In this document: piece by piece, positions 1 through 64,000 of the stretch | How positions within the stretch are numbered: the first letter of the stretch is position 1 | Layout of the letters: every line of letters starts with the position of its first letter | Assembly (NCBI GenBank): GCA_008107755.1 | Contig: VIRH01000072.1 | Span: 124,001 to 188,000 of the forward strand | Length of the DNA stretch: 64,000 bases | Direction of reading: 5' to 3' | Source of the DNA: Rhodobacterales bacterium | GTDB taxonomy: Bacteria; Pseudomonadota; Alphaproteobacteria; Rhizobiales; Stappiaceae | Translations under genes and position numbers: made by a program | The notes under the pieces: model-generated | Databases searched by the model: none | Seen by the model: the letters and a program-made list of their open reading frames with translations, nothing else | What the model was told of the DNA's origin: nothing

Positions 1-1360
1 ACGGCTGCGAGATGAAATATTTCACCGGCACGATCAGCCGCCGGCTGTCCCAGGCCCGCAGGGTGATATAGGTGTAGAAGATGGCCTCCACGTAGCACCA
101 CTTGCCCTCGTACTGGACCGCATCGCCGATCCGGATGGGCTTGGCGATGGCGATCTGCAGGCTGGCGAGCAGATTGCCGAGCACCGTCTGCCCGGCGATA
201 CCCAGGACAACGGTCGCGACACCGGCGGAGGCCAGCAGCGACATGCCGATGCTGTCGAACAGGTTGAGTTGCAGCAGGAACAGGATGATCGTCACCACCA
301 CCGCCACCAGAAGCACGTAACGCCGGGCGGCATAGATGTTGGTGTAAAGGTGACGACGGTCGGTATCCGCCTTGGTGTCCAGGTCTCCGACATAACGATC
401 CGTGACCAGCGCAAGGCTGGTGTCGATCGTCCTGAGGATTGCGAGCGTCAAGGAGAAGATGATCGTGAGCAGCAAAAGGGGCGAGACGACAGCCGTAACC
501 GGGCTCGAGAAACTCAGACTGGAATCGAGAAACTGCTTGATGACCAGGGCCGATATCGCAATCGCAAGCGGCGTGCGCATGGCTCGCGACGCGCGGGCGA
601 TGAACTTGACCGGCATATGATCGGCGGCCCATTCGATGATCTTTCGAAACGCCAGCACCAGCAGCAAGAACGCCGTGATCACCAGCGGCAGCGCAATGAT
701 CTCCCACAGCCTGACGGATCCGATGGCTTCCATGCGGAGCGGTTCCGGGATGTGGACCATCAGCCAACCGGGTTCGAACAGCGCGTGCATCCGGGGAATG
801 TTCGCAACGGTCTCCGGTGAAAACAGCCAAACAGCTTCGCCGCCTTCCGGCTTGTAGCGGGAAATGCTGATCGTGATCGGCCGCCCCGAACCGTTCAGTT
901 CGCCGATCACGAGATTGCGGCGCGGTTTTCCGGCAAAGGGATGATTGGACGGAAGATTGACATTCATGCCGTCGGGACGATCGGCGAGCGAGCCCCAGTC
1001 GATCACCACACGGCGATGCAGGATGCCGGCCAGCATGCGGGCGAGTTGCGCACCGGACAGTCCCTCGAGATCATCCTCCCGTTCGCCGGGATGAAGCGCT
1101 GCGGCGGCGCGCCCGTAATCGCGCTGTTCGGTAAGGTCGAGGAACTTTGAGATCAGCCCGCGAGGGGTCCGGAACTGGTCCAGTATCTCGTCGCTGCCGC
1201 CATCGACTCTCAGCGCATCGGTTTCGAACCAGGTGGAAGAGGAACTCTCCTGCGCCGAGGCCGCACCGACTGCGGCCGAAAAAACCACTGCAATGAGGGC
1301 GGTCAGAACGGCGGCCAGGGTCTGGCCGGGCCGGAACCGGCCGGTTGAAATCACTTGCAT
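1..1360 (-). CDS. MscS-family mechanosensitive ion channel (3' part missing at window edge)
   Basis: The reading frame runs from an ATG at 1360 down to position 1 without a stop, so the C-terminus lies outside the window. The N-terminus is a signal peptide (hydrophobic LAAVLTALIAVVFSAAVGA, Ala-rich cleavage region), followed by a periplasmic segment of about 200 residues and several membrane helices. The last part is the conserved MscS pore helix and beta domain: GVATVVLGIAGQ, then LGNLLASLQIAIAKPIRIGD. MscS-type channels open under membrane tension and release solutes on hypo-osmotic shock. This is the large type with an extra periplasmic domain. It is divergent from the VOC gene at 1724. 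Family assignment is firm; the exact physiological role is inferred. Confidence 0.88.
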   Translation of the reverse strand, partial: MQVISTGRFRPGQTLAAVLTALIAVVFSAAVGAASAQESSSSTWFETDALRVDGGSDEILDQFRTPRGLISKFLDLTEQRDYGRAAAALHPGEREDDLEGLSGAQLARMLAGILHRRVVIDWGSLADRPDGMNVNLPSNHPFAGKPRRNLVIGELNGSGRPITISISRYKPEGGEAVWLFSPETVANIPRMHALFEPGWLMVHIPEPLRMEAIGSVRLWEIIALPLVITAFLLLVLAFRKIIEWAADHMPVKFIARASRAMRTPLAIAISALVIKQFLDSSLSFSSPVTAVVSPLLLLTIIFSLTLAILRTIDTSLALVTDRYVGDLDTKADTDRRHLYTNIYAARRYVLLVAVVVTIILFLLQLNLFDSIGMSLLASAGVATVVLGIAGQTVLGNLLASLQIAIAKPIRIGDAVQYEGKWCYVEAIFYTYITLRAWDSRRLIVPVKYFISQP

Positions 1361-1723
1361 GATGCGCTCGCTTCCAGGTCTGGGAGCGCGAGCGCGAGCG
1401 CGCACAATCCGGAAGACCGGATTGCGAAAAGCATCGCCAGACGGCTACCCGCCGGCTTTCTGAAACTGCGCGTCTGGCTCATTTGCCCCCGTTGTGTCAT
1501 CCGCTCCCAAAATGCGGGACCGGCTGACGGCATCACAAGCGCCTTTCGGGCGCCTGCCGACATGTCTTCCAAAGCTAACGCCCATGGGGCGTGCTGGTTC
1601 CGGCAAACCGCCGGAAGCGCCCCGTTCGGCGCCGATCCGCACTTGACCTCTCCACTCCCCGCGCGGCAAGACGGTGAGGACTGCCCGCCCGCGCCACCTG
1701 TCCCCGACCGGAGTTTCTTGCCC
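1361..1723. other. Divergent intergenic region with a perfect hairpin
   Basis: This 363-base spacer lies between the MscS gene (minus) and the VOC gene (plus). It starts with a short GCGCGAGCGC repeat and an 8-bp perfect stem at 1405-1424 (CAATCCGG, loop AAGA, CCGGATTG). Frames on both strands are open here because of high GC, but none has a ribosome site or a recognisable protein, so I call no gene. It presumably carries both promoters; no clear -35/-10 pair stood out. Confidence 0.5.
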
Positions 1724-2539
1724 ATGCTTCAATTCGATCATGCCGTCATCAACGTGCTCGGAGAGATGGACACGGTGCTGGCTCGGTACGAGCGGCTCGG
1801 GTTTCAGATGACGCCGCGCGGCTATCACACCCTCGGCTCCATCAACCATCTCGCTGTCTTTCCCGAATGTTACATCGAACTTCTGGGGTACGCCCCGGGC
1901 GAGAAGGAAAAGCGTGCCGAGCAATGGGTCTATCCAGCCGGCCTGACAGGCCTTGCCGTTCGGCCGGAAGATGCCGCCGCGACCCACTCGGCGCTGGAGG
2001 CCGCCGGCATTCCGCTGGAGCCTTACCGCGAATTCTCCCGTCCGGTGGAAGTTGACGGAGAAACCCGCGACGCCTCGTTCCGCACGTTCCAGATCGATCG
2101 GAACAGCACGGCAAACGGGCGCCTGTTCTACTGCCAGCACCTGACGCCGGAGTTTTTGTGGCGCAAGGAGCACATGACCCATCCGAACGGAGCGACCGGA
2201 ATTGCCGGCGCGACCATTGCCTGCGTCGATCCCGATGCGATCCACGCGCTGATGGCCGAAACGCCGGAGATCGCGAAGACGGGCCCCCGTGATCTGAAAG
2301 CCGGCAACACGGTTCTGCGGTTTCGGCACCCGGATGAACTGGCGAATGAACTCGGCGGAGCGGAGCTTCCCGCGCTGCTCGGAAAATCGATGCGGATGGT
2401 CTGCCTCGACATCGCCTGCCGTTCGCTTGACGACGCCGCGAACCTTCTGATCAAAAACGGCGTTCCCTTCGACCGGGACGGTGGCACCCTTCGCCTCGCA
2501 CCGAAGGAGGCCGGCGGCGTCATCCTGCGTTTCACCTAA
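1724..2539 (+). CDS. VOC-superfamily (glyoxalase-like) protein
   Basis: About 271 residues beginning MLQFDHAVINVLGEMDTV, the usual start of glyoxalase_3-like VOC proteins. The motif FDHAVINV, with its metal-ligand-type His, is followed by a repeated beta-alpha-beta-beta-beta fold: first half to about residue 125, second half from about residue 150 (GATIACVDPDAIHAL). VOC proteins are metal-dependent lyases, dioxygenases or resistance proteins; the substrate cannot be read from sequence. The open frame extends upstream to 1355, but that part is low-complexity and lies in the intergenic region, so I start at the ATG at 1724, where the family homology begins. Stop at 2537-2539; the next gene converges from the other strand. 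Confidence 0.8.
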   Translation: MLQFDHAVINVLGEMDTVLARYERLGFQMTPRGYHTLGSINHLAVFPECYIELLGYAPGEKEKRAEQWVYPAGLTGLAVRPEDAAATHSALEAAGIPLEPYREFSRPVEVDGETRDASFRTFQIDRNSTANGRLFYCQHLTPEFLWRKEHMTHPNGATGIAGATIACVDPDAIHALMAETPEIAKTGPRDLKAGNTVLRFRHPDELANELGGAELPALLGKSMRMVCLDIACRSLDDAANLLIKNGVPFDRDGGTLRLAPKEAGGVILRFT

Positions 2540-2562
2540 GGTTGACCCCGAGCCTCTCCCGA

Positions 2563-3141
2563 TCAGGCTCCTGTTACGGGCCGCGTCGCCCAGGCGGCGA
2601 TGGCGCCGTGCAGCAAGACGATGAGACCCGCCCCGACCAGATACTGCAGCAGGCTGGCCGGCTGGGCGGCGAAGATCCAGGCCGAAAGCGGGAGGAACAG
2701 AACGATCGCGGTCACAAGGCCCGGATTGCCCTGCCGCGTGCGAATGGCCGCCACGAGATGGACCACCGCGTTGATCGCCATCAGAAAGGCGGCGATGACA
2801 CCCCAGCCGGGGTCGACCCTTGCCAGAAAGAACACGGCCAGAAGCAGAAACCAGACGAACACCACGTTGATGACCCAAACCGAAACATGGGTCAGCCCGC
2901 GCTTTCCCGGCCCCAGCATGTCGTTGATATTCTTCAGGAAGCGGTCCGCATCATGTTCTTCATACTGGTGCAGCATGTAGACCGGCAGAGCCAGATAGAC
3001 AGGCAGAACAATGCCTTCGACGAAGGTGGCGAACAGGATAAGCAGGATGGCCAGGGGCAGCGCGCCATAGACCCAGTTGCCCGTCAGCCGCTCGACGCGG
3101 GCATCTTCAGCCGCCTCGTTCCCGATGCTGTCGTCCGTCAT
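2563..3141 (-). CDS. HXXEE-domain-like integral membrane protein
   Basis: A 192-residue protein with about five hydrophobic helices (residues 30-60, 75-90, 95-115, 120-140 and 155-185). Between the first two helices sits LHQYEEHDADRFL, which fits the HxxEE signature that names the HXXEE family of bacterial membrane proteins of unknown function. A longer start at 3159 is possible, but the ATG at 3141 has a better ribosome site (GAGGG about 5 bases upstream). Convergent with the VOC gene, from which it is separated by 23 bases. Function unknown; the His and Glu residues suggest a metal or di-metal centre, but that is inference. Confidence 0.75.
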   Translation of the reverse strand: MTDDSIGNEAAEDARVERLTGNWVYGALPLAILLILFATFVEGIVLPVYLALPVYMLHQYEEHDADRFLKNINDMLGPGKRGLTHVSVWVINVVFVWFLLLAVFFLARVDPGWGVIAAFLMAINAVVHLVAAIRTRQGNPGLVTAIVLFLPLSAWIFAAQPASLLQYLVGAGLIVLLHGAIAAWATRPVTGA

Positions 3142-3389
3142 TTCCCTCACCCTCCCCATCCACGGGCATGACGCGTACAGCCCGGACCACGAAGTTTAAG
3201 GCTCGGCATTTTACACAATGCTAACGCCCCAGGTCCTGCACTCCTCTGCGTCAGAACAATGTGACGGCGCCCGACCTCCCATCAAATACAGGTGACCAGG
3301 CAGTTTTCGCAGCCGGAAGGACAATCAGTAGACTTCGTCACACCAAAAAACGTGTTATGGTTGCGTAACGGTAACTGGAACAACGCGTT

Positions 3390-4598
3390 ATGTCTCACGA
3401 CCCGCCAGATCATCGTCTGTCCGACAAGGACACATTCGAGTTGTTCGAGCGGCGGCTGGCTGACAACGTCCGCGCGAGGGTCGAGGCTGCGATCAGATAC
3501 CGCTATGGCGCGATGTACGCGATCTTCGTTTCGCTCGCCGCCCTCTTCGGCTACGACTTCATCACCAGCGCACGTGAGGACCTGCAGGAGAGCTTCAGCG
3601 ACCTGACGCTTGAGGTGGCAGATGCCAAGGCCGACCTCGACCGGTTCCGCGCGCGGATAGATCAGCTGGAAAGCGAGCTGGCGCCGCTGACCAGCAACGT
3701 CGACACCCTGAAAGCCGATTTCGGTGGCCTTCAGGCCACCTTCCGCGACATTCAGACCGACACGGAACTGGTGCAAAGCCAGCTCGATAGCTTCATCCGC
3801 GAACAGACAGACATCATCGCGATCAACTTCGGCAACACGCTCGACCCGTTCGACAACGATACCGCAGGCTTTTACGACGCGATCCGCGAATTTGCGGGCA
3901 ATCAGAAATACACGCAGCTGGAAGTGTTCGCGACTGTGCAGCTTGCGATCAACCGGGCCTTCAACAACGAGATCCAGCGCGCCCGGCGGCTGTTCGACGA
4001 GGCGGAGAAAAAAGCCCACGCGATCAGCAACGACGAATATCTCAACGTGCTGATGCAGCGGGCACGCACCGAAAGCGATCAGGGTCTGTTCACCGAAGCC
4101 CTGATTACATTGGAAGATCGCGCGGTGCGAAGCCTCGAAGGATCGGACAGTTCCATGCGCGGCAATGTCTATCAGGCTGTTGGCAACATCTACCAGAACC
4201 ACCTGAAATTCGCTCAGGCCATCGAGAAATACGAACAGGCCGCGTCCTACTATGAGGAAGCTCAGGACTTCGCGCGCCTGTCGCGCATCCTGAAGACCAT
4301 CGGCAATATCCGCGTTCGCAGCGATTTTCCGGACGTCTACGACCTTGATGCCGCCCGGACCGCTTTCGAAAAAGCGGTGCGCGTTGCCCAGTATACGGAC
4401 GATCGCCTCGTGCTGTTCCAGTCACTCTCCGCGACGGCGATGCTGCTGAAGGAAAAGGGCGCTCCGGCGGACGCCAAGGATTACGCTTGCCGCTCGGCGC
4501 AATTCGCCGTCGGCCCGCCGGTCTTCGGCGACAGAAACCTCGTCATCCGTGAATTTCTGGACGGCAGTGACACGAGTTACGAGGAGTTCTGCCTGTGA
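3390..4598 (+). CDS. Membrane-anchored coiled-coil and TPR-repeat protein, function unknown
   Basis: 402 residues. Residues 1-35 are charged and cytoplasmic in character. A single hydrophobic helix follows near 40-55 (YAIFVSLAALFGYDFI), then a heptad-rich coiled coil at about 60-135 (repeated LEVADAKADLDRFRARIDQ-type spacing). From about 165 to 370 the sequence looks like tetratricopeptide repeats, for example VYQAVGNIYQNHLKFAQAIEKY and its neighbour. TPR proteins act as protein-interaction scaffolds. The stop codon overlaps the start of the next gene (TGATG at 4596-4600), so the three genes from 3390 to 5272 are very probably one operon. I do not recognise the specific family. Confidence 0.75.
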   Translation: MSHDPPDHRLSDKDTFELFERRLADNVRARVEAAIRYRYGAMYAIFVSLAALFGYDFITSAREDLQESFSDLTLEVADAKADLDRFRARIDQLESELAPLTSNVDTLKADFGGLQATFRDIQTDTELVQSQLDSFIREQTDIIAINFGNTLDPFDNDTAGFYDAIREFAGNQKYTQLEVFATVQLAINRAFNNEIQRARRLFDEAEKKAHAISNDEYLNVLMQRARTESDQGLFTEALITLEDRAVRSLEGSDSSMRGNVYQAVGNIYQNHLKFAQAIEKYEQAASYYEEAQDFARLSRILKTIGNIRVRSDFPDVYDLDAARTAFEKAVRVAQYTDDRLVLFQSLSATAMLLKEKGAPADAKDYACRSAQFAVGPPVFGDRNLVIREFLDGSDTSYEEFCL

Positions 4599-4954
4599 TG
4601 CCCGCCTTCGTCCTTGCAGGGACGGCCGCAGCTGTCCTGTCGAGCACGCAGTCCGTACCCGCGCAGCATCTGCCCGATCGCTGCGACCCGGTGACGGAGG
4701 TTCTCGTCGTACGCGCCGGCGGCCAGAACATCTTTCCCTCTGCCGGCATTGCCGAAACGTTGGGCGAAGCGGAAGTGACCGTGATCTGCTTGCGGCCGGG
4801 TCAGTCCACTGCGGTCCAGGTCTGGCAGGCGCCGATCACATGCACCGGCGCATCGACGGTCGTAAGCTGGCGGAACGAAGGACGCATCCGGGTGAACTGC
4901 GCCATGCCTGCGCCGGACGCCGACGCCAGCGAAACTCAGGAAGGGGGCGACTAG
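4598..4954 (+). CDS. Small exported protein, unknown function
   Basis: 118 residues from the ATG at 4598, which shares a base with the preceding TGA; a GTG one codon earlier is an alternative. The N-terminus is a short signal peptide (PAFVLAGTAAAVLSSTQSVPAQ). The mature part contains three Cys residues (DRCDP, VICLRP, ITCTGA) plus one near the end (VNCAMP), consistent with two disulfides in the periplasm. The tail is acidic. The next gene starts directly after the stop codon (TAGATG). Translational coupling with the TPR protein and with the following exported protein suggests they work together; the function is not recognisable. Confidence 0.68.
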   Translation: MPAFVLAGTAAAVLSSTQSVPAQHLPDRCDPVTEVLVVRAGGQNIFPSAGIAETLGEAEVTVICLRPGQSTAVQVWQAPITCTGASTVVSWRNEGRIRVNCAMPAPDADASETQEGGD

Positions 4955-5272
4955 ATGCGCATTTCCGCAAGAAGCCTGACGCTCGTCGCGGCACTGGCAT
5001 TCACTTGCCCGGTCGGACCGGCCGAGGCTCAACGGTTCCTCGACGAACAGTCGTTCCGCTGTCTGGAAAATGAAGTCGAGGTGTGGGGAGAATCCGACCG
5101 AAAGACCTTCTTTCGGAACGAGAGCGCGCGACTGCGCATTGATAGCGGCGAGCCTGTCGTCTGGTTCTGCGGCCGCAAGCGCAGCGAATTCAACTGCCAC
5201 CGGAACGCCAATCTCGTCGATGTCTCCTGGAACCCCAGGGGGCAGGTCCTGTTCCAGTGCATGCGGCGTTAG
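4955..5272 (+). CDS. Small exported Cys-containing protein, unknown function
   Basis: 105 residues. Clear signal peptide (MRISARSLTLVAALAFTC, cleavage near AEAQ). The mature region has Cys residues in FRCLENE, WFCGRK, FNCHRN and FQCMRR, an even number suited to disulfide bonds outside the cytoplasm. The start ATG follows the upstream TAG with no gap. Third and last gene of the 3390-5272 operon. No known domain recognised. The two neighbouring exported genes share size and Cys pattern loosely, but I see no convincing sequence similarity between them. Confidence 0.68.
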   Translation: MRISARSLTLVAALAFTCPVGPAEAQRFLDEQSFRCLENEVEVWGESDRKTFFRNESARLRIDSGEPVVWFCGRKRSEFNCHRNANLVDVSWNPRGQVLFQCMRR

Positions 5273-5469
5273 TCACGCGGCCATCAACGGCAAGGGGCGA
5301 CAAAAAACGCAGACTGTTCTAGCCGGCGCCGCAGCGGCAATCGCGGTTTTGCGGCGATGCCACAACCAAGGAAGCGACGCTGGCCTTTATTCCCCACCCC
5401 GCGGTTCCTAAATGAAAGGAAAGCAGGGCCCTCGCCCTTGACCCTTTCCCGGAACCGGTTGTTCTCCCC

Positions 5470-6480
5470 ATGAAACAGTTTTCACTTCTCGACCTCTCCC
5501 CCGTGCCGGAAGGCAGGACCGCGGCGCATGCCCTCGCCAACACGGTCGATCTTGCCCAAACCGCTGAAGCAGCGGGGTATCACCGCTACTGGCTCGCCGA
5601 ACATCACAACATGCCCGGCATTGCCAGCGCTGCGACCTCCATCGTCATTTCACAAGTTGCCGCCGCGACGAAAACCATGCGTGTCGGCGCCGGCGGGATC
5701 ATGCTGCCGAACCACGCTCCGCTGGTGATCGCCGAACAGTTCGGCACACTGGCCACTCTCTTTCCCGGCCGCATCGACCTTGGCCTCGGCCGCGCGCCCG
5801 GTACGGATATGCTGACGGCCCGCGCCCTGCGCCGGAACCTCACCTCCGACGAGGACAGCTTTCCGAAGGATGTGCAGGAACTGATCACCTATCTCGGTGA
5901 TCCGGGCGACGGTGGCCGCGTGCGCGCCATCCCCGGTGAAGGCACGCACGTCCCGGCCTGGATCCTCGGCTCCAGTCTCTACGGCGCGCAGCTTGCTGCC
6001 GCCTTCGGCCTCCCCTACGCCTTCGCCTCCCATTTCGCACCGCAGATGCTGGATGAGGCGCTGGACATCTATCGGCGAAGCTTCCGCCCGTCGGAGCACC
6101 TTGCCGAGCCATACGCGATGATCGCGGCAGGCGTCTTCGCCGCCGACACGGATGCGGAAGCCGAATACCTGAATTCGTCTCAGAAACTCGCCTTCGCCCG
6201 CCTGCGGATGGGCAATCCCGGCAAGCTGCCGAGGCCGGTCGAGGACATCACGGCGGAAATACCGCCCCAGGTTCTCGCGCAGGTGAACCTTTCCCTTGCC
6301 TGTTCGGCCACAGGCTCTCCGGCCACCATCAAGCAAGAGCTGCGCATGCTTCTGGATCGCTATCGCCCGGACGAGCTTATCGTCACCGGAATGATCCACG
6401 ACCATGCAGCCAGGGTCCGCTCCTTCGAACTTGCCGCCAACGCGCTGCGCGAATTGAAGGACGAAAGGAAGGCTGCGTAG
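5470..6480 (+). CDS. LLM-class flavin-dependent oxidoreductase (luciferase-like monooxygenase)
   Basis: 336 residues with the bacterial luciferase-like TIM-barrel pattern. The N-terminus [15 protein letters not shown] is followed by [19 protein letters not shown] (the family WxxEHH signature), then [15 protein letters not shown] and [16 protein letters not shown], all hallmarks of the YhbW-like group of FMN or F420-type monooxygenases. These enzymes use reduced flavin and O2 on diverse substrates; the real substrate is unknown. Transcribed alone, with a 197-base spacer upstream and a hairpin downstream at 6513-6539. Confidence 0.9.
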
Positions 6481-6512
6481 GCGTCACAGCGCTCTCCGTG
6501 ACCAAATGTTGC

Positions 6513-6539
6513 GGCCGGCCCGATTACTTGGGGCCGGCC
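6513..6539 (+). terminator. Stem-loop downstream of the LLM oxidoreductase gene
   Basis: A perfect 9-bp stem (GGCCGGCCC ... GGGCCGGCC) with a 9-base loop lies 32 bases after the stop codon. There is no strong T run after it, so it may be a weak or Rho-assisted terminator. Confidence 0.5.
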
Positions 6540-6878
6540 TCTATCCGCGCGCTGGCAGACTGGTCGGCGCACACGTCACACCCCGTTCAATCGGCGGTTT
6601 CGCGCGGCTCAGACCTCCCCGAAGCGAACCACTCAACCTGTGACATCAATAGGTCAATCGCATCTACCTGCAGCGCAGAGAAAAAGTAAAAACAAAGATA
6701 AAATACTATTCTTGTCATTCTTTTTGATAAAAAGTTCTCACACAGGCTCAATTTTCCACGCACCTGCCTAATTTTAATGTATTCTTTCGATAAAGAATAA
6801 TAATAAATCGCCTTACGCGACGATAAGTTAGACAACTATTTAAATTTCTGTCGCTTTGGGGTTTCATTTACTAACAAC
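6540..6878 (+). promoter_or_regulatory. AT-rich control region upstream of proVWX
   Basis: From about 6640 to 6878 the base composition shifts to roughly two-thirds AT, unlike the coding DNA around it. It contains a 20-base palindrome-like element at 6780-6799 (8-bp arms TATTCTTT/AAAGAATA around CGAT) and the 11-mer CTATTCTTGTC at 6706-6716, which recurs upstream of the usp-BCCT operon at 34206-34216. The region most likely holds the osmotically controlled promoter and operator of proVWX. A short minus-strand frame at 6587-6835 was rejected as a gene. Confidence 0.55.
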
Positions 6879-8150
6879 ATGCGATATACGGCGCTCATGT
6901 CCGTAAAAGTAAAAGTAGAAAGTGTCTCCAAACTCTTTAATGACGAGCGTGGAGAAGGATTGAAACGCCTAGCGCAGGGCCAGAGCAAGGAACGGATATT
7001 CCGGGAGACCGGTGTAACGGTCGGGATCAACGAGGTCAGCTTCGACGTAAACGAAGGCGAGATCTTCGTGATCATGGGATTGTCCGGCTCCGGCAAGTCC
7101 ACTCTGGTGCGCACGCTCAACGGCCTTATCCCGCCGACGTCGGGCAAGATCCTGATCGACGGCACCGATGTCGCCTCCTGTGACAAGAAGACCTTGCGCA
7201 ACGTGCGCCGCGAGAAGATCTCGATGGTCTTCCAGCATTTCGCTCTCTTTCCGCACAAGACGGTCGCCGAGAACGTTGCCTTCGGCCTCAAGGTCAAGGG
7301 CGTCGACAAGGACCGGCGGCGCGATGAGGCCATGAAGGCCCTCGAGAAAGTCGGCCTTGACGCTCATGCCGACACATTGCCCGGTTCCCTGTCCGGCGGC
7401 ATGCAGCAACGTGTCGGACTTGCCCGCGGACTGGCCAACGACCCGCAGATTCTTCTCATGGACGAACCATTCGGCGCTCTCGACCCGCTGATCCGCAGGG
7501 AGATGCAGGACGAATTGCTCGTGCTTCAGAAGGAACTGAAGAAGACGATCGTCTTCATCACGCATGATCTCAACGAGGCCCTGCTGTTGGGCGATCGCAT
7601 CGCGATCATGAAGGACGGCGCCTTCGTTCAGGTCGGCACCGCCCAGGACATCGTTTCCGAACCGGCCGACGACTATGTTCGCGCCTTCGTCGCGGATATC
7701 GATCGCAGCCGCGTCTATACCGCTTCCGACATCGCGCTGGACGCGCACCGCGTTCCGCTGACAGGAACCGTCGCGGACGCCCGCAAGGCGATGGAGGCTG
7801 CTGACACCGAAATCCTGCATGTCGTCAAGGACGGTGTGCCGGCGGGTCTTCTGACCCTTGCCGACATCAAGGACATCAAGCCACAGGAGCGGGTGATGAA
7901 CGTCATGCACGCCCACCCGCCGACCGTTCCCCAGGATGCCTATCTGAATGAAATCTATTCCGAGGCTCAGGCGGGCATGCCGCTTGCCGTGACGGATGAC
8001 GACGGCAAGCTTGTCGGGGTCGTCGAGCCGGGAAGCATCTTCACGCATCTGGCAAACGAGGAGGAAGCGACGGAAGACGCCGCAGAAACCTCGACCAGCG
8101 AGGACACGCAAGAGACGAAAGCGAAGACACAGGCAGCAGAACCCGCCTGA
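6879..8150 (+). CDS. proV: Glycine betaine/proline betaine ABC transporter, ATP-binding subunit (ProV/OpuAA)
   Basis: 423 residues. ATPase domain with Walker A (GLSGSGKST, about residues 67-75), Q-loop (VFQHFALFPH), ABC signature LSGGMQQR and Walker B ILLMDEPFGALDP, followed by the switch His (FITHDL). Unlike most ABC ATPases it continues into two CBS domains (about 270-395), as in ProV and OpuAA, where they sense ionic strength; the last 30 residues are an acidic Thr/Glu tail. The N-terminal region with inserted LFNDERGEGLKRLAQG is typical of ProV. The start could also be the ATG at 6897; neither has a good ribosome site. First gene of proVWX. Confidence 0.93.
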   Translation: MRYTALMSVKVKVESVSKLFNDERGEGLKRLAQGQSKERIFRETGVTVGINEVSFDVNEGEIFVIMGLSGSGKSTLVRTLNGLIPPTSGKILIDGTDVASCDKKTLRNVRREKISMVFQHFALFPHKTVAENVAFGLKVKGVDKDRRRDEAMKALEKVGLDAHADTLPGSLSGGMQQRVGLARGLANDPQILLMDEPFGALDPLIRREMQDELLVLQKELKKTIVFITHDLNEALLLGDRIAIMKDGAFVQVGTAQDIVSEPADDYVRAFVADIDRSRVYTASDIALDAHRVPLTGTVADARKAMEAADTEILHVVKDGVPAGLLTLADIKDIKPQERVMNVMHAHPPTVPQDAYLNEIYSEAQAGMPLAVTDDDGKLVGVVEPGSIFTHLANEEEATEDAAETSTSEDTQETKAKTQAAEPA

Positions 8151-8220
8151 CGATCTTCACTGGCGTTCCACCTGCCGTGCTCTCCGCTCTTTCTTTGCCA
8201 CCTATTTCAAGGAGACTGAC

Positions 8221-9168
8221 TTGATCAGCCCTTCGGACTTTATCACCATCCCTTTCGACGACGCCGTCAACTCTTTCGTCCACGGGTTCCTCGTTCCCTA
8301 CTTCCGCCCTTTCTTCCGGGCGTTGCAGGTTCCGGTCAACGAACTGCTGATGGCTATCAACCAGCTGTTCACCGTTGTCCCCATGCTTGTGACGACAGCT
8401 GTTTTTGCGCTGCTGTCCTGGCGTTTGGCGGGCCGCACCATGGCCATCGTCACATTCCTGGGCTTCTGCTTCATCGACATGATCGGCCTGTGGCCGGAAA
8501 CCATGACGACACTTTCGATGATCATCACCTCGGTGCTTTTCTGCGCGATCATCGGCATTCCGGTCGGTATTCTGGTTGCACGCAGCGATATCGGCTGGAA
8601 GATCGTTCGTCCGATCCTCGACATCATGCAGACGGTACCGAGCTTCGTCTATCTGGTTCCTATCGTGATGCTTTTCGGCGTCGGCAGGGCGCCCGGCATC
8701 ATCGCAACGATCATCTTCGCGCTTCCCCCGATCGTCCGCATGACCAATCTGGGCATCCGCAATGTGCGCGGTGACCTGATCGAGGCATGCGAATCCTTCG
8801 GGGCGACCAGTTGGCAGATCCTGTGGGAAGTTCAGTTCCCGCTCGCGCTTCGCACCGTCATGGCTGGCCTCAACCAGACGCTCATGCTGGCCCTCTCCAT
8901 GGTCGTGATCGCCGCGCTGATCGGCGCAGAAGGTCTCGGCGGCATCGTGAACACCGGACTCGGCCGGCTGGATGTCGGCCTGGCGACCGCCGGTGGTGTC
9001 GGCATCGTGATCCTCGCCATCGTGCTCGACCGGATCACCCAGGGCCTCGCCGAAGGTCGAAACGGCAATCTGTCCCTCAGACGAGCTCTGATGACGTTCT
9101 TCCGGGGTCAGTCCCCGGACCGTTCCAGCGATCCGGACACCCTGTCCGGACGCGAAAAGGCGGCCTGA
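8221..9168 (+). CDS. proW: Glycine betaine/proline betaine ABC transporter, permease (ProW)
   Basis: 315 residues from a TTG at 8221. AAGGAG sits 6 bases upstream, and the protein before this point would not resemble ProW. It has a short periplasmic-type N-terminal region, then about six helices (for example MLVTTAVFALLSWRLAG, MTTLSMIITSVLFCAIIGIPVG). The EAA-type cytoplasmic loop that docks ProV is visible as DLIEACESFGATSWQILWEVQFPLA. It forms the membrane channel of the betaine importer with ProV and ProX. It lies 70 bases after proV. Length and layout are normal for the family. Confidence 0.92.
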   Translation: MISPSDFITIPFDDAVNSFVHGFLVPYFRPFFRALQVPVNELLMAINQLFTVVPMLVTTAVFALLSWRLAGRTMAIVTFLGFCFIDMIGLWPETMTTLSMIITSVLFCAIIGIPVGILVARSDIGWKIVRPILDIMQTVPSFVYLVPIVMLFGVGRAPGIIATIIFALPPIVRMTNLGIRNVRGDLIEACESFGATSWQILWEVQFPLALRTVMAGLNQTLMLALSMVVIAALIGAEGLGGIVNTGLGRLDVGLATAGGVGIVILAIVLDRITQGLAEGRNGNLSLRRALMTFFRGQSPDRSSDPDTLSGREKAA

Positions 9169-9237
9169 AGGCCGCCGCGCGGCAGGCGGTTCGCGCCCGC
9201 CGCAGTCAAGCTTACCCCCAACCAACGGAGAGACTTA

Positions 9238-10251
9238 ATGGCTCACACAATCCGTAATTTCGCACGCGCGGCAATGATGTCCAGCGCCATCGCGCTGACT
9301 GCTTCCGCAGCCCTCGCCCAGGACATGCCGGGTGAAGGCAAGACAATCAAGATGGGTCAGGCCACCTGGGATACCGGCTGGTTCCATTCCGAAATCTACA
9401 GCCAGCTTCTGCAGGAGCTCGGTTATGAAGTTAAGGGACCGACCACGCTGGATGCCCCGGCCTTTTATCAGGCCCTCGCACAGGGCGACATGGACCTCTG
9501 GGTCAACGGCTGGTTCCCGCTCCATGAAACTTTCAAGCCGGCTTTCGAAGGCAGCGCCGAAATCGTCGGTGCGGTCGCCAAGGGCGGCGCGCTTCAGGGC
9601 TACCTGGTCGACAAGAAGGCCGCCGAGGAATTCGACATCAAGTCGCTCGACGACTTCAAGCGCGACGAAGTCAAGGAAGCTTTTGACCGCAATGGCGACG
9701 GCAAGGCGGATCTCGTCGCCTGTCCTCCGGGCTGGGGCTGCGAGATCAGGATCTCCGAGCACATGAAGGCCTATGACCTCGGCGACGACATCAACACCGT
9801 CAAGGCCGGTTACTCGGCTTCCATGGCGGATGCGATCGCGTCCTACAACGCAGGCGAACACATCCTGTTCTACACCTGGACGCCGAACTGGACGGTCAAC
9901 AAGCTGAAGCCTGGCAAGGACGTCGTCTGGATCGAGGTTCCGCAAACCGAGGAACTCGAGCTTCCGAAGCCGGCAAAAGGTCTTGAAAGCTGCGTCGCCG
10001 ATCCGTGTCAGATGGGCTTTGCAGCCAACGACATCGACCCGGTCGCGAACAGCGAGTTCCTGAAGGCCAATCCGGCGGTGAAGAGCCTGCTGGAACAGGT
10101 CAAGATTCCGCTTGAAGACATCTTCGCGCAGAACGCCGCCATGAATGACGGCGACGACGACGTGAAGGGTCAGGCTGCCGGCTGGATCGAAGCCCACCAG
10201 GCCCAGGTTGACGGCTGGCTGGAAAACGCGCGCGCAGCCGCGGCGAAGTAA
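9238..10251 (+). CDS. proX: Glycine betaine/proline betaine-binding periplasmic protein (ProX)
   Basis: 337 residues with a signal peptide ending near ASAALAQD. The mature protein starts TIKMGQATWDTGWFHSEIYSQLLQELGYEV and contains GDMDLWVNGWFPLHE and HILFYTWTPNWTVNKLKPGKDVVWIEVP. The several Trp residues are those that form the aromatic box for the quaternary ammonium group in ProX-type proteins. Also seen is a Cys pair (CPPGWGC), common in ProX. Last gene of the operon, preceded by a GGAGAG ribosome site and followed by a strong terminator at 10294. Confidence 0.93.
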   Translation: MAHTIRNFARAAMMSSAIALTASAALAQDMPGEGKTIKMGQATWDTGWFHSEIYSQLLQELGYEVKGPTTLDAPAFYQALAQGDMDLWVNGWFPLHETFKPAFEGSAEIVGAVAKGGALQGYLVDKKAAEEFDIKSLDDFKRDEVKEAFDRNGDGKADLVACPPGWGCEIRISEHMKAYDLGDDINTVKAGYSASMADAIASYNAGEHILFYTWTPNWTVNKLKPGKDVVWIEVPQTEELELPKPAKGLESCVADPCQMGFAANDIDPVANSEFLKANPAVKSLLEQVKIPLEDIFAQNAAMNDGDDDVKGQAAGWIEAHQAQVDGWLENARAAAAK

Positions 10252-10293
10252 CCTGTCGAACGTCCTGAAGCATCAGGACCGACGGTAAGATAT

Positions 10294-10328
10294 GGCCCCT
10301 GCGCCCATGGCGCAGGGGCCTTTTTTTT
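10294..10328 (+). terminator. Strong rho-independent terminator of proVWX
   Basis: A perfect 12-bp GC-rich stem (GGCCCCTGCGCC/GGCGCAGGGGCC) with a CAT loop is followed directly by eight T residues. It lies 42 bases after the proX stop codon. Confidence 0.93.
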
Positions 10329-10446
10329 GCGACGGCACGCCCGGCTTTCCGACAGCCGGACCGAAGACAGCACACAGCCGGGTTTTGCGGCTCGCCGGTG
10401 CGGTGCTATATATTTCTTTCGTTGGGTAAGATGCAGGGATCGACCG

Positions 10447-11475
10447 ATGACCGGCACCAGGACCATCCGCAACAGGCTGTCCCGGACGAAGGGGCGGAAG
10501 CGACCGCGCGCCCCGGCAGCCGCGCGCTCCGGATCGCCCTACCGCAACCTCGTCATCACCTCCGTCATCACCATTCTGATCGGCGCTGTCTTCGGCGATC
10601 TGATCGTCAAGAAGAACATCCAGAACTATAGCGCCGAACACGCCGCCTTCATTGCAAGCCCGGAAGAAGGCGATGCGGCCTTTGAGGAGGCGCGGGCCAT
10701 CTACGACACGCGGTTGCGGGAACGGCGTCGGCAGACGCAGCGCATCATCAAGTACATCGCCGACGACAGCGTCGCCGCCTTCGACGCTTTCTACGCGGTT
10801 TATGACGCCGCCTTAGGCGACTGGAACAACCACCACGATGACATGGCCGCGACGATCCTGAACACCACCAACTGCACGCTGCGCTTTCAGGAAACGCCAA
10901 GGGATGACCGGTTGGCGGTGATCGGTCCGCATTTCGACCTCTTCATGAACGCAGCCGGGTTCCAGCCCTTCCTCACCACCTATTCCGGCAAGGCCGAACT
11001 GGCCCGGGACAGGTTCCTGAAGGAAAGCCGGTTCTGCCCGACCTTCTTCCTGACCAAGACCTCCGGCCACTCCGTGCACAGCGTGCTGTCCTCCATGCAC
11101 CGGCGGATCTACAACTACAGGGAACACGATTACACGGAATGCCGGCTGCGCCACAAACGCAACATCACCACCTATTACCAGTCGTGCCTGGCTCGCGAGA
11201 GCCCGCTCCAGCAAACCGCCTGCATGCGTGAGTTCGACCGGAAGATCGAAGACGGCTCCTTCTGCGACAAGGGCGATTTCGACATCAATGACTACAAGGT
11301 CAGGGACGTGGAGTTCAATGAACTCGATTTCTACTGGGGTCTCGGTGACCGCTTCTTCAAGACCTTTCGCAAGGACTTTATTCTGGACTACTGCACCTCC
11401 AGGATCGGCTTCTGGGGGAGCACGCTTGGGTGGGACTGCCCCGCTTCCGTCGACGCCTATCTTAAGACGCACTGA
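10447..11475 (+). CDS. Membrane-anchored Cys-rich protein of unknown function
   Basis: About 342 residues from the ATG at 10447; the frame is open to 10327, but that stretch overlaps the terminator. A basic N-terminus is followed by one hydrophobic helix (NLVITSVITILIGAVFGDLIV) and then a large soluble domain. That domain carries at least eight Cys residues (NCTLRF, RFCPTF, TECRLR, QSCLAR, TACMRE, SFCDKG, DYCTSR, WDCPAS), the even number expected of a disulfide-bonded extracytoplasmic domain. I recognise no family. It sits 96 bases before a hybrid histidine kinase on the same strand, so a signalling or envelope role is possible but unproven. Confidence 0.65.
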   Translation: MTGTRTIRNRLSRTKGRKRPRAPAAARSGSPYRNLVITSVITILIGAVFGDLIVKKNIQNYSAEHAAFIASPEEGDAAFEEARAIYDTRLRERRRQTQRIIKYIADDSVAAFDAFYAVYDAALGDWNNHHDDMAATILNTTNCTLRFQETPRDDRLAVIGPHFDLFMNAAGFQPFLTTYSGKAELARDRFLKESRFCPTFFLTKTSGHSVHSVLSSMHRRIYNYREHDYTECRLRHKRNITTYYQSCLARESPLQQTACMREFDRKIEDGSFCDKGDFDINDYKVRDVEFNELDFYWGLGDRFFKTFRKDFILDYCTSRIGFWGSTLGWDCPASVDAYLKTH

Positions 11476-11570
11476 CAGAAGCCGGGTCGTGACGCCGACA
11501 CCGGAACGGGCATCCGACTCCTTCCGGCAGCTTATAGCCATGCCGCGCATTTGCGCTTAATCTCCGGTCC

Positions 11571-13535
11571 ATGGAGGAGACACGTCAGCTCAGGACGCAG
11601 CTTGATCTGATGCAGGCCGCGCTTGACCACATCAACCAGGGCTTTTCGGCCTTCGACGCCGATCTGAGGCTTGTTGCGTGGAACCGCGGCCTTTGGGAAA
11701 TGCTCGACTTTCCCCAGGAGCTGGCCTGCCGGGGCACGCATCTTGAAGCCTTTCTGCGCGTCAACGCCGAACGCGGCGAATACGGGCCGGGCGACATAGA
11801 GGGCAAGATCCGCCGCAGGCTCGAGCGCGCCAAACTGTTCGAGCCGCATTACTTCGAGCGCATCCGCCCCAACGGACAGGTGATTGCCGTCAGCGGCACA
11901 CCACTCCCCAACGGCGGCTTCGTCACCACCTATTCCGACGTGACGGAGGATCGCCAGCGCCAGCTGAAACTGGAGCGCACGGTGGAGGAACGCACCCGCG
12001 CCCTGCAGCAGAGCGAAGACTGGCTGCGCCTCGTGACCGACAACATACCCGCCCTCATTGCCTATCTGGCGCCGGGCCCGGTCTTCCGTTTCGCCAACCG
12101 CCGCTATGCCGACTGGTTCGGCCAGTCCGTCGCGTCGATCGCCGGGCGCAAGGCACCCGATATCGTTGGCGACGAGCTCTATGCCGAACTTGCCCCGCAT
12201 ATCGAACGGGCCTTCGAGGGCAATGCGGTTTCCTATGAATACAAGCGCCGACGCTCAGACGGCAGCACGGCCTTCATGCGCTCCACCCTGATCCCGGACA
12301 TGACCGCAGACGGGCGAACGCTCGGCATCTTCGTGCTGTCGCTGGATGCCACCGAGCAGAAGCAGGCAGAGGCCGCGCTGGTTCGCTCGCAGCGGATGGA
12401 CGCGGTCGGCAAGCTGACCGGCGGACTGGCGCATGATTTCAACAATCTGCTCGCCATCCTGATGGGAAACCTTCTGAGCCTCGGCCGGGCGGAAGGCCCC
12501 GTCGACAAGAAGGACCTTGAAAGCAGAGTTGCCCCGATGCTGGAAGCCACGAAACGCGGTTCAGACCTGATCCAGCGTCTTCTGGCCTTCAGCCGCGGCA
12601 AGGCGATCGATCCGCAGGTCGTCCCGCTGAAGAAAGTCCTGGAAACCACAGCTCGACTGCTTGAGGGCTCGCTACCATCCGACATCCTTCTGAGGGTCGA
12701 GGCAGACGATGCCGCAGTCGGCGCGCGGATCGATCCGGTGCAGATGGAAACGGCGCTGGTGAATCTCGCCTTCAACGCCCGCGATGCCATGCCGGGAGGC
12801 GGCACACTCACCATGACGCTTGCGCAAGAGGATCTCGGCAGACAGGAGGCTGCCAAACTCGGCGTTCCGCAAGGTGCCTATGGACTTATCCGCGTGAGCG
12901 ACACGGGCACCGGCATGGATGACGAGACCCGCCTGCAGATCTTCGAACCCTTTTTCACCACCAAGAGCTTCGGCACCGGCAGCGGCTTGGGGCTGTCCAT
13001 GGTCTACGGCTTCATACGCCAGTCCGGAGGCGGCCTGCAGGTGGATAGCGAGCCCGGTGCCGGAACCAGCCTGACACTTTATCTGCCCCTGCAGCGCCTG
13101 CCCGGACGATCCTCCTCACTTGCGGACGAAGCCGGCGAAGACCGGGATCTGAAACGTGGACAGGGCGAACTGCTCTTGCTGGTGGAGGACGATCCGGACG
13201 TGGCCGACACGGTCACCGATCAGCTGGAGACACTCGGCTATGCGGTGCTGCGCGCGGAAAGCGCGGACGATGCCAGGACGCTCGCCCTCGACCTGCCTGA
13301 ACTTCGCGGCATGCTCAGCGACATCGTCATGCCGGGCCAGATCAACGGGTTGGCGCTTGCCCGCGAAATCCGCCGGAAACGCGGCGACATCGCGATTGCG
13401 CTGATGTCTGGCTATGCCGACTGGTCCGGCGTCGACGGCCAGGAGCAACACTGCGAATTTCCGGTCCTGGAAAAACCGTTCGCGGATGCCCGGCTTGCCG
13501 AGCTCCTTCATCAGATCCTGTCAGTGAAACAATAG
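11571..13535 (+). CDS. Soluble PAS-containing hybrid histidine kinase
   Basis: 654 residues without membrane helices. Domains in order: PAS-7 type (about 10-125, LDHINQGFSAFDADLRLVAWN), short coiled coil, second PAS/PAC (about 145-270), HisKA with phosphoacceptor GGLAHDFNNLLAIL (about 283-296), HATPase with N box NLAFNARDAMPGGG, G1 DTGTGMD and G2 GSGLGLSMVYGF (about 395-505), then a receiver domain (about 530-650). Receiver acidic residues sit at VEDDPDV and the phosphorylatable Asp at MLSDIVMPG. The HDFNNLL form is typical of cytoplasmic hybrid kinases. The response regulator gene follows after 10 bases. Signal unknown; PAS domains suggest redox, oxygen or a small ligand. Confidence 0.9.
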   Translation: MEETRQLRTQLDLMQAALDHINQGFSAFDADLRLVAWNRGLWEMLDFPQELACRGTHLEAFLRVNAERGEYGPGDIEGKIRRRLERAKLFEPHYFERIRPNGQVIAVSGTPLPNGGFVTTYSDVTEDRQRQLKLERTVEERTRALQQSEDWLRLVTDNIPALIAYLAPGPVFRFANRRYADWFGQSVASIAGRKAPDIVGDELYAELAPHIERAFEGNAVSYEYKRRRSDGSTAFMRSTLIPDMTADGRTLGIFVLSLDATEQKQAEAALVRSQRMDAVGKLTGGLAHDFNNLLAILMGNLLSLGRAEGPVDKKDLESRVAPMLEATKRGSDLIQRLLAFSRGKAIDPQVVPLKKVLETTARLLEGSLPSDILLRVEADDAAVGARIDPVQMETALVNLAFNARDAMPGGGTLTMTLAQEDLGRQEAAKLGVPQGAYGLIRVSDTGTGMDDETRLQIFEPFFTTKSFGTGSGLGLSMVYGFIRQSGGGLQVDSEPGAGTSLTLYLPLQRLPGRSSSLADEAGEDRDLKRGQGELLLLVEDDPDVADTVTDQLETLGYAVLRAESADDARTLALDLPELRGMLSDIVMPGQINGLALAREIRRKRGDIAIALMSGYADWSGVDGQEQHCEFPVLEKPFADARLAELLHQILSVKQ

Positions 13536-13545
13536 GACCCACACC

Positions 13546-14265
13546 TTGCAGATACGCCCCCAAACAGCGGCCCTCGTCAGAACCGTCTTCGTCGTCGACG
13601 ACGAGCCGGAAATCGGCAACCTGCTGCTGGAGGCCATGAGCCAGTTCGACATCGCCGGACGGATCTTCTCGACCGCCGGGCAGATGCTGGCAGCGCTTGA
13701 CCGGGAGACGCCGGACGCCTGTATTGTCGATCTCAGCCTGCCGGACATGGAGGGCATGGCCCTCATAAACGAGATCCGCCGGCGCTCCTCGGCACCAATC
13801 ATCGTGCTGTCCGCGAGGGGGCATTCCAGCGACAGGGTGATGGGGCTGGAGCTCGGCGCGGACGACTACGTCGTCAAGCCCTTTGACCCGCGCGAGGTCG
13901 TGGCGCGGATCCGCTCGGTTCTGCGCCGGTCCGCCGATACGCCCCCACCCCGTCCGGAGACGGCCGAATTCGCCGGCTGGTCCTACTGCCCGAGCTCGCA
14001 TTGCCTTCAGTCACCCGAAGGCGAGGAGACGTTCCTGTCCACCGGTGAGGCAACGCTGCTCGAAGCGCTCCTGCGCGCACCACGGCGCGTCCTGACCCGC
14101 GACTACCTTCTGGAGCACGGCGGGCGGGATGAAAGCCTCGACCGCTCCATCGATGTGCGCATCTCGCGGATCCGCAAGAAACTCACCCGCAAGAACGAGC
14201 CTGCCTGCATCCGCACAATCTACGGCTCCGGCTACATGCTGTCCTGCGACGTGAAGTGGGGTTAG
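13546..14265 (+). CDS. OmpR-family response regulator
   Basis: 239 residues. Receiver domain at about 10-125 (VFVVDDEPEIG; phosphorylation site Asp in CIVDLSLPD; Thr/Ser switch at VLSARG; Lys in YVVKPFDPREV) and a winged-helix Trans_reg_C domain at about 145-235 (LSTGEATLLEALLRAPRRVLTRDYLLE, DRSIDVRISRIRKKL). I accept the TTG start at 13546 because the receiver's first beta strand begins only 11 codons later and there is no ATG before it. It is separated from the hybrid kinase by 10 bases and is almost certainly its partner. Target genes are not evident; the TRAP operon converges on it from the other strand. Confidence 0.88.
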   Translation: MQIRPQTAALVRTVFVVDDEPEIGNLLLEAMSQFDIAGRIFSTAGQMLAALDRETPDACIVDLSLPDMEGMALINEIRRRSSAPIIVLSARGHSSDRVMGLELGADDYVVKPFDPREVVARIRSVLRRSADTPPPRPETAEFAGWSYCPSSHCLQSPEGEETFLSTGEATLLEALLRAPRRVLTRDYLLEHGGRDESLDRSIDVRISRIRKKLTRKNEPACIRTIYGSGYMLSCDVKWG

Positions 14266-14390
14266 CAGGGTCACCTGTCGCTCCGCACAGGCTGCACCGC
14301 GAACATCGGAGTTTATTCCAAACGCGGCGAAGCGCCGGGCGCGGGATGTCACAAGCTTCATGACCCAAGCGCGGCCTCGGTCCGAAACGC

Positions 14391-14412
14391 GAAAACGGGC
14401 CCTCAGGCCCGT
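14391..14412 (-). terminator. Terminator at the end of the TRAP operon
   Basis: A 7-bp stem (ACGGGCC/GGCCCGT, loop of four) at 14395-14412 is followed on the minus strand by TTTTC. It lies about 29 bases beyond the stop codon of the large TRAP permease, between that gene and the convergent response regulator. Confidence 0.72.
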
Positions 14413-14440
14413 GTTCAATTCGTTACCCGGCATCTGCCGA

Positions 14441-17107
14441 TTAGAAGTTCAGCGACACGTCCCGGTGACCGGAAAGACAGGCTGCGACATCCAGCGCGAT
14501 ATCGTTCGGCAATCTTTCCTGCTGACGCAGCCCGATCGTGTCGGCGACGGCTGCCTCATAGACCTCGAGCTGAGGCAGGATGTCCTGTGCCGCTTTCTGA
14601 CGCCAGGCGAGATCCGCATCGAGAGCGGCGAGCGACTTGTCGATCTCGGCAATCGCCTCCTCCGTGTTCGGCTCGCGGCTGCGCATGATCGAGCGGGCTT
14701 CGCTCAGGCCGTCACGGATATCGCTGGTGCCTTCCGCGTCGCCGACCCTGGAGCGCATGTCGGCAATGGCATCGACCGCCTCCTTCGGATCCAATTGCGG
14801 CAGCTTCTCCTTCAGCGCTTCGATCTCCGGCTTGAAGCTCGCCACCAGATCGGCATCGTCCAGCATGGTCTTCAGCTCCAGAACCGGTTCATAGGCCTGG
14901 TCGACCGTGCGGCGATAGCTCAACCGCGCGGCGTTTTCCGCTTTCTGGATCTTGGAGAAGTCGGCGTAGGTTTCCTTCCAGTTTTCCGGGATCTCCGCCA
15001 GCAGCGCATCATGCTGCACGGTCAGCTCATCGATGCGTGCCTGGGCGCGCTCGCCCTGCGCAGCGGTGTAGATGCCCCGTTCGCTGGACCGGCTGACAAT
15101 CACCTCCAGTTCCTCGATACGCTCTTCCAGCCGGAGGGCATCGCGTTCCAGGACTCGCACCCTCGTGTGGATCGGACGGTACGCGACGGCCGCTGCCGCC
15201 ACCGCTGCCTCGGCCTCCTGGATCGCCTGCATCTTTGGCAGGGCTTCCTGTGCCTTCTCGAACCCGTCCGCCATGTCCTCCTGCAGGTCCTCCGGCAGAT
15301 AGCTCATGTCGATGTTCCGGGCGGCCTGAATGGCCGAGAGGATACGGTCGCCGTTTTCCAGGAACTCCTCGTTGGTGAGTTTTTCCATGCAGTACTGCAG
15401 GCGCGGGTTCTTCGGCGGCGGCGCCGTTTCCGAAAGGAGCGACGACCGGTTCGGAAGATAGTTCACGAGCGGCGGATAAAGCCCGACAATCGACAGCGCC
15501 ACAAGCTGCAGACAGATGAAGGCGATGACGCCCTTGTACATGTCCAGTGTCCGCACCACCGACGGCGCCACGCCGCGCAGATAGAACAGCGCGAAGCCGA
15601 AGGGCGGGGTCAGGAACGATGTCTGGATGTTCAGACCGATCATCACGCCCAGCCAGACGGCCGTCACGTTGGCAGACGGATCTGCCAGCAGGATCGGCGC
15701 GACAATCGGCACCACCACAACGGCGATTTCGATGAAGTCGAGGAAGAAGCCGAGGATGAAGATCACCAGCATGACGATCAGGAACTGCGCCCAGAAACCG
15801 CCCGGCAGCCCCTGGAGGAAGTTCTTGACCAGTTCCTCGCCGCCGAACGCACGGAAGGCGGAGGTCAGCATCGCCGCCCCGAGCAGGATGATGAAGACAA
15901 GGGCCGAGGTCTTGGCCGTCTCCACCATCACGCCGCGCATCGTGTTCTCGAATTTCAGCGTACGCCAGCCGGACCACAGGATCGCGATCATAAGCAGCGA
16001 AACGGCGATCAGCGCCAGAATGAGCGCAACAAGATCGTCGCTGGTCTGGATCAGCTTGATGTTGACCGAGCCGAAGAAGGCAATCACCAGCGCCAGGCCG
16101 AGAAGGGCCAGGATTGCGATCAACGCGGGCGTATAGGCGCCGCGCTTGCCGTCACGCAGCCGATAGCCGGCCATCACCATGGCCCCGATGGCGCCGATGG
16201 CGCCGGCCTGGTTGACGGTTGCGACGCCCGCGATGATCGAGCCGAGCACCAGGAAGATCAGAGCCAGCGGCGGCACCAGCGTGATGACCACCTTAAGCGC
16301 GAAGCCTCGGGTGAAAGTCCCCTCCTCGTGCACGGCCGGGGCGGACTTCGGGTTGATCAGAGCGAAGCCCATGATGAAGAGCATGTAGAGCCCCACCAGG
16401 ACCAGGCCCGGCAGGAAGGCCCCGAGGAACATTTCACCCGCACTGGTGGAGACGACAGAATAATCCGACGGCATGGAAAGCTCGCCGGTGCTGGCCTTGT
16501 AGAGGGTCTGGCGTAGCGAGCCGGCCTGGTCCACCGCGCTTGCGAGCTGATCGGCGAGGATGATGAGAACGATCGACGGCGGGATGATCTGTCCCAGCGT
16601 GCCGGATGCCGCAATCGTTCCCGTCGCAAGCGGAACCGAGTATTTGTTGCGCAGCATGGCGGGCAGCGAGATCAGGCCCATCGCGACAACGGTCGCGCCG
16701 ACGATGCCGGTGGTCGCGGCCAGAAGCGCGCCGACGAAAACCACCGAGATACCGAGACCGCCCGGAACCGGACCGAACAGACGCGCCATGGTGACCAGGA
16801 GGTCTTCCGCGATCTTGGAGCGCTGCAGCATGATCCCCATGAACACGAACAGCGGGATCGCAATCAGCGTGTCGCGCTCGGCCTCCCAGTAGATCCCCCG
16901 GAAGTTGGTGACCCCCGCGCTTAGCCACTGGCTTGCCCCGCCATGGGAGAAATAAGCGTTCGGATCGCCCGCGAAGAGGTAGCCGCTCCCTGCAGCGATC
17001 CCGATCGTCAGGATGGCCGACCCCGGCAAGGCAAACGCCACCGGAAAGCCTGACCCGAGGGCGAATGCCATCAGCAGGATGAGAAGGAGAAGGAAGAAGA
17101 GTTCCAT
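14441..17107 (-). CDS. TRAP transporter large permease (DctM/TakM type) with long C-terminal extension
   Basis: 888 residues. Residues 1 to about 565 form the DctM membrane domain of the TakP-type (mannitol/chloroaromatic) subfamily: opening FFLLLLILLMAFALGSGFPVAFALPG, then GALLAATTGIVGATVVAMGLISLPAML and ASGTLGQIIPPSIVLIILAD, with further helices after a central loop, including LGFFLDFIEIAVVVVPIVAP and TSFLTPPFGFALFYLRGVAP. It uses ion gradients to drive uptake of the ligand carried by the binding protein. Residues from about 570 to 888 are a hydrophilic, Ala/Glu-rich, mostly helical extension (for example LERDALRLEERIEELEVIVSRS) that ordinary DctM proteins lack. The frame is continuous and ends before a terminator, so the extension seems genuine. 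Last gene of the dctPQM-like operon. Confidence 0.9.
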   Translation of the reverse strand: MELFFLLLLILLMAFALGSGFPVAFALPGSAILTIGIAAGSGYLFAGDPNAYFSHGGASQWLSAGVTNFRGIYWEAERDTLIAIPLFVFMGIMLQRSKIAEDLLVTMARLFGPVPGGLGISVVFVGALLAATTGIVGATVVAMGLISLPAMLRNKYSVPLATGTIAASGTLGQIIPPSIVLIILADQLASAVDQAGSLRQTLYKASTGELSMPSDYSVVSTSAGEMFLGAFLPGLVLVGLYMLFIMGFALINPKSAPAVHEEGTFTRGFALKVVITLVPPLALIFLVLGSIIAGVATVNQAGAIGAIGAMVMAGYRLRDGKRGAYTPALIAILALLGLALVIAFFGSVNIKLIQTSDDLVALILALIAVSLLMIAILWSGWRTLKFENTMRGVMVETAKTSALVFIILLGAAMLTSAFRAFGGEELVKNFLQGLPGGFWAQFLIVMLVIFILGFFLDFIEIAVVVVPIVAPILLADPSANVTAVWLGVMIGLNIQTSFLTPPFGFALFYLRGVAPSVVRTLDMYKGVIAFICLQLVALSIVGLYPPLVNYLPNRSSLLSETAPPPKNPRLQYCMEKLTNEEFLENGDRILSAIQAARNIDMSYLPEDLQEDMADGFEKAQEALPKMQAIQEAEAAVAAAAVAYRPIHTRVRVLERDALRLEERIEELEVIVSRSSERGIYTAAQGERAQARIDELTVQHDALLAEIPENWKETYADFSKIQKAENAARLSYRRTVDQAYEPVLELKTMLDDADLVASFKPEIEALKEKLPQLDPKEAVDAIADMRSRVGDAEGTSDIRDGLSEARSIMRSREPNTEEAIAEIDKSLAALDADLAWRQKAAQDILPQLEVYEAAVADTIGLRQQERLPNDIALDVAACLSGHRDVSLNF

Positions 17108-17231
17108 ATCTGTCGGTCTCGTCAGGCTCTGGAGCGACCCCGGCCCCCACCGGACACGGCACGCATCGCTCGATCAACTTGTAAACGCCGGCTGCGGACA
17201 TCCCGCCGCGCCGGTCGGAATGTCATCCGGC

Positions 17232-18266
17232 CTATTGCACGGAGTGGCTGTCGTGATCCCGGCTGCCCGGTTCGCCCCGGATATCGGCCACCGCGTCCAG
17301 GAAGTAGGACACGAACTGGATCATCATCGACACCGCGAACACACCGAGGAACCCGGCCATGAGATACTTCACGTAAAGACCGAAACCGGCCTGAGTGGTC
17401 TCATAGGTTAGGATCGGGCTGTTGATGATGTTCTGCTTGCCGCCCATGCCGATCACGAGAATGACGGTGCAAAGGCTCATGCCGAGAATGACGGAGCCGA
17501 TCGCATTCACATATCCCTTGGTTTTGGGCGAAAAGCCTGCATAGAACACGTCTACCCGGACATGGCCTTCTTCCAGCAGCGTATAGGCGCTGGCGAAGAG
17601 GAACAGCGCCGCGTACCAGAAGCGGACGAGGTCGGCGAGAAACGCCTGTTCATAGGAAAAGACGAACCGCCCGATCACGATGAGGAACTCGGCGGCAACC
17701 ACCAGAAGCGCCAGCCAGATGAACCCCAGCGTTCGGGTGAACGCGGCAATCACGACCGACAGCGCGATCAGCGGCATGTGCAGATAGGGGCCGCGAAACT
17801 GCGCCCGCCCCAGATCATTGGCAAGTGTTTCGCCGACGAGCGAGGGCAAGAATCCCTCGATCCGCATGAAGGAGATTGCGCTGTCGACCAGCCCGACGAT
17901 CAGGACGGCAAAGAAGGCCGCGCGGATCAGGAAGGCGTTGATGTTGCTGATGCGCGCACTGTCCTGGCGCAGCGTATTGCTGTTGCCGAAGACATAGGCG
18001 GCTGCAGCGATGACAAGCACCACGTAAAGCCCGGCCTGGAGCCAGGCCCACAGCACGGGCATCGATCCGTTGGCAGTGCCGCCATAGATAGGCGCGACGC
18101 CGGGAAGATCTTGCCAGTAGGTGAGATAGTTGTTGAGCAGAAACCCTGTCATGAGGGCGAGGATGATCCAGCCGAACAGGCGAAAGATCCTGGCGCTCTC
18201 CGGTGTCCGCTGTCGGCCGGAGTTCATGGCAGGCGACCCGTCCTGAACAGTGTCCAAGGCCGTCAT
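17232..18266 (-). CDS. TRAP transporter small permease (DctQ type, long form)
   Basis: 344 residues, about twice the usual DctQ length. Four or more helices occupy the N-terminal half (residues 28-45, 75-95, 110-130, 155-195). The C-terminal half holds the recognisable DctQ domain with four helices (FSYEQAFLADLVRFWYAALFLFASAYTLLEEGHVRVDVFY, then GSVILGMSLCTVILVIG). The phrase LLEEGHVRVDVFYAGFSP is the best family marker. This long form is characteristic of TakQ-like partners of the TakP subfamily. It pairs with DctM, 124 bases downstream. Start ATG at 18266. Confidence 0.85.
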   Translation of the reverse strand: MTALDTVQDGSPAMNSGRQRTPESARIFRLFGWIILALMTGFLLNNYLTYWQDLPGVAPIYGGTANGSMPVLWAWLQAGLYVVLVIAAAAYVFGNSNTLRQDSARISNINAFLIRAAFFAVLIVGLVDSAISFMRIEGFLPSLVGETLANDLGRAQFRGPYLHMPLIALSVVIAAFTRTLGFIWLALLVVAAEFLIVIGRFVFSYEQAFLADLVRFWYAALFLFASAYTLLEEGHVRVDVFYAGFSPKTKGYVNAIGSVILGMSLCTVILVIGMGGKQNIINSPILTYETTQAGFGLYVKYLMAGFLGVFAVSMMIQFVSYFLDAVADIRGEPGSRDHDSHSVQ

Positions 18267-18295
18267 GGTGGCTTTGCCTTTTTTGATGTCAACGA

Positions 18296-18323
18296 AAAGA
18301 GGGACGGGAAATATCCCGTCCCT
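18296..18323 (-). terminator. Intercistronic hairpin between TRAP binding-protein and permease genes
   Basis: A perfect 10-bp stem (AGGGACGGGA/TCCCGTCCCT, loop AATA or TATT depending on strand) lies 14 bases after the binding-protein stop codon and is followed on the minus strand by CTTTTC. This is probably a partial terminator or mRNA-stabilising element giving more binding protein than permease, as is common in such operons. Confidence 0.65.
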
Positions 18324-18337
18324 GACGCCTTACCTGC

Positions 18338-19438
18338 TTATTCCGGAATACCCAGATAGCGGTTGCGCTTGTTGCTGTAGGCAATGTCGGAAATCGCCAT
18401 GTAGCTGCCGATCTCCGTACGGGCCTGCATGAAGCTCTCGTAGATCCGCTTGGACAGCTCCGAGTGATCCATCGCCTCTTCCAGCACTTCCTGTGCGGCT
18501 TCGCCGAACGCGTCGTAGATCTCGTCGGAGAACTCGCGAAGCTCGACGCCGTGCTCGTTGATCAGGCGGTTGAGATAGACACCGTTGTTGGCGTTGGTCT
18601 CTGCCGCGGTGTTGGCGTTTTCTTCGGCACAGGCGGCCTTGATGATTTCCTGATCGGTCTTGCTGAGGCCGTCCCAGAACGCCTTGTTGAAGCCGATCGC
18701 CAGCTGCGCACCCGGCTCATGCATGCCCGGGTAATAGTAGTACTTGGCAGCTTCGTAGAACTTCATGAAGTAGTCGTTGAACGGACCGACCCACTCCGTC
18801 GCGTCGATCGCACCGGACACGAGGTTTTCGTAGATCTGGCCGCCCGGCAGGGAGACAGGAGAAGCACCGAGCTTCGCCATGACGTCGCCGCCCTGGCCCG
18901 GAATACGCATCTTCAGACCCTTGAGGTCGTCTGCTGTCTCGATTTCCTTGTTGAACCAGCCACCCATCTGGACGCCGGTGTTGCCCATGGCGATGTTCTT
19001 CAGCCCGAATTCGCCTGCAAGCTCGTCCCACAGAGCCTGGCCGCCGCCGTATTTGATCCAGGCGTCCATCTCGGTATAGGTCAGGCCGAACGGTACCGCA
19101 GTGAATGCAGCCCAGCCGGGGTGTTTGCCCTTCCAGTAGTAATCGGCGCCGATATAGGCCTGCGCATTGCCGGAGGCGACTTCATCGAAAGAGTCGAATG
19201 CCCCCACGCGTTCGCCCGCAGCAAAATACTCTACGTTAAGTCGGCCTTCGGTCAGCTCTGCGATACGGGCTGCGAGGCGCTGGGCGGGGATGCCGAGACC
19301 CGGAAAGTCACGCGGCCAGGTGGAGACAACGACCATGTCCTTGACACCCTGCGCGATCGCGGGAGCCGCGAGTGCGGACCCGGCGGCGATACCGCCGGCG
19401 CCGAGGCCAGCCTTTTTGATAAACGAACGACGATCCAT
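18338..19438 (-). CDS. TRAP transporter substrate-binding protein (TakP/DctP type)
   Basis: 366 residues from the ATG at 19438, which has a GGGAGG ribosome site; the longer frame to 19591 is not needed. The N-terminus MDRRSFIKKAGLGAGGIAAGSALAAPAIAQ is a twin-arginine-like signal. The mature protein shows TakP-family features: VVSTWPRDFPGLGIPAQRLA, the YYWKGKHPGWAAFTAVPFG segment, the conserved Arg region LKGLKMRIPGQGGDVMAKLGASPVSLPGG and GAIDATEWVGPFNDYFMKFYEAAKYYYYPG. TakP-type proteins bind 2-oxo acids or related organic acids; the exact ligand here is unknown. First gene of a three-gene TRAP operon, divergent from a sensor kinase gene. Confidence 0.92.
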   Translation of the reverse strand: MDRRSFIKKAGLGAGGIAAGSALAAPAIAQGVKDMVVVSTWPRDFPGLGIPAQRLAARIAELTEGRLNVEYFAAGERVGAFDSFDEVASGNAQAYIGADYYWKGKHPGWAAFTAVPFGLTYTEMDAWIKYGGGQALWDELAGEFGLKNIAMGNTGVQMGGWFNKEIETADDLKGLKMRIPGQGGDVMAKLGASPVSLPGGQIYENLVSGAIDATEWVGPFNDYFMKFYEAAKYYYYPGMHEPGAQLAIGFNKAFWDGLSKTDQEIIKAACAEENANTAAETNANNGVYLNRLINEHGVELREFSDEIYDAFGEAAQEVLEEAMDHSELSKRIYESFMQARTEIGSYMAISDIAYSNKRNRYLGIPE

Positions 19439-19552
19439 TAGTTTCCTCCCTAAACGGACCCGATTTCGGACCGGAATACACACTTGCACCGATCTCAAGC
19501 TATGTCTAGTTGACTGGATAGCCGATACGCTATTCGTGGTTCTGCGCACATG

Positions 19553-19570
19553 CTCAGTAGTACTACCGAG
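19553..19570. promoter_or_regulatory. Candidate operator palindrome between TRAP operon and sensor kinase
   Basis: CTCAGTAGTACTACCGAG holds a perfect 10-bp palindrome (GTAGTACTAC) with three further matching outer bases on each side. It lies centrally in the 188-base divergent region. It is a plausible site for the NarL-type regulator at 20985; this is inferred from position and symmetry only. Confidence 0.45.
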
Positions 19571-19626
19571 AAAATCGCAAGAGAATTTCACGCTGGCGAC
19601 GAGGGTTGCAACAAGAGGGCCGCCTT

Positions 19627-20988
19627 TTGACTTTCAAGACGAAACTACTGTTGATCACGATCCTTCCGTTGATCGCCGTGTCCATCCTGGTCGGTGGAAC
19701 CACCTATTATCAATCGCGTGAACTGGTGAACGCGCAGACCCAGGCGGTCGAGCAGCGTATCCTCTCCTCCAAGCGGCAGGAAATCCGCAACTACGTAAGT
19801 CTTGCCCTGACATCCATCGAACAGATTTACGAGGAGGAGCCGGGCGGACGCATCGCAGCGCAGGAACGGGTCAAGGACATCTTCAAGAACCTGACCTTCG
19901 ACTACGACGGCTATTTCTTCGTCTACCGTCTCGACGGCACCAACATCGTTCACCCCAAGCTGCCGCATCTTGTCGGGGGCAACTGGTGGGATCTGCAGGA
20001 CGAAAACGGTGACTATGTGATCCGGAACCTGCTCGAAGAGGCAAAGACCGGCGGCGGCTTTCACCAGTATGTCTGGAACAAACCCTCGACCGGCACCGTG
20101 GAGGAAAAGCTTGGCTATGCCATCATGCTCGACAAGTGGGGCTGGATGCTCGGCACCGGCCTCTACACAGATGACATTGCCCGCGAGGTCGCAGGCATCC
20201 GCTTGGAAATGGCCAACAGTATCCGCCAGACGCTTCTGGTCATCTTCCTGATCACGCTGGCCGCGACCGTGATTGTCGGCACGCTGATCGCGGGCGTGCG
20301 CTTTTCCGAACAGCGCTTCGCCGACAGCAAGCTGAAGGAACTGACCAACCGGATCTTCCAGGTGCAGGAACAGGAGCGCAAGCGCGTGTCCACGGAGCTT
20401 CATGACAGCATTTCGCAGCTTCTCGTGTCGGTGCGCTACGGCATCGAGATGATTCACAGCGAAGCGGTACGCGAGCCGGATCTGCAGAGCCAGGCCTCGA
20501 AATGCCTCAAGACCCTGGACGCAACGATTGCCGAGGTCAGGCGCATCTCGAGGGACCTGAGGCCGAGCGTCCTCGACGACATGGGCCTCGCCGCCGCGCT
20601 CGTCAGCCTTGGCAAGGAATTCCAGAACCAGTCGGGCATCACCGTCAACGTATCGGCCGAACAGTGTCACAACCGGCTTTCGGAAGGCGCGAAGACCGCG
20701 CTTTACCGGGTCGTCCAGGAATGCGTGACCAACGTCGCGCGGCATGCCTGCGCCAGCGAAGTCAACATCGACCTGACCGTCGGGTCCCACATCCTGACGC
20801 TGTCGGTGGAGGACAACGGCGTCGGCCTGCCCAACCCGCTGCCGCGCGGCGGGGGCCTTGGTTTCCGCAACATGCGCGAGCGCATGGAGACCTACGGCGG
20901 CAAGCTGATCATCGGCTGGCGCGCATCCGGCGGCACCCGCATCATGGTGGAGATGCCGCTCGACAAGCTGGCGGCAAAGGCAGCATGA
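19627..20988 (+). CDS. Membrane Cache-domain sensor histidine kinase (NarL/DegS-type transmitter)
   Basis: About 453 residues from a TTG at 19627 with AAGAGGG upstream; a TTG at 19606 is the alternative. Helix 1 (LLLITILPLIAVSILVGG), then an extracytoplasmic single Cache domain (about 35-185; DYDGYFFVYRLDGTNIVHPKLPHLVGGNWWDLQDENG, LGYAIMLDKWGWMLGTGLYTDDI), helix 2 (TLLVIFLITLAATVIVGTLIAG), HisKA_3 with the phospho-His in QERKRVSTELHDSISQLL, and a HATPase (ECVTNVARHACASEV, VEDNGVGLP, GLGFRNMRERMETYGG). Such Cache domains bind organic acids. Divergence from a TRAP organic-acid importer suggests it senses the transported substrate. It overlaps the regulator gene by 4 bases. Confidence 0.9.
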   Translation: MTFKTKLLLITILPLIAVSILVGGTTYYQSRELVNAQTQAVEQRILSSKRQEIRNYVSLALTSIEQIYEEEPGGRIAAQERVKDIFKNLTFDYDGYFFVYRLDGTNIVHPKLPHLVGGNWWDLQDENGDYVIRNLLEEAKTGGGFHQYVWNKPSTGTVEEKLGYAIMLDKWGWMLGTGLYTDDIAREVAGIRLEMANSIRQTLLVIFLITLAATVIVGTLIAGVRFSEQRFADSKLKELTNRIFQVQEQERKRVSTELHDSISQLLVSVRYGIEMIHSEAVREPDLQSQASKCLKTLDATIAEVRRISRDLRPSVLDDMGLAAALVSLGKEFQNQSGITVNVSAEQCHNRLSEGAKTALYRVVQECVTNVARHACASEVNIDLTVGSHILTLSVEDNGVGLPNPLPRGGGLGFRNMRERMETYGGKLIIGWRASGGTRIMVEMPLDKLAAKAA

Positions 20989-21665
20989 TGAAGCCCATGA
21001 CAGCTCAGGCGACTTCAGCGACAGCAGCCAGCAGACCGGTCCGGGTCCTTCTCGCGGACGATCACGAACTCGTACGCGACGGTATCCGCGCGCGCCTGCA
21101 TAAGGTACCGGACCTGATCGTGGTCGGCGAAGCCACCAACGGCCGGGACGCCGTCGATCTGGCCAGCGAACTCAATCCCGACGTCCTGCTCATGGACGTT
21201 TCCATGCCGGTGATGAACGGGCTGGAGGCGGCGATGCAGATCCGCAAGACGCGGCCCGATATTGGGGTTCTGATCCTGTCGATCTATGACAATCCGGAAT
21301 ATGTCCGCGGTGTCGTCCAGGCCGGTGCCCGCGGTTATATCCTGAAGGACATCTCCGCGGCGGAAATGATCACGGCGATTAACAGCGTCGCCTCCGGCGG
21401 TTACTATTTCTCCTCGGCCGTCGGACCAACACTGGTCGGCGCAGGCACCTCGGCTCCGGTGGAAGATCCCTATGGTCTGACGGAGCGCGAGCGGCAGGTT
21501 CTCAAGGCAATCGCCAGCGGCCAGCCCAACAAGGAAGTGGCGAAAGAACTCGGCATCAGCGTGCGCACGGTGGAATCGCACCGGCTGAACCTGCGAGAAA
21601 AGGTCGGCAACAAGAATGCCGCACAGCTTTACAAGGTCGCGCAGGATCTGGGATTGCTGGACTGA
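20985..21665 (+). CDS. NarL/LuxR-family response regulator
   Basis: 226 residues. Receiver domain at about 15-130 (VLLADDHELVRDGI, phospho-acceptor Asp in VLLMDVSMPVMNGLEAA, Lys in YILKDISAAEM) and a LuxR-type helix-turn-helix at about 160-220 (LTERERQVLKAIASGQPNKEVAKELGISVRTVESHRLNLREKV). The ATG overlaps the kinase stop codon (ATGATG/TGA), so the pair is translationally coupled. It most probably controls the divergent TRAP operon. Confidence 0.92.
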   Translation: MMKPMTAQATSATAASRPVRVLLADDHELVRDGIRARLHKVPDLIVVGEATNGRDAVDLASELNPDVLLMDVSMPVMNGLEAAMQIRKTRPDIGVLILSIYDNPEYVRGVVQAGARGYILKDISAAEMITAINSVASGGYYFSSAVGPTLVGAGTSAPVEDPYGLTERERQVLKAIASGQPNKEVAKELGISVRTVESHRLNLREKVGNKNAAQLYKVAQDLGLLD

Positions 21666-21734
21666 CCCATCCTCGGGTAAATCAGCTATAGATCGCCCCA
21701 CAACGACATACCCCATCAAGCCAGCAGGCACATA

Positions 21735-22493
21735 ATGACAAAGCCCCTTGTTCTGGTCACTGCCGACGTCAAATCCATCGACGGCTACAATTGGCACGCC
21801 GCCGTATCGACCTATCTCCAGGCCGTCCTGAAAGGGTCCGACGCGATCCCGATGATCCTGCCCTCACTTGGTCCGGACATGGACCTTGATGACGCCCTCG
21901 ACCATGTCGACGGTGTTCTGGCGACAGGCTCCAGGTCCAACGTCAACCCGCAGCTCTACGGTCAGGATCCGACAGAGGAGAACGGCCCCTACGATCCGGA
22001 CAGGGACGCGACGACGCTTCCGCTCCTGAAGCGCGCCATCGAGCGCGGCATTCCGGTCTTTGCCATCTGTCGGGGCATGCAGGAGCTCAACGTTGCGCTC
22101 GGCGGCACGCTCCTGACCGAAATTCAGGGGCTGGAAGGGCGCCGTGATCACCGCGCGCCGACGTCCGAGCATCAGGATGAGCGTTTCCGGATTGCACATC
22201 CTGTGGAAGTGACGCCCGGCGGCTGCCTTGCGGCCGTGCTGGGCGAGGACGCCTTCGAGGTCAATTCCCTGCATCGTCAGGCGGTCGGGGAGCTGGGGAA
22301 CGGCTTGTCCGTGGAAGCTGTGGCAGAAGACGGCACGGTGGAAGCAGCAACCGTCACCGACAGTGCCGGCTACGTGATCGCGACCCAGTGGCACCCCGAG
22401 TACTGGGTGACGACCGACGGACCGTCCGGAAAGCTGTTCACGGCCTTCGGAGACGCCGTGCGCACCTATCGGGAAAAACGGCTCGGGGTGTAA
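21735..22493 (+). CDS. Gamma-glutamyl-GABA hydrolase-like class I glutamine amidotransferase (PuuD family)
   Basis: 252 residues of the peptidase C26 fold. The nucleophile elbow is FAICRGMQELNVALGG (Cys about residue 113), with the typical DHRAP and FEVNSLHRQAV segments and the catalytic His-Glu in ATQWHPEYW. In PuuD the reaction is hydrolysis of gamma-glutamyl-GABA in putrescine breakdown. Here no other puu gene is adjacent, so the substrate may differ. Length is normal. It has its own 69-base upstream spacer after the NarL-type regulator and runs convergent with the DUF1007-NicO gene. Confidence 0.87.
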   Translation: MTKPLVLVTADVKSIDGYNWHAAVSTYLQAVLKGSDAIPMILPSLGPDMDLDDALDHVDGVLATGSRSNVNPQLYGQDPTEENGPYDPDRDATTLPLLKRAIERGIPVFAICRGMQELNVALGGTLLTEIQGLEGRRDHRAPTSEHQDERFRIAHPVEVTPGGCLAAVLGEDAFEVNSLHRQAVGELGNGLSVEAVAEDGTVEAATVTDSAGYVIATQWHPEYWVTTDGPSGKLFTAFGDAVRTYREKRLGV

Positions 22494-22520
22494 GGAGCAC
22501 GTCGGGAAGGCTGCGAGCGA

Positions 22521-24476
22521 TCAGCCCCAGCCGACCGTCGCCACAAGAAGCGTCAGACCCATCACGAAGACAACCGCCGCGCCGGCGATCTCTATCGTCC
22601 GGTGCACGCGCCCGGCCATGGGGCTACCTTCGCCGAACAGCCGCACCGCAAGGTCCTTGGCGCCAACGGCAAGGCATGCCAGAAGCGAGACGGTAATGCC
22701 GGTTCCGAGCGCCATGACGAGGGTCGAGGCGATGCCCGCCGCGATCATGCCCTGCGACAGGGCGAAGACCAGCACGATGAGCGCGCCCGTACACGGCCTG
22801 AGACCAACCGCAAGGATAATGGAAGCTGCGCGCGCCAGGGTAATCTTGCCCTGAACCAAGTCCGGGGTCGGCGCATGGGCATGTCCGCAGGTCGCACAAA
22901 TGCCATCCGCACCAACAGCATGGTCATGGTGGAGGTGATGACCATGGCGGTGATGGTGATGATGGTCATGATCGTGATGCGAGTGGTCGTGATGGTGGTG
23001 GCCGTGACCGGCGGCGCCCGCAAATGCAAGCTGGCGTCCCTCGAACCTCTGGGCCATCGACGCCACAAGCGGGCGGACGGCCTTCACCCAAAGCAGCCAG
23101 CCGCCAAGGCCGGTGATGAGAATGTAGGATCCGATCTCGAACCAGCGCGCCGTATCCTGAATGGCGATGCTGGTCAGGTTGAAGACCACGGCCAGCCCGC
23201 CGACCAGAACGATCGCAGTCACCGCTTGCGCAAGCGCGGAGGCAAAGGACAGCACGATGCCCTTGCGAAGCGTCTCGTTGTTGGCAACCAGATAAGAGGA
23301 GATCACTGCCTTGCCGTGGCCCGGCCCGGCAGCGTGGAAAATGCCGTAGGCAAAGGAAATGCCGATCAGCAGCCACATTGCATGCGGGTTGGTACGGAAC
23401 GAGCGGAGGCTGGAGACGAGCTTCTGGTAGAACTGCTTCTGCTTGACTGCGATGGCTCCGAAAATCCGATCGAAAAATCCAACGTGGACTTCCTTCCCCT
23501 CGGACGAAGGCGTCGCGGCGGCAGGGGATTCGTTGATGACCTGAGCCGTCGCCTCAAGCGCGTTGAGATCCTGCGCCACTCTCGTCTCGACGGTTCCGGC
23601 TGGCGGAGTGGATGCCGTGTCAGTGCCGCTTTCCTGTTCGCTTGAACCCGCGTCGACCGGCGTCGTTTCGCCAACTGATGCCGCGACCACCGCAGCCGTG
23701 TCGCCGCAGTTGACGATCATCTGGTTGATCTGGCTTTCCGCCGCCCATTGCAGATCCTTTGGCAGATTGCGTTGATCCGCGCCGATTTGCGCAAGCGCAT
23801 AGGCCGTCGCGTCATCGAGCGGAGGCGGCTCCTTGCGTGTCACCTGACAGCTGCCCGGCGCATTTTCCACGCCGACCGCATTCGGCTCCTGGCCGAAACG
23901 GAAGTCGACATAGTAGGTCGGGTCGTAGACGTCCAGTGTCAGGGTATTTGCAGCGTCGCTCGGCTGCTTGAAAGGCAGCGTGAAATGAAGCTCAAGCAAG
24001 TCGACGGTTTCCGGCATCGATCCGCCATTCATGCGGACGTCCTCCTCCATCGCCTCGAAATCCTCGGGCTTCATGGCCCAATAGTCCTTGAGCGGGACCG
24101 TGATCAGCTCGAGCCAGTAATCCGTCGGCGGGGCGAAATCGAACTCCACCTTGGTGTTGTCGCCGAATGTGAAATAGCCGAAGTCGGCCATGCTCTCGAC
24201 ATTGACCTTGGCAAGCTCGCTCAGTTCCTCACGCGAGTACGTACCGTCCCGGTTGGTATCGAACCCCTGGACGGCGAACGCAGAGAACGCATCGTCGAAA
24301 CGGAACACATGCCGGACAGCAACGGCCTTTCCGGCATCGTCGAAAACCAGCCGCGAACGGGCCTCCACGAAGACGTGCGGATGGGCAAGCGCAGCGGTGG
24401 CGCACAGGCTCGCAAGAAGAACCGCGGCAGCGCATGTGCGCAAAATTCTGGATATCGGCAAAAGACTGCGTAGCAC
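22521..24476 (-). CDS. DUF1007-NicO fusion: nickel/cobalt (divalent metal) transporter
   Basis: 651 residues from a GTG at 24476. A longer frame reaches 24608, but the signal peptide (RTCAAAVLLASLCATAALAHPHVF) fits the GTG and a palindrome lies just upstream. Residues from about 35 to 245 are a periplasmic DUF1007 domain opening HPHVFVEARSRLVFDD, with an EF-hand-like DTNRDGTYSREEL. After a linker comes a NicO/RcnA-type membrane domain (ISFAYGIFHAAGPGHGKAVISSYL, VGLRPCTGALIVLVFALSQGM) interrupted by a long His loop ([17 protein letters not shown]...) plus CATCGHAHAP. The family moves Ni, Co or possibly Zn. DUF1007 and NicO are usually separate adjacent genes, so this is a fusion. Confidence 0.87.
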   Translation of the reverse strand: MLRSLLPISRILRTCAAAVLLASLCATAALAHPHVFVEARSRLVFDDAGKAVAVRHVFRFDDAFSAFAVQGFDTNRDGTYSREELSELAKVNVESMADFGYFTFGDNTKVEFDFAPPTDYWLELITVPLKDYWAMKPEDFEAMEEDVRMNGGSMPETVDLLELHFTLPFKQPSDAANTLTLDVYDPTYYVDFRFGQEPNAVGVENAPGSCQVTRKEPPPLDDATAYALAQIGADQRNLPKDLQWAAESQINQMIVNCGDTAAVVAASVGETTPVDAGSSEQESGTDTASTPPAGTVETRVAQDLNALEATAQVINESPAAATPSSEGKEVHVGFFDRIFGAIAVKQKQFYQKLVSSLRSFRTNPHAMWLLIGISFAYGIFHAAGPGHGKAVISSYLVANNETLRKGIVLSFASALAQAVTAIVLVGGLAVVFNLTSIAIQDTARWFEIGSYILITGLGGWLLWVKAVRPLVASMAQRFEGRQLAFAGAAGHGHHHHDHSHHDHDHHHHHRHGHHLHHDHAVGADGICATCGHAHAPTPDLVQGKITLARAASIILAVGLRPCTGALIVLVFALSQGMIAAGIASTLVMALGTGITVSLLACLAVGAKDLAVRLFGEGSPMAGRVHRTIEIAGAAVVFVMGLTLLVATVGWG

Positions 24477-24497
24477 CGAAAGGCCCCGACTCGACTT

Positions 24498-24514
24498 ATG
24501 TAATATGTTTACAT
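24498..24514. promoter_or_regulatory. Candidate metal-regulator operator upstream of the NicO fusion
   Basis: ATGTAATATGTTTACAT has perfect 6-bp arms (ATGTAA/TTACAT) around a 5-base spacer. It lies 21 bases before the proposed GTG start, in the divergent region shared with the dehydrogenase gene. The TGT...ACA form resembles Fur-family (for example Zur) boxes only loosely. Confidence 0.4.
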
Positions 24515-24726
24515 GACACGCTGCGACCTGCGTGACCACCAAAGACGGCAGGAAAATGACCGGCCTCTTTCGGCAGCGCAAAATCGCTGAAGAAGATTTT
24601 TTACACATTTATCTCCACAGCGGAATATTCACCCCATAGCCTCGTGGATATCGAGGAGAAAAAAGACATATTTCTTCGCCTCAGGCGTAATTTGTTCTCA
24701 GCAACAACAAACGAGCAGAGTTCAAA

Positions 24727-25800
24727 ATGAACGCCTTGCACAGCTCGGTACATCACAGTGCCGTTTTCGATCATCCGGAGATGGGCGAACACGAGGATAT
24801 CATCTTCGCTCAGGACCGGAACACCGGTCTTCGCGCCATCATCGCGGTTCATGACACCACCCTTGGCCCTGCGCTGGGCGGCTGCCGTGTCTGGCCGTAT
24901 GAAAATCCCTCCGACGCCCTGACGGATGCCCTGCGCCTGTCGCGCGGCATGACCTACAAGAACGCACTGGCGGGTCTCGATCTCGGCGGCGGCAAGGCGG
25001 TCATCATCGCTGATCCACGCAAGGACAAGACCGCGCAGATGATGGAGGCCTTCGGCCGCCACGTGGACCGGCTTTCGGGAACCTACATCACCGCGGAGGA
25101 TGTCGGCGTCTCACCGGACGACATGGAATCGGTCGCGCGGCAGACCACTCATGTGCGCGGAACCCGGGCAACCGGCCTGGGCGACCCCTCCCCCTATACG
25201 GCTCTTGGAATCTTCGAAGGCATAAAGGCCTCTGCAAGACATGCCTTCGGCACCGAAGACCTTGGAGAAAGAACCGTTTCGATCCAGGGCCTCGGTCATG
25301 TCGGCTTCGACGTTGCCCGCAGGCTGCACGAAGCCGGGGCCGGCCTGATCGTATCGGACATTCACGCGCCGCTCGTTTTGCGCGCGATGGAGGAATTCGG
25401 CGCGACTGCGGTCGACCCCACGGCGACCCACAGCGCACCGGCAGACATCTTCGCTCCCTGCGCACTCGGCGCCGGCCTCAATGCCACGACGATCCCCCAG
25501 ATTTCGGCACGCATCGTTGCCGGTGCAGCGAACAACCAGCTGCAGACGCCCGCTGACGGCGCCGCGCTGAAAAAACGCGGCATCCTCTATGCGCCGGACT
25601 ACGCGATCAACGCCGGTGGTGTGATTTCCATTGCGCTCGCCAAGCCCGGTGGCGGCGACGAATTGGTGCTGGAAAAGACGATGGCCATCGGCGACACGCT
25701 TGCCGCGATCTTCGAACGTGCCGACAACGAAGGCAGCACGCCGGAGCGCATCGCCGACAGGATGGCCGAAGAGCGGCTGGCAAAGGCACGCTCAGCCTGA
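24727..25800 (+). CDS. Leucine dehydrogenase-like Glu/Leu/Phe/Val dehydrogenase
   Basis: 357 residues. The N-terminal dimerisation domain contains LGPALGGCRVWPYENPSDALTDALRLSRGMTYKNALAGLDLGGGKAVII, with the Gly-rich motif and the two Lys residues (TYKNA and GGKAV) that bind and catalyse in this family. The NAD-binding domain shows GLGHVGFDVARRLHEAGAGLIVSD. The enzyme deaminates branched-chain or related amino acids to oxo acids with NAD+. The start ATG follows an AT-rich leader. Length matches leucine/valine dehydrogenases. Transcribed singly. Confidence 0.9.
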   Translation: MNALHSSVHHSAVFDHPEMGEHEDIIFAQDRNTGLRAIIAVHDTTLGPALGGCRVWPYENPSDALTDALRLSRGMTYKNALAGLDLGGGKAVIIADPRKDKTAQMMEAFGRHVDRLSGTYITAEDVGVSPDDMESVARQTTHVRGTRATGLGDPSPYTALGIFEGIKASARHAFGTEDLGERTVSIQGLGHVGFDVARRLHEAGAGLIVSDIHAPLVLRAMEEFGATAVDPTATHSAPADIFAPCALGAGLNATTIPQISARIVAGAANNQLQTPADGAALKKRGILYAPDYAINAGGVISIALAKPGGGDELVLEKTMAIGDTLAAIFERADNEGSTPERIADRMAEERLAKARSA

Positions 25801-25889
25801 GGTTCAATTGGCTGTCTTCAGAGAATGTGCTTGAGGCGATCGGCGGCTCTGCTGCCGCCCGCCTCATTTGCGAGGCATTGGAATCGAGA

Positions 25890-26429
25890 TCAGGAAAGGC
25901 GACGTTCGTTGGCGTTCTTGAACATGTCGCGAACCATGCGCTTGGCATCCTCCACGATCGTTTCGCCGAGTTCGGCATATCCGGCCATGACGCCTTCATG
26001 CAGAAGGTAGATGGTTGTCGCGTAACTTTCCCGACCACTCAGCTCGCCGAAGAACTCCAGAAGCTCCGCCTTGTGGCGCTTGACGGTGGCCTTGATCTGG
26101 ACGCTGTCGGGATTGGCAGACAGGGCCTGCTTGAAGAAGCACGCCCGACCTTCCGTCATTTGCATCCAGCCGCCGAGCTTGTCGAAAAGCTGCTCCGCAG
26201 CCGCAAGGCCCGGCTCGCGAACCCCTTCATGCACATAATCGATGTATCTGAGATGACGGTGCTCGAGCGCGCCGAGGACCATTGCCTCGCGCGACGGGAA
26301 GTAGCGGTAGAGGGTCCGCATGCTCACACCGACCCCGGCACGCAGTTCGGGAACACTCGGTTCCGCGAACCCACGACTCCAGAAGACCTGTTCCAAGCCG
26401 GCAGCGATCTGTCTCTGAGCATTGTCCAT
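25890..26429 (-). CDS. TetR-family transcriptional regulator
   Basis: 179 residues from the ATG at 26429; the frame extends to 26507, but that part lies in AT-rich leader. The helix-turn-helix is at about residues 8-52 (LEQVFWSRGFAEPSVPELRAGVGVSMRTLYRYFPSREAMV), the classic TetR_N pattern. The C-terminal ligand domain (about 75-175) is not specific. Convergent with the dehydrogenase gene. The target is unknown; autoregulation and control of a neighbour are possible. Confidence 0.87.
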   Translation of the reverse strand: MDNAQRQIAAGLEQVFWSRGFAEPSVPELRAGVGVSMRTLYRYFPSREAMVLGALEHRHLRYIDYVHEGVREPGLAAAEQLFDKLGGWMQMTEGRACFFKQALSANPDSVQIKATVKRHKAELLEFFGELSGRESYATTIYLLHEGVMAGYAELGETIVEDAKRMVRDMFKNANERRLS

Positions 26430-26632
26430 TAGAATATATTTGTTCTGCAAACTGAAAAAATTCAAGAAAAACCTTAGTTCTAAACCTATAAATGCACGCT
26501 CCGACAACTGTCAAAACACGAAATCGTACATCCGGGTTGAAAACGGCTCTTGCGAGGTAAGGACTTTCCCTTAAGCACTTTCACAAAAGACAACCATTGA
26601 GTGCATTTTCAAGAGCCTATCGAACGCCCACG

Positions 26633-27529
26633 TCAGCAAATCGGTTCCCGCTCGAACCATTCGACAAGAAAATCGACGAAGGCGCGCACCTTGGCGCTCA
26701 AATGGCGCCGATGCGGATAGACGGCATAGATGCCGCGCTGCGGTTCCTCATAGTCTTCCAGAACCAGTTTCAACCTGCCGTGCCTCACGTCTTCGTGGAC
26801 AAAGAACATGGGAGTCCTCAGGAACCCGAGATCGCGAAGGGCCGCCTCCCGGCCTGCCACAGCACTGTTAACCTCCAGCGGCCCCCGAACAGGCACGGAG
26901 AGCCGCTCCCCATTGTCCCGAAAGCCCCAGTTCTGCCTGTAGCGGTAGTTTGAATCGACAAGGCAGGGACGTGTCGAAAGATCCGCCGGCACCCTCGGCT
27001 CGCCATAATGCTCGATCACCTTGCCGCTGGCGCAGACCACTGTCCGGAAGGGAGCGATCCGACGTGCGATCAGGCTGGAATCCTCAAGCTGTGCGACACG
27101 GACGGCGAGATCGAACCCTTCCTCCACCAGATCCACGAACCGGTCCTCCAGCCGCAGGTCGAGATTGACGTCAGGATACTTGACCAGAAAGTCCATCATC
27201 GCCCGATTGAGACCGTCATCGCCCATGGACCGGGGCGCCGACACCCTGAGGCGGCCACGGACTTCCTGATGGGTGGATTGCACGGAAGCCTGCAGATCAT
27301 CGATCCGCTGCAGGATCTCGACCGCTTCCTTATAATAGGCCTCGCCGACATCGGTCATCGACACCTGGCGTGTCGTCCGGTTCAGGAGCCGGACACCAAG
27401 TTCGTCTTCAAGTTCGCCAACATATTTCGAGACAAGCGCCTTGGATCGGCCCATCTCGCGCGCGGCTGCGGAAAATCCATTGGAATCGACCACTTGAATG
27501 AAGCAGCGCATGCGAGTGATTGCGTCCAT
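26633..27529 (-). CDS. LysR-family transcriptional regulator
   Basis: 298 residues. N-terminal HTH at about 1-60 (MDAITRMRCFIQVVDSNGFSAAAREMGRSKALVSKYVGELEDELGVRLLNRTTRQVSMT), followed by the LysR substrate-binding fold at about 90-290. The motif DLAVRVAQLEDSSLIARRIAPFRTVVCAS is typical of the subgroup that often controls a neighbouring oxidoreductase or exporter. Here the upstream neighbour on the same strand is the DUF2937-like gene and no divergent target is obvious. Separated from the TetR gene by 203 bases of AT-rich DNA without visible features. Confidence 0.9.
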   Translation of the reverse strand: MDAITRMRCFIQVVDSNGFSAAAREMGRSKALVSKYVGELEDELGVRLLNRTTRQVSMTDVGEAYYKEAVEILQRIDDLQASVQSTHQEVRGRLRVSAPRSMGDDGLNRAMMDFLVKYPDVNLDLRLEDRFVDLVEEGFDLAVRVAQLEDSSLIARRIAPFRTVVCASGKVIEHYGEPRVPADLSTRPCLVDSNYRYRQNWGFRDNGERLSVPVRGPLEVNSAVAGREAALRDLGFLRTPMFFVHEDVRHGRLKLVLEDYEEPQRGIYAVYPHRRHLSAKVRAFVDFLVEWFEREPIC

Positions 27530-27639
27530 CCGGCACCCTTTCCCGGCGTTGAGCAGACAGAACTGCTTATCCTATTTCGCGGACCGGTCAAGAAACCGGG
27601 CCATCCGGGCGGTGACAACGCCCCTGGAACCGTGTCGCC

Positions 27640-28149
27640 TCAAGGCCGGCTCGGACGCCGAAGAACCCGCCGCTTCGTGATGCGTGCGGCGCCGACGAGA
27701 AACCACATGATGAACAATCCCGCGATCGCGCCGGCCCCGGCGCTGGCAATGCCTTCGCCCGTCACCGGCACCGCCGGCTCGTAGTCATCAGCTGTTGCCT
27801 GGGCGAGCTGCGGATCGAAGCCCTGGGCAAAGATCACGAGACGCCGGATCGATCCGGCCGTCTGCAGCTCCGCTTGCTGCTGCTTCAGGCGGCTCAAACG
27901 GATTTCCGCATTCAGCATGCTGTCGCCACGCGCGCGAATGAATGGATCGTCGGAGGCCTTCTGCAGGGCAATCGCTTCGGCGGAGGTCATGCCGAAGGCA
28001 TCTGCATCCCGGTAGAAATCGGCAAGAACCTCTTCCAGGGCATCGATGGCACCCCCAAGCCTCTGGCGATATTGCTGGGAAAACTCGGGCAACTGGGAAC
28101 TTGCCGTTCCTGTCACAAGCATGGCCAGCAACATCAGAATACGTGCCAT
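27640..28149 (-). CDS. DUF2937-like membrane protein
   Basis: 169 residues from the ATG at 28149; the frame is open to 28188. A hydrophobic N-terminus (RILMLLAMLVTGTAS) is followed by a helical region with QYRQRLGGAIDALEEVLADFYRDADAFGMT, a segment I associate with DUF2937. A C-terminal transmembrane helix (ASAGAGAIAGLFIMWFLVGAA) and a basic tail end it. Function unknown. It lies 52 bases downstream of the WD40 gene on the same strand and may be in the same transcript. Confidence 0.68.
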   Translation of the reverse strand: MARILMLLAMLVTGTASSQLPEFSQQYRQRLGGAIDALEEVLADFYRDADAFGMTSAEAIALQKASDDPFIRARGDSMLNAEIRLSRLKQQQAELQTAGSIRRLVIFAQGFDPQLAQATADDYEPAVPVTGEGIASAGAGAIAGLFIMWFLVGAARITKRRVLRRPSRP

Positions 28150-28201
28150 TCGCTTTTCCCGTTCCTTTTGTTCGAAGGCCGAGCGCACGCCCTCGGACGC
28201 A

Positions 28202-29179
28202 TCAGTCCTCCAGACTGATTAAACCGGCTTCTCCCGCCTCGGTTCCAAAAGCAAGCCGCGTTCCCGCGTCATCCCAGGCAAGAGAGGAGACCGGACCGTC
28301 TCCGGGACGCCGCAAAAGAACCTCCGCATTGTCCTCGAAACGGCACATCAGAACCATGCCGTCTTGATAGCCGACGGCGACGACCTCCTCCTTCGGGTGA
28401 CAGGCGACGGCGGCAACGAGATTGTCGCTCCTCGTGCCGAGCTGGAGGGGAGCCTGACCCATCGGCCCGGTCTTGCCGAAGAACGGCCAGAGGATTGCGG
28501 CATTCGCGCCTGACGTGGCGAGGTAGCGGCCTTTGGCCGACCAGCTGAACGATTTGACCTTGGCGGGATAGCCGGTCATGCGCATGTCCTGTGCATCGGA
28601 AAGCCGCCATCCATGCAGGGCATTTTCCTGCATCGCGGTGACGAGATACTTGCCGTCCGGCGAAAAGCTGATGCCGAGATGCGCCCCCTTCCAGCCGAGT
28701 TCCACGGGTTCTCCCTCCGTGCCGGCCCACCAGAGCGTCGCGCCGTCGTATCTGGAAACGGCGATCCGCATGCCCTTGGGCGCGAAGGCCAGCCCGCCAA
28801 CGGCGCGCTCGTGAACGAATTCCTTCTCGCGCCCGTCTGCAAACCGCACCCAGGCCGTCCGACCGCTTGCGAAGGCAACGGCGCCGGAGGGGCCGGCCGC
28901 GATCAGATCGATCCACTTGCGGGGCCGCTCGGCCAGCAACTCGCCGGAACCGTCAAGGCGGGTGAGATGGATGCAGCCATCGTCTCCGGAGGAAATCAGG
29001 CCTTTGCCATCCGGCTGCGGCTCCGCGGCAAGCAGCCCGGCCTTGTGCGGCCGCAGCCTCTTTTCACCTTGACCCGACAGGACGATTTCGCCCTCACCGG
29101 ACGCGAAAAAAGCCGTGTCTTTAAGAAAGCCGGTGCGGACGACGAAACCGTCCACCTCGACGGGAGCAACAGTCGGCAA
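28202..29179 (-). CDS. WD40-repeat protein, partner of the COG0523 GTPase
   Basis: 325 residues made of repeated blades with WD40-like spacing, for example GAHLGISFSPDGKYLVTAMQENALHGWRLSDA, SFSWSAKGRYLATSGANAAILWPF and SSLAWDDAGTRLAFGTEAGEAGLISLED, consistent with a seven-bladed propeller. There is no signal peptide, so it is probably cytoplasmic. It starts 11 bases after the CobW gene stop, a pairing I recall from other alphaproteobacteria, where both genes sit together in zinc-limitation contexts. Molecular role not established; a protein-protein platform is likely. Confidence 0.83.
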   Translation of the reverse strand: MPTVAPVEVDGFVVRTGFLKDTAFFASGEGEIVLSGQGEKRLRPHKAGLLAAEPQPDGKGLISSGDDGCIHLTRLDGSGELLAERPRKWIDLIAAGPSGAVAFASGRTAWVRFADGREKEFVHERAVGGLAFAPKGMRIAVSRYDGATLWWAGTEGEPVELGWKGAHLGISFSPDGKYLVTAMQENALHGWRLSDAQDMRMTGYPAKVKSFSWSAKGRYLATSGANAAILWPFFGKTGPMGQAPLQLGTRSDNLVAAVACHPKEEVVAVGYQDGMVLMCRFEDNAEVLLRRPGDGPVSSLAWDDAGTRLAFGTEAGEAGLISLED

Positions 29180-29190
29180 AACGTATTTCC

Positions 29191-30285
29191 TTATTGAGCG
29201 ATGCAGGCCTGGAAACTGTCGCGCAGGACGTCCCAGTTGAGATCGCGGCCGATGAAGACCAGCCGGCTCTCACGCGGCTCGTCAGCCTTCCAGTCTCGCT
29301 GATGATCGCCTTCCACGATCATGTGCACGCCCTGGATGACATACCGCTGCGGATCGTCCTTGAAGGCGAGAATACCCTTCATCCTGAGAATATTCGGTCC
29401 CTGGACCTGGGTGACCTGATTGATCCAGGGAAAGAACATGTCCGGGTTGAGATCACCCGCTTTCAGAGAAATGCTTTTGACCGAATGCGGATCGTCGTGG
29501 TGGTGATGATCGTGATCGCAGTCCGGACCGCATTCGTGCCCATCCCCATGCTCATGTCCGTGATGATGGTGGTGATCATGGTCATGATCGCAATCGGGGC
29601 CACACTCGTCGGCGTGATGGCCATGTTCCAGGAAATGCGGATCCAGCGACAGAACGCGGTCGAGATCGAATGCACCGCGATCCAGAACCTTGGCGATATC
29701 GATACCGCAGCGCTCGCTGCGATGCAGGACGGCATAGGGATTGATCGACCGGATACGGGCCTCGACGCCGGCGAGGTCCTCTGCCGTCACGAGATCGGTC
29801 TTGTTGATCAGGATCACGTCGGCAAAGGCGATCTGGTCCGCCGCTTCTTCCGTGTCCTCGAGTCGCTTCAGAACATGGCGCGCATCGACCACGGCCACGA
29901 CCGCATCGAGCTTCGCCTTGGCGCGCACGTCGTCGTCCATGAAGAAGGTCTGCGCAACAGGAGCCGGATCGGCGACCCCGGTCGTCTCTACGATGATCGC
30001 ATCGAAGGCATTCTTTCGCTTCATCAGGTTCTGAACGGTGCGGATCAGATCACCGCGAACGGTGCAGCAGATGCAGCCGTTGTTCATTTCGAAAATTTCT
30101 TCGTCCGACTCGACCAACAGGTCGTTGTCGATCCCGACTTCACCGAATTCGTTGACGATGACCGCATAGCGCTGACCGTGGTTCTCGGTCAGGATCCGGT
30201 TGAGAAGCGTGGTCTTTCCGGCGCCGAGATAACCTGTGAGAACGGTGACGGGGATTTGTGCAGAAGCATCCTGGGTCGCTGACAT
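29191..30285 (-). CDS. COG0523 (CobW/ZigA-type) metal-chaperone GTPase
   Basis: 364 residues. P-loop [15 protein letters not shown], the metal-binding CxCC motif in [13 protein letters not shown], the [11 protein letters not shown] segment and the guanine-specificity motif INKTDL mark the COG0523 GTPases. A His/Cys/Asp-rich stretch in the middle (about 220-270) contains two copies of [10 protein letters not shown] followed by His runs. The C-terminal CobW_C domain begins near [10 protein letters not shown] and includes [23 protein letters not shown]. Members deliver Zn, Co or Fe to client proteins using GTP. The His-rich loop and the WD40 partner favour zinc. No clear Zur box was seen upstream. 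Confidence 0.9.
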
Positions 30286-30510
30286 GGCGCAACTTCCTGG
30301 CTTTTATAGTGGGGTTTACCTGCGGATCGGCAGGCCTGTTTGACGCGAATATAAGGACAACGTCAACACATTGGGAGTGCATGCGGGCATTTTCACCCGA
30401 TGAGGCGGGAAAATGCCGTGGTGCGAACCGATTGCCCGTGCTGGCGTCTTTCATTCTCGCCCGAAAACGCGCTAGCTCACGACAGACAAACGGATTTCAG
30501 GGAGGCCGAC

Positions 30511-31695
30511 ATGCTGCAGACGATTGCCGGATTTGACCGGATTGGCGAAGAAAATGCCTTCGCCGTGCTGGCGCGGGCAACCGAGCTTGCAATCGCGGGA
30601 CAGGACATCATCAATCTCGGCATCGGACAGCCGGACTTCAAGACGCCCGAGCATATCGTCGAAGCGGCCATCAAGGCGCTCAGGGACGGACACCACGGCT
30701 ATACGCCGGCGACCGGCATCGCGCCCTTGCGCGAAGCTGTCAGCGCGGATCTCCTTAAGCGTCATGGTGTCGAAACCGACCCGGACCAGGTCCTGATCGT
30801 GCCGGGAGGCAAGGTCACGATGTTCATGGCGATCCTCATGTTCGGCGAACTGGGCGCGGACATTCTCTATCCGGACCCGGGATTTCCGATCTACCGCTCG
30901 ATGATCGAATTCACCGGTGCGCGCCCGGTGCCTGTCCCGATCCGCGAGGAGAACGACTTTGCCTTTTCCGCCGAAGAGACGCTCGCGCTGATCACCGACA
31001 AGACGCGCCTCCTGATCCTCAATTCCCCGGCCAATCCGACCGGCGGCGTCACCCCGCGTGCGGAGATCGAGAAACTCGTCGCAGGCCTTCAGAACCATCC
31101 GGGCGTTGCCGTCATGTCCGACGAGATCTACTCGCAGATGACCTATGACGGCATGGAGCATGTCTCTTTGCTGGAGTTCGAGAGCCTCCGCGACCGGCTG
31201 ATTCTGCTCGACGGCTGGTCCAAGACCTATGCGATGACGGGCTGGCGCATGGGCTTTTCGCTCTGGCCGGACGCTCTGTTCAACAAGGCGCGCAAGCTGG
31301 CCGTCAACGCGTGGTCCTGCGTCAACGCCCCCGCGCAATATGCCGGACTGGCCGCCCTGACCGGACCGCAGGACGACGTCGCAAGCATGGTTGCCGAGTT
31401 CGACGCCAGACGCCAGGTGATCGTTGACGGGCTGAACGCCATCGACGGAATTTCCTGCCGATCCCCTCGCGGCGCCTTCTATGCCTATCCGAACATCACA
31501 GGCACCGGCTGGAAATCCAAACAGCTGGCCTCGGCCCTCCTGGAGGAGGCTGGTGTCGCCACGATCGGCGGGCCCGACTTCGGGACACTGGGGGAAGGTT
31601 ACATTCGCCTTTCCTATGCCAACTCGACCGAGAATATCAAAACCGCACTGAACAGGGTAAAGCACTTTCTGAACGACAACTCAAAATCGAAATAG
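30511..31695 (+). CDS. Pyridoxal-phosphate aminotransferase (class I/II, aspartate aminotransferase fold)
   Basis: 394 residues from the ATG at 30511, preceded by AGGGAGG. Features: INLGIGQPDFKTPEHIVEAA, HHGYTPATGIAPLREAV, the substrate-side ILNSPANPTGG, the PLP-Asp region MSDEIYSQM and the Schiff-base Lys in DGWSKTYAMTGWRMG (Lys about residue 236). The C-terminal Arg that binds the alpha-carboxylate is in GYIRLSYA. Substrate preference cannot be decided. Divergent from the CobW gene, transcribed alone. Confidence 0.9.
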   Translation: MLQTIAGFDRIGEENAFAVLARATELAIAGQDIINLGIGQPDFKTPEHIVEAAIKALRDGHHGYTPATGIAPLREAVSADLLKRHGVETDPDQVLIVPGGKVTMFMAILMFGELGADILYPDPGFPIYRSMIEFTGARPVPVPIREENDFAFSAEETLALITDKTRLLILNSPANPTGGVTPRAEIEKLVAGLQNHPGVAVMSDEIYSQMTYDGMEHVSLLEFESLRDRLILLDGWSKTYAMTGWRMGFSLWPDALFNKARKLAVNAWSCVNAPAQYAGLAALTGPQDDVASMVAEFDARRQVIVDGLNAIDGISCRSPRGAFYAYPNITGTGWKSKQLASALLEEAGVATIGGPDFGTLGEGYIRLSYANSTENIKTALNRVKHFLNDNSKSK

Positions 31696-31832
31696 CATTG
31701 CTAAAAATGACAAGTCTAACTAGCTGGCCCGACAAGCAACGACTGGAGAACCAAGCCAAAAAGGTATGCGTTTATTAAACTTTTTCTGTTCGATTGAACG
31801 ACACGCCAACACATCTCGAAATATGGCGGGCC

Positions 31833-34013
31833 ATGGAAAAGAACGCAGACCAGACCATCACGATCGACCTTGAAACGACATTCGGGAACCTTCCCGAAAG
31901 CGTTCTCGTGACGAATGCCGAAAGGAAGATCGTGTTTGCGAACCGGGCGACGAAAGAGCTGCTACGCCTTTCGAGAACCGAGATTTGCGCATCCCGGACA
32001 CAGCGTTTCTTCGCCGACCCGAAACAGTTCGAGGAATTGGGTCGACTTTATCGGCAGCCAGAAACGGGTGGATCGAAAGAAGCCCACTGCATTGACCTCA
32101 GGCTCGGCGACGGCACGATCGCAAAGGTGGAAACAGTGACTGCGCCGCTGTACGACACTCAAAACAATCTCTCGGGCCTTCTTGTCATTATCCGTGACAC
32201 GCGCGAGAAACGCGCTCTTGAGGAGCAACTGACCGCCGTTGCGGTTACGCTCGAGGAAGCGCTGGACGCGATCTCTGAAGGGTTTGCTCTATACGACAGC
32301 GACGATCGGCTCGTCATCTGCAACGACAATTACCGCGAAATCTACACCAGTTCCGCTCCCGCCATCTTTCCCGGAAACCGCTTCGAAGACATCCTGCGTT
32401 TCGGTCTGGGGCGCAAACAATACAGCACCGGAGACTTGAGCGATGAGGACTGGCTGGCCGATCGCATCAGGCGGCATCGCAATTGCGACGGCTCCGTCAT
32501 CGAGCAGAGACTGGAAAACGGGCGTTGGCTGCGCATTTCCGAAACGAAGACGACCAGTGGCGGCATAGCCGGTATTCGTGCGGATATCACGGAGCTGAAG
32601 CAAGCCCAGGCGAAGGCCGAAAGAGCCTATGCGGACCTGGCGCTTATTGCAGACAGCCTTACCGTCAGCATCAACGAGCTTCTGCCGGACGGAACCTGCC
32701 TCTTCACGAACGAGACCGGATGCAAATGGTTCAACGCGTCCGCAGAGGAGCTGATCGGAAAACCGCTGCGGGAAAGGCTCTGCGCGCAGGATCGCGAGAT
32801 CGTGAGCCGGCATGCAGCCCGTGCGATCGAGGAACGCCGCGCGGTCAGCGCAGAACTGAACCTGCAGTTTCCGGACGGCGTGCATCGGGACTGCAAGATT
32901 GACTGGAACCCCAGGCTCACCGCGACCGGCGAAGTGGATCGGCTGGTGGTCATGGCGACGGATATCACGGACCGGAAGAGAACGGAAACCACGCTGGCCG
33001 AAGTCTATTCCCTTACCTCCAGCCGTGAACTCGGTCACAAAGAAAAAATCGATGAATTCCTGCGGATCGGCTGCAGGCATTACGATCTTCCCTTCGGCAT
33101 TCTGAGCCACGTGGCTGACAACAGCTACGCCATCGTCAACGCTGCCAGCCCCAATGGCGAGCTCGTGCCCGGGACGGAGTTTCAGCTGGCAGACACCTAT
33201 TGTCAGCTCACCCTCCAGGCCACGGAACCGCTGGCGACGACCAAGGCCTCCGAAAGCAATTTCGCAGCACATCCTTGCTACCGCAATTTCGGCCTTGAAA
33301 CCTACATCGGCTGCCCGGTGTTCGTGGATGGCCTGATCTACGGCACGATCAACTTCTCCTCACCGCAGGCGCGCAAGAGGGACTTTTCGGTTTCAGATCG
33401 CCAGATCCTGCGCCGGTTTGCAGACTGGATGGGTCACGAGATCGCGCGCCAGCGCGACCACCAGGCGCTTCTCGACGCCAAGATCAATCTGGAACGCATC
33501 GCGTCGGTGGACGATCTGACACAGACCATGAACCGTCGCGCCTTCATGGAGCAGGCGCAAAAGGAGCTGATGCGATATCGCAGATACAATCAGCCCTTCA
33601 CCTGCGTCATGATGGATATCGATCACTTCAAGCTGATCAATGATCGCCACGGGCACGCAACCGGCGACGACGTGCTGAAAAAATTCGCCGCGACCATCAT
33701 GGCAAGTCTGCGTCCGGTCGACGTCTTCGGGCGGATCGGCGGCGAGGAATTCTGCCTGCTTCTGCACGGCACATCCGCGGGGGACGCCACGACGGTCTGC
33801 GATCGTCTACGCCTGAGCATCATCGCGAATTGCAGCACCGAAAACTGCGGCCCGGTGACCTGCAGCATGGGCCTGGCGACGGTCTGCGAATCCGATGTGG
33901 AATTCAGCAGCCTGATGCAGAAGGCCGACACGGCCCTCTATGAGGCCAAGTCCTCCGGACGCAACAGATGTGTCGTTTATACCGAATCGCAATCAGCCGC
34001 CGTCGCCGAGTAA
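31833..34013 (+). CDS. PAS/PAS/PAS-GAF diguanylate cyclase
   Basis: 726 residues if started at the ATG at 31833; a TTG at 31794 is possible. No membrane helix. Order: PAS (about 15-125), short coiled coil, PAS-7-like (about 135-255, LDAISEGFALYDSDDRLVICNDNYREIY), PAS (about 265-385), GAF (about 400-545, PFGILSHVADNSYAIVNAASPNG, YIGCPVFVDGLIYGTINF) and GGDEF (about 560-720). The active-site loop reads RIGGEEFCLLL, so it should make c-di-GMP. No EAL domain. Transcribed alone between the aminotransferase and usp-BCCT. Signal unknown. Confidence 0.9.
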   Translation: MEKNADQTITIDLETTFGNLPESVLVTNAERKIVFANRATKELLRLSRTEICASRTQRFFADPKQFEELGRLYRQPETGGSKEAHCIDLRLGDGTIAKVETVTAPLYDTQNNLSGLLVIIRDTREKRALEEQLTAVAVTLEEALDAISEGFALYDSDDRLVICNDNYREIYTSSAPAIFPGNRFEDILRFGLGRKQYSTGDLSDEDWLADRIRRHRNCDGSVIEQRLENGRWLRISETKTTSGGIAGIRADITELKQAQAKAERAYADLALIADSLTVSINELLPDGTCLFTNETGCKWFNASAEELIGKPLRERLCAQDREIVSRHAARAIEERRAVSAELNLQFPDGVHRDCKIDWNPRLTATGEVDRLVVMATDITDRKRTETTLAEVYSLTSSRELGHKEKIDEFLRIGCRHYDLPFGILSHVADNSYAIVNAASPNGELVPGTEFQLADTYCQLTLQATEPLATTKASESNFAAHPCYRNFGLETYIGCPVFVDGLIYGTINFSSPQARKRDFSVSDRQILRRFADWMGHEIARQRDHQALLDAKINLERIASVDDLTQTMNRRAFMEQAQKELMRYRRYNQPFTCVMMDIDHFKLINDRHGHATGDDVLKKFAATIMASLRPVDVFGRIGGEEFCLLLHGTSAGDATTVCDRLRLSIIANCSTENCGPVTCSMGLATVCESDVEFSSLMQKADTALYEAKSSGRNRCVVYTESQSAAVAE

Positions 34014-34191
34014 TCGGGCAAGTCTAGGCGGGATTATTCCGTAAAAATATGTCGCGATGCGGCGACCGTATGACGGTCTTTGACGCAGCCTCTCATATGC
34101 GCCAGAGTATCCTGAGCTGGCACGAGGAGGGCACGTGCCAAAAACCACGACAACATGTCACTATCCACGCCCTCCACAAATCCGTCGCGTT

Positions 34192-34216
34192 GACAAGAAC
34201 TCCAGCTATTCTTGTC
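34192..34216 (+). promoter_or_regulatory. Inverted repeat with promoter-like hexamer before the usp-BCCT operon
   Basis: GACAAGAA-N9-TTCTTGTC is a perfect 8-bp inverted repeat. It overlaps a TTGACA hexamer (34190-34195) and ends about 10 bases before the GAGGAGGGA ribosome site. Its right half lies in CTATTCTTGTC (34206-34216), which also occurs upstream of proV. It could be an operator or a 5' leader hairpin that occludes the ribosome site. Confidence 0.5.
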
Positions 34217-34237
34217 TATCCACATGAGGAGGGACTT

Positions 34238-34651
34238 TTGTTCAAGAAAATACTCGTTCCGATAGATCTGCAGCATGCGGATAAATTGGAGAAAGCGATC
34301 TCCGTGGGCGTTCATGTCGCCAAACCGGATGGTATTCCGTTGGTCTTCACCGCCGTGACCAGCAACGCGCCAAGCGCACTTGCGCATACGCCCGACGAAT
34401 TCAAGAGCAAGCTGTCCGCCTATGCTGCCTCGGAGGCGGAAAAGCACGGCATCGAGGCAACCGGACACGCCGTCTTTTCCCACGACCCGGCGACCGACCT
34501 CGAAGACGCACTGTTGAAGGCCGTGAAAGAGACTGGCGCGGATCTCGTCGTCATGGCAACACACATCCCGAATGTAGCAGACCACTTCTGGCCGTCGAAC
34601 GGCGGCAAGATCGCCTCGCATGCGGATGTTTCCGTCTTCCTGGTCAGGTAA
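34238..34651 (+). CDS. Universal stress protein (UspA family)
   Basis: 137 residues from a TTG at 34238 with a strong GAGGAGGGA ribosome site; the longer open frame upstream carries no family homology. UspA pattern: FKKILVPIDLQHADKLEKAISV at the start, a helical middle, and GADLVVMATHIPNVADHFWPSNGGKIASHADVSVFLV at the end. The last part corresponds to the nucleotide-binding G-2x-G-9x-G(S/T) region but is degenerate, so ATP binding is uncertain. It lies 29 bases before a BCCT carrier. The USP-osmolyte carrier pairing recalls TeaD with TeaABC in Halomonas and suggests a regulatory role. Confidence 0.85.
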   Translation: MFKKILVPIDLQHADKLEKAISVGVHVAKPDGIPLVFTAVTSNAPSALAHTPDEFKSKLSAYAASEAEKHGIEATGHAVFSHDPATDLEDALLKAVKETGADLVVMATHIPNVADHFWPSNGGKIASHADVSVFLVR

Positions 34652-34680
34652 CCGATCCAAAGAAAAATGAGGACTGCTCA

Positions 34681-36318
34681 ATGAGCGACAACGCCACCAA
34701 CCAGGGCATCCCCGATCCCGAGGGAGCTGCCAGTCTCATCGAGACCGATTACGAGATCGGCCAGGACAATATCGAAACCAAACTCGGGCCTTTCGATCTC
34801 GATATTCACAATCCGGTCTTCCTTGTCTCCGGCCTCACGATCGCGGCCTTCACATTTCTGACCCTTGCCTTCCAGAACGAGGTCGGCCCCTTCTTCGACG
34901 CATTGCGGACGTGGCTGACATCCAACCTTGACTGGTTCTTCATCCTGGCCGGCAACGTCTTCGTCATCGTGTGCCTGGCCCTCATCGTTACGCCCCTCGG
35001 CAATGTGCGTATCGGCGGAAAGGATGCTGAACCGGACTACAATTACTTCGGCTGGTTCGCCATGCTTTTCGCTGCCGGCATGGGCATCGGGCTGATGTTC
35101 TTCGGCGTTCTGGAGCCCGTCTACCACATGGCGTTTTCAGAGCCGATGGGCGTTCCCTCGCCCTTTGACGCGGACGGGAACGTGATCGAGGAAAACGTGG
35201 CCGCCGCCAAGGCGATGGGAATGGCCGCGACGATCTTCCACTGGGGCCTGCACCCCTGGGCCATCTATGCCGTCGTGGCGCTGGCGCTGGCACTGTTTTC
35301 CTTCAACAAGGGCCTTCCGCTGACGATGCGATCGGTTTTCTATCCGATCTTCGGCGAAAAGACCTGGGGCTGGCCCGGTCACGTCGTCGACATTCTGGCC
35401 GTCTTCGCAACCCTCTTCGGCCTGGCGACATCGCTCGGCTTCGGGGCACAGCAGGCCAACGCCGGCCTCAACTTCGTCTTCGGAGTTCCGATCGGCAACA
35501 TGGCCCAGATCCTGCTGATCATCGGCATCACGACCATCGCCCTGATCTCCGTGCTGCGCGGTCTCGACGGCGGCGTGAAGGTCCTGTCGGAAATCAACAT
35601 GGTGATCGCGGCCTTGCTTCTGATCTTCGTGATCGCAGCGGGACCGACCGCTTCGCTCGTGAGCGGTTTCGTGGAAAATCTCGGAGCCTATGCAAAGGAT
35701 ATCGTGCCGCTTTCCAACCCGTTCGGGCGCGAGGATGACAGCTTCCGCCACGGCTGGACCGCCTTCTACTGGGCGTGGTGGATTTCCTGGTCGCCGTTCG
35801 TCGGCATGTTCATCGCCCGCGTGAGCCGCGGCAGGAGCGTGCGGGAGTTCATCATCTGCGTGCTGATCATTCCAACCATCGTTTCCGTCATCTGGATGAC
35901 GGCTTTCGGCGGCACGGCAATGGATCAGGTGCTGACCAACCCCGATAGCCAGGTCCACAAATACGTGATCGCCAGCTACAGCCCGGAACTGTCACTGTTC
36001 GGCATGCTGTCCGACCTGCCGATGGCTTCGATCACGTCGTTCATCGCCATCATCCTTGTGATTGTCTTCTTCGTGACGTCGTCGGACTCCGGTTCGCTCG
36101 TCATCGACACGATCACGGCAGGCGGAAAGGTCGATGCTCCCGTCGCACAGCGCGTCTTCTGGTGCACCTTCGAAGGGCTGGTCGCCATTGCGCTTCTGCT
36201 CGGCGGCGGGCTCGGTGCGCTGCAGGCGATGGCCGTCTCGACCGGCTTCCCCTTCACCATCGTGCTCCTGCTCGCCTGCTACGCGATCATCAAGGGCCTG
36301 ATGGAAGAACCGCGCTGA
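34681..36318 (+). CDS. BCCT-family betaine/carnitine/choline transporter
   Basis: 545 residues and about twelve helices. The BCCT signature is clear: GWFAMLFAAGMGIGLMFFGVLEPVYH, and later HGWTAFYWAWWISWSPFVGMFIARVSRGRSVREF with the Trp cluster of the substrate site. The long acidic N-terminus and short C-terminus are like many marine BCCT carriers. It imports quaternary ammonium or sulfonium osmolytes with Na+ or H+. Second gene after usp. A GC-rich hairpin follows at 36339. Confidence 0.93.
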   Translation: MSDNATNQGIPDPEGAASLIETDYEIGQDNIETKLGPFDLDIHNPVFLVSGLTIAAFTFLTLAFQNEVGPFFDALRTWLTSNLDWFFILAGNVFVIVCLALIVTPLGNVRIGGKDAEPDYNYFGWFAMLFAAGMGIGLMFFGVLEPVYHMAFSEPMGVPSPFDADGNVIEENVAAAKAMGMAATIFHWGLHPWAIYAVVALALALFSFNKGLPLTMRSVFYPIFGEKTWGWPGHVVDILAVFATLFGLATSLGFGAQQANAGLNFVFGVPIGNMAQILLIIGITTIALISVLRGLDGGVKVLSEINMVIAALLLIFVIAAGPTASLVSGFVENLGAYAKDIVPLSNPFGREDDSFRHGWTAFYWAWWISWSPFVGMFIARVSRGRSVREFIICVLIIPTIVSVIWMTAFGGTAMDQVLTNPDSQVHKYVIASYSPELSLFGMLSDLPMASITSFIAIILVIVFFVTSSDSGSLVIDTITAGGKVDAPVAQRVFWCTFEGLVAIALLLGGGLGALQAMAVSTGFPFTIVLLLACYAIIKGLMEEPR

Positions 36319-36338
36319 CGCGGACCGCATGACGACTT

Positions 36339-36367
36339 GCAGGCGGGCGGCCCGGCCGCTCGCCTGC
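36339..36367 (+). terminator. GC-rich hairpin after the BCCT gene
   Basis: A 12-bp stem with one G-U pair (GCAGGCGGGCGG/CCGCTCGCCTGC, loop CCCGG) lies 20 bases beyond the stop codon. A T-rich stretch follows only after about 12 bases, so termination strength is uncertain. Confidence 0.6.
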
Positions 36368-36489
36368 ATGGCAACAGATTTGATTTTTCTTGATCGAAAA
36401 CGCTCAGGCGACGACTGACCGCACCTGGATGTTCGCACCGCAGTGCCCAGGAGATTGAGCCGTCAGTTCGACAGTCTCCCGTCAGCTCC

Positions 36490-37623
36490 CTACGGGTTCT
36501 TTTCCGTTTCCACTGCCGCTTCCTCGCCGTCTTCCGAACCCTCATCCAGGCTGGGCGCAAGCCGGACGCCGTGAGGCGGAGAGCTCTCGCGAACCTTCAG
36601 TTCCGGCTCGATCACGATAGGCGTGTTGGGCACGCGTTCTCCGGCGACCTGCCGCAGAAGCGTCAGGGCTGCCAGACGGCCGATCTTGTCGGGCTGATTG
36701 CGGACGGTCGTGAGTGCCGGCGTGCGCGCATCCGCCCCGTCGATGTCGTCATAACCGGTGATCGCCATGTCCGGACCTGGTTCGACACCGGCCCGGCGTA
36801 ACGTCGTCATCATGCCGAAGGCAACGAGATCGTTGAAGCCGACGATGGCTGTCGGCCGTTCCTCGGCCCCCAGGATCTCGGGTACCGCGGCCCGCCCATC
36901 CGCTTGTGTCATCATCTCGGGCAGATCGATCTGGCTCTCTGGATCGATCCCCGCCTCGTTGAGCGCCTTGCGCCACCCGGCATTGCGAAGCTGCCCGGTG
37001 GAACTGGCGCGCCGCCCGCCGACCATCGCGATAGACCGATGGCCCTGCCCGAGCAGATGGCGGGTGATCTGGTATGTCCCGGACAGATCGTCGCCGCGCA
37101 CGCAGGGCGCCCAGACGCCCGGCACTTCACGCGCAACCAGTGTCACCGGAATGCCCTGCCCGACCAGACGATTGATCTCCTCCGCCGTCGTGCCGACCGA
37201 GGGGCACAGGATGAGCCCGTCCGCCCTGTGCTGGAGCAGTGTGTTGACGAAGGCCCGCTGGCGTTTCACGTCATCCCGGTGATTGCAGATGAAGATCATC
37301 TGCCCCTGCTCTTCCAGCACGGTCTCAAGGGCGGAGAAGACCTCCGCAAAATAAGGATTGAGAATATCGTGGACCGCGACGCCGACAATCTGGCTGCGAG
37401 ACGTGCGCAGTGACGCAGCCGAGCGGTTGTAGATGTAGCCGATCTCCTCCGCCGTCTGCTTGACCTTTTCCCGCGTCTCCTCCGCCACCAGCGGACTGTC
37501 CCGAAGGGCGAGCGAAACCGTTGCCGTCGAAATGCCGAGCTGGTCGGCGATATGCCCGAGTGTCAGGCGCTTGCCCGGCTTCGACGGCAGGCCCGGAGGC
37601 GTGGATCCGTTGTCATCTGACAT
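36490..37623 (-). CDS. LacI-family transcriptional regulator
   Basis: 377 residues. LacI HTH at about 20-65 (LTLGHIADQLGISTATVSLALRDSPLVAEETREKVKQTAEEIGYIYNRSAASLRTSRS), including the hinge, then a periplasmic-binding-protein-like effector domain (IVGVAVHDILNPYFAEVFSALE to the end), with the family motifs AIVGFNDLVAFGMM and DMAITGYDDIDGAD. The C-terminal tail is Glu-rich. The ligand (usually a sugar) and the target are unknown; the BCCT gene is convergent on the other strand. Confidence 0.9.
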   Translation of the reverse strand: MSDDNGSTPPGLPSKPGKRLTLGHIADQLGISTATVSLALRDSPLVAEETREKVKQTAEEIGYIYNRSAASLRTSRSQIVGVAVHDILNPYFAEVFSALETVLEEQGQMIFICNHRDDVKRQRAFVNTLLQHRADGLILCPSVGTTAEEINRLVGQGIPVTLVAREVPGVWAPCVRGDDLSGTYQITRHLLGQGHRSIAMVGGRRASSTGQLRNAGWRKALNEAGIDPESQIDLPEMMTQADGRAAVPEILGAEERPTAIVGFNDLVAFGMMTTLRRAGVEPGPDMAITGYDDIDGADARTPALTTVRNQPDKIGRLAALTLLRQVAGERVPNTPIVIEPELKVRESSPPHGVRLAPSLDEGSEDGEEAAVETEKNP

Positions 37624-37765
37624 CAAGTGTTCTCATTTTCCGCAGCGGTTCCTGAAGGGACCGATACAGTGCCAGTCCACGGGGGTAAAGAAGCCAGCGA
37701 ACAAATAACGCCGATTGTCGCCAGCGCGGTGTCGGGCGGCGGGGCGCCGCCGAGCCGAAGGCGCC

Positions 37766-37802
37766 GCCCGGGAAGCCGGAGATCCCTTCCCTTTTCCCGG
37801 GC
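37766..37802 (-). terminator. Hairpin downstream of the OmpA-like lipoprotein gene
   Basis: A 9-bp stem (GCCCGGGAA/TTCCCGGGC) with a 19-base loop lies just after the stop codon of the OmpA-like gene. A second GC-rich palindromic stretch adjoins it at about 37737-37766. There is no T run, so this is only a candidate terminator. Confidence 0.4.
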
Positions 37803-37808
37803 GCTGCA

Positions 37809-38342
37809 TCATCGGCTTGCCGGAGCGCTGTCGTCGAACTCCTCGCGAAGGTTGACGACGACGCGGCGGTTCTGGGACTGACACGTCAGCTTGTCGCAAT
37901 CGGTCACCGGCCGCTCAACGCCATATCCCTTCACCCACATGCGCTTGGGCGAAACACCGTCTTTGACGAGTTCCGCCATGACGGCATTCGCGCGCGCCGT
38001 CGACAGTGTCTTCTGCGCCGCTTCGCTGCCCGGGTCATCCGCATGGCCCTGGATCTTGACCAGCCACTTCTTGTTTTTCTTCAGCCAGGTGGCCTGTTTC
38101 TCGATCGTCATCCGCGCTTCCTCGGTCACGACGGCTGACCCTTCAGGGAAATAGATGCGCCGGCCCACATTCAGGATGAAATCCTCTTCCGATCCGGAAG
38201 AGATATCAACGAAGCCGGCAACGGGCGCGTTGGTTACATCCGGAGACGAAAAGCTTCCGCCGGTGTTGCAGCCCGCCAGTGCGAATGAAAACATTCCCGC
38301 GACGAAGATGCCGAGCCTTGCTCGGCGAAACCAGTTGTTCAA
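37809..38342 (-). CDS. OmpA/Pal-like outer-membrane lipoprotein
   Basis: 177 residues from a TTG at 38342 with GGGGGA upstream; an ATG at 38384 would add 14 residues ahead of the signal peptide. The signal peptide ends in a lipobox (FSFALAGCNTG), so the protein is lipidated. The C-terminal OmpA domain (about 60-165) has RIYFPEGSAVVTEEARMTIEKQATWL, IQGHADDPGSEAAQKTLSTARANAVMAELV and the peptidoglycan-binding end NRRVVVNL. A Cys pair (DCDKLTC) sits near the end. Related to Pal/Lpp-type anchors, but no tol genes are nearby. Confidence 0.87.
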   Translation of the reverse strand: MNNWFRRARLGIFVAGMFSFALAGCNTGGSFSSPDVTNAPVAGFVDISSGSEEDFILNVGRRIYFPEGSAVVTEEARMTIEKQATWLKKNKKWLVKIQGHADDPGSEAAQKTLSTARANAVMAELVKDGVSPKRMWVKGYGVERPVTDCDKLTCQSQNRRVVVNLREEFDDSAPASR

Positions 38343-38484
38343 GGAGTCCCCCAACCCGCTGGATCGACATGGGCATTGCCGCAAGACGCGGTCCGGCCTG
38401 AAGTCGAATATTCAAGATTACCGTAAGGCAGTCCGGGCGTCGCCGCGCACGGACTGCCGAGATCACGCATGCCGAAGCCGAGGC

Positions 38485-39129
38485 TCAGCCGGCATTCGAA
38501 CCGAGATGCTCGAGCACCAGAACCGCCGTGCCCTTGGGACAGCGCTGATAAAGATCGATGATGTCTTCCGGAAACATGCGGATACATCCGCTCGACACGT
38601 CGCGCCCGATGCTCCAGGGCTCCAGCGTTCCGTGCAGGCGATAGCCGAGATCCGAGCCGTCCCGGTAGAGATAGAGGGCTCTCGGCCCAAGCGGATTGTT
38701 CGCCGCTCCGCCTTCGACGAGGCGCGGCAGATCCGGCTGGCGCTTCAGCATTTCCGGCGGCGGGACCCAACGCGGCCACAGGGCCTTGCGGTCGATACGC
38801 GCACGCCCGTACCACTTGAAGCCCTCACGCCCGACGCCGACGCCGTAGCGCAGCGCGGTGTTGTTTTCCCAGACCCAGTAAAGAAAGTGATTGGACGTGT
38901 CGACGACGACCGTTCCAGGCGGCTCCGGACTGAAATACTTGACCATCTGGCGGCGCCAGACGGGCTGGATGCGATCGAAATTCGTTTGACGGTACTGAAA
39001 TCCGCTGTCCTGCTGATAACCCTTGAAATAGGCATTCGCGGCGGCATTGGCACGGGCCAGATGCGGCATTGCGAGCGTTCCGGCCGCTGCGGCGGCCACC
39101 CCCAGGAACGTCCGGCGGCTGAGATCCAT
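38485..39129 (-). CDS. L,D-transpeptidase (YkuD family), Tat-exported
   Basis: 214 residues from the ATG at 39129 (GGAGG upstream). The N-terminus MDLSRRTFLGVAAAAAGTLAMPHLARA is a twin-arginine signal. The YkuD catalytic motif is complete: HGTLEPWSIGRDVSSGCIRM, with the His and the nucleophilic Cys. Such enzymes make 3-3 peptidoglycan cross-links or attach lipoproteins to peptidoglycan. Adjacent to an OmpA-like lipoprotein on the same strand, 142 bases apart, so both may act on the cell envelope. Confidence 0.92.
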   Translation of the reverse strand: MDLSRRTFLGVAAAAAGTLAMPHLARANAAANAYFKGYQQDSGFQYRQTNFDRIQPVWRRQMVKYFSPEPPGTVVVDTSNHFLYWVWENNTALRYGVGVGREGFKWYGRARIDRKALWPRWVPPPEMLKRQPDLPRLVEGGAANNPLGPRALYLYRDGSDLGYRLHGTLEPWSIGRDVSSGCIRMFPEDIIDLYQRCPKGTAVLVLEHLGSNAG

Positions 39130-39233
39130 TCTAATCCTCCTCAACAGGCAGTCGACCCGGCGTCACCCGCTGCCAACAAGGAGGTTATTAAGACGGAAAG
39201 TCGGCAACCGCGTCAACCATCAGTATCCGCTCC

Positions 39234-40136
39234 CTAAATTCCCTTCACGCGCTCCCGATAGAGAATGTAGAGACCGGAAGCGACGACGATCGAGGCGCCG
39301 GCGATTGTCGAAAGTGACGGAACGTCGGCGAAGACCAGATAGCCGAGAATGATCATCCAGACGATCTGGCTGTAGATGAACGGCGCCAGGACCGGGGCAG
39401 GCGCGATCCGGTGAGCCATGATGAAGAGGTAATGTCCGCCGCCACCGAGACAGCCCGTAAGAAGCATGAGCGCCCATGACAGGGCGTCGGGCGGCGTTTC
39501 CCAGACAGCAATGCCCGCAGGCGCCATCGCGACGGCGCCGACGATGCCGGAAATGATCAGCATGGTGGCAGATCCGTCGGTGGCGGTCAGCTGACGTGTG
39601 AGAATGGCATAGAAGGCGTAGAAGCACATGGAGCAGACCGAAAAGATCGCCGCCCAGTGCATTCCGCCCATTCCCGGCTGCGTGACGACCAGAACGCCGG
39701 AGAAGCCGACGATGATCGCGATCCAGCGCCTCAGCCCCGCCCATTCGCCCAGAAGCGGCCCGGCAAGTGCCGTGATCACGAAGGGTGAGGCGAACATGAT
39801 CGACATGGTCTCGGCAAGCTGCAGGTAACGCAGCGCGATGAAATTGCAGAACGTCGTGCCCACAAGGCAGAGCGCGCGCACGATCTGCAGCACCGGCCGA
39901 CCGGTCTTCAGGAGCGATGGCTTCTTCCAGACCTGAAACAGGATGAAGGTGACGATCACGTGGCTGACAAACCGCATCCACACGATCTGAAGCGTCGGCA
40001 GGCTCGCCGACAGATATTTGGCGGTCGCATCCAGGACGGAGAAACTCAGGCAGGCGATCGCAATCAGACCGATACCGGCGATGGGCGCGGCGACGCTTCC
40101 CGGTCCGCCTGACTGTTGCTGGAAACCTTGCGCCAT
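39234..40136 (-). CDS. EamA-family (DMT superfamily) transporter
   Basis: 300 residues from the ATG at 40136. Ten predicted helices in two EamA repeats: first GIGLIAIACLSFSVLDATAKYLSASLPTLQIVWMRF to GVLVVTQPG; second HWAAIFSVCSMCFYAFYAILTRQL to the end (SLSTIAGASIVVASGLYILYRE). Family members export metabolites, often amino acids or S-adenosylmethionine-like compounds; the substrate here is unknown. Divergent from the Ogt gene. Confidence 0.88.
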   Translation of the reverse strand: MAQGFQQQSGGPGSVAAPIAGIGLIAIACLSFSVLDATAKYLSASLPTLQIVWMRFVSHVIVTFILFQVWKKPSLLKTGRPVLQIVRALCLVGTTFCNFIALRYLQLAETMSIMFASPFVITALAGPLLGEWAGLRRWIAIIVGFSGVLVVTQPGMGGMHWAAIFSVCSMCFYAFYAILTRQLTATDGSATMLIISGIVGAVAMAPAGIAVWETPPDALSWALMLLTGCLGGGGHYLFIMAHRIAPAPVLAPFIYSQIVWMIILGYLVFADVPSLSTIAGASIVVASGLYILYRERVKGI

Positions 40137-40355
40137 CTGCTCGAGTGCCCTGTGGGTTGGTGAAGCTTGCCGGCGGAACCGCAAAAGGCGCGCCGCTGCC
40201 GGAAATCCAATCCCGTCGCGGCCCTCTCCGCTTGCGAAACCTTCCGGTCATCCTCAGATGAAGATCGAAAGACGCGGACGCATTCCCGACTGGAACGGTC
40301 CTGTTGAGATATGTCCGGCCAAACGCTAAACAAATTCCAACAAGGCGGGAATGAC

Positions 40356-40811
40356 ATGCCGGTTGCGGGAGTTGAAACATGGCTGGGGCACCTGTCCGTT
40401 CACGAAACGGATGGCGCTATCACCCAGATACACTGGAACGCCCCTGCGAGCCAAGACAAAACACCCCTGCTCGAAGAGGCCTGCCGTCAGGTGTCAGCCT
40501 ATTTCGATGGACGTCTCCAGGCTTTCGACCTTCCGCTTGCGCCCAAGGGCTCCGAGCTGCATCAGGCCGTGTTCAGGGCGATGCTGGCGATTCCCTACGG
40601 CAAGACGCGCACCTACGGCGATCTCGCGACGGAGCTCGGCACTTACGGACAACCGATCGGTCAGGCTTGCGCCGCAAATCCGATACCGATCGTCATTCCG
40701 TGCCACCGAATTCTGTCTGCCAGCGGTCTCGGGGGCTATTCGGGTGAGGGAGGCGTTGAAACGAAAATCGCCCTCCTTAAACTGGAGGGCGGTTTTCCGT
40801 TCCTTCTATGA
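40356..40811 (+). CDS. ogt: Methylated-DNA--protein-cysteine methyltransferase (Ogt)
   Basis: 151 residues from the ATG at 40356. The C-terminal domain carries IPYGKTRTYGDLATELGTYGQPIGQACAANPIPIVIPCHRILSASGLGGYSG: the Arg-finger helix region, the active-site PCHR with alkyl-acceptor Cys and the trailing GGYSGG-like loop. It repairs O6-alkylguanine by irreversible transfer to the Cys. There is no AdaA domain and the length is typical of Ogt. Upstream sequence AAGGCGGGA serves as the ribosome site. Confidence 0.93.
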   Translation: MPVAGVETWLGHLSVHETDGAITQIHWNAPASQDKTPLLEEACRQVSAYFDGRLQAFDLPLAPKGSELHQAVFRAMLAIPYGKTRTYGDLATELGTYGQPIGQACAANPIPIVIPCHRILSASGLGGYSGEGGVETKIALLKLEGGFPFLL

Positions 40812-40900
40812 AGGCATCCGCGGGAGGTTCGCGGAAGGACAGAGGCATGTGCTGGCGGGGACTAGCAGCTGCCTCTGCATTCGTTATCTGGTGCAGCCCT

Positions 40901-41134
40901 CTAGAAGAGGATGCTGCCTGCCATCAGGACGACGGCGCCGACCGTGCACCAGAGGAAGAATTCGTTGATGCGCGCCTGTCGCGTTTCGGCGTCGGCGCGA
41001 ATTCGGTTTTCCCTTGCGGGCCAGAGGCCGAACTGGCGATGGCCCATTGAAGCGTTGGATACCTGCCGAAAACGGCGACGCAGTTCTTGCGCCTTGAGGG
41101 CGCCCCTGTCTTCGTCGATCGTCTGGTACGTCAT
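40901..41134 (-). CDS. Small protein with C-terminal membrane anchor, unknown
   Basis: 77 residues from the ATG at 41134 with GAGG 7-10 bases upstream. The N-terminal part is charged and helical (QTIDEDRGALKAQELRRRFRQ), then ARINEFFLWCTVGAVVLMAGSILF makes a single C-terminal transmembrane helix, so it resembles a tail-anchored small protein. No family recognised. It lies between ogt and chrA on the opposite strand. The plus-strand frame over the same bases has a poor composition and no ribosome site. Confidence 0.5.
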   Translation of the reverse strand: MTYQTIDEDRGALKAQELRRRFRQVSNASMGHRQFGLWPARENRIRADAETRQARINEFFLWCTVGAVVLMAGSILF

Positions 41135-41300
41135 GCAGAACCTCAATCGTTTCCTGTTACCCAAACGGCTACACACCTCAATTGGTTCCATAGCAAAGAC
41201 AATTCAAATGACGATTTTGTAATGATAGGCAATGAACTGTCGTGATCACGTCACGTCCGGCACCTAAAAAAACGATCGACTTGGCACAGGCAGGTTCTTG

Positions 41301-42653
41301 ATGGTTTCCACCTCTGACTCGGAAAGTAGACACCCCGGAGATACTGAAACGGAGCCTGGCAAGCCGTCCCTCGCTGACATCACCCGCGTCTCTCTGAAAG
41401 TGGGTCTCCTGTCGTTCGGTGGGCCGGCTGCACAGATTTCCGTCATGCACCGGGAATTCGTCGAAACCCGGAAATGGCTCTCCGAGGACCGGTTCCTGCA
41501 CGCTCTGAGCTATTGCATGCTGTTGCCCGGTCCAGAGGCCCAGCAGCTCGCGACCTATTGCGGCTGGCTGTGCGGGCGGATCACGGGCGGGCTCGTTGCA
41601 GGGCTGCTGTTCATTCTGCCCGGTGCTGTCGCGATGGCTGCGGTCAGCTATGTCTATGTCGTCTTCGGCAACGTTCCGGCGGTGTCGGCACTTTTTTACG
41701 GCATCAAGGCAGGCGTTCTTGCAATCGTTCTTCAGGCTCTCCTCCGGATCGGCAAGAAGGCCTTGAAAAACCGTCTGGACTGGACGATCTGCGGCCTCAG
41801 CTTCTGCGCGCTGTTCTTCCTGTCGGTACCCTTTCCGCTGGTGATCGCCTCCGCAGCAGGCCTCGGGCTCCTGTTCGGCCAGGCATCGCACATGCAGGAG
41901 AACGCCGACGAGCCGCGTACGGAAGCGGTTTCCTTTGGCCGCACGCTTCGCCTCCTCGCGGTCGGGGTGACGCTCTGGGCGGTTCCGCCTCTGGCAGCGG
42001 TGATCCTGCTGGCACCGGACAATGTCTACACGAACATCGCCGGGTTCTTTTCCCTGCTGGCGGCGGTGAGCTTCGGCGGTGCCTATGCCCTCCTGGCCTA
42101 CATGGCGCAGGTCGCCGTGGAGGGAAAAGGCTGGCTGAGCGCGGGTGAAATGCTAGACGGGCTCGGCCTCGCCGAAACGACGCCCGGTCCGCTTATTCTT
42201 GTGACGCAGTTTGTCGGCTTTCTCGGCGGATGGCGCGACCCCGCACCTTTCCGGCCAACCACCGGAGCACTGCTTGCGGCAGCCATGACGACATGGGTCA
42301 CCTTCGCGCCCAGTTTCCTGTTCGTGCTCGCAGGTGCTCCGTGGATGGAAAGACTGAGAGGCAATGCACACCTGGCAAAAGCGCTTTCCGCCATCACGGC
42401 GGCGGTCGCCGGAACCATCGTCAACCTCGCCGTCTGGTTCGCCCTCCACGTTCTCTTTCGCGAGACGGAGACGGTCACAGCCGGGGTACTCAGGCTTGTC
42501 GTCCCTGATCTCTCCAGCCTCGACCCGATGCTAGCCGCCATCGCGCTGACGGCAGGCTTGCTCATCTTTGCAGCCGGATGGGGCATGGTGCCCGTGCTGG
42601 CGATATCGGCGCTGCTCGGGGGCCTCGTCGCCCTGTTGCCCGGATGGATCTGA
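41301..42653 (+). CDS. chrA: Chromate transporter (ChrA, CHR family, two-domain form)
   Basis: 450 residues from the ATG at 41301 (a TTG directly before it is the alternative). Two CHR domains: the first starts VSLKVGLLSFGGPAAQISVMHREFV with the CHR signature FLHALSYCMLLPGPEAQQLATYCGW, the second includes SFGGAYALLAYMAQVAVE and GLAETTPGPLILVTQFVGFLGGWRD. The long form exports chromate, using sulfate or proton gradients. Resistance level cannot be judged. A MarR gene is convergent 10 bases downstream. Confidence 0.93.
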   Translation: MVSTSDSESRHPGDTETEPGKPSLADITRVSLKVGLLSFGGPAAQISVMHREFVETRKWLSEDRFLHALSYCMLLPGPEAQQLATYCGWLCGRITGGLVAGLLFILPGAVAMAAVSYVYVVFGNVPAVSALFYGIKAGVLAIVLQALLRIGKKALKNRLDWTICGLSFCALFFLSVPFPLVIASAAGLGLLFGQASHMQENADEPRTEAVSFGRTLRLLAVGVTLWAVPPLAAVILLAPDNVYTNIAGFFSLLAAVSFGGAYALLAYMAQVAVEGKGWLSAGEMLDGLGLAETTPGPLILVTQFVGFLGGWRDPAPFRPTTGALLAAAMTTWVTFAPSFLFVLAGAPWMERLRGNAHLAKALSAITAAVAGTIVNLAVWFALHVLFRETETVTAGVLRLVVPDLSSLDPMLAAIALTAGLLIFAAGWGMVPVLAISALLGGLVALLPGWI

Positions 42654-42663
42654 GCAGTCTCTG

Positions 42664-43209
42664 TCAGGCAGCCGAAAGTTCGGTCTTCGTGCTGCCACCC
42701 TCGCCAGTTTCTGTCGATACCTCGCCGGCTTCCGTAACGTCCGGTTCGAGGTCGTCCTCATGGTCCGGATCAGTGTCGACGGCGATCGACAGGTTCTTTT
42801 CAACCTGCCGAAGCAGCTTGCGAAGCTTCTTGCGGTCCTTGTCGTCCAGGCCGGACATTGCCTCGCGCTCCAGGCGTTTCCAGGCCTTGTCAACGGAGGA
42901 AACCAGGTTCCGGCCCTTGTCGGTCAGGAACACACGGGCAAGGCGCCCGTCCGTGTCGGAAACCTGGCGGCGGACATAGTCCTGCGCGGAAAGCCGGGTG
43001 ACCATCTTCGTGACGGTTGGCGGCTGTACCCCAAGGGCGAGCGCGAGCTGGCTCATGGTCCGACCGTCTGTATCTGCCAGCACCTTCAGCACCAGCTCCT
43101 GCCCCGGATGCAGGCCAATGCGCGTCAGATGCGCACCCGACCGGGCACGCTGCGCCTTGGCTGCCTGAACCAGCCGGAATGTGTTGCTTTTCTTGTAGTT
43201 GAAAGCCAT
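42664..43209 (-). CDS. MarR-family transcriptional regulator
   Basis: 181 residues from the ATG at 43209 (AGGTAGGG upstream; 43248 is the alternative). Winged helix at about 25-120: LTRIGLHPGQELVLKVLADTDGRTMSQLALALGVQPPTVTKMVTRLSAQDYVRRQVSDTDGRLARVFLTDKG, the typical MarR recognition helix and wing with DxR. It is longer than usual because of an acidic Thr/Glu-rich tail of about 45 residues. The target is unknown; chrA and the MFS gene are candidates by position. Confidence 0.9.
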   Translation of the reverse strand: MAFNYKKSNTFRLVQAAKAQRARSGAHLTRIGLHPGQELVLKVLADTDGRTMSQLALALGVQPPTVTKMVTRLSAQDYVRRQVSDTDGRLARVFLTDKGRNLVSSVDKAWKRLEREAMSGLDDKDRKKLRKLLRQVEKNLSIAVDTDPDHEDDLEPDVTEAGEVSTETGEGGSTKTELSAA

Positions 43210-43374
43210 CGCCCTACCTGCGCTCAAATCAACCCGATTTGCGTTCATCTTTGACGCGGAGGCACCTTATCGGAGTTATTTAACCGTCAAATGACAGTCC
43301 GGGCAGCATTCGGGACTTTTCGAGGCAGGATTGCTGTTGAGCCCTGTTCAGGCGGAGCAGAAACGCACGAGCCG

Positions 43375-44544
43375 CTATGGTCGCTTCACCTGCAGCGAGG
43401 CGGCCAGGAACGGCAGGGGAAGGGTGAACAGGGCGACGGCGGCAAAGGAGATCCTGAGGGAGGCGGCATCGCCAATGAAGCCGAGCAGCGGCGGCCCCAG
43501 CAGAAAAGCGCCGTAGCCAAGCGTCGCCACGGACGCGAGCGCCGACCCTTTAGAGATATGCGGATCGCTCGCCGCGCGTGACATTGCGAGGGGGAAGAGC
43601 ACGGCAAAGCCCAGGCCCATCACGAAACAGCCTGCCCACACCGCCCAGATATTGAAACCCGACACCAGCAGCAGGCATCCCACAAAGGCAACGACGCCGC
43701 TGACCCTTGCGACGCGGACGGCACCATACCTTGCAATCACCCTGTCGCCTGACAGCCGCATGATCACCATGGCGGCAGAAAAGACGGTGAAGGCCGTCGG
43801 CGCGATGGATTCCGAGTAGCCCAGATCCTGGATCTGGTAGAGGGCCGCCCAGTCCGTGACAGCACCTTCGCCAAGGGCGGCGACCAGTGCGATAAGCCCC
43901 GCAAAGACCAGCGCCCCCTTCGGCAAGGCAAACAGGGGTGCCTTGCTCGCCTGGCTGCTCGAAGGCTCCGGCGCCGGCCACCCCTGTCGAAAACACACGA
44001 CGATCACGGGCAGGCAGAAGACACACCAGATACCGAAATGGACCGACACCGCCAGATCGAAGCGGATTGCCAACCCCCCGAGAGCGGCGGCGACGCCCGC
44101 ACCGAGGCTGTACAAGCCGTGGAAGGAGGTCATGACCGGCTTGCCGAGGGTCTTTTCCACTTCGGCGCCCCAGCCGTTCATGGCGACATCAAGCCCGCCG
44201 AACGAAAATCCGGCCAGAAACAGGGCACCAGCCAGCCAAACCGTCGACGGTGCCAGTGCCACAAGGAGAAAGCTCAGAAGGTTCGCAGCGGCAAACCCCT
44301 TCGACATCCAGGCAGTCCCCTTCCTGTCCACCAGAATACCTGTGAGCGGAAACGAGACGAAGGCACCGCTTGCCATGACGAGAAGCAGGATGCCGAAGCC
44401 ACTTTCACTCAGGCCCACAGCAGCCTTGATGTCCGGAATCCTGGAAGCCCACATACCGATGAACGTGCCGCACATGCAAAAGACTGCCGACACCACGATA
44501 CGGGCGGCACGGGCTTGGGCAAGATCTTCAGGGGTACGGTTCAT
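43375..44544 (-). CDS. Major facilitator superfamily transporter
   Basis: 389 residues from the ATG at 44544; the frame reaches 44670, but the upstream part has no membrane character. Twelve helices; TM1-2 region VVSAVFCMCGTFIGMWASRIPDIKAAVGLSESGFGILLLVMASGAFVSFPLTGILVDRKGTAWMSK includes the MFS loop-2 motif DRKG-. Resembles the YbjJ/FucP-like group of putative efflux carriers. Substrate unknown. It stands between a MarR gene and the SprA-like gene, all on the minus strand. Confidence 0.87.
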   Translation of the reverse strand: MNRTPEDLAQARAARIVVSAVFCMCGTFIGMWASRIPDIKAAVGLSESGFGILLLVMASGAFVSFPLTGILVDRKGTAWMSKGFAAANLLSFLLVALAPSTVWLAGALFLAGFSFGGLDVAMNGWGAEVEKTLGKPVMTSFHGLYSLGAGVAAALGGLAIRFDLAVSVHFGIWCVFCLPVIVVCFRQGWPAPEPSSSQASKAPLFALPKGALVFAGLIALVAALGEGAVTDWAALYQIQDLGYSESIAPTAFTVFSAAMVIMRLSGDRVIARYGAVRVARVSGVVAFVGCLLLVSGFNIWAVWAGCFVMGLGFAVLFPLAMSRAASDPHISKGSALASVATLGYGAFLLGPPLLGFIGDAASLRISFAAVALFTLPLPFLAASLQVKRP

Positions 44545-44726
44545 GAGGCAAATCCGGGGACTGAGACATGCCTCCTGCAAGAGACAATGCATCCGGTCGT
44601 CGATGGGTGAAGCAGTGAAAGTCGGTTCGTCAGCAGGGGCTGCGGACCCTCTCCTTGTGTCACGGGACATCCGCTTTCACAAGAGCCCCGCAAGGTCTCG
44701 AAGGTCGCGAGCGTCGCGGGCGGTCC

Positions 44727-45782
44727 TCAGGAAATCAGGGCACTGAAGAGCGACTGAGCTTCGCGGCTGCGATCAAGAGCCGCGCGATAGGCCGAAACGA
44801 CCTCTTCGTCTCGTGTCACGTCTCCCCGGGTGCTGTTCTCATCGCCCGAAGCAGGCCCGACGTCATTTCCTCCTGTCAGGCTCTCGCCTGCCTCTTCACC
44901 GTTCGGTTGCCGGGAAACGTCATCTGCGGAGGGCTGCGGGTCCGGCGCGCCTGCCGCCGGAGAAATCTCATCCGCCTCTGAATCCTCCGACAGCTCTTCC
45001 GCGCTCTGTCGGCGCATCTCTGCCTGGGCTTCGGCCAGCTGGGAGCGGGCCTGCTGGGCGACCTTGAGGTCCTGCGAGGACGGATCGGCCGGCGCGGTCG
45101 CCGCTCGGAGCACGATCTGCATCTTGCGCGCCGTCGCCTCGGGAGTTCTCTCGCTGGAGGTGTCGATGGAGACCTCGCCGCCGACGGCATAGCGTTTTCC
45201 GTCCGGCCCCTGCTGGAAGGTATAGGAAGGCGCACCGGCATAAGCACCGCCAGTCCTGGCGTGCGCCTGTTCATGCGCCCGAACCTCCATATCGCGCTGG
45301 CGCAGTTTCTGGACCTGCTTTTCTTCCGCCTCGGTCAGACCGTCGCCATCGGGGTCCTCCTCCTCGCCCTGCCCCGCCTCGCCGGCCCCGGCACGTGGGG
45401 CGGGCAAAGCCTCTGCGTCAGCCTGTGCAGCGGTGGAACCGCCTCCGCCGTCCGCCTCTGCACGGCCGCCGGCCTCCTCCGAAGTCGCTGAAGAGGACGA
45501 GGAGACATCGGTCGAATCCGCGTCTGGGTTTGCCGACGGGTCCTTGCGGGAAGACGTTGTGGCAGGTCCGTCTGCGTCCTGCAGAGCCAGGACCGCCTGC
45601 GGCGTCAGAACGGGGCCGGAGCTGGTTCGGGCGGCCGCGGCGTGCGCGCTGGCCTCACTGCCACGCGCGGACTCGCTCGCCCTGCCGGAAGATGTTTCTT
45701 CCGGAGCATCCGGGGCCCCGCTGGCGACGCCGTTGTTTCTGAGAACGGTCGCGGGCGTATTGGACAGGAACGCGCCAATCAT
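44727..45782 (-). CDS. SprA-related putative metalloprotease domain protein
   Basis: 351 residues from the ATG at 45782 (an ATG at 45824 adds 14 basic residues). The N-terminal half is a low-complexity Ser/Ala/Asp/Glu-rich segment. The conserved domain begins EEKQVQKLRQRDMEVRAHEQAHARTGGAYAGAPSYTFQQGPDGKRYAVGGEVSIDTSSERTPEATARKMQIVLRAATAPADPSSQDLKVA. The HEQAH motif is a short zinc-protease type HExxH, and the whole block matches my memory of the SprA-related catalytic family. The C-terminus is again acidic and disordered. Function in bacteria is not established. Codon use is high GC like its neighbours. Confidence 0.85.
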   Translation of the reverse strand: MIGAFLSNTPATVLRNNGVASGAPDAPEETSSGRASESARGSEASAHAAAARTSSGPVLTPQAVLALQDADGPATTSSRKDPSANPDADSTDVSSSSSATSEEAGGRAEADGGGGSTAAQADAEALPAPRAGAGEAGQGEEEDPDGDGLTEAEEKQVQKLRQRDMEVRAHEQAHARTGGAYAGAPSYTFQQGPDGKRYAVGGEVSIDTSSERTPEATARKMQIVLRAATAPADPSSQDLKVAQQARSQLAEAQAEMRRQSAEELSEDSEADEISPAAGAPDPQPSADDVSRQPNGEEAGESLTGGNDVGPASGDENSTRGDVTRDEEVVSAYRAALDRSREAQSLFSALIS

Positions 45783-45985
45783 GCGCGCGAGTGTCCGCGC
45801 GAGCCGTCGACAAAGTCTGAACATGTCCGCAAAAAGAGTTCATTTCTTCGTGAGCGGCGCTATCGCTCCGCAGGCGGGGTGCTTGCGATCACTTGCCTGT
45901 GACCTCTGGTCGTGCGAACAGAGCGGACGTTTAACTTGATTTGCCGGCGTGTAATCTCGCCGGCGTGGACAGACGGGATTTGGCG

Positions 45986-46804
45986 ATGCTGCCCAGGCGC
46001 TTCTGGCATGAAATGACCACCACGGACTTTCAGGACCCGTCCACCGGCGACTGGATCGCGGTGCTTCCCGTCGCCGCGATCGAGCAACACGGCCCCCACC
46101 TGCCCCTTTCCACCGACACGACGATCGCCGAGGGGCAGGTCGCCCGCGTCATTGAACGGCTTCCCGAGGAACTTCCGGTCACGTTTCTGCCCGTGCAGGC
46201 CGTCGGCAAGTCTGATGAACACATCTCGTCCGCCGGCACGCTGACGCTGACCTGGGAAACGGTGACGCGAAGCTGGCTGGAAATCGGCGAGAGTGTTGCC
46301 CGTGCCGGCATCCGCAAGCTGGTTCTGATCAACTCGCATGGCGGGAACGTGCCCATTCTTGACATTGTCGCCCGTGAGCTTCGCGTGAAGCACGACATGT
46401 TCGTGACCGCCACTAACTGGCTGCGCTTCGGCCAGCCGGAGGGTCTGTTCCCGGAGGAAGAATTCACCTACGGCATCCACGGCGGCGACATCGAAACCTC
46501 ACTGATGCTCCATCTCAGACCTGATCTCGTACGCATGGACAAGGCCCGTGATTTCGCCTCCCAGCAGCAGGCCTATCTGACCGAATTCAAGCATCTGCGC
46601 GGTCACGGCAAGGCGCAATATGGCTGGAAGGCACAGGACCTCAACCCGGAGGGGGCCCTTGGAAATGCATCACTGGCAACCGCAGAAAAAGGCCGGCTTT
46701 CGCTGGACCATGCCGCGACGGGTTTCATCGAACTCTTGACGGACATCCACGCGTTCGATCCTCAGAGACTGTGGTCGCCGGAGGTGCCCACCGGCTCACA
46801 TTGA
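45986..46804 (+). CDS. Creatininase-family amidohydrolase
   Basis: 272 residues from the ATG at 45986; TTG and GTG codons further up are less likely. Metal-ligand motifs of the creatininase fold: AAIEQHGPHLPLSTDTTIAEG, LINSHGGNVPILDIVARE and YGIHGGDIETSLMLHLRPDLV. The family hydrolyses cyclic amides such as creatinine or formamides in flavin/archaeosine biosynthesis (MftE-, FAPy deformylase-like); the substrate here is unknown. A weak hairpin (GAAAATC-GGTC-GATTTTC, 46818-46835) follows the stop codon. Confidence 0.9.
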   Translation: MLPRRFWHEMTTTDFQDPSTGDWIAVLPVAAIEQHGPHLPLSTDTTIAEGQVARVIERLPEELPVTFLPVQAVGKSDEHISSAGTLTLTWETVTRSWLEIGESVARAGIRKLVLINSHGGNVPILDIVARELRVKHDMFVTATNWLRFGQPEGLFPEEEFTYGIHGGDIETSLMLHLRPDLVRMDKARDFASQQQAYLTEFKHLRGHGKAQYGWKAQDLNPEGALGNASLATAEKGRLSLDHAATGFIELLTDIHAFDPQRLWSPEVPTGSH

Positions 46805-47012
46805 GTGAAATTCAAATGAAAATCGGTCGATTTTCTGATTGCGAAAGAATTGATGAGCGATTCGACCATCTTTTACAGTAAAATACCAGTATTCCCACCA
46901 CTCAATCCCTCAAAACCGCGGCATTCCCCTCGTATAGACGGTCTGGTTGACCTTGCCCGGTTTACGCGACACATTAAACGTAACAATTAGGAGGAGCGGT
47001 TTCCGGTCGGCG

Positions 47013-47951
47013 ATGAATTTATCAATCCGGCAATTGGCGACATTTCGCGAAGTGATGCGAAGCGGATCGATTTCCGAAGCAGCGCGCACGCTTGGCCGGA
47101 CACAGCCGGCTGTGAGTTCCACGATAGCCGGCCTCGAAACCGAGCTGGAACTCAAGCTGTTCATGCGCGAACAGGGCCGGCTGGTCCCCACGCCTGAAGC
47201 CGAGTTGTTCCTGGAGGAAGCCGAAGCGATCCTGAAGCGCCTGGAAATCTCCAAGCGCACCCTGCGCAGCCTTGCCAATCGCGAGCACGGCCAGCTCCGG
47301 ATTGCGGGCATCCCTGAGGTTACGACTGATTTCCTGCCGCGCAGCCTGTCGCAATTCGTCTCTGACAAGCCGAGCGTCAAGATCGCCCTTGCAAGCAGAA
47401 GCTCGGCGGAGATCGAGGAACTGATCGCCGCGCAGCAGTACGATATCGGCTTTGCGGAAACGCCCCGCGCACGCAATTCCTTCGACCAGGTCGACTTCGA
47501 CATGGAATGCATGTGCGCCATTCCGGCAACGGATCCGCTGGCGTCGCGCGAGGTCATCACCCCGGCCGAGCTCGACGGCTACCCGCTCGCCCTGCTCCAT
47601 TCGGAACATCGCAGCCACAAGCAGACGCTTGCCCGCTTTCGCGATGCCGGCGTGCGCTTCAACCAGCGCTTCGAACTTCAGACCGCTCTTCCCGGGCTGA
47701 AATTCGTCGAGGAAGGCTTGTGCGCCCTGATCTGCGACATGATCACCGCCTACAAGGCTCAGGAGGACGGACGGCTCGGCATGGGCCCTCCGATGATCGT
47801 GTTCCGCCCTTTTCGCCCGCGCATCCAGAACAGCATGTCGATCCTGACGCCAACCCACAGGCCGATCTCGATCGTTGCGAAGGATTTCTGCAATTTTCTT
47901 TCCGCGGAAGTTGCAACCGTGCGTGCCGCGATGATCAAGCGCGGCACCTGA
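47013..47951 (+). CDS. LysR-family transcriptional regulator
   Basis: 312 residues from the ATG at 47013; AGGAGG lies somewhat far (about 20 bases) upstream, so an upstream non-ATG start cannot be excluded. HTH at about 1-60 (LSIRQLATFREVMRSGSISEAARTLGRTQPAVSSTIAGLETELELKLFMREQGRLVPTPEAELFLEEA), then the LysR effector domain. The AT-rich upstream region (46805-47012) separates it from the creatininase gene on the same strand, so that gene may be its target. Effector unknown. Confidence 0.88.
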   Translation: MNLSIRQLATFREVMRSGSISEAARTLGRTQPAVSSTIAGLETELELKLFMREQGRLVPTPEAELFLEEAEAILKRLEISKRTLRSLANREHGQLRIAGIPEVTTDFLPRSLSQFVSDKPSVKIALASRSSAEIEELIAAQQYDIGFAETPRARNSFDQVDFDMECMCAIPATDPLASREVITPAELDGYPLALLHSEHRSHKQTLARFRDAGVRFNQRFELQTALPGLKFVEEGLCALICDMITAYKAQEDGRLGMGPPMIVFRPFRPRIQNSMSILTPTHRPISIVAKDFCNFLSAEVATVRAAMIKRGT

Positions 47952-48390
47952 GCCTTTTTGCGCGGCCACCTGGCTGGGCGCCCTGCCCCTGAGACCGCCT
48001 CAAGGTTGAATCATCCGCTTCAGCCAGACAGCCCTGGATCCGGCACCGACCGCCTCGCGGCCCGTCGCACCAGCAATTTCACGCGGCTTAAGCCCTATAA
48101 AATCATGAGAGTTTTGCCTTTATAGGGAAAAGTCACAAGGAAAACTCATCCATCCCGACGCATGAAAACGGCGCCCCCCCTAAAGCGAATAAATTCTTGC
48201 TTAGGTAGTACAACTTTAAAGAACGCAAAAACAACCATAAGATGAAATCAATTGATCAAGAAAACAAACCGCTAAACATTGTCAAATATGACAATAATAG
48301 TAATAATAAACTTCCAGATTAGTAAAAATTTATCTTGCTTTAACAAAGGACTGACAGGTTACGCCAAGTCACACCATTTGGAGTAACGTC
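47952..48390. other. AT-rich intergenic region with two inverted repeats
   Basis: A 439-base gap. The first 100 bases are GC-rich. From about 48080 onward it is AT-rich and contains CCCTATAAA ... TTTATAGGG (48093-48127, 9-bp arms, 17-base loop) and ATTGTCA-AATA-TGACAAT (48278-48295, 7-bp arms). The second lies about 95 bases before the periplasmic-protein gene and could be an operator or Crp/Fnr-like site, though it does not match TTGAT-N4-ATCAA well. No open reading frame of credible composition. Confidence 0.5.
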
Positions 48391-48999
48391 ATGAATCGAT
48401 GGTTCGCGTCTCTTTCAGCTGCGTTCATCTCCCTGACTTCGACGGCAGCTTACGCCGAGACAGCCCCCGACCCCAAGGCTCTGATCACGCCCGACGTGAT
48501 CGAGCACGTCGTCACCTGGCTGGAAAACCCGATCGTGGCACTCTCAATCAACGCGCAGAACAAGCTCCGTGGCACGCTTTCGCAGGCCGACATCGACGCG
48601 CTTGACGGCCAGTGGGTCAAGGAACGCGAGGCGGACGACAAACCGCTGATCTCGGCGACCCTTTCCGCTCCACTGTCGATCTATCTCCTGCGCGTGCAGG
48701 CCGGGTCACTCGGCCTCCATCCGGAAATCTTCGTGATGGATGCCAACGGCCTGAACGTGGGCCAGAGCGCCATCACCGGCGATTACTGGCAAGGCGACGA
48801 GGCAAAGTTCCAGAAAACCTTTCCGAACGGCCCGGACGCGATCTTCATCGATGAAGCCGAATGGGACGAGGACCTGAAGATCTGGCGGGCACAGCTCAAC
48901 GTGACCGTGAAGGATCCGGAAAGCGGCAAGGCGATCGGTGCAGCCACCGTGGAGTTCAACCTGAACGAACTTCAGCGCCGCCAGCCCACCAACTCATAA
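48391..48999 (+). CDS. Periplasmic protein, possible sensory-domain-like partner of a chemoreceptor
   Basis: 202 residues with a signal peptide (MNRWFASLSAAFISLTSTAAYAETA). The mature part reads as a single alpha/beta domain: VIEHVVTWLENPIVALSINAQN, then YLLRVQAGSLGLHPEIFVMDANGLNVGQSAITGDYWQGDEAKFQKTF and AQLNVTVKDPESGKAIGAATVEFNL. The VMDANGLNVGQS and GDYWQGDEAKF features resemble PDC/Cache sensor folds, but here on a soluble protein without membrane anchor. It is followed after 12 bases by a methyl-accepting chemotaxis protein. Probably a periplasmic ligand-binding or sensing protein; family assignment is tentative. Confidence 0.7.
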   Translation: MNRWFASLSAAFISLTSTAAYAETAPDPKALITPDVIEHVVTWLENPIVALSINAQNKLRGTLSQADIDALDGQWVKEREADDKPLISATLSAPLSIYLLRVQAGSLGLHPEIFVMDANGLNVGQSAITGDYWQGDEAKFQKTFPNGPDAIFIDEAEWDEDLKIWRAQLNVTVKDPESGKAIGAATVEFNLNELQRRQPTNS

Positions 49000-49011
49000 G
49001 CGTGAATCAAG

Positions 49012-50697
49012 ATGCTCAAGAATCTCTCCGTAAGTAAGAAAATCGCCGCGGGCTTCATCACGCTGGCCCTGATCGGGGCCGTTGCCGGTGGTATGAACCT
49101 GTTTGAGTCGCAGAACGCGAAACACGAAGTCGAGAGTTCGAATGCCCTCGCTGATCTTGCCATCGAAACGGCAAAGCTCGACGAGTACATCATCGGCCAG
49201 GCGCTGAGCGTAAAATCCTTTCTCCTGACCGGCGACCGGAGCTGGCTGAACCGTGCTCATGAACTGGACGACAAGATCAACACCCAGATCGGCCAGCTCG
49301 ACACCATCATCACGCAGTCTGCTCCCGACTTCAGCGACGAGCTGGCCGATCTCCAGAGCCGCTGGAAAGTCTGGTACGCGACGATTGCGGCCCGTCAGAT
49401 CGAGCTGATGCGGTCACCGGATACAGTCGACATGGCCCGGGCGATCGAAGTGACTCCGGAAAGCGCCGAGTTGCTCAATTCCGTTCAGGAGCGCAGCCGC
49501 GCCTTCATCGACATTGTCAACGATGCCCGCAAGCAATCGGTCGTCTCGCAGAACCAGGCGCTCGGAGCGGTGGAAATGGTCGCGATCGGCAGCGCCATAC
49601 TTCTGACGCTGATCGCCGTCGGCCTTGCTGTCTTGAGCCACGCCCTGGTTTCCAGCCCTCTGAACCGCCTGTCCCAGATCACCGAGAAACTGGCTACCGG
49701 CGACACGTCACAGACCATCGACATCGGAGACCGGCGAGACGAAATCGGCCTTCTCGGCAGGGCGCTCGGCGTCTTCCGCGACAACCTGATCCGCACCACC
49801 GAACTGGAACATGCCTCCGCTGCGGAAAAGGAACGGGCGGAAAACGAGAAGCGCGAGGAAATGGAGACGATTGCCGCGGACTTCGAGAACACGGTTCTCG
49901 GGATCAGCAACAACATCATCGAGAAACTTGAGCTTCTCACCGGCAGCGCCGGCTCCTTGTCCAGCATTGCGAACACCACGACCGACCAGGCGATGTCCGT
50001 TTCGGCTGCCGCCGAGCAGGCCACCAACAACGTCAACACCGTTGCCAGCGCAACGGAGGAACTGTCGGCATCGATCAAGGCAATCACGGACCAGATCCGC
50101 TCGTCCTCCGACATCTCTCAGTCGGCTGCAACGGAAGTGGAGCGATCCAACCAGGCGGTCACGACTCTGCAGCAGGTTGTCGCCCGCATCGGCGACGTGA
50201 CCAAGCTGATCACCGATATCGCCGAGCAGACCAACCTTCTCGCCCTCAATGCGACCATCGAGGCCGCACGTGCGGGCGAAGCCGGCAAGGGCTTTGCGGT
50301 CGTCGCCTCCGAGGTCAAGGCGCTGGCTGAACAGACCTCCAAGGCGACCGAGGAAATCGACACGCAGATCAACGAAATGCGCCAGGCAGCAGATGCCTCG
50401 ACAGCGGCAACCGGAACCGTCGCCGACCTCGTTCAGAAAATTGCCGAGAACACCACCGCCATGTCCGGCGCTGCCGACGAGCAGAACCAGGCAACGACGG
50501 AAATCGCCGGCAGTGTCTATGAGGCAGCGCAGGGGACCGAAAGCGTTTCAAGATCCATTTCGGAAGTCAGCGACGCGGCCCGCCAGACGGCGGATCTCAG
50601 CTCGCAGATGAATTCCGCGGTCGGCGAATTGCACGAACAGTCCAGCAACCTCCGCTCCGCAATGCGGGACTTCCTCTCGAAGGTGCGCGCCGCATAA
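49012..50697 (+). CDS. Methyl-accepting chemotaxis protein
   Basis: 561 residues. TM1 ([21 protein letters not shown]), a helical CHASE3-like periplasmic domain (about 30-190, mostly charged helices), TM2 ([24 protein letters not shown]), HAMP ([46 protein letters not shown]), then the signalling hairpin with the conserved tip [42 protein letters not shown] (here ITDIAEQT). There is no C-terminal CheR-tether pentapeptide. Its own periplasmic domain has no Cache fold, so the preceding periplasmic protein might present a ligand to it. Adjacent to a GGDEF/EAL gene. Confidence 0.92.
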
Positions 50698-50715
50698 CGC
50701 AAGCAACGTGCGAGA

Positions 50716-50734
50716 CGGGCAGTCTTTCTGCCCG
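50716..50734 (+). terminator. Small hairpin after the chemoreceptor gene
   Basis: A 7-bp stem (CGGGCAG/CTGCCCG, loop TCTTT) lies 18 bases after the stop codon. There is no T run, so it may be only a weak terminator. Confidence 0.4.
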
Positions 50735-50828
50735 CCGCCCCACAACGCGGGATCCGACCAGGGTTGGATGACCTTCTGATGATGTGTTCGGTCAGGAGCA
50801 ACCCGACCGGGAGTGAGACATAGGTTTC

Positions 50829-53090
50829 ATGTTTGGCAACCAGTCACCTTTTCTAAAGCGCTCTTTCCACGGGGACGGCATGACAACGTCGCCCGTGCGA
50901 AAGGTGTTTGATACGCTCAGACTGTCCACGGGAACCGTAATCGTCATCATGATCGTTGCCATCATCGGCGCGTTCTCGACCGTGCTTTACAAGATCTGGG
51001 CAGCAGACCGGCTCGCCGCAGAACGCGAAGTCGCCGCGGTCGCCAGGGTCTTCGAGACCCACAAGCAACGCATACTCGGCGAGATGGAGCGCTATGCCGC
51101 TTCCAACGCCGCCTACCTCAATGTGGACACGAATCCCTCGCCAGCCTGGATCGCGAACCGTTTCGCCCAGGACATGTACAGGGACTCCAAATACAGCGCG
51201 ATGTTCGTACTCGATCCGGACTACCGGCCCACTTTCGCCAGCACTCCGGACCCGCTTTACAAGGGCCTGTTCGACATTCGCAAGTTCCCGAATGTCGAGC
51301 GGACAAGCGACGAGATCCGATCCAGCTATGTCCGGGAAACTCTTCGCATGCCGACGGACCGAGGCAGCTTCGCCGGGCGGCTCCACGAGCTTTCCGGGAT
51401 CGAACTGGTCGACCTGGGCAACACGGCGGCGCTCGTCGGCATCTTCGCGATCGTTCCCGATCCGGGCAACATTCCGATCGCGAAACGACCGCCTCATCTG
51501 CTTGTCACGGTCCAGACGCTCAATGAAGCTCATCTGAGCGGGATCCTGCGCAACCTTTCGCTCAGCGACCTGATATTCACGAGAGACGTTCCGAAAGGAA
51601 TGAACAGCATCCGGATCATAGACGGGCCGCGCGGTGAGGCCGGGTACCTTGCATGGCACCCCATGAGCCAGAGCTATTCGATCCTTCTGTCCTCCGCCCC
51701 TGTGCTTGCACTCGCCATCGGCGTGATCCTGATCATCACTGTCCTGACCATCCGGCAGAACGCCATCGTCAGGGACCATCTGGCCAAACGCGAGGAGCAA
51801 GCCCGTTACGCGGCAAACCATGACGGCATGACCGGATACGCGGTTCGGGAACATTTCACGGCGCTCGTTCACGACATCCTGAGCCGGGGAAGCGCGGGTC
51901 ATGCCGCCCTGATCTATCTCGATCTCGACCGCCTCAAGGAAATCAACGACACCCACGGCCACGCGGCCGGGGACAAGCTCATCAGGGTCGCATCGGGCCG
52001 AATCCGCGCCACTTTCAGACGCGCCGATGTTTATGGCCGGGTCGGCGGCGACGAGTTCCTCGTGTTCGTCTGGGGCCGGACCAGTCCGGACGAGATCATC
52101 GAGGACTTGCAGGATCTGTTGCTGACCATGAACGATCCGGTCAAGTTCGAGTGCAAGACACTTCACGGGGCCTGCAGCGCAGGGCTGGCGCTTTTCCCCG
52201 AACACGGCCGCACTCTCGACGAACTGACACGAGCAGCCGACATCGCACTTCATCGCTGCAAGCAGAGCGGCGGAAACATGCTGCGCGTTTACGACGAAGC
52301 GATGGACCGGGCACTCAAGGAAGCGCGCGAGATGCGCGAAGAGCTGGTCTATGCCCTGCAGAATGATGAATTCGAGCTCCATTACCAACCTATCATCAAC
52401 GTCAGGACGGGGCGCCCGGACTATGCCGAGGCACTGCTGAGATGGCATCAGCCCGAAAGAGGCATCGTGCCGCCCGACATCTTCATTCCCATCGCGGAAA
52501 GTGCTGGCCTGATGCCGGAGATCGGCCTCATGGTTCTGGAGCAGGCCGTCGCCGACGCAAGCCGCTGGAAGGGCATCGGCGTGTCCGTGAACGTTGCCTC
52601 AAGCCAGTTGATGCAGGAGGGGTTCGCCGAACGGGTCCGCTCGGTGCTGGAGGCCAACAACCTGTCGCCCCGGAAGCTGATCCTCGAGATCACCGAAACC
52701 CAGATTCTCGACGACGTCAAAAAGACGAAATCCGTGCTCAAGCAACTTCATGCGATCGGCGTCAGATGCGCCCTCGATGATTTCGGCACCGGCTATTCCA
52801 GCCTGAGCTACTTGCATCAGTACGATTTCAGCACGCTCAAGATCGACAAGCAGTTCGTACAGGACAGCGAGAACAACGCAAACTCGCGCCAGCTCCTGGC
52901 GACGGTGATCGATCTCGGCAGGATCCTGGGCATGGATGTCGTCGTGGAAGGCGTGGAGACTGCCGCGCAGCTGGAGTTCGTGACCGAAATCGGGTGCTCG
53001 ACAGTTCAGGGCTATTATTTCGCCAGACCGATGCCTGCCGCGAAATTCGAGGCCGAATGGCGCTGCTGCATCAGATCGCGAGCGTCCTGA
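50829..53090 (+). CDS. Membrane CHASE4-type GGDEF/EAL c-di-GMP enzyme
   Basis: 753 residues (ATG at 50880 is an alternative). TM1 (TVIVIMIVAIIGAFSTVLYKIW), a periplasmic domain of about 220 residues of CHASE4 character (VFETHKQRILGEMERYAASNAAYLNV), TM2 (SILLSSAPVLALAIGVILIITVLTI), GGDEF with intact RVGGDEFLVFV (about 355-470) and EAL with AEALLRW, DDFGTGYSSLSYL and VVVEGVET (about 495-740). Both sites look intact, so it could make or break c-di-GMP. It follows the chemoreceptor by 131 bases, probably part of the same signalling block. Confidence 0.91.
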   Translation: MFGNQSPFLKRSFHGDGMTTSPVRKVFDTLRLSTGTVIVIMIVAIIGAFSTVLYKIWAADRLAAEREVAAVARVFETHKQRILGEMERYAASNAAYLNVDTNPSPAWIANRFAQDMYRDSKYSAMFVLDPDYRPTFASTPDPLYKGLFDIRKFPNVERTSDEIRSSYVRETLRMPTDRGSFAGRLHELSGIELVDLGNTAALVGIFAIVPDPGNIPIAKRPPHLLVTVQTLNEAHLSGILRNLSLSDLIFTRDVPKGMNSIRIIDGPRGEAGYLAWHPMSQSYSILLSSAPVLALAIGVILIITVLTIRQNAIVRDHLAKREEQARYAANHDGMTGYAVREHFTALVHDILSRGSAGHAALIYLDLDRLKEINDTHGHAAGDKLIRVASGRIRATFRRADVYGRVGGDEFLVFVWGRTSPDEIIEDLQDLLLTMNDPVKFECKTLHGACSAGLALFPEHGRTLDELTRAADIALHRCKQSGGNMLRVYDEAMDRALKEAREMREELVYALQNDEFELHYQPIINVRTGRPDYAEALLRWHQPERGIVPPDIFIPIAESAGLMPEIGLMVLEQAVADASRWKGIGVSVNVASSQLMQEGFAERVRSVLEANNLSPRKLILEITETQILDDVKKTKSVLKQLHAIGVRCALDDFGTGYSSLSYLHQYDFSTLKIDKQFVQDSENNANSRQLLATVIDLGRILGMDVVVEGVETAAQLEFVTEIGCSTVQGYYFARPMPAAKFEAEWRCCIRSRAS

Positions 53091-53135
53091 CCAGCCCTTT
53101 ATCCCAACATCCGCGACACGACCCGCGCCCCTGTC

Positions 53136-53522
53136 TCAATCCGGCTCCGCAATCAAGCTCACATGAGCGGCCACAACTTTCCAGCCGTCAGGCGTCCTGA
53201 TCCAGGTCTGCATCTGCCGGCCGACCTTTCCCGGCGCACTGTCACGGTAGAACAGGGTTGAGGCTGTTGCCATGTCCCGGCCATATGTTGTGATCACCGT
53301 TCTGTCCAGACGCCGGGCCAGATCGGCTCCCGGCCGTGCGGACCGGAATTCCGCGATTTCGCTGTAGCCATAGAGATTTTCACCGCCACCATAGCGGATC
53401 GTCGTCGGCGCATTGAGAAACAGCCGGTCAAGCGTCTCGACATCGTTGGTGATGAGCGCGGTTTCGTAATCTTGAAAGGCCGCCTCGACCTCTTTCTTCA
53501 CGTCGGGAATGTCCATTTCCAT
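53136..53522 (-). CDS. AtzH/HpxZ-like (DUF3225, SnoaL-fold) protein
   Basis: 128 residues from the ATG at 53522, which shares a base with the stop of the cyclo-ligase gene; GTG at 53525 is an alternative. SnoaL-like cone fold: VKKEVEAAFQDYETALITNDVETLDRLFLNAPTTIRYGGGENLYGYSEIAEFRSARPGADLARRLDRTVITTYGRDMATASTLF. Members include AtzH, a 1,3-dicarboxyurea deaminase of cyanuric-acid breakdown, and HpxZ of oxalurate breakdown. As an AtzH it would act directly after AtzE. Last gene of the 53-63 kb cluster; convergent with the GGDEF/EAL gene. Confidence 0.87.
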   Translation of the reverse strand: MEMDIPDVKKEVEAAFQDYETALITNDVETLDRLFLNAPTTIRYGGGENLYGYSEIAEFRSARPGADLARRLDRTVITTYGRDMATASTLFYRDSAPGKVGRQMQTWIRTPDGWKVVAAHVSLIAEPD

Positions 53523-54292
53523 CACAGGGATGCCCCACCGGTTTCAAGTCGTTCTCTCAGGGTTCTCAGGAAGGGGATGTCCCGATACTGATCCGCCTGG
53601 ACCTCGTCCCAGGCGACCCCGTGCGGCTGGGGGAAAGGCGTGTTCGTCTGGATCAGCTCAACCTCCGTCGCAATCGCATCGAGGGCACTGTCGTGTCCCA
53701 TCATGGGCAGGGCCGCGTCCGCGACGACCTGCGAAGAATGCACCGTCGTCGTGATCGGCGCATCGGCTTTCAGCTTGCCGAGTTCCCTGAAGATCCCGAG
53801 TTCGAGATCGGCGAACCCGCCGCCTTTGCCGGTGCGCCCGCCGTTACGGCTGACGGCAACGCAGCCGACGACCACGAAATCGAGGGGTTCCATGTCCTCG
53901 AACTCCACCGGGTCGCCGTATTCGACGAAGCCTTGTGATGTCGCCGCCAACTCGAACTGGATGCCTTTTCCCTCGAGCTTTTCAGGATCCAGCCGGACGA
54001 AGGGAAACGGCCTGAGCAGCTCCGGCACGGGCGCATAGACGATCTTGCCCTCGTAAAGCGCGCGAAGGCGCACCGGGATCTGCGGTGGATCAGGATTGCA
54101 CTTGACGGTTCTCGCCGACTGCCACGACGCGAGCCGCGAGAGGTTCAGCGCGGCCATGTCCGCACCGGCGAAATTCGGAATCCGGCTGTCGGCGGGACCG
54201 ACATTGACGCCGGTTTTCTCCAGCGTCGTCCAGATGCGGTTTCGCAGCACATCCTTGTCGGAATTGCGGCCGGCCCAGCGCGCGTTTTCCAT
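53522..54292 (-). CDS. Divergent 5-formyltetrahydrofolate cyclo-ligase-like protein
   Basis: 256 residues from the ATG at 54292 with AAAGGGGAAAGC upstream. MTHFS-type features: KDVLRNRIWTTLEKTGV at the N-terminus and SRNGGRTGKGGGFADLELGIFRELG, the counterpart of the GxGxGxYD ATP/folate loop. The catalytic end part (HSSQVV, DIATEVELIQTNTP) is seen. Standard MTHFS has about 190-200 residues; this longer form resembles the MTHFSD-like branch. It may release 5-formyl-THF or bind a formyl donor. It overlaps atzH by one base and sits 17 bases after the amidase gene. Role in the cluster is inference. Confidence 0.8.
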   Translation of the reverse strand: MENARWAGRNSDKDVLRNRIWTTLEKTGVNVGPADSRIPNFAGADMAALNLSRLASWQSARTVKCNPDPPQIPVRLRALYEGKIVYAPVPELLRPFPFVRLDPEKLEGKGIQFELAATSQGFVEYGDPVEFEDMEPLDFVVVGCVAVSRNGGRTGKGGGFADLELGIFRELGKLKADAPITTTVHSSQVVADAALPMMGHDSALDAIATEVELIQTNTPFPQPHGVAWDEVQADQYRDIPFLRTLRERLETGGASL

Positions 54293-54309
54293 TGCTTTCC
54301 CCTTTGCTG

Positions 54310-55728
54310 CTAGCTGCTCGTTGCAAGTGGATCGGCGACCGGGGCCGCGGTAATTCCGTCTGAGGCAAGCTGATGCGCCACCCGCAAGGCGAAATTCTCC
54401 CGCCATGCCGGTGCGATCACCTGAACACCGACCGGCAGGGCCGCCCCGTCCAGCCACACCGGCACGGAAACGACCGGCAGACCGATGAAGGAAATCGGCT
54501 GGGTGAAGATGCCGATGTTCGGCCGGGCCGGCAGCGTCTCACCGCCGAGCGTCACGTTTTTCGTGCCAGACGGCAGCGCCGGAAACGGCGTCGCCGGCGC
54601 AAGAATGATGTCCACATGCTCGAAGATGCCGTGCATCATTGAACGGAACCAGCTTCTGAACCGCTGGGCCTGCTGTACCCAGACCCCCGGCACCATGGCT
54701 CCCGACAGGAACCGGTCGCGCGTCTCGGGATCATAATCCTGCGGCCGCGTTCTGATCCGTCCAAGGTGGAAGTTGGAGCCCTCGGTCGTGGTGATGACAT
54801 AAGCCGCCGCGCGGGCCCTCGCCGCCTCCGGTATGTCGATTTCCGCCGAAGCCTCAAGCGCCGCAGCAACCTTGTCGACGGCCGCGAGCACTTCCGGCTC
54901 CGCCCTGTCGCGGAAATAGCCGCCGGCGACGGCGACCCTGAGACCGGCAACGCCCTTGTCGAGGTCGCCGAGTGTCTGCAGTGCCGCGCAGTCCGCCTGC
55001 GCCGGATCAGCCGGGTCATCGCCCTGCAGAACATCAAAGACCAGCGCCAGATCCTCCGGCGAGCGCGCAAGCGGGCCCAGATGATCAAGGCTGCCGACGA
55101 AGGGAAAGGTGCCGTGCCGGGACAGCCTGCCATACGTCGGCTTCAGCCCGTAGAGACCGCAGAAGGACGCTGGCACGCGAATGGAACCGTTGGTATCCGA
55201 GCCAAGGCTTACCGGCACGAGCCCGGCGGCAGTCGCAGACCCGCAGCCGGAAGAAGAACCACCGCTCATGCGCCCGGTGTCATGCGGGTTCAGGCAATTG
55301 CCATCATGGGCGTTCTCGCCCGTAAAGTCATAGGCGAATTCGCCCATGTGCAGCCCGCCCATCAGAACACCACCTGCATCCGTCAGCTTGCGGACCAGCG
55401 TCGCGTCATCCCGTGCAGGAGAATTGTCGAGATTGATCTTCGAACCGGCGCGGGTGACCAGCCCGTCGATGTCGAAGAGGTTCTTCACGGCAAAGGGAAC
55501 GCCCGCAAGTGGCAAGTCGGCACCATCGGCAAGTGCCTTGTCGACGGCGGAGGCATCGCAGAGCGCGCGCTCTGCCGTCACATCCGTGAAAGCATTGATG
55601 TGCGGGTTGATCCTGTCGATTTCCGCAAGCGATGCCCGGGCAATCTCAAGCGCGCTCACAGCGCCTCCCCTGACCGCGGAGGCGGTCTCCGCAGCGGTCA
55701 TCTTCTTCAGGTCCTGCGAGGCGCTCAT
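54310..55728 (-). CDS. AtzE-family amidohydrolase (amidase signature)
   Basis: 472 residues. The Ser-cisSer-Lys triad of the amidase signature family is visible: Lys in GVPFAVKNLFDIDGLVTRAGS (about residue 80), the Ser pair in GRMSGGSSSGCGSATAAGLVPVSLGSDTNGSIRVPASFCGLYGLKPTYGR (about 155-180). Close to AtzE (1-carboxybiuret amidohydrolase) and HpxY. A small AtzG-like gene overlaps the start by 4 bases, and an AtzH-like gene lies downstream, the same gene company as in cyanuric acid and oxalurate loci. Substrate: a carbamoylated or ureide compound by inference. Confidence 0.9.
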   Translation of the reverse strand: MSASQDLKKMTAAETASAVRGGAVSALEIARASLAEIDRINPHINAFTDVTAERALCDASAVDKALADGADLPLAGVPFAVKNLFDIDGLVTRAGSKINLDNSPARDDATLVRKLTDAGGVLMGGLHMGEFAYDFTGENAHDGNCLNPHDTGRMSGGSSSGCGSATAAGLVPVSLGSDTNGSIRVPASFCGLYGLKPTYGRLSRHGTFPFVGSLDHLGPLARSPEDLALVFDVLQGDDPADPAQADCAALQTLGDLDKGVAGLRVAVAGGYFRDRAEPEVLAAVDKVAAALEASAEIDIPEAARARAAAYVITTTEGSNFHLGRIRTRPQDYDPETRDRFLSGAMVPGVWVQQAQRFRSWFRSMMHGIFEHVDIILAPATPFPALPSGTKNVTLGGETLPARPNIGIFTQPISFIGLPVVSVPVWLDGAALPVGVQVIAPAWRENFALRVAHQLASDGITAAPVADPLATSS

Positions 55729-55910
55729 GGCAGAAACACCGGAGCGGCTTCGACATCGTCATCAAGCGGAAAAGACATCAGCAGGTCCGCCGCATTTGCC
55801 GTCGCAGACATATTGGCGACGACGGACGGACGCCACTCCTCCTCTATCTTCAGTCCCATGGTCTTTTCCATGAGCGCCACATGAGCTTCGGCGTCGAACG
55901 TCTCGTTCAT
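55725..55910 (-). CDS. AtzG-like small subunit (DUF4089)
   Basis: 61 residues, all helical: MNETFDAEAHVALMEKTMGLKIEEEWRPSVVANMSATANAADLLMSFPLDDDVEAAPVFLP (shown here only as a description of composition). The pattern of an N-terminal helix, WRPSVVANM and a closing PLDDDVEAAPVF segment matches AtzG/HpxX, GatC-like partners that bind the AtzE-type amidase. It overlaps the amidase gene by 4 bases (ATGA). Confidence 0.85.
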   Translation of the reverse strand: MNETFDAEAHVALMEKTMGLKIEEEWRPSVVANMSATANAADLLMSFPLDDDVEAAPVFLP

Positions 55911-55926
55911 TGCATTCCCTGTTCTG

Positions 55927-56604
55927 TCATATTTGTTGGGTGTTTCTTACCGCACGGTGGAAGGCATCTAGAGAGGCCGTCCAGCCGACGATGCCTCCCT
56001 GCGCGCGGATCATGTCGAGTGTTGCGGCCTTGAAGGCCGGGAAATAGCTTTCCGTCGCCTCTTCGATCAGCAGGCATTCGAAACCGCGGTCATTTGCCTC
56101 CCGCATGGTCGTCTGCACACAGACTTCCGTAGTGACGCCGGCTAAGACGAGGCTCTTCGTGCCGAGCTGTGACAGCGTGTCAGCAAGAGGCGTTGCGTAG
56201 AAGCCCCCCTTGCCAGGCTTGTCGATGACGATCTCACCTTCTCTGGCAGCGCATTCGGCGATGATCTCGGCCCCCGGCTCGCCGCGGATCAGGATCCGGC
56301 CCATTGGCCCGTCGTCGCCGATCCGCAGCGACGGGTTGCCCCGCTCCCGCTTGGCAGGCGGGCAATCGCCGAGGTCGGCAGCATGGTTTTCTCGCGTGTG
56401 AATGACCGGCCAGCCTGCCGCCCGGAACAATTCCAGCAGTGTCTTTGTCGGTCCGATGGCCCGCTGCATGTGCGAGATGTCATTGCCAAGGGTTTCGCCG
56501 AATCCGCCCGGTTCGATGAAATCGCGCTGCATGTCGATCACGATCAGCGCAACGGAAACCGGATCGAACCCGAATGCGAAGGGCTGTGCCTCGACCGTGA
56601 TCAT
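55927..56604 (-). CDS. Isochorismatase-fold cysteine hydrolase (second paralogue)
   Basis: 225 residues. Catalytic triad: Asp in [11 protein letters not shown], Lys in IVIDKPGKGGFY, Cys in [23 protein letters not shown], with a cis-peptide region before it. Length and motifs put it with biuret/ureidoacrylate/N-carbamoyl hydrolases. The ATG shares a base with the preceding ATPase stop (TGATG). It is paralogous to the gene at 58377: both share HTRE.H..DL.D.P and a GRIL.RGEPG.EII stretch. Likely hydrolyses a urea-type amide and releases ammonia; the substrate is unknown. Confidence 0.88.
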   Translation of the reverse strand: MITVEAQPFAFGFDPVSVALIVIDMQRDFIEPGGFGETLGNDISHMQRAIGPTKTLLELFRAAGWPVIHTRENHAADLGDCPPAKRERGNPSLRIGDDGPMGRILIRGEPGAEIIAECAAREGEIVIDKPGKGGFYATPLADTLSQLGTKSLVLAGVTTEVCVQTTMREANDRGFECLLIEEATESYFPAFKAATLDMIRAQGGIVGWTASLDAFHRAVRNTQQI

Positions 56605-58145
56605 CAGTGGTGCCCCGCCATGGCGTGTCCGATCGTGGCGCGATCCGTCCGGGCCATCGGCGACTGATAGGTGATGCGCCCCTCCGACATCACCGCAACG
56701 GTGTCGGCAAGCTCCAGGATCTCGTCGAGATCCTCCGAGACGAGCAGGATCGCCGCGCCCTTGTTGCGCTGGTCCATGATCTGGCCCCGAATTTCCGCGA
56801 CAGAGGCAAAGTCGAGGCCGAAACAGGGGTTGGCGACAATCAGGACGTCGACATTGCCCGACAGTTCGCGCGCCAGGATCGCGCGCTGCACATTGCCGCC
56901 GGAAAGGTTCTCGATCGGCTCCTCGGTGGAAGGAGTCTTCACCCTGTAGGAGGAGATCAGCTCCCGCGCCCTCTTTCGCATCGGGTGGGGTGACAGCCAG
57001 CCGCGAAAGGGCGAGATAGGCGCCTTGTCGAAGGTGCGGAAGGCCATGTTTTCCGCAACGCTCATGCGCGGCACGGCGACGTTGCGCAGGGGTTCTTCTG
57101 AAAATCCGAAGACCTTGAAACGGTCCATCTGGTCCCGTTCGGGCTCATAGGGCTTCTTGTCGATGAAGAGGCGCCCGTCTCGCAGCGGCCGCTGTCCGGA
57201 CAGCACTTCGATCAGCTCCGACTGGCCATTGCCCGAGACGCCGGCAATGCCGAGGATCTCGCCCTCATGGATCTTCAGGCTGATCGCCTCGATCGCCGGC
57301 AGCTCTTCGTCGTCATCGGCGAAAAGACCCGCCAGTTCCAGTTTCAGCTTCCTTTCCGGCTGTGCGACACGCGCCGCACTCTCGCGAATCTCGGTTTCCC
57401 CGATCATCATCCGGCTCATGTCCTGCACCGAAAGATCGGCAACCCGTCCGCCGCCGACCACCTTGCCACGGCGAAGAACCGTGACATCGTCCGCGTAGGC
57501 GGTCACCTCGCGGAATTTGTGCGAGATCATCAGGATGGTCAGTTCACCCGCCTCCGTCATGCCGCGCAACAGCCCGAGAACCTCGTCCGCCTCGTCCGGC
57601 GTCAGCACGGACGTTGGCTCATCCAGAATCAGGAAGCGCTGGTCGAGATAAAGCTGTTTCAGGATCTCAAGCTTCTGCTTCTCTCCGGCAGAAAGCCCAG
57701 AAACCGGAATGTCGAGCGGCACCTTGAACGGTGTGGTCTCCAGAAAGGTATTGAGACCGGCGCGTTCCTTCTTCCAGTCGATGACAGAGGGCGTGTCGGT
57801 CCGGGCAATCACAAGATTTTCCGCTGCCGTCAGCGAGGGCACAAGCGTGAAGTGCTGGTAGACCATACCGATGCCGATGGCATGCGCTGCCTTGGGGTTA
57901 GGCACATCGACGACCTTGCAATCGACCAGCATGTCGCCGCGCGTGGGCTGATAGAACCCCATCATGCATTTGACGAGCGTGGACTTGCCTGCGCCGTTTT
58001 CCCCCAGAAGCGCATGAAACGAGCCGGGCTTGACCCGGATCGACACGTCATCCAGCGCCGTGAGGCTGCCGAAGATCTTTGTCATTCCGACAGTCTCGAC
58101 CCCGATGGCCCTGGGAGCCGGCTCCAGTTTTTCTGCAACGCTCAT
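56604..58145 (-). CDS. BMP/nucleoside-type ABC importer, tandem ATP-binding subunit
   Basis: 513 residues from the ATG at 58145; the longer frame runs into the intergenic repeat. Two ABC domains: the first with GENGAGKSTLVKCMMGF, LSAGEKQKLEILKQL and FLILDEPTSVLTPDEAD; the second with GVSGNGQSELIEVLSG, LSGGNVQRAILAREL and VLIVANPCFGLDFASV. The second site has degenerate Walker features (GVSGNGQS, ANPCFGLD), as is normal for sugar/nucleoside-type double ATPases. It energises the two permeases at 60142 and 61065. Confidence 0.92.
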   Translation of the reverse strand: MSVAEKLEPAPRAIGVETVGMTKIFGSLTALDDVSIRVKPGSFHALLGENGAGKSTLVKCMMGFYQPTRGDMLVDCKVVDVPNPKAAHAIGIGMVYQHFTLVPSLTAAENLVIARTDTPSVIDWKKERAGLNTFLETTPFKVPLDIPVSGLSAGEKQKLEILKQLYLDQRFLILDEPTSVLTPDEADEVLGLLRGMTEAGELTILMISHKFREVTAYADDVTVLRRGKVVGGGRVADLSVQDMSRMMIGETEIRESAARVAQPERKLKLELAGLFADDDEELPAIEAISLKIHEGEILGIAGVSGNGQSELIEVLSGQRPLRDGRLFIDKKPYEPERDQMDRFKVFGFSEEPLRNVAVPRMSVAENMAFRTFDKAPISPFRGWLSPHPMRKRARELISSYRVKTPSTEEPIENLSGGNVQRAILARELSGNVDVLIVANPCFGLDFASVAEIRGQIMDQRNKGAAILLVSEDLDEILELADTVAVMSEGRITYQSPMARTDRATIGHAMAGHH

Positions 58146-58192
58146 GGTCTTTTTTCCTGTTGCTTTCCCACGGTGCTCTCCTCCGCCTTCCC

Positions 58193-58300
58193 CCTCATCC
58201 TGAGGAAGCGCGCAAGCGCTGTCTCGAAGGATGGGCGGCGAACTCCAGAGCAAGTCGCCCATCCTTCGAGACGGACCTGAAGGTCCTCCTCAGGATGAGG
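58193..58300. repeat. Long palindromic intergenic repeat element
   Basis: A 108-base near-perfect inverted repeat: CCTCATCCTGAGGA at the left end answers TCCTCAGGATGAGG at the right, and CTCGAAGGATGGGCG answers CGCCCATCCTTCGAG near the centre. Each arm has a small inner hairpin (AGCGC-GCAA-GCGCT and ACC-TGAA-GGT). This type of CTCATCCTGAGGA...CTCGAAGGATG palindrome occurs in many alphaproteobacterial genomes (from recall). It lies between the cysteine hydrolase and ATPase genes inside the cluster and may affect mRNA stability. Confidence 0.88.
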
Positions 58301-58376
58301 CTGCGGTCGTCGAGACGTTTTGTGGCTTCTCGAGACCTCTGTATCCGGGCACACCCCGCTCCAACACCCGCATCCC

Positions 58377-59105
58377 TCACGCCGCCACCGCTTTCAGGCC
58401 CGCGAGAAACCTGGCACTGTCTGCGACCGCCCCGAAGACGCCGCCCTGCATGGTGACCATCTTGAGAGCCGCCTCGTGGTTGCCCTTGTCGGTGGCCGCG
58501 CAGCAGTCGGAAAGGATCAGGCATTCGAAACCGCGATCGTTCGCCTCGCGCATGGTCGTGTGCACGCAGACATCCGTCGTGATGCCCGTCAGCACGATGT
58601 TCTCGATCCCGCGTGTCCGCAGAAGCAGTTCCAGATCCGTCGCGCAGAACGATCCCTTGCCTGGCTTGTCGATAATCGGCTCTCCGGGCCCCGGTGCGAG
58701 TTCGGGGATAATCTCCCAACCGGGCTCGCCCCGAACCAGTATCCTGCCGCATGGGCCGGGATCGCCGATGCCGGCGCCGATGCGGCGAGAGCGCCAGCGC
58801 TTGTTGGGAGGCAGGTCGGAAAGGTCCGGCCGGTGGCCCTCACGCGTGTGGATGACGTGATAGCCTGCCGAGCGCATCGCCGACAGGACCGCTCTGATCG
58901 GTTCGATCGGCGCGCGCGTCAGGGAGATGTCATAGCCCATACTGTCGACATAGCCGCCAGGCCCGCAGAAATCGGTCTGCATGTCGATGACGATCAGTGC
59001 CGTGTTGTCGGGTCTCAGGTCACCGTTATAGGGCCACGGGTAGGGATCGGCGGCAACGGGTCCGCCGACGTCTTCGGCAGGGTTCAGCTCTTCGGCAATA
59101 CTCAT
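58377..59105 (-). CDS. Biuret/triuret-hydrolase-like cysteine hydrolase (first paralogue)
   Basis: 242 residues from the ATG at 59105. The N-terminus includes [39 protein letters not shown], which strongly recalls triuret and biuret hydrolases. The catalytic Asp is in VIDMQTDF, Lys in [17 protein letters not shown], Cys in [25 protein letters not shown]. It would hydrolyse a urea-type amide, releasing ammonia. It starts 5 bases after the formamidase stop. About 45% visible identity with its paralogue at 55927 is my estimate by eye and should be measured. Confidence 0.9.
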
Positions 59106-59110
59106 CCCGC

Positions 59111-60130
59111 TCACTCCGCCGCATCGCTGAGGGTCTTGTCGCGGTAGACCCGCGTCGGCGCCTCGAAACCGCAGGAGGTGCCGTCCGTGTGCACCACCTC
59201 GTCTTCCCACGGCAGCCTGTATTTGCCGGCGGCAAGATCGGTCATATAGGTGTAGGGGCAATCCTGCGCCCCGCCCTTGACGGCGACGTAGCCACGATGG
59301 CCGAACTGGTAGATGTTGTTTTCCACGCCCCAGTTCACCCGGGCCTCGCGCACCAGATCCGGACGGACCTCGGCGGTGATGATCTCGTTCGTCCGGCCGC
59401 TGGTTCCGTGGGCCATGATGGTGCCGTCGAAATTGACAATCATTCCCTCGCCCATGCTGTCGAAGGTTCCATCCGTGCCGCACATGCACACGTTGGCTGT
59501 GACCATCAGATTGCAGAAGGCGTTGGCCTGATTGGTGAATCGCCAGCTCTCGCGGATCGGAGCAGTGTAGCCTGCCGTGCGGATCATGATCTCCGCGCCC
59601 TTGTAGGCGCATTCGCGGGCCATTTCCGGAAACATGCCGTCGTGACAGATGATCAGCGCCATCTTGCAGCCATTCGGCCCGTCGATCACCGGAATGCCCT
59701 GATCGCCCGGTTCCCAGGGCTCGACCGGCACCCAGGGGTGCATCTTGCGGTAATAGAGCTTCAGCTCGCCCGTGTTGTCGATGATCAGCCCGGAATTATA
59801 CGGCATGCCGCCGGGGTTCAGCTCCATGATGGAGAAACAGCCCCAGATGTCGTTGTCGACGCAGGCCTTCTTGAACGCCTCGACCTCCGGCCCGTTCAGG
59901 TCGCACATGATGTCCGGATTGGTGTCCATGGACAGCCCGTGCAGCGCGTATTCGGGAAAGACCACCATGTCCATGGTCGGCATGTTGCGCCGTGCCTTGG
60001 CGACCATATCGACGATGACCTGCGTCTGGCACGCCAGGTCGCTTTCCGTCACGACGGTCGGCAGCTGCAGCTGCACCATGCCGAGCACCACACCGTTCGG
60101 GGATTTGTTCAGACCTCCAAGTCCGCTCAT
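59111..60130 (-). CDS. amiF: Formamidase (AmiF-type, nitrilase superfamily)
   Basis: 339 residues from the ATG at 60130 with AAGGAG upstream. Catalytic Glu in [13 protein letters not shown], Lys in [18 protein letters not shown], Cys in [22 protein letters not shown]. The C-terminal run [45 protein letters not shown] is shared with the H. pylori formamidase AmiF, as I remember it, and distinguishes it from the longer-tailed AmiE aliphatic amidase. It hydrolyses formamide to formate and ammonia. A nearby cyclo-ligase-like gene would fit formyl metabolism. Preceded by the permease at 60142. Confidence 0.9.
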
Positions 60131-60141
60131 GGTCTCGCTCC

Positions 60142-61065
60142 TTATTTGGTGATCGACAGTTCGCCCGGCGCGCCCTTCAGGGAGCGGCGCGGCGAGGTGC
60201 TGGCGATCATGATGATGAGGGTGAGGATGTAGGGCGCGGCATTGAAGAAATGATAGCCGCGCGAAATGCCGATGGACTGCAGCGCCGGGCCAAGAGCGCC
60301 GGCTGCACCGAAGAGAAGGGCCGCCCAGAAGCAATAGATCGGGTGCCAGCGGGCGAAGATCACCAGCGCCACCGCCATCAGCCCCTGTCCGGAGGAAAGC
60401 CCTTCGGTCCAGCTGCCCGGATAATAGAGCGACAGGAACGATCCGCCGACGCCTGCGAAGAACCCGCCGGCCATGGTCGACAGGAGACGCACCTTGTTGA
60501 CGTTGATCCCGAGCGCCAGCGCCGCCGGCGCACTGTCGCCTGTGGTGCGGATGATCAGGCCGTAGCGAGTGTTCTTGAGCGCCCACCACAGGAAGATGGC
60601 CAGGACGATACCCAGCAGAAACAGCGGGTTGATTTCCAGAGCCTGACGAATGCCCGGATGATCGCTCCACCCGCCGAAGGAGATCGACGGCAGACGTGGC
60701 GCAGACGGCTGGATGTAGGCCTTTCCGAAGAAGAACGCGAGCCCGGTACCGAAGAGCATCAGCGAGATGCCGATGGCAATGTCGTTGACCTTGGGCAGCT
60801 TGCACAGGAAGCCGTGCAGCGCACCGAAGCCTGCGCCGCAGATACCGGCGACAAGGACGCCCAGCCACGGCGAGCCGGTGTGATAGGAAATCGCGTATCC
60901 GGACATGGCACCGAAGACGAGCGTCCCCTCAAGCCCGAGATTGATGCGGCCCGACTTTTCGGTGAGCATCTCGCCGAGGCTAACGAAGAGGAACGGCGTC
61001 GACACGCGGATCGCCCCGGCAAACATCGCCAGAAGCACGGTCATCAGTCCGGGTTCCTGGCTCAT
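60142..61065 (-). CDS. BMP/nucleoside-type ABC importer, permease 2
   Basis: 307 residues from the ATG at 61065, sharing one base with the stop of permease 1 (TGATG). About nine helices; conserved GRINLGLEGTLVFGAMSGYAISYHTGS and LALGINVNKVRLLSTMAGGFFAGVGGSFLSLYYPGSW, the latter being the cytoplasmic ATPase-contact region of BPD_transp_2 permeases. Works with permease 1, the tandem ATPase and the BMP-type binding protein. The frame is open farther upstream, but the overlap sets the start. Confidence 0.9.
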   Translation of the reverse strand: MSQEPGLMTVLLAMFAGAIRVSTPFLFVSLGEMLTEKSGRINLGLEGTLVFGAMSGYAISYHTGSPWLGVLVAGICGAGFGALHGFLCKLPKVNDIAIGISLMLFGTGLAFFFGKAYIQPSAPRLPSISFGGWSDHPGIRQALEINPLFLLGIVLAIFLWWALKNTRYGLIIRTTGDSAPAALALGINVNKVRLLSTMAGGFFAGVGGSFLSLYYPGSWTEGLSSGQGLMAVALVIFARWHPIYCFWAALLFGAAGALGPALQSIGISRGYHFFNAAPYILTLIIMIASTSPRRSLKGAPGELSITK

Positions 61066-62177
61066 CACCGGTCTCCTTTCGGCTTGAAGAAGGACAGGCG
61101 CCCGTAGAAGGTCTCGGACACGAGAATGACGATGAACAGCAACCCCTGCAGCACCAGAACCGTCGCATCCGGCAGATCCATGCGCCGCTGCACAAGTCCG
61201 CCCGAGGCCGCAATGCCGCCGAGGAAGATCGCCACCGGCACGATGACCAGCGGATTGTGGCGGGCAAGGAACGACACGAGAATGCCGGTGAAGCCGTATC
61301 CGGCGATCAGCGAGGCATTGGCCTTGCCGTGGATCGCCGCGACCTCGAAGAAACCGGCAAGACCGGCGCAGGCGCCGGCGATGGCACAGGCCACCACCAT
61401 CAGCTTGCCGACCGGCAGGCCCTGTGCCTGCGCGGCCCGAAGATTTCCGCCTGCGATCTGCGCCGCGAAACCGAAGGTGGTGCGGTTCATGACGAGGTAG
61501 AGGAGGACGCACAGAAGCACCCCGACGATCAGCCCCCAGTGAACGTCCGTCCCCGGAATGACACCGATCATGTTCTCCGACCCGATGGGCCGCGTCGACG
61601 GCTTGTTGGGATCGGAAGGATCTCTCAGAAGGCCTTCGACGAAGAAATTCAGGACCGAGACGGCGATATAGAACATCAGCAGCGAGGCGATGGTCTCATT
61701 GACGCCGCGATAATGGCGAAGCGCCCCGACCGCGCCGATCCAGATCCCGCCGGCAGCGATCGCCGCCACTACCATGACCGGCAGAAGCACGAAAACAGGT
61801 GCCCAGTCGATCATCGGGACAGCAATTGCGGCTGCCGCAAAGCCGCCAAGGACGAGAGCCCCCTCGCCGCCGATGATGACCAGTCCGAGGCGCGCGGGAA
61901 TGGCAACGCAGAGCGCGGTAAAGATCAGCGGCGCGGACCGTACGAGCGTGTTCTGCCAGGAAAAGCTGGTGCCGAAACCGCCCCGCCAGACCAGCGCAAA
62001 GAAATCCGCTGGCGACTTTCCCAGCGCGAGCAGGAAGATGGAAAACAGGACGCCGGAAACGATCAGCGCCAGGATCGGAATGACGACATATTCAGCCGAT
62101 CTCCGGAACCTGTCCTGAAGCTCGGCCAGCAGTCCGGTCTGCATTGCCAGAGCGGGAGTTTCGGTGGTGTCCGTCAT
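61065..62177 (-). CDS. BMP/nucleoside-type ABC importer, permease 1
   Basis: 370 residues. Long cytoplasmic N-terminus, then about nine helices (IPILALIVSGVLFSIFLLALGKSPADFFALVWRGGFGTSFSWQNTLVRSAPLIFTALCVAIPARLGLVIIGGEGALVLGGFAAAA). The family contact motif is near GGNLRAAQAQGLPVGKLMVVACAIAGACAGLAGFFEVAAI. Larger than permease 2, as is usual for this pair. Its product with permease 2 forms the channel. Confidence 0.9.
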   Translation of the reverse strand: MTDTTETPALAMQTGLLAELQDRFRRSAEYVVIPILALIVSGVLFSIFLLALGKSPADFFALVWRGGFGTSFSWQNTLVRSAPLIFTALCVAIPARLGLVIIGGEGALVLGGFAAAAIAVPMIDWAPVFVLLPVMVVAAIAAGGIWIGAVGALRHYRGVNETIASLLMFYIAVSVLNFFVEGLLRDPSDPNKPSTRPIGSENMIGVIPGTDVHWGLIVGVLLCVLLYLVMNRTTFGFAAQIAGGNLRAAQAQGLPVGKLMVVACAIAGACAGLAGFFEVAAIHGKANASLIAGYGFTGILVSFLARHNPLVIVPVAIFLGGIAASGGLVQRRMDLPDATVLVLQGLLFIVILVSETFYGRLSFFKPKGDR

Positions 62178-62231
62178 GCCGGTACCTGTCTATTACAAGG
62201 GGTCAACGGATCGCGCACTGCGCGGGGAAGG

Positions 62232-62277
62232 AGCCGCCCGGTGGCCTGGCTCCATGGAGAGCAGGCTTCGGGCGGCT
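62232..62277 (-). repeat. Nested stem-loop between binding-protein and permease genes
   Basis: Three stacked stems: AGCCGCCCG/CGGGCGGCT outside, GCCTG/CAGGC in the middle, and the CTCCATGGAG palindrome at the centre. It occupies most of the 116-base gap after the binding-protein stop. There is no T run, so it is more likely an mRNA-stability or attenuation element than a full terminator. Confidence 0.6.
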
Positions 62278-62293
62278 GGAGTGTGATCCCGGA

Positions 62294-63406
62294 TCAGGTA
62301 ATCGAACCGGAGACGCCTTCGATCAGGTAGTCGGTCTGGTCGAGAGCCGGCTCGTAGTTGTCGAAGCTTTCGCCCTCGGCGAGAAGCACCGAGCCGTCCT
62401 GTTTCTTGATCGGCCCGACAAAGATCGGCGCGCCGCCCTTGACCTCTTCGCGAGCCGCATCGGCGACGGCAATTGCCTGCTCCGTCGCTCCGGCGCCATA
62501 GGGCGTGTTCTGAACGAAGTCGACGTCGAAGCCGCCACCGGTGAAGTTCGGCAGGGGTTCTCCGGCAGCAAGGTCCGCGGCAAACATCTTGTAGATGGTT
62601 TCCCACTTGTATTCCGCACCGGTGATGAAGCCGTTGGGCGCAAGCGGCGCCTGGGAGGCATTGTGGCCGCAGCACTTGATGCCGCGGGACTCGGCGGTCT
62701 CGATCACCACCTTCGGTCCGTCAACATGACAGGTCAGCACGTCGCAGCCTGCGTCGACCAGAGCGTTGGCGGCTTCCGCCTCACGCACCGGCATCGACCA
62801 TTCGCCGGTGAAGATCACCTGTACGGTCGCGTCCGGATTGACCTTGCGCGCGCCCAGCAAAAAGGAGTTGATGTTGCGCAGGACGGTGCCGATGGGTTTC
62901 GCCGCGACGAAGCCGAGCTTGTTGGACGTGGTGGAAAGACCCGCGGCAATGCCGTCGATGTAGTGGGCCTGGTCGAGGTAGCCGAAGTAACTGCCCGCAT
63001 TCTTCGGATCGCCTTCGGTCCACAGCGGCGCGGCATGTCGAAACTCCACGTCCGGATATTTTGCGGCCAGATCCAGAACGAACGGCTTGTAGTAGCCGAA
63101 GGAGGTCGCGAAGATCATGTTGGCGCCGTCGAGATTGATCATCGACTCCATCGACTTCTCGACCGCGATGGTTTCGGGAACATTCTCTTCCTCGACGACG
63201 GTCACGCCGGGCACTTCTTTCAGGGCGGCGGCTGCAACCGCATGCGCCTGGTTCCAGCCGAAGTCGTCGCGCGGACCGACATAGACGATACCGACGGTCA
63301 GATCGGACGCATGAGCCAGTCGGGAGAGACCAGTACCCGAAAGCAGGGTGAGACCCGCAGCAGACGATTTCAGCAGGGTACGGCGAGAGAAATCAAGCTT
63401 AGACAT
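62294..63406 (-). CDS. BMP-family ABC importer substrate-binding protein (Tat-exported)
   Basis: 370 residues from the ATG at 63406 (GGAGGACGG ribosome site). Twin-arginine signal (FSRRTLLKSSAAG). BMP/Med family pattern: VGIVYVGPRDDFGWNQAHAVAAAAL, NMIFATSFGYYKPFVLDLAAKYPDVEF, GYLDQAHYIDGIAAGLSTTSNKLGFVAAKPIGTVLRNINSFLLGARKVNPDATVQVIFTGEW. Other BMP proteins bind nucleosides or related compounds. No lipobox was seen, so it is a soluble periplasmic form. First gene of the 53-63 kb cluster. Ligand unknown. Confidence 0.92.
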   Translation of the reverse strand: MSKLDFSRRTLLKSSAAGLTLLSGTGLSRLAHASDLTVGIVYVGPRDDFGWNQAHAVAAAALKEVPGVTVVEEENVPETIAVEKSMESMINLDGANMIFATSFGYYKPFVLDLAAKYPDVEFRHAAPLWTEGDPKNAGSYFGYLDQAHYIDGIAAGLSTTSNKLGFVAAKPIGTVLRNINSFLLGARKVNPDATVQVIFTGEWSMPVREAEAANALVDAGCDVLTCHVDGPKVVIETAESRGIKCCGHNASQAPLAPNGFITGAEYKWETIYKMFAADLAAGEPLPNFTGGGFDVDFVQNTPYGAGATEQAIAVADAAREEVKGGAPIFVGPIKKQDGSVLLAEGESFDNYEPALDQTDYLIEGVSGSIT

Positions 63407-63670
63407 TCCGTCCTCCATTATTAAGACGAAGGCGCGCCGTCTCCGGCCGCTTCGACTGGCCTCCTCGCTCTTCGGAGCAAGGCTTGTGCCAAAAGGTTTG
63501 TGGCGAACTTCCTTGGGTGTTCCTCTTTCAGGCTGATGGATACGTGCAATCGCGTGCCGGTTTCCTCACTCTGCGGCGAGGTCGCGTTGGGAATCTGCTG
63601 TGCAGGCCACCCGGCTTTGCTTAGCTTTTAATCAGAACTCCATATGATCAACTGACAGTCATTTTCCCGA

Positions 63671-64000
63671 TCAGGCACGTTTCGCCTTCACCGGCTCGTA
63701 GCTTGCGTCCAGTTTGTATTTCAGATAGTCGGCCCCGCTGATCGGCGGGTATTTCGCTGGCCGCGCCGCATCCATGCAGCCCGGCAGACAGGCGACGTCC
63801 GCATCCGGGTTCGGATCCAGGAAGAAGGCGATCGAGTAGCGCTCGCGTCCACTGGAATTGACAACGCGGTGCGGGGTCGAAACGTAGATATCGTTGGTCC
63901 AGCGCATCAGGCAGTCGCCGATGTTGCAGACGAAGGCCCCTTCGATCTTCGGCGCCTTCAGCCAGACCCCGTCCCTGCGCCGCACCTCCAGCCCGCCAAC
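63671..64000 (-). CDS. Isopenicillin-N-synthase-family 2OG-Fe(II) oxygenase, C-terminal part
   Basis: Open to the right edge; only the last 109 or so residues are present. The distal iron-binding His and the 2-oxoglutarate RxS motif are visible in STPHRVVNSSGRERYSIAFFLDPNPD, typical of IPNS-like dioxygenases. The start and the HxD motif lie beyond 64000. It is on the same strand as, and 264 bases upstream of, the BMP importer cluster. It may belong to the same pathway, but the 264-base gap could hold a promoter for the cluster. Confidence 0.85.
   Translation of the reverse strand, partial: VGGLEVRRRDGVWLKAPKIEGAFVCNIGDCLMRWTNDIYVSTPHRVVNSSGRERYSIAFFLDPNPDADVACLPGCMDAARPAKYPPISGADYLKYKLDASYEPVKAKRA

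Follow-up and report, generated by a model that had tools for sequence, protein, structure and literature searches.

The window, the whole stretch of 64,000 nucleotides that was analysed, derives from a bacterium related to Roseibium and carries a cluster of 11 genes, all on the minus strand, spanning positions 63418 to 53136. The gene order is BMP, permease A, permease B, AmiF, BiuH, tandem ATPase, TrtA, AtzG, AtzE, FCL and AtzH. Gene calls, Pfam and NCBIfam confirmed the sequence-only reading of eleven same-strand genes of these families, with the ATPase assigned by NCBIfam alone and FCL by Pfam alone. The importer comprises a BMP-type substrate-binding protein (62294-63418, with an alternative start at 63406; PF02608, 112.7 bits), ABC permeases A (61065-62177) and B (60142-61065; both PF02653), and a tandem ABC ATPase (56604-58145) which scored 402 bits against NF047930, under the cut-off of 670. 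Touching or overlapping junctions had been described for the majority of the genes, and 8 of the 10 junctions do overlap or measure no more than 17 bp. Wider gaps separate BMP from permease A (116 bp) and BiuH from the ATPase (231 bp), and the second of these contains a 45-bp inverted repeat, 80% complementary (58193-58300, no strand). The window closes with the 3' end of OG2, a DIOX_N/2OG-FeII oxygenase (63671-64000, minus strand; whole gene L003:11671-12639), and the allophanate hydrolase AtzF is encoded upstream of OG2, outside the window (L003:12661-14484). Because OG2 and AtzF both lie upstream on the same strand as the cluster, the interval 53136 to 63406 given earlier does not cover the entire unit.

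The two cysteine hydrolases had been likened to biuret and triuret hydrolases, and this likeness was borne out. The assignment of CysH1 (58377-59105) as a predicted biuret hydrolase, BiuH, is supported by the curated cut-off and specificity residues, and that of CysH2 (55927-56604) as a predicted triuret hydrolase, TrtA, by specificity residues. BiuH scored 429 bits against NF050097 (cut-off 370) and 418 bits against its best solved relative, 6azo, and the BiuH-type residues (Tyr at TrtA positions 35 and 41, Asp160 and Val205, with the Asp-Lys-Cys triad) were found in 46/46 rows. CysH2 falls below the BiuH cut-off (241 vs 370 bits) and matches the 6xix TrtA structure with 277 bits, as against 189-205 for BiuH structures. 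With TrtA defined by the triad Asp24-Lys129-Cys162 together with F35, N41, E72, K132, E160, Q202 and I205 (PMC7948467), all 11 residues checked were kept in 48/48 aligned rows. AtzE (54310-55728), of the 1-carboxybiuret hydrolase family, exhibits a TIGR02715 score of 651 bits (cut-off 425.75), a linked AtzG-like small subunit (55725-55910; PF13318, 62.6 bits) and, among solved chains, a best match to AtzE itself (6c62, 474 bits). AtzH/HpxZ (53136-53522), a predicted 1,3-dicarboxyurea decarboxylating amidohydrolase, scored 189 bits against PF11533 and, with 191.7 bits against NF033625, passes the HpxZ cut-off of 135; AtzG, at 29.6 bits, is under the HpxX cut-off of 70. The equivalents of AtzH Tyr22 and Arg46 were kept in 46/46 rows, as were the pocket residues R63, R73, Q106 and Q108, with R66 kept in 44/46 and R96 in 45/46. 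The upstream AtzF (751 bits, cut-off 511) consists of an amidase plus a C-terminal AH_C domain (PF21986).

A route from triuret through carboxybiuret and 1,3-dicarboxyurea to allophanate had been proposed; it fits the AtzG-AtzE-AtzH set, its last enzyme is the AtzF found just outside the window, and as a prediction it is well supported. TrtA would convert triuret to 1-carboxybiuret, AtzE-AtzG would deaminate this to 1,3-dicarboxyurea, AtzH would decarboxylate the latter to allophanate, and AtzF would carry out the last step, on allophanate. BiuH would capture biuret, another (spontaneous) product of carboxybiuret. AtzE and AtzH travel together (34/35), a pairing compatible with carboxybiuret and oxalurate readings alike, and in G290 AtzH is present behind a divergent amidohydrolase.

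The predicted formamidase AmiF (59111-60130; NF009803, 575 bits, cut-off 406) has 5g3o and 2dyu as its nearest solved relatives. Residues E60, K129, W133, E137 and C162, which include the Glu-Lys-Cys triad, were kept in 34/35 rows, the one other row being gapped. AmiF is missing from 11 of 43 complete loci; an anti-association between AmiF and AmH (Fisher 0.017) was weak, one among several tests, and was set aside. FCL (53522-54292) is a divergent 5-formyl-THF-cyclo-ligase-like protein by fold and by Pfam (PF01812, 70 bits). Its AlphaFold model has a pLDDT of 88.8, and the 12 best matches of the fold search were 5-FCL/MTHFS-type chains. While it shares the fold and Pfam family of 5-formyltetrahydrofolate cyclo-ligase (MTHFS), it is longer, and by sequence it gave a single, marginal match to solved chains (1wkc, E 7e-4).

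Conservation of the gene set in other genomes, on which the earlier proposal depended, was found. Of 87 same-family genomes, 20 carry TrtA (>300 bits), BiuH and AmiF (>600 bits) together, and the remaining 67 have weaker matches to them or none; because the three share exactly the same 20, the grouping of the cluster genes is far beyond chance. The BiuH/AtzD operon on plasmid pRL10 of R. johnstonii (leguminosarum) 3841 likewise has the order BMP-permease-permease-formamidase-BiuH-ATPase-TrtA, but with AtzD between BiuH and the ATPase, a cupin 3' of TrtA and the importer pocket Y-S-F-Q-W-H-D, and FCL, AtzG, AtzE, AtzH, OG2 and AtzF had no match in the 20 kb around it. The claim that a formamidase and a purine-type importer are combined in no known pathway therefore does not hold, since this operon has both, in the same order. 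The same core is also present in other plasmid operons, and no OG2 or 8-oxoguanine deaminase is annotated around the R. johnstonii-class operons that share this formamidase. The window has the core order of that class but not its pocket or cupin, and carries AtzG-AtzE-FCL-AtzH at the place of the cupin. Judged from its genes, we assign the window operon to a second class of R. johnstonii-type operons, which we found undescribed and which is characterized by a W-type pocket, AtzG-AtzE-FCL-AtzH, often OG2 and sometimes an upstream 8-oxoguanine-deaminase-family gene. The carboxybiuret step thus shows a module swap, cupin vs AtzG-AtzE-AtzH.

Three other systems bear comparison. The TrtA-BiuH-AtzF pathway of Herbaspirillum sp. 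BH-1 has in common the triuret to carboxybiuret chemistry, BiuH and AtzF, but there carboxybiuret goes to biuret by decarboxylation, aided by TrtB, whereas in the window AtzE-AtzG-AtzH is predicted to lead to allophanate (PMC7948467). The atzDGEHF and atzRSTUVW genes of Pseudomonas sp. ADP also combine an AtzG-AtzE-AtzH-AtzF module with a BMP-type importer that has a purine-binding protein (PMC6219798, PMC6834077); the window importer pocket differs from it at 4 of 7 contact positions, and in the window carboxybiuret would be supplied by TrtA. Nitrifier contigs with bmpA-nupABC/trtA/biuH/atzF place the same importer type beside TrtA, BiuH and AtzF, but with TrtB; that paper names AtzE as a tree reference, and its main text contains no word starting with formamid- (PMC12625717).

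The best solved relatives of the BMP protein are Brucella 3s99 and AtzT 6pi5. At the positions of the AtzT guanine site it carries W55, S106, F107, T178, W207, H231 and D233, so that the pocket of the window class reads W-S-F-T-W-H-D, two positions changed from the R. johnstonii class. In AtzT, guanine is held in an aromatic sandwich (PMC6834077), which is kept in the window pocket. Triuret and biuret are planar too, and an aromatic pocket is therefore no proof of a ring ligand; the ligand is likely a purine-like heterocycle or fragments thereof. Among loci picked by TrtA or AmiF, FCL tracks the W-type pocket, being found in 18/19 such loci vs 0/9 with the R. johnstonii class pocket; G290 has a W-type pocket without FCL, and L085 is a ureide locus with FCL yet a third pocket, Y-S-Y-P-W-H-D. 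In the FCL tree, proteins from ureide contexts group strongly (8 changes vs 25 when shuffled) yet not as one clade, and the idea that FCL marks the ureide pathway and nothing else was rejected. Five loci (L069, L071, L076, L077 and L084) have FCL and a same-pocket importer with no ureide enzyme in the 20-kb stretch examined. Because the distribution of FCL matches that of the importer better than that of the ureide enzymes, its substrate is probably the imported ligand. A class-wide genome search found FCL in 3 of 289 genomes, too sparse a distribution to be used.

In the 20 same-family genomes with the cluster, OG2 adjoins it in 15 and is missing there in 5, and six genomes have OG2 (>530 bits) without TrtA. 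Of 31 related genomes, 10 have an NF006055 gene (8-oxoguanine deaminase family) as the same-strand neighbour directly upstream of OG2 or BMP, five of the ten cases having been visible before the genomes were chosen (5/26 among the others). These genes scored 620-639 bits against a cut-off of 532: 630.7-637.0 in L032, L050, L055 and L059, and 620-639 in six further loci identified via whole-genome matches. L048 was left out of this count, and a relative in L060, below the cut-off at 395 bits, was not counted. The amidohydrolase neighbouring the cluster in the window itself scored 167 bits, far under the cut-off. As the solved relative 7ww2 carries two names, 8-oxoguanine deaminase and hydroxydechloroatrazine ethylaminohydrolase, the family name may mislead on the true activity. 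In L116 (a Hoeflea MAG), the window-side amidohydrolase, DUF1989, GntR and flavin-reductase matches and a second BMP are grouped just upstream of the NF006055 gene. Amidohydrolases are located 3' of AtzH in L027, L034, L035 and L081, plus L021; the two that were scanned, from L027 and L021, were under all cut-offs. The genome from which the window comes has an OG2 paralogue in a separate cluster, together with a BMP importer, an NF006055 protein and what by eye resembles an adenosine deaminase. This genome also encodes an OHCU decarboxylase, which points to the usual urate route.

We give roughly even credence to the reading that the locus is a conserved TrtA-BiuH-type operon with purine-like import and predicted hydrolysis of triuret, biuret and formamide, likely scavenging nitrogen from oxidised purines; the evidence is gene order, family membership, conserved specificity residues and co-inheritance, all drawn from sequence. 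Ammonia, CO2 and formate are the predicted end products when these enzymes hydrolyse the three compounds. The nitrogen would likely be drawn from damaged purines because several relatives bear an 8-oxoguanine-deaminase-family gene beside the cluster, and the suggested link to an oxidised purine gains circumstantial support from the upstream NF006055 genes. We infer this purine feed, which is the least certain part of the proposal. Weighing against the reading are the clusters that lack OG2 or AmiF, the adjacency of NF006055 in no more than 10/31 genomes, the low score of the window's own neighbouring amidohydrolase, the operons of the R. johnstonii class with no OG2 or deaminase nearby, and the OHCU decarboxylase. 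A purine minus C5 and C6 would leave the chain N1-C2-N3-C4-N9-C8-N7. This chain would be triuret if C8 bears oxygen (urate-type, e.g., after 8-oxoguanine deamination); if C8 bears hydrogen, cutting the purine in this way would instead release biuret for BiuH and formamide for AmiF. OG2 is a candidate starter of such a cut, although we know of no enzyme that removes C5/C6 of a purine. It is unlikely, but worth stating, that the operon supplies the later steps of a purine route not yet described, in which OG2 starts C5/C6 removal, 8-oxopurines end as triuret for TrtA and 8-H purines as biuret plus formamide for BiuH and AmiF, and FCL acts as an ATP-driven N-formyl cyclo-ligase that re-closes ring-opened formamidopyrimidines from the W-type importer. 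Such a route, if true, would give triuret its first biological origin and function, and a conserved operon linking TrtA, BiuH, a formamidase, a BMP importer, an Fe/2OG oxygenase and, in several lineages, a gene of the 8-oxoguanine deaminase family makes the biological source of triuret testable. Among the matches listed in the open-licence literature, no paper linked either formamidase or 8-oxoguanine deaminase to the metabolism of triuret or biuret, and the place of a formamidase and a cyclo-ligase-like protein in ureide metabolism was not discussed. One biosensor review contains the words formamidase and biuret.

A rival explanation, which we take seriously but doubt, is a plain ureide scavenger: ready-made triuret, biuret or cyanuric acid would be imported (from fertiliser, urea pyrolysis or amoebal crystals), as one would expect for the R. 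johnstonii 3841 operon, OG2 and the deaminase being unrelated neighbours and the formamidase an extra amide hydrolase. Triuret is a urea fertiliser impurity and forms crystals in amoebae (PMC7948467), and the whole core occurs with AtzD in R. johnstonii 3841 and again in the other plasmid operons. Against this, the importer pocket of the window class is altered at two positions, NF006055 genes are directly upstream in 10/31 genomes, and FCL is left without explanation. The window's own genome gave no PF09663 (AtzD) match, which also speaks against it, though the control matched nowhere either and the result is not proof; an AtzD-based cyanuric acid feed was set aside for this genome with the same reservation.

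It is rather improbable that AtzG-AtzE-AtzH acts as HpxX-HpxY-HpxZ on oxalurate, a purine oxidation product, alongside BiuH and TrtA. AtzH does pass the HpxZ equivalog cut-off, and the AtzG-E-H set may be older than the cyanurate operon (PMC6219798), but AtzG remains under the HpxX cut-off, the nearest solved chain to AtzE is AtzE itself, and the set directly follows TrtA, the enzyme that forms the substrate of AtzE, at the point where other operons carry the cupin. Very improbable is a role of FCL and the importer in salvage of thiamin or N-formyl pyrimidine breakdown products, with the ureide genes co-operonic for another reason. The window FCL presumably belongs to the COG0212 branch. In tables of two papers, FCL-type proteins of COG0212 appear as not 5-FCL and in thiamin salvage (PMC3223725, PMC5041015). 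In Roseicitreum a LysR-FCL-BMP group with the same pocket is oriented divergently to a gene cluster for thiamin synthesis that includes TenA, but this is the single such locus among those examined, the substrates of BiuH and TrtA are no parts of thiamin, and 50 of 80 FCL relatives have BiuH or TrtA no more than 10 kb away.

The cluster in the window is a real, conserved and nearly complete triuret/biuret operon, and constitutes a new class of the already known kind of operon that encodes triuret hydrolase (TrtA) and biuret hydrolase (BiuH). The window occupies positions 124001-188000 of contig C98 in a source genome of 6.1 Mb, whose nearest named relatives, as judged by the 5-formyl-THF-cyclo-ligase-like protein (FCL), are Stappia and Roseibium. 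All eleven same-strand genes described in the sequence-only reading were found, on the minus strand (63418..53136), in the order BMP (the substrate-binding protein of the importer), permease A, permease B, formamidase (AmiF), CysH1, ATPase, CysH2, AtzG, AtzE, FCL and AtzH. Their tight packing is interrupted twice, by 116 bp after BMP and by a 231-bp gap that separates CysH1 from the ATPase and contains a 45-bp inverted repeat (58193-58300). The operon exceeds the window: a 2-oxoglutarate/Fe(II) oxygenase (OG2; DIOX_N/2OG-Fe(II) oxygenase) and an allophanate hydrolase (AtzF) of 607 aa lie just upstream on the same strand. The latter passes two curated cut-offs and has an AH_C domain, and thus the final enzyme missing from the first reading is present. 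Past it are a divergent LysR gene, a COG0402-type amidohydrolase and a DUF1989 protein of the urea-amidolyase-associated family (score below cut-off); the last two adjoin or overlap (L003:15571-18080, in own-genome DNA beyond the window end), and in L013, L031 and L116 the cluster has a close relative of this amidohydrolase next to it. At 9-16 kb past the window end (L004:1522-7460) are a liv-type ABC importer, recognized by eye, and a cytosine-deaminase-like amidohydrolase that scored under every NCBIfam cut-off.

CysH1 is identified by sequence as BiuH, scoring 429 bits against the curated BiuH family (cut-off 370) and 418 bits against the solved BiuH 6azo. CysH2 is nearest to TrtA among solved structures, at 277 bits versus 189-205 for BiuH structures. 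The catalytic and specificity-setting residues used for comparison are named in the accessible part of the TrtA paper (PMC7948467): CysH2 keeps D24, F29, F35, N41, E72, K129, K132, E160, C162, Q202 and I205 in 48/48 aligned rows, and CysH1 has the BiuH alternatives Tyr, Tyr, Asp and Val at the specificity positions in 46/46. Tyr22 and Arg46 of AtzH, which the available portion of PMC6219798 implicates, are conserved in all 46 AtzH rows, and the Glu, Lys and Cys of AmiF in 34 of 35, the remaining row being gapped. AtzE passes its subfamily cut-off, with 6c62 as best solved relative. Because the enzymes match characterised relatives, the predicted chemistry runs from triuret through carboxybiuret, 1,3-dicarboxyurea and allophanate to ammonia, which lends support to the route as far as allophanate that had been proposed at the outset.

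Conservation of the gene set was assessed in two samples. Among 80 relatives fetched by FCL, 50 have BiuH or TrtA within the stretch covered, and 43 of these ureide loci hold BMP, BiuH and FCL together; these 43 include AmiF in 32, TrtA in 39, AtzE in 35 and AtzH in 36. Independently of FCL, TrtA (>300 bits) with BiuH was found in 20 of 87 same-family genomes, and AmiF (>600 bits) in the identical 20 (Fisher 4e-20, uncorrected for kinship among the 87 genomes). Of the 20, 15 have OG2 adjoining the cluster and 18 have FCL, which occurs in just one further genome, G347. FCL is missing from two of the 20: G346, with BMP-perm-perm-AmiF-BiuH-ATPase-TrtA-cupin-AtzF and a divergent LysR gene (L096), and G290, with OG2-BMP-perm-perm-AmiF-BiuH-ATPase-TrtA-AtzG-AtzE followed by a divergent amidohydrolase, in the FCL position, and then AtzH (L095). 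Two TrtA matches contain stop codons inside the aligned stretch (G350:C1:1452165-1452830 and G357:C21:45596-46261), and are possibly decayed copies or a gene-end effect.

The suggestion that formamidase and a purine-type importer fit no known pathway did not hold. The pRL10 operon of R. johnstonii 3841 (GntR, BMP, permease, permease, formamidase, BiuH, AtzD, ATPase, TrtA, cupin), whose BiuH gene we take to be the characterised one of this strain, contains both, so both belong to a known operon. AtzF is included in this operon according to the accessible text of PMC7948467; that of PMC5806882, in which BiuH of this strain is characterised, reports no atzF close by, and the word formamidase is absent from both papers. 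No AtzF was seen in the 20 kb read around the pRL10 operon. Similar operons with cupin occur in Rhodobacteraceae SC52, Peteryoungia, Sulfitobacter and R. tumorigenes, and in R. acidisoli without AmiF; that of Enterobacter roggenkampii lacks cupin, and that of Azospirillum gave no AmiF or cupin match and has AtzE and AtzF matches on the opposite strand. The E. roggenkampii locus (L104), from a plasmid of a human blood isolate, reads AtzF-BMP-perm-perm-formamidase-BiuH-ATPase-TrtA-GntR with transposase genes flanking both sides; the ureide operon thus reaches an enterobacterial plasmid too. In the window class, AtzG-AtzE-FCL-AtzH stands where the R. johnstonii 3841 class has cupin, and cupin was never seen together with AtzE among the loci searched for cupin. 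In one FCL locus (L023), TrtA and a match to the cupin profile (94 bits) occur without AtzE, so FCL and cupin are able to coexist.

The two classes also differ in the importer pocket. The guanine contacts of AtzT are Y45, S97, F98, E165, W194, N218 and N220 (PMC6834077, accessible part), and the window BMP has W, S, F, T, W, H and D at these positions. Where loci were selected through TrtA or AmiF, this W-type pocket (T, once M, at the fourth place) occurs in 19 of 20 same-family genomes; the twentieth, G346, and all eight plasmid loci read have Y-S-F-Q-W-H-D. FCL accompanies 18/19 W-type and 0/9 Y-type loci, which are related, so that the Fisher value of 1.4e-6 is no probability of function. 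Nearly all loci picked by FCL have T or S at the fourth position; a third pocket, Y-S-Y-P-W-H-D, occurs in one of them, L085. FCL also stands beside a W-type importer at seven loci with no ureide enzyme in the stretch covered (L069, L071, L076, L077, L084, L107 and L137); FCL therefore tracks the importer, and probably follows its ligand. A second BMP protein of the source genome, ~8 kb past the window end (L004:12-1142), has the pocket W-S-F-L-W-H-D; nearby genes include one with a flavin-reductase domain (L003:19227-19892) and GntR genes, a set similar to one in L116; no permease genes of matching kind were seen within 6 kb beside it.

The operon is likely fed by purines. A gene of NF006055, a family named 8-oxoguanine deaminase, is the immediate upstream neighbour of OG2 or BMP in L031 (copy cut by the locus end), L032, L050, L055 and L059, and whole-genome coordinates, on contigs whose lengths agreed, add L033, L042, L047, L054 and L078. 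This amounts to 10 of the 31 genomes searched behind named loci among the 50 ureide loci, or 5/26 excluding the five cases known beforehand, and the ten span about eight genera. NF006055 copies are common in these genomes (above cut-off in 10/10 of one set searched and in 18/22 of another, which includes the source genome), and immediate same-strand adjacency in ten genomes is unlikely to have arisen by chance. In L116, which comes from a Hoeflea MAG, a group of genes just upstream of NF006055-OG2-BMP matches the window-side amidohydrolase (561 bits), DUF1989 protein (518), GntR (230) and flavin reductase (309) and includes another BMP protein, scoring 511 bits against that of the window, so the window-side neighbourhood is itself conserved. 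The NF006055 genes of the window genome lie elsewhere, on contigs C65 and C79, the C79 copy being clustered with a further BMP importer, an adenosine deaminase look-alike (by eye) and an OG2 paralogue. Among solved structures, OG2 comes closest to an ethylene/succinate-forming-type enzyme, to 6jyv and to thymine dioxygenase; 6jyv is presumably PA0147, whose gene would lie close to that for 8-oxoguanine deaminase in P. aeruginosa.

Judging from the structures, removal of C5 and C6 from a purine would leave the chain N1-C2-N3-C4-N9-C8-N7. With C8 oxidised this chain would be triuret, and the identical cut with C8-H would yield biuret and formamide, so that TrtA, BiuH and AmiF together would cover the products. 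We know of no enzyme that removes purine C5 and C6, and OG2 is at most a candidate for this cut. The natural source of triuret is described as unknown, with purine or urate oxidation hypothesised, in the accessible part of PMC7948467.

The structure model of FCL, presumably a COG0212 protein, has a pLDDT of 88.8, and the first twelve places in its fold search are 5-FCL/MTHFS-type structures (TM by target 0.63-0.73). Three of these are chains of 1ydm, titled only as a structural-genomics target, which we assume to be of this type. Published tables list such COG0212 proteins as other than 5-FCL and connect them with thiamin salvage (PMC3223725 and PMC5041015, accessible parts). One locus, L137 on a Roseicitreum antarcticum plasmid, shows this link: LysR-FCL-BMP, with a W-type pocket, is divergent from a thiamin synthesis cluster of TenA, ThiF-like, thiE, thiG, thiS, FAD oxidoreductase, thiD and an ABC importer. 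We can square this thiamin context with purines only through a speculative N-formyl/ortho-amino chemistry common to both. FCL relatives in L036, L038, L040, L046 and L052 have further contexts that vary by locus, with a PhnS/PotD-like importer, ADP-ribosylglycohydrolase, creatininase or 2OG oxygenase as neighbours.
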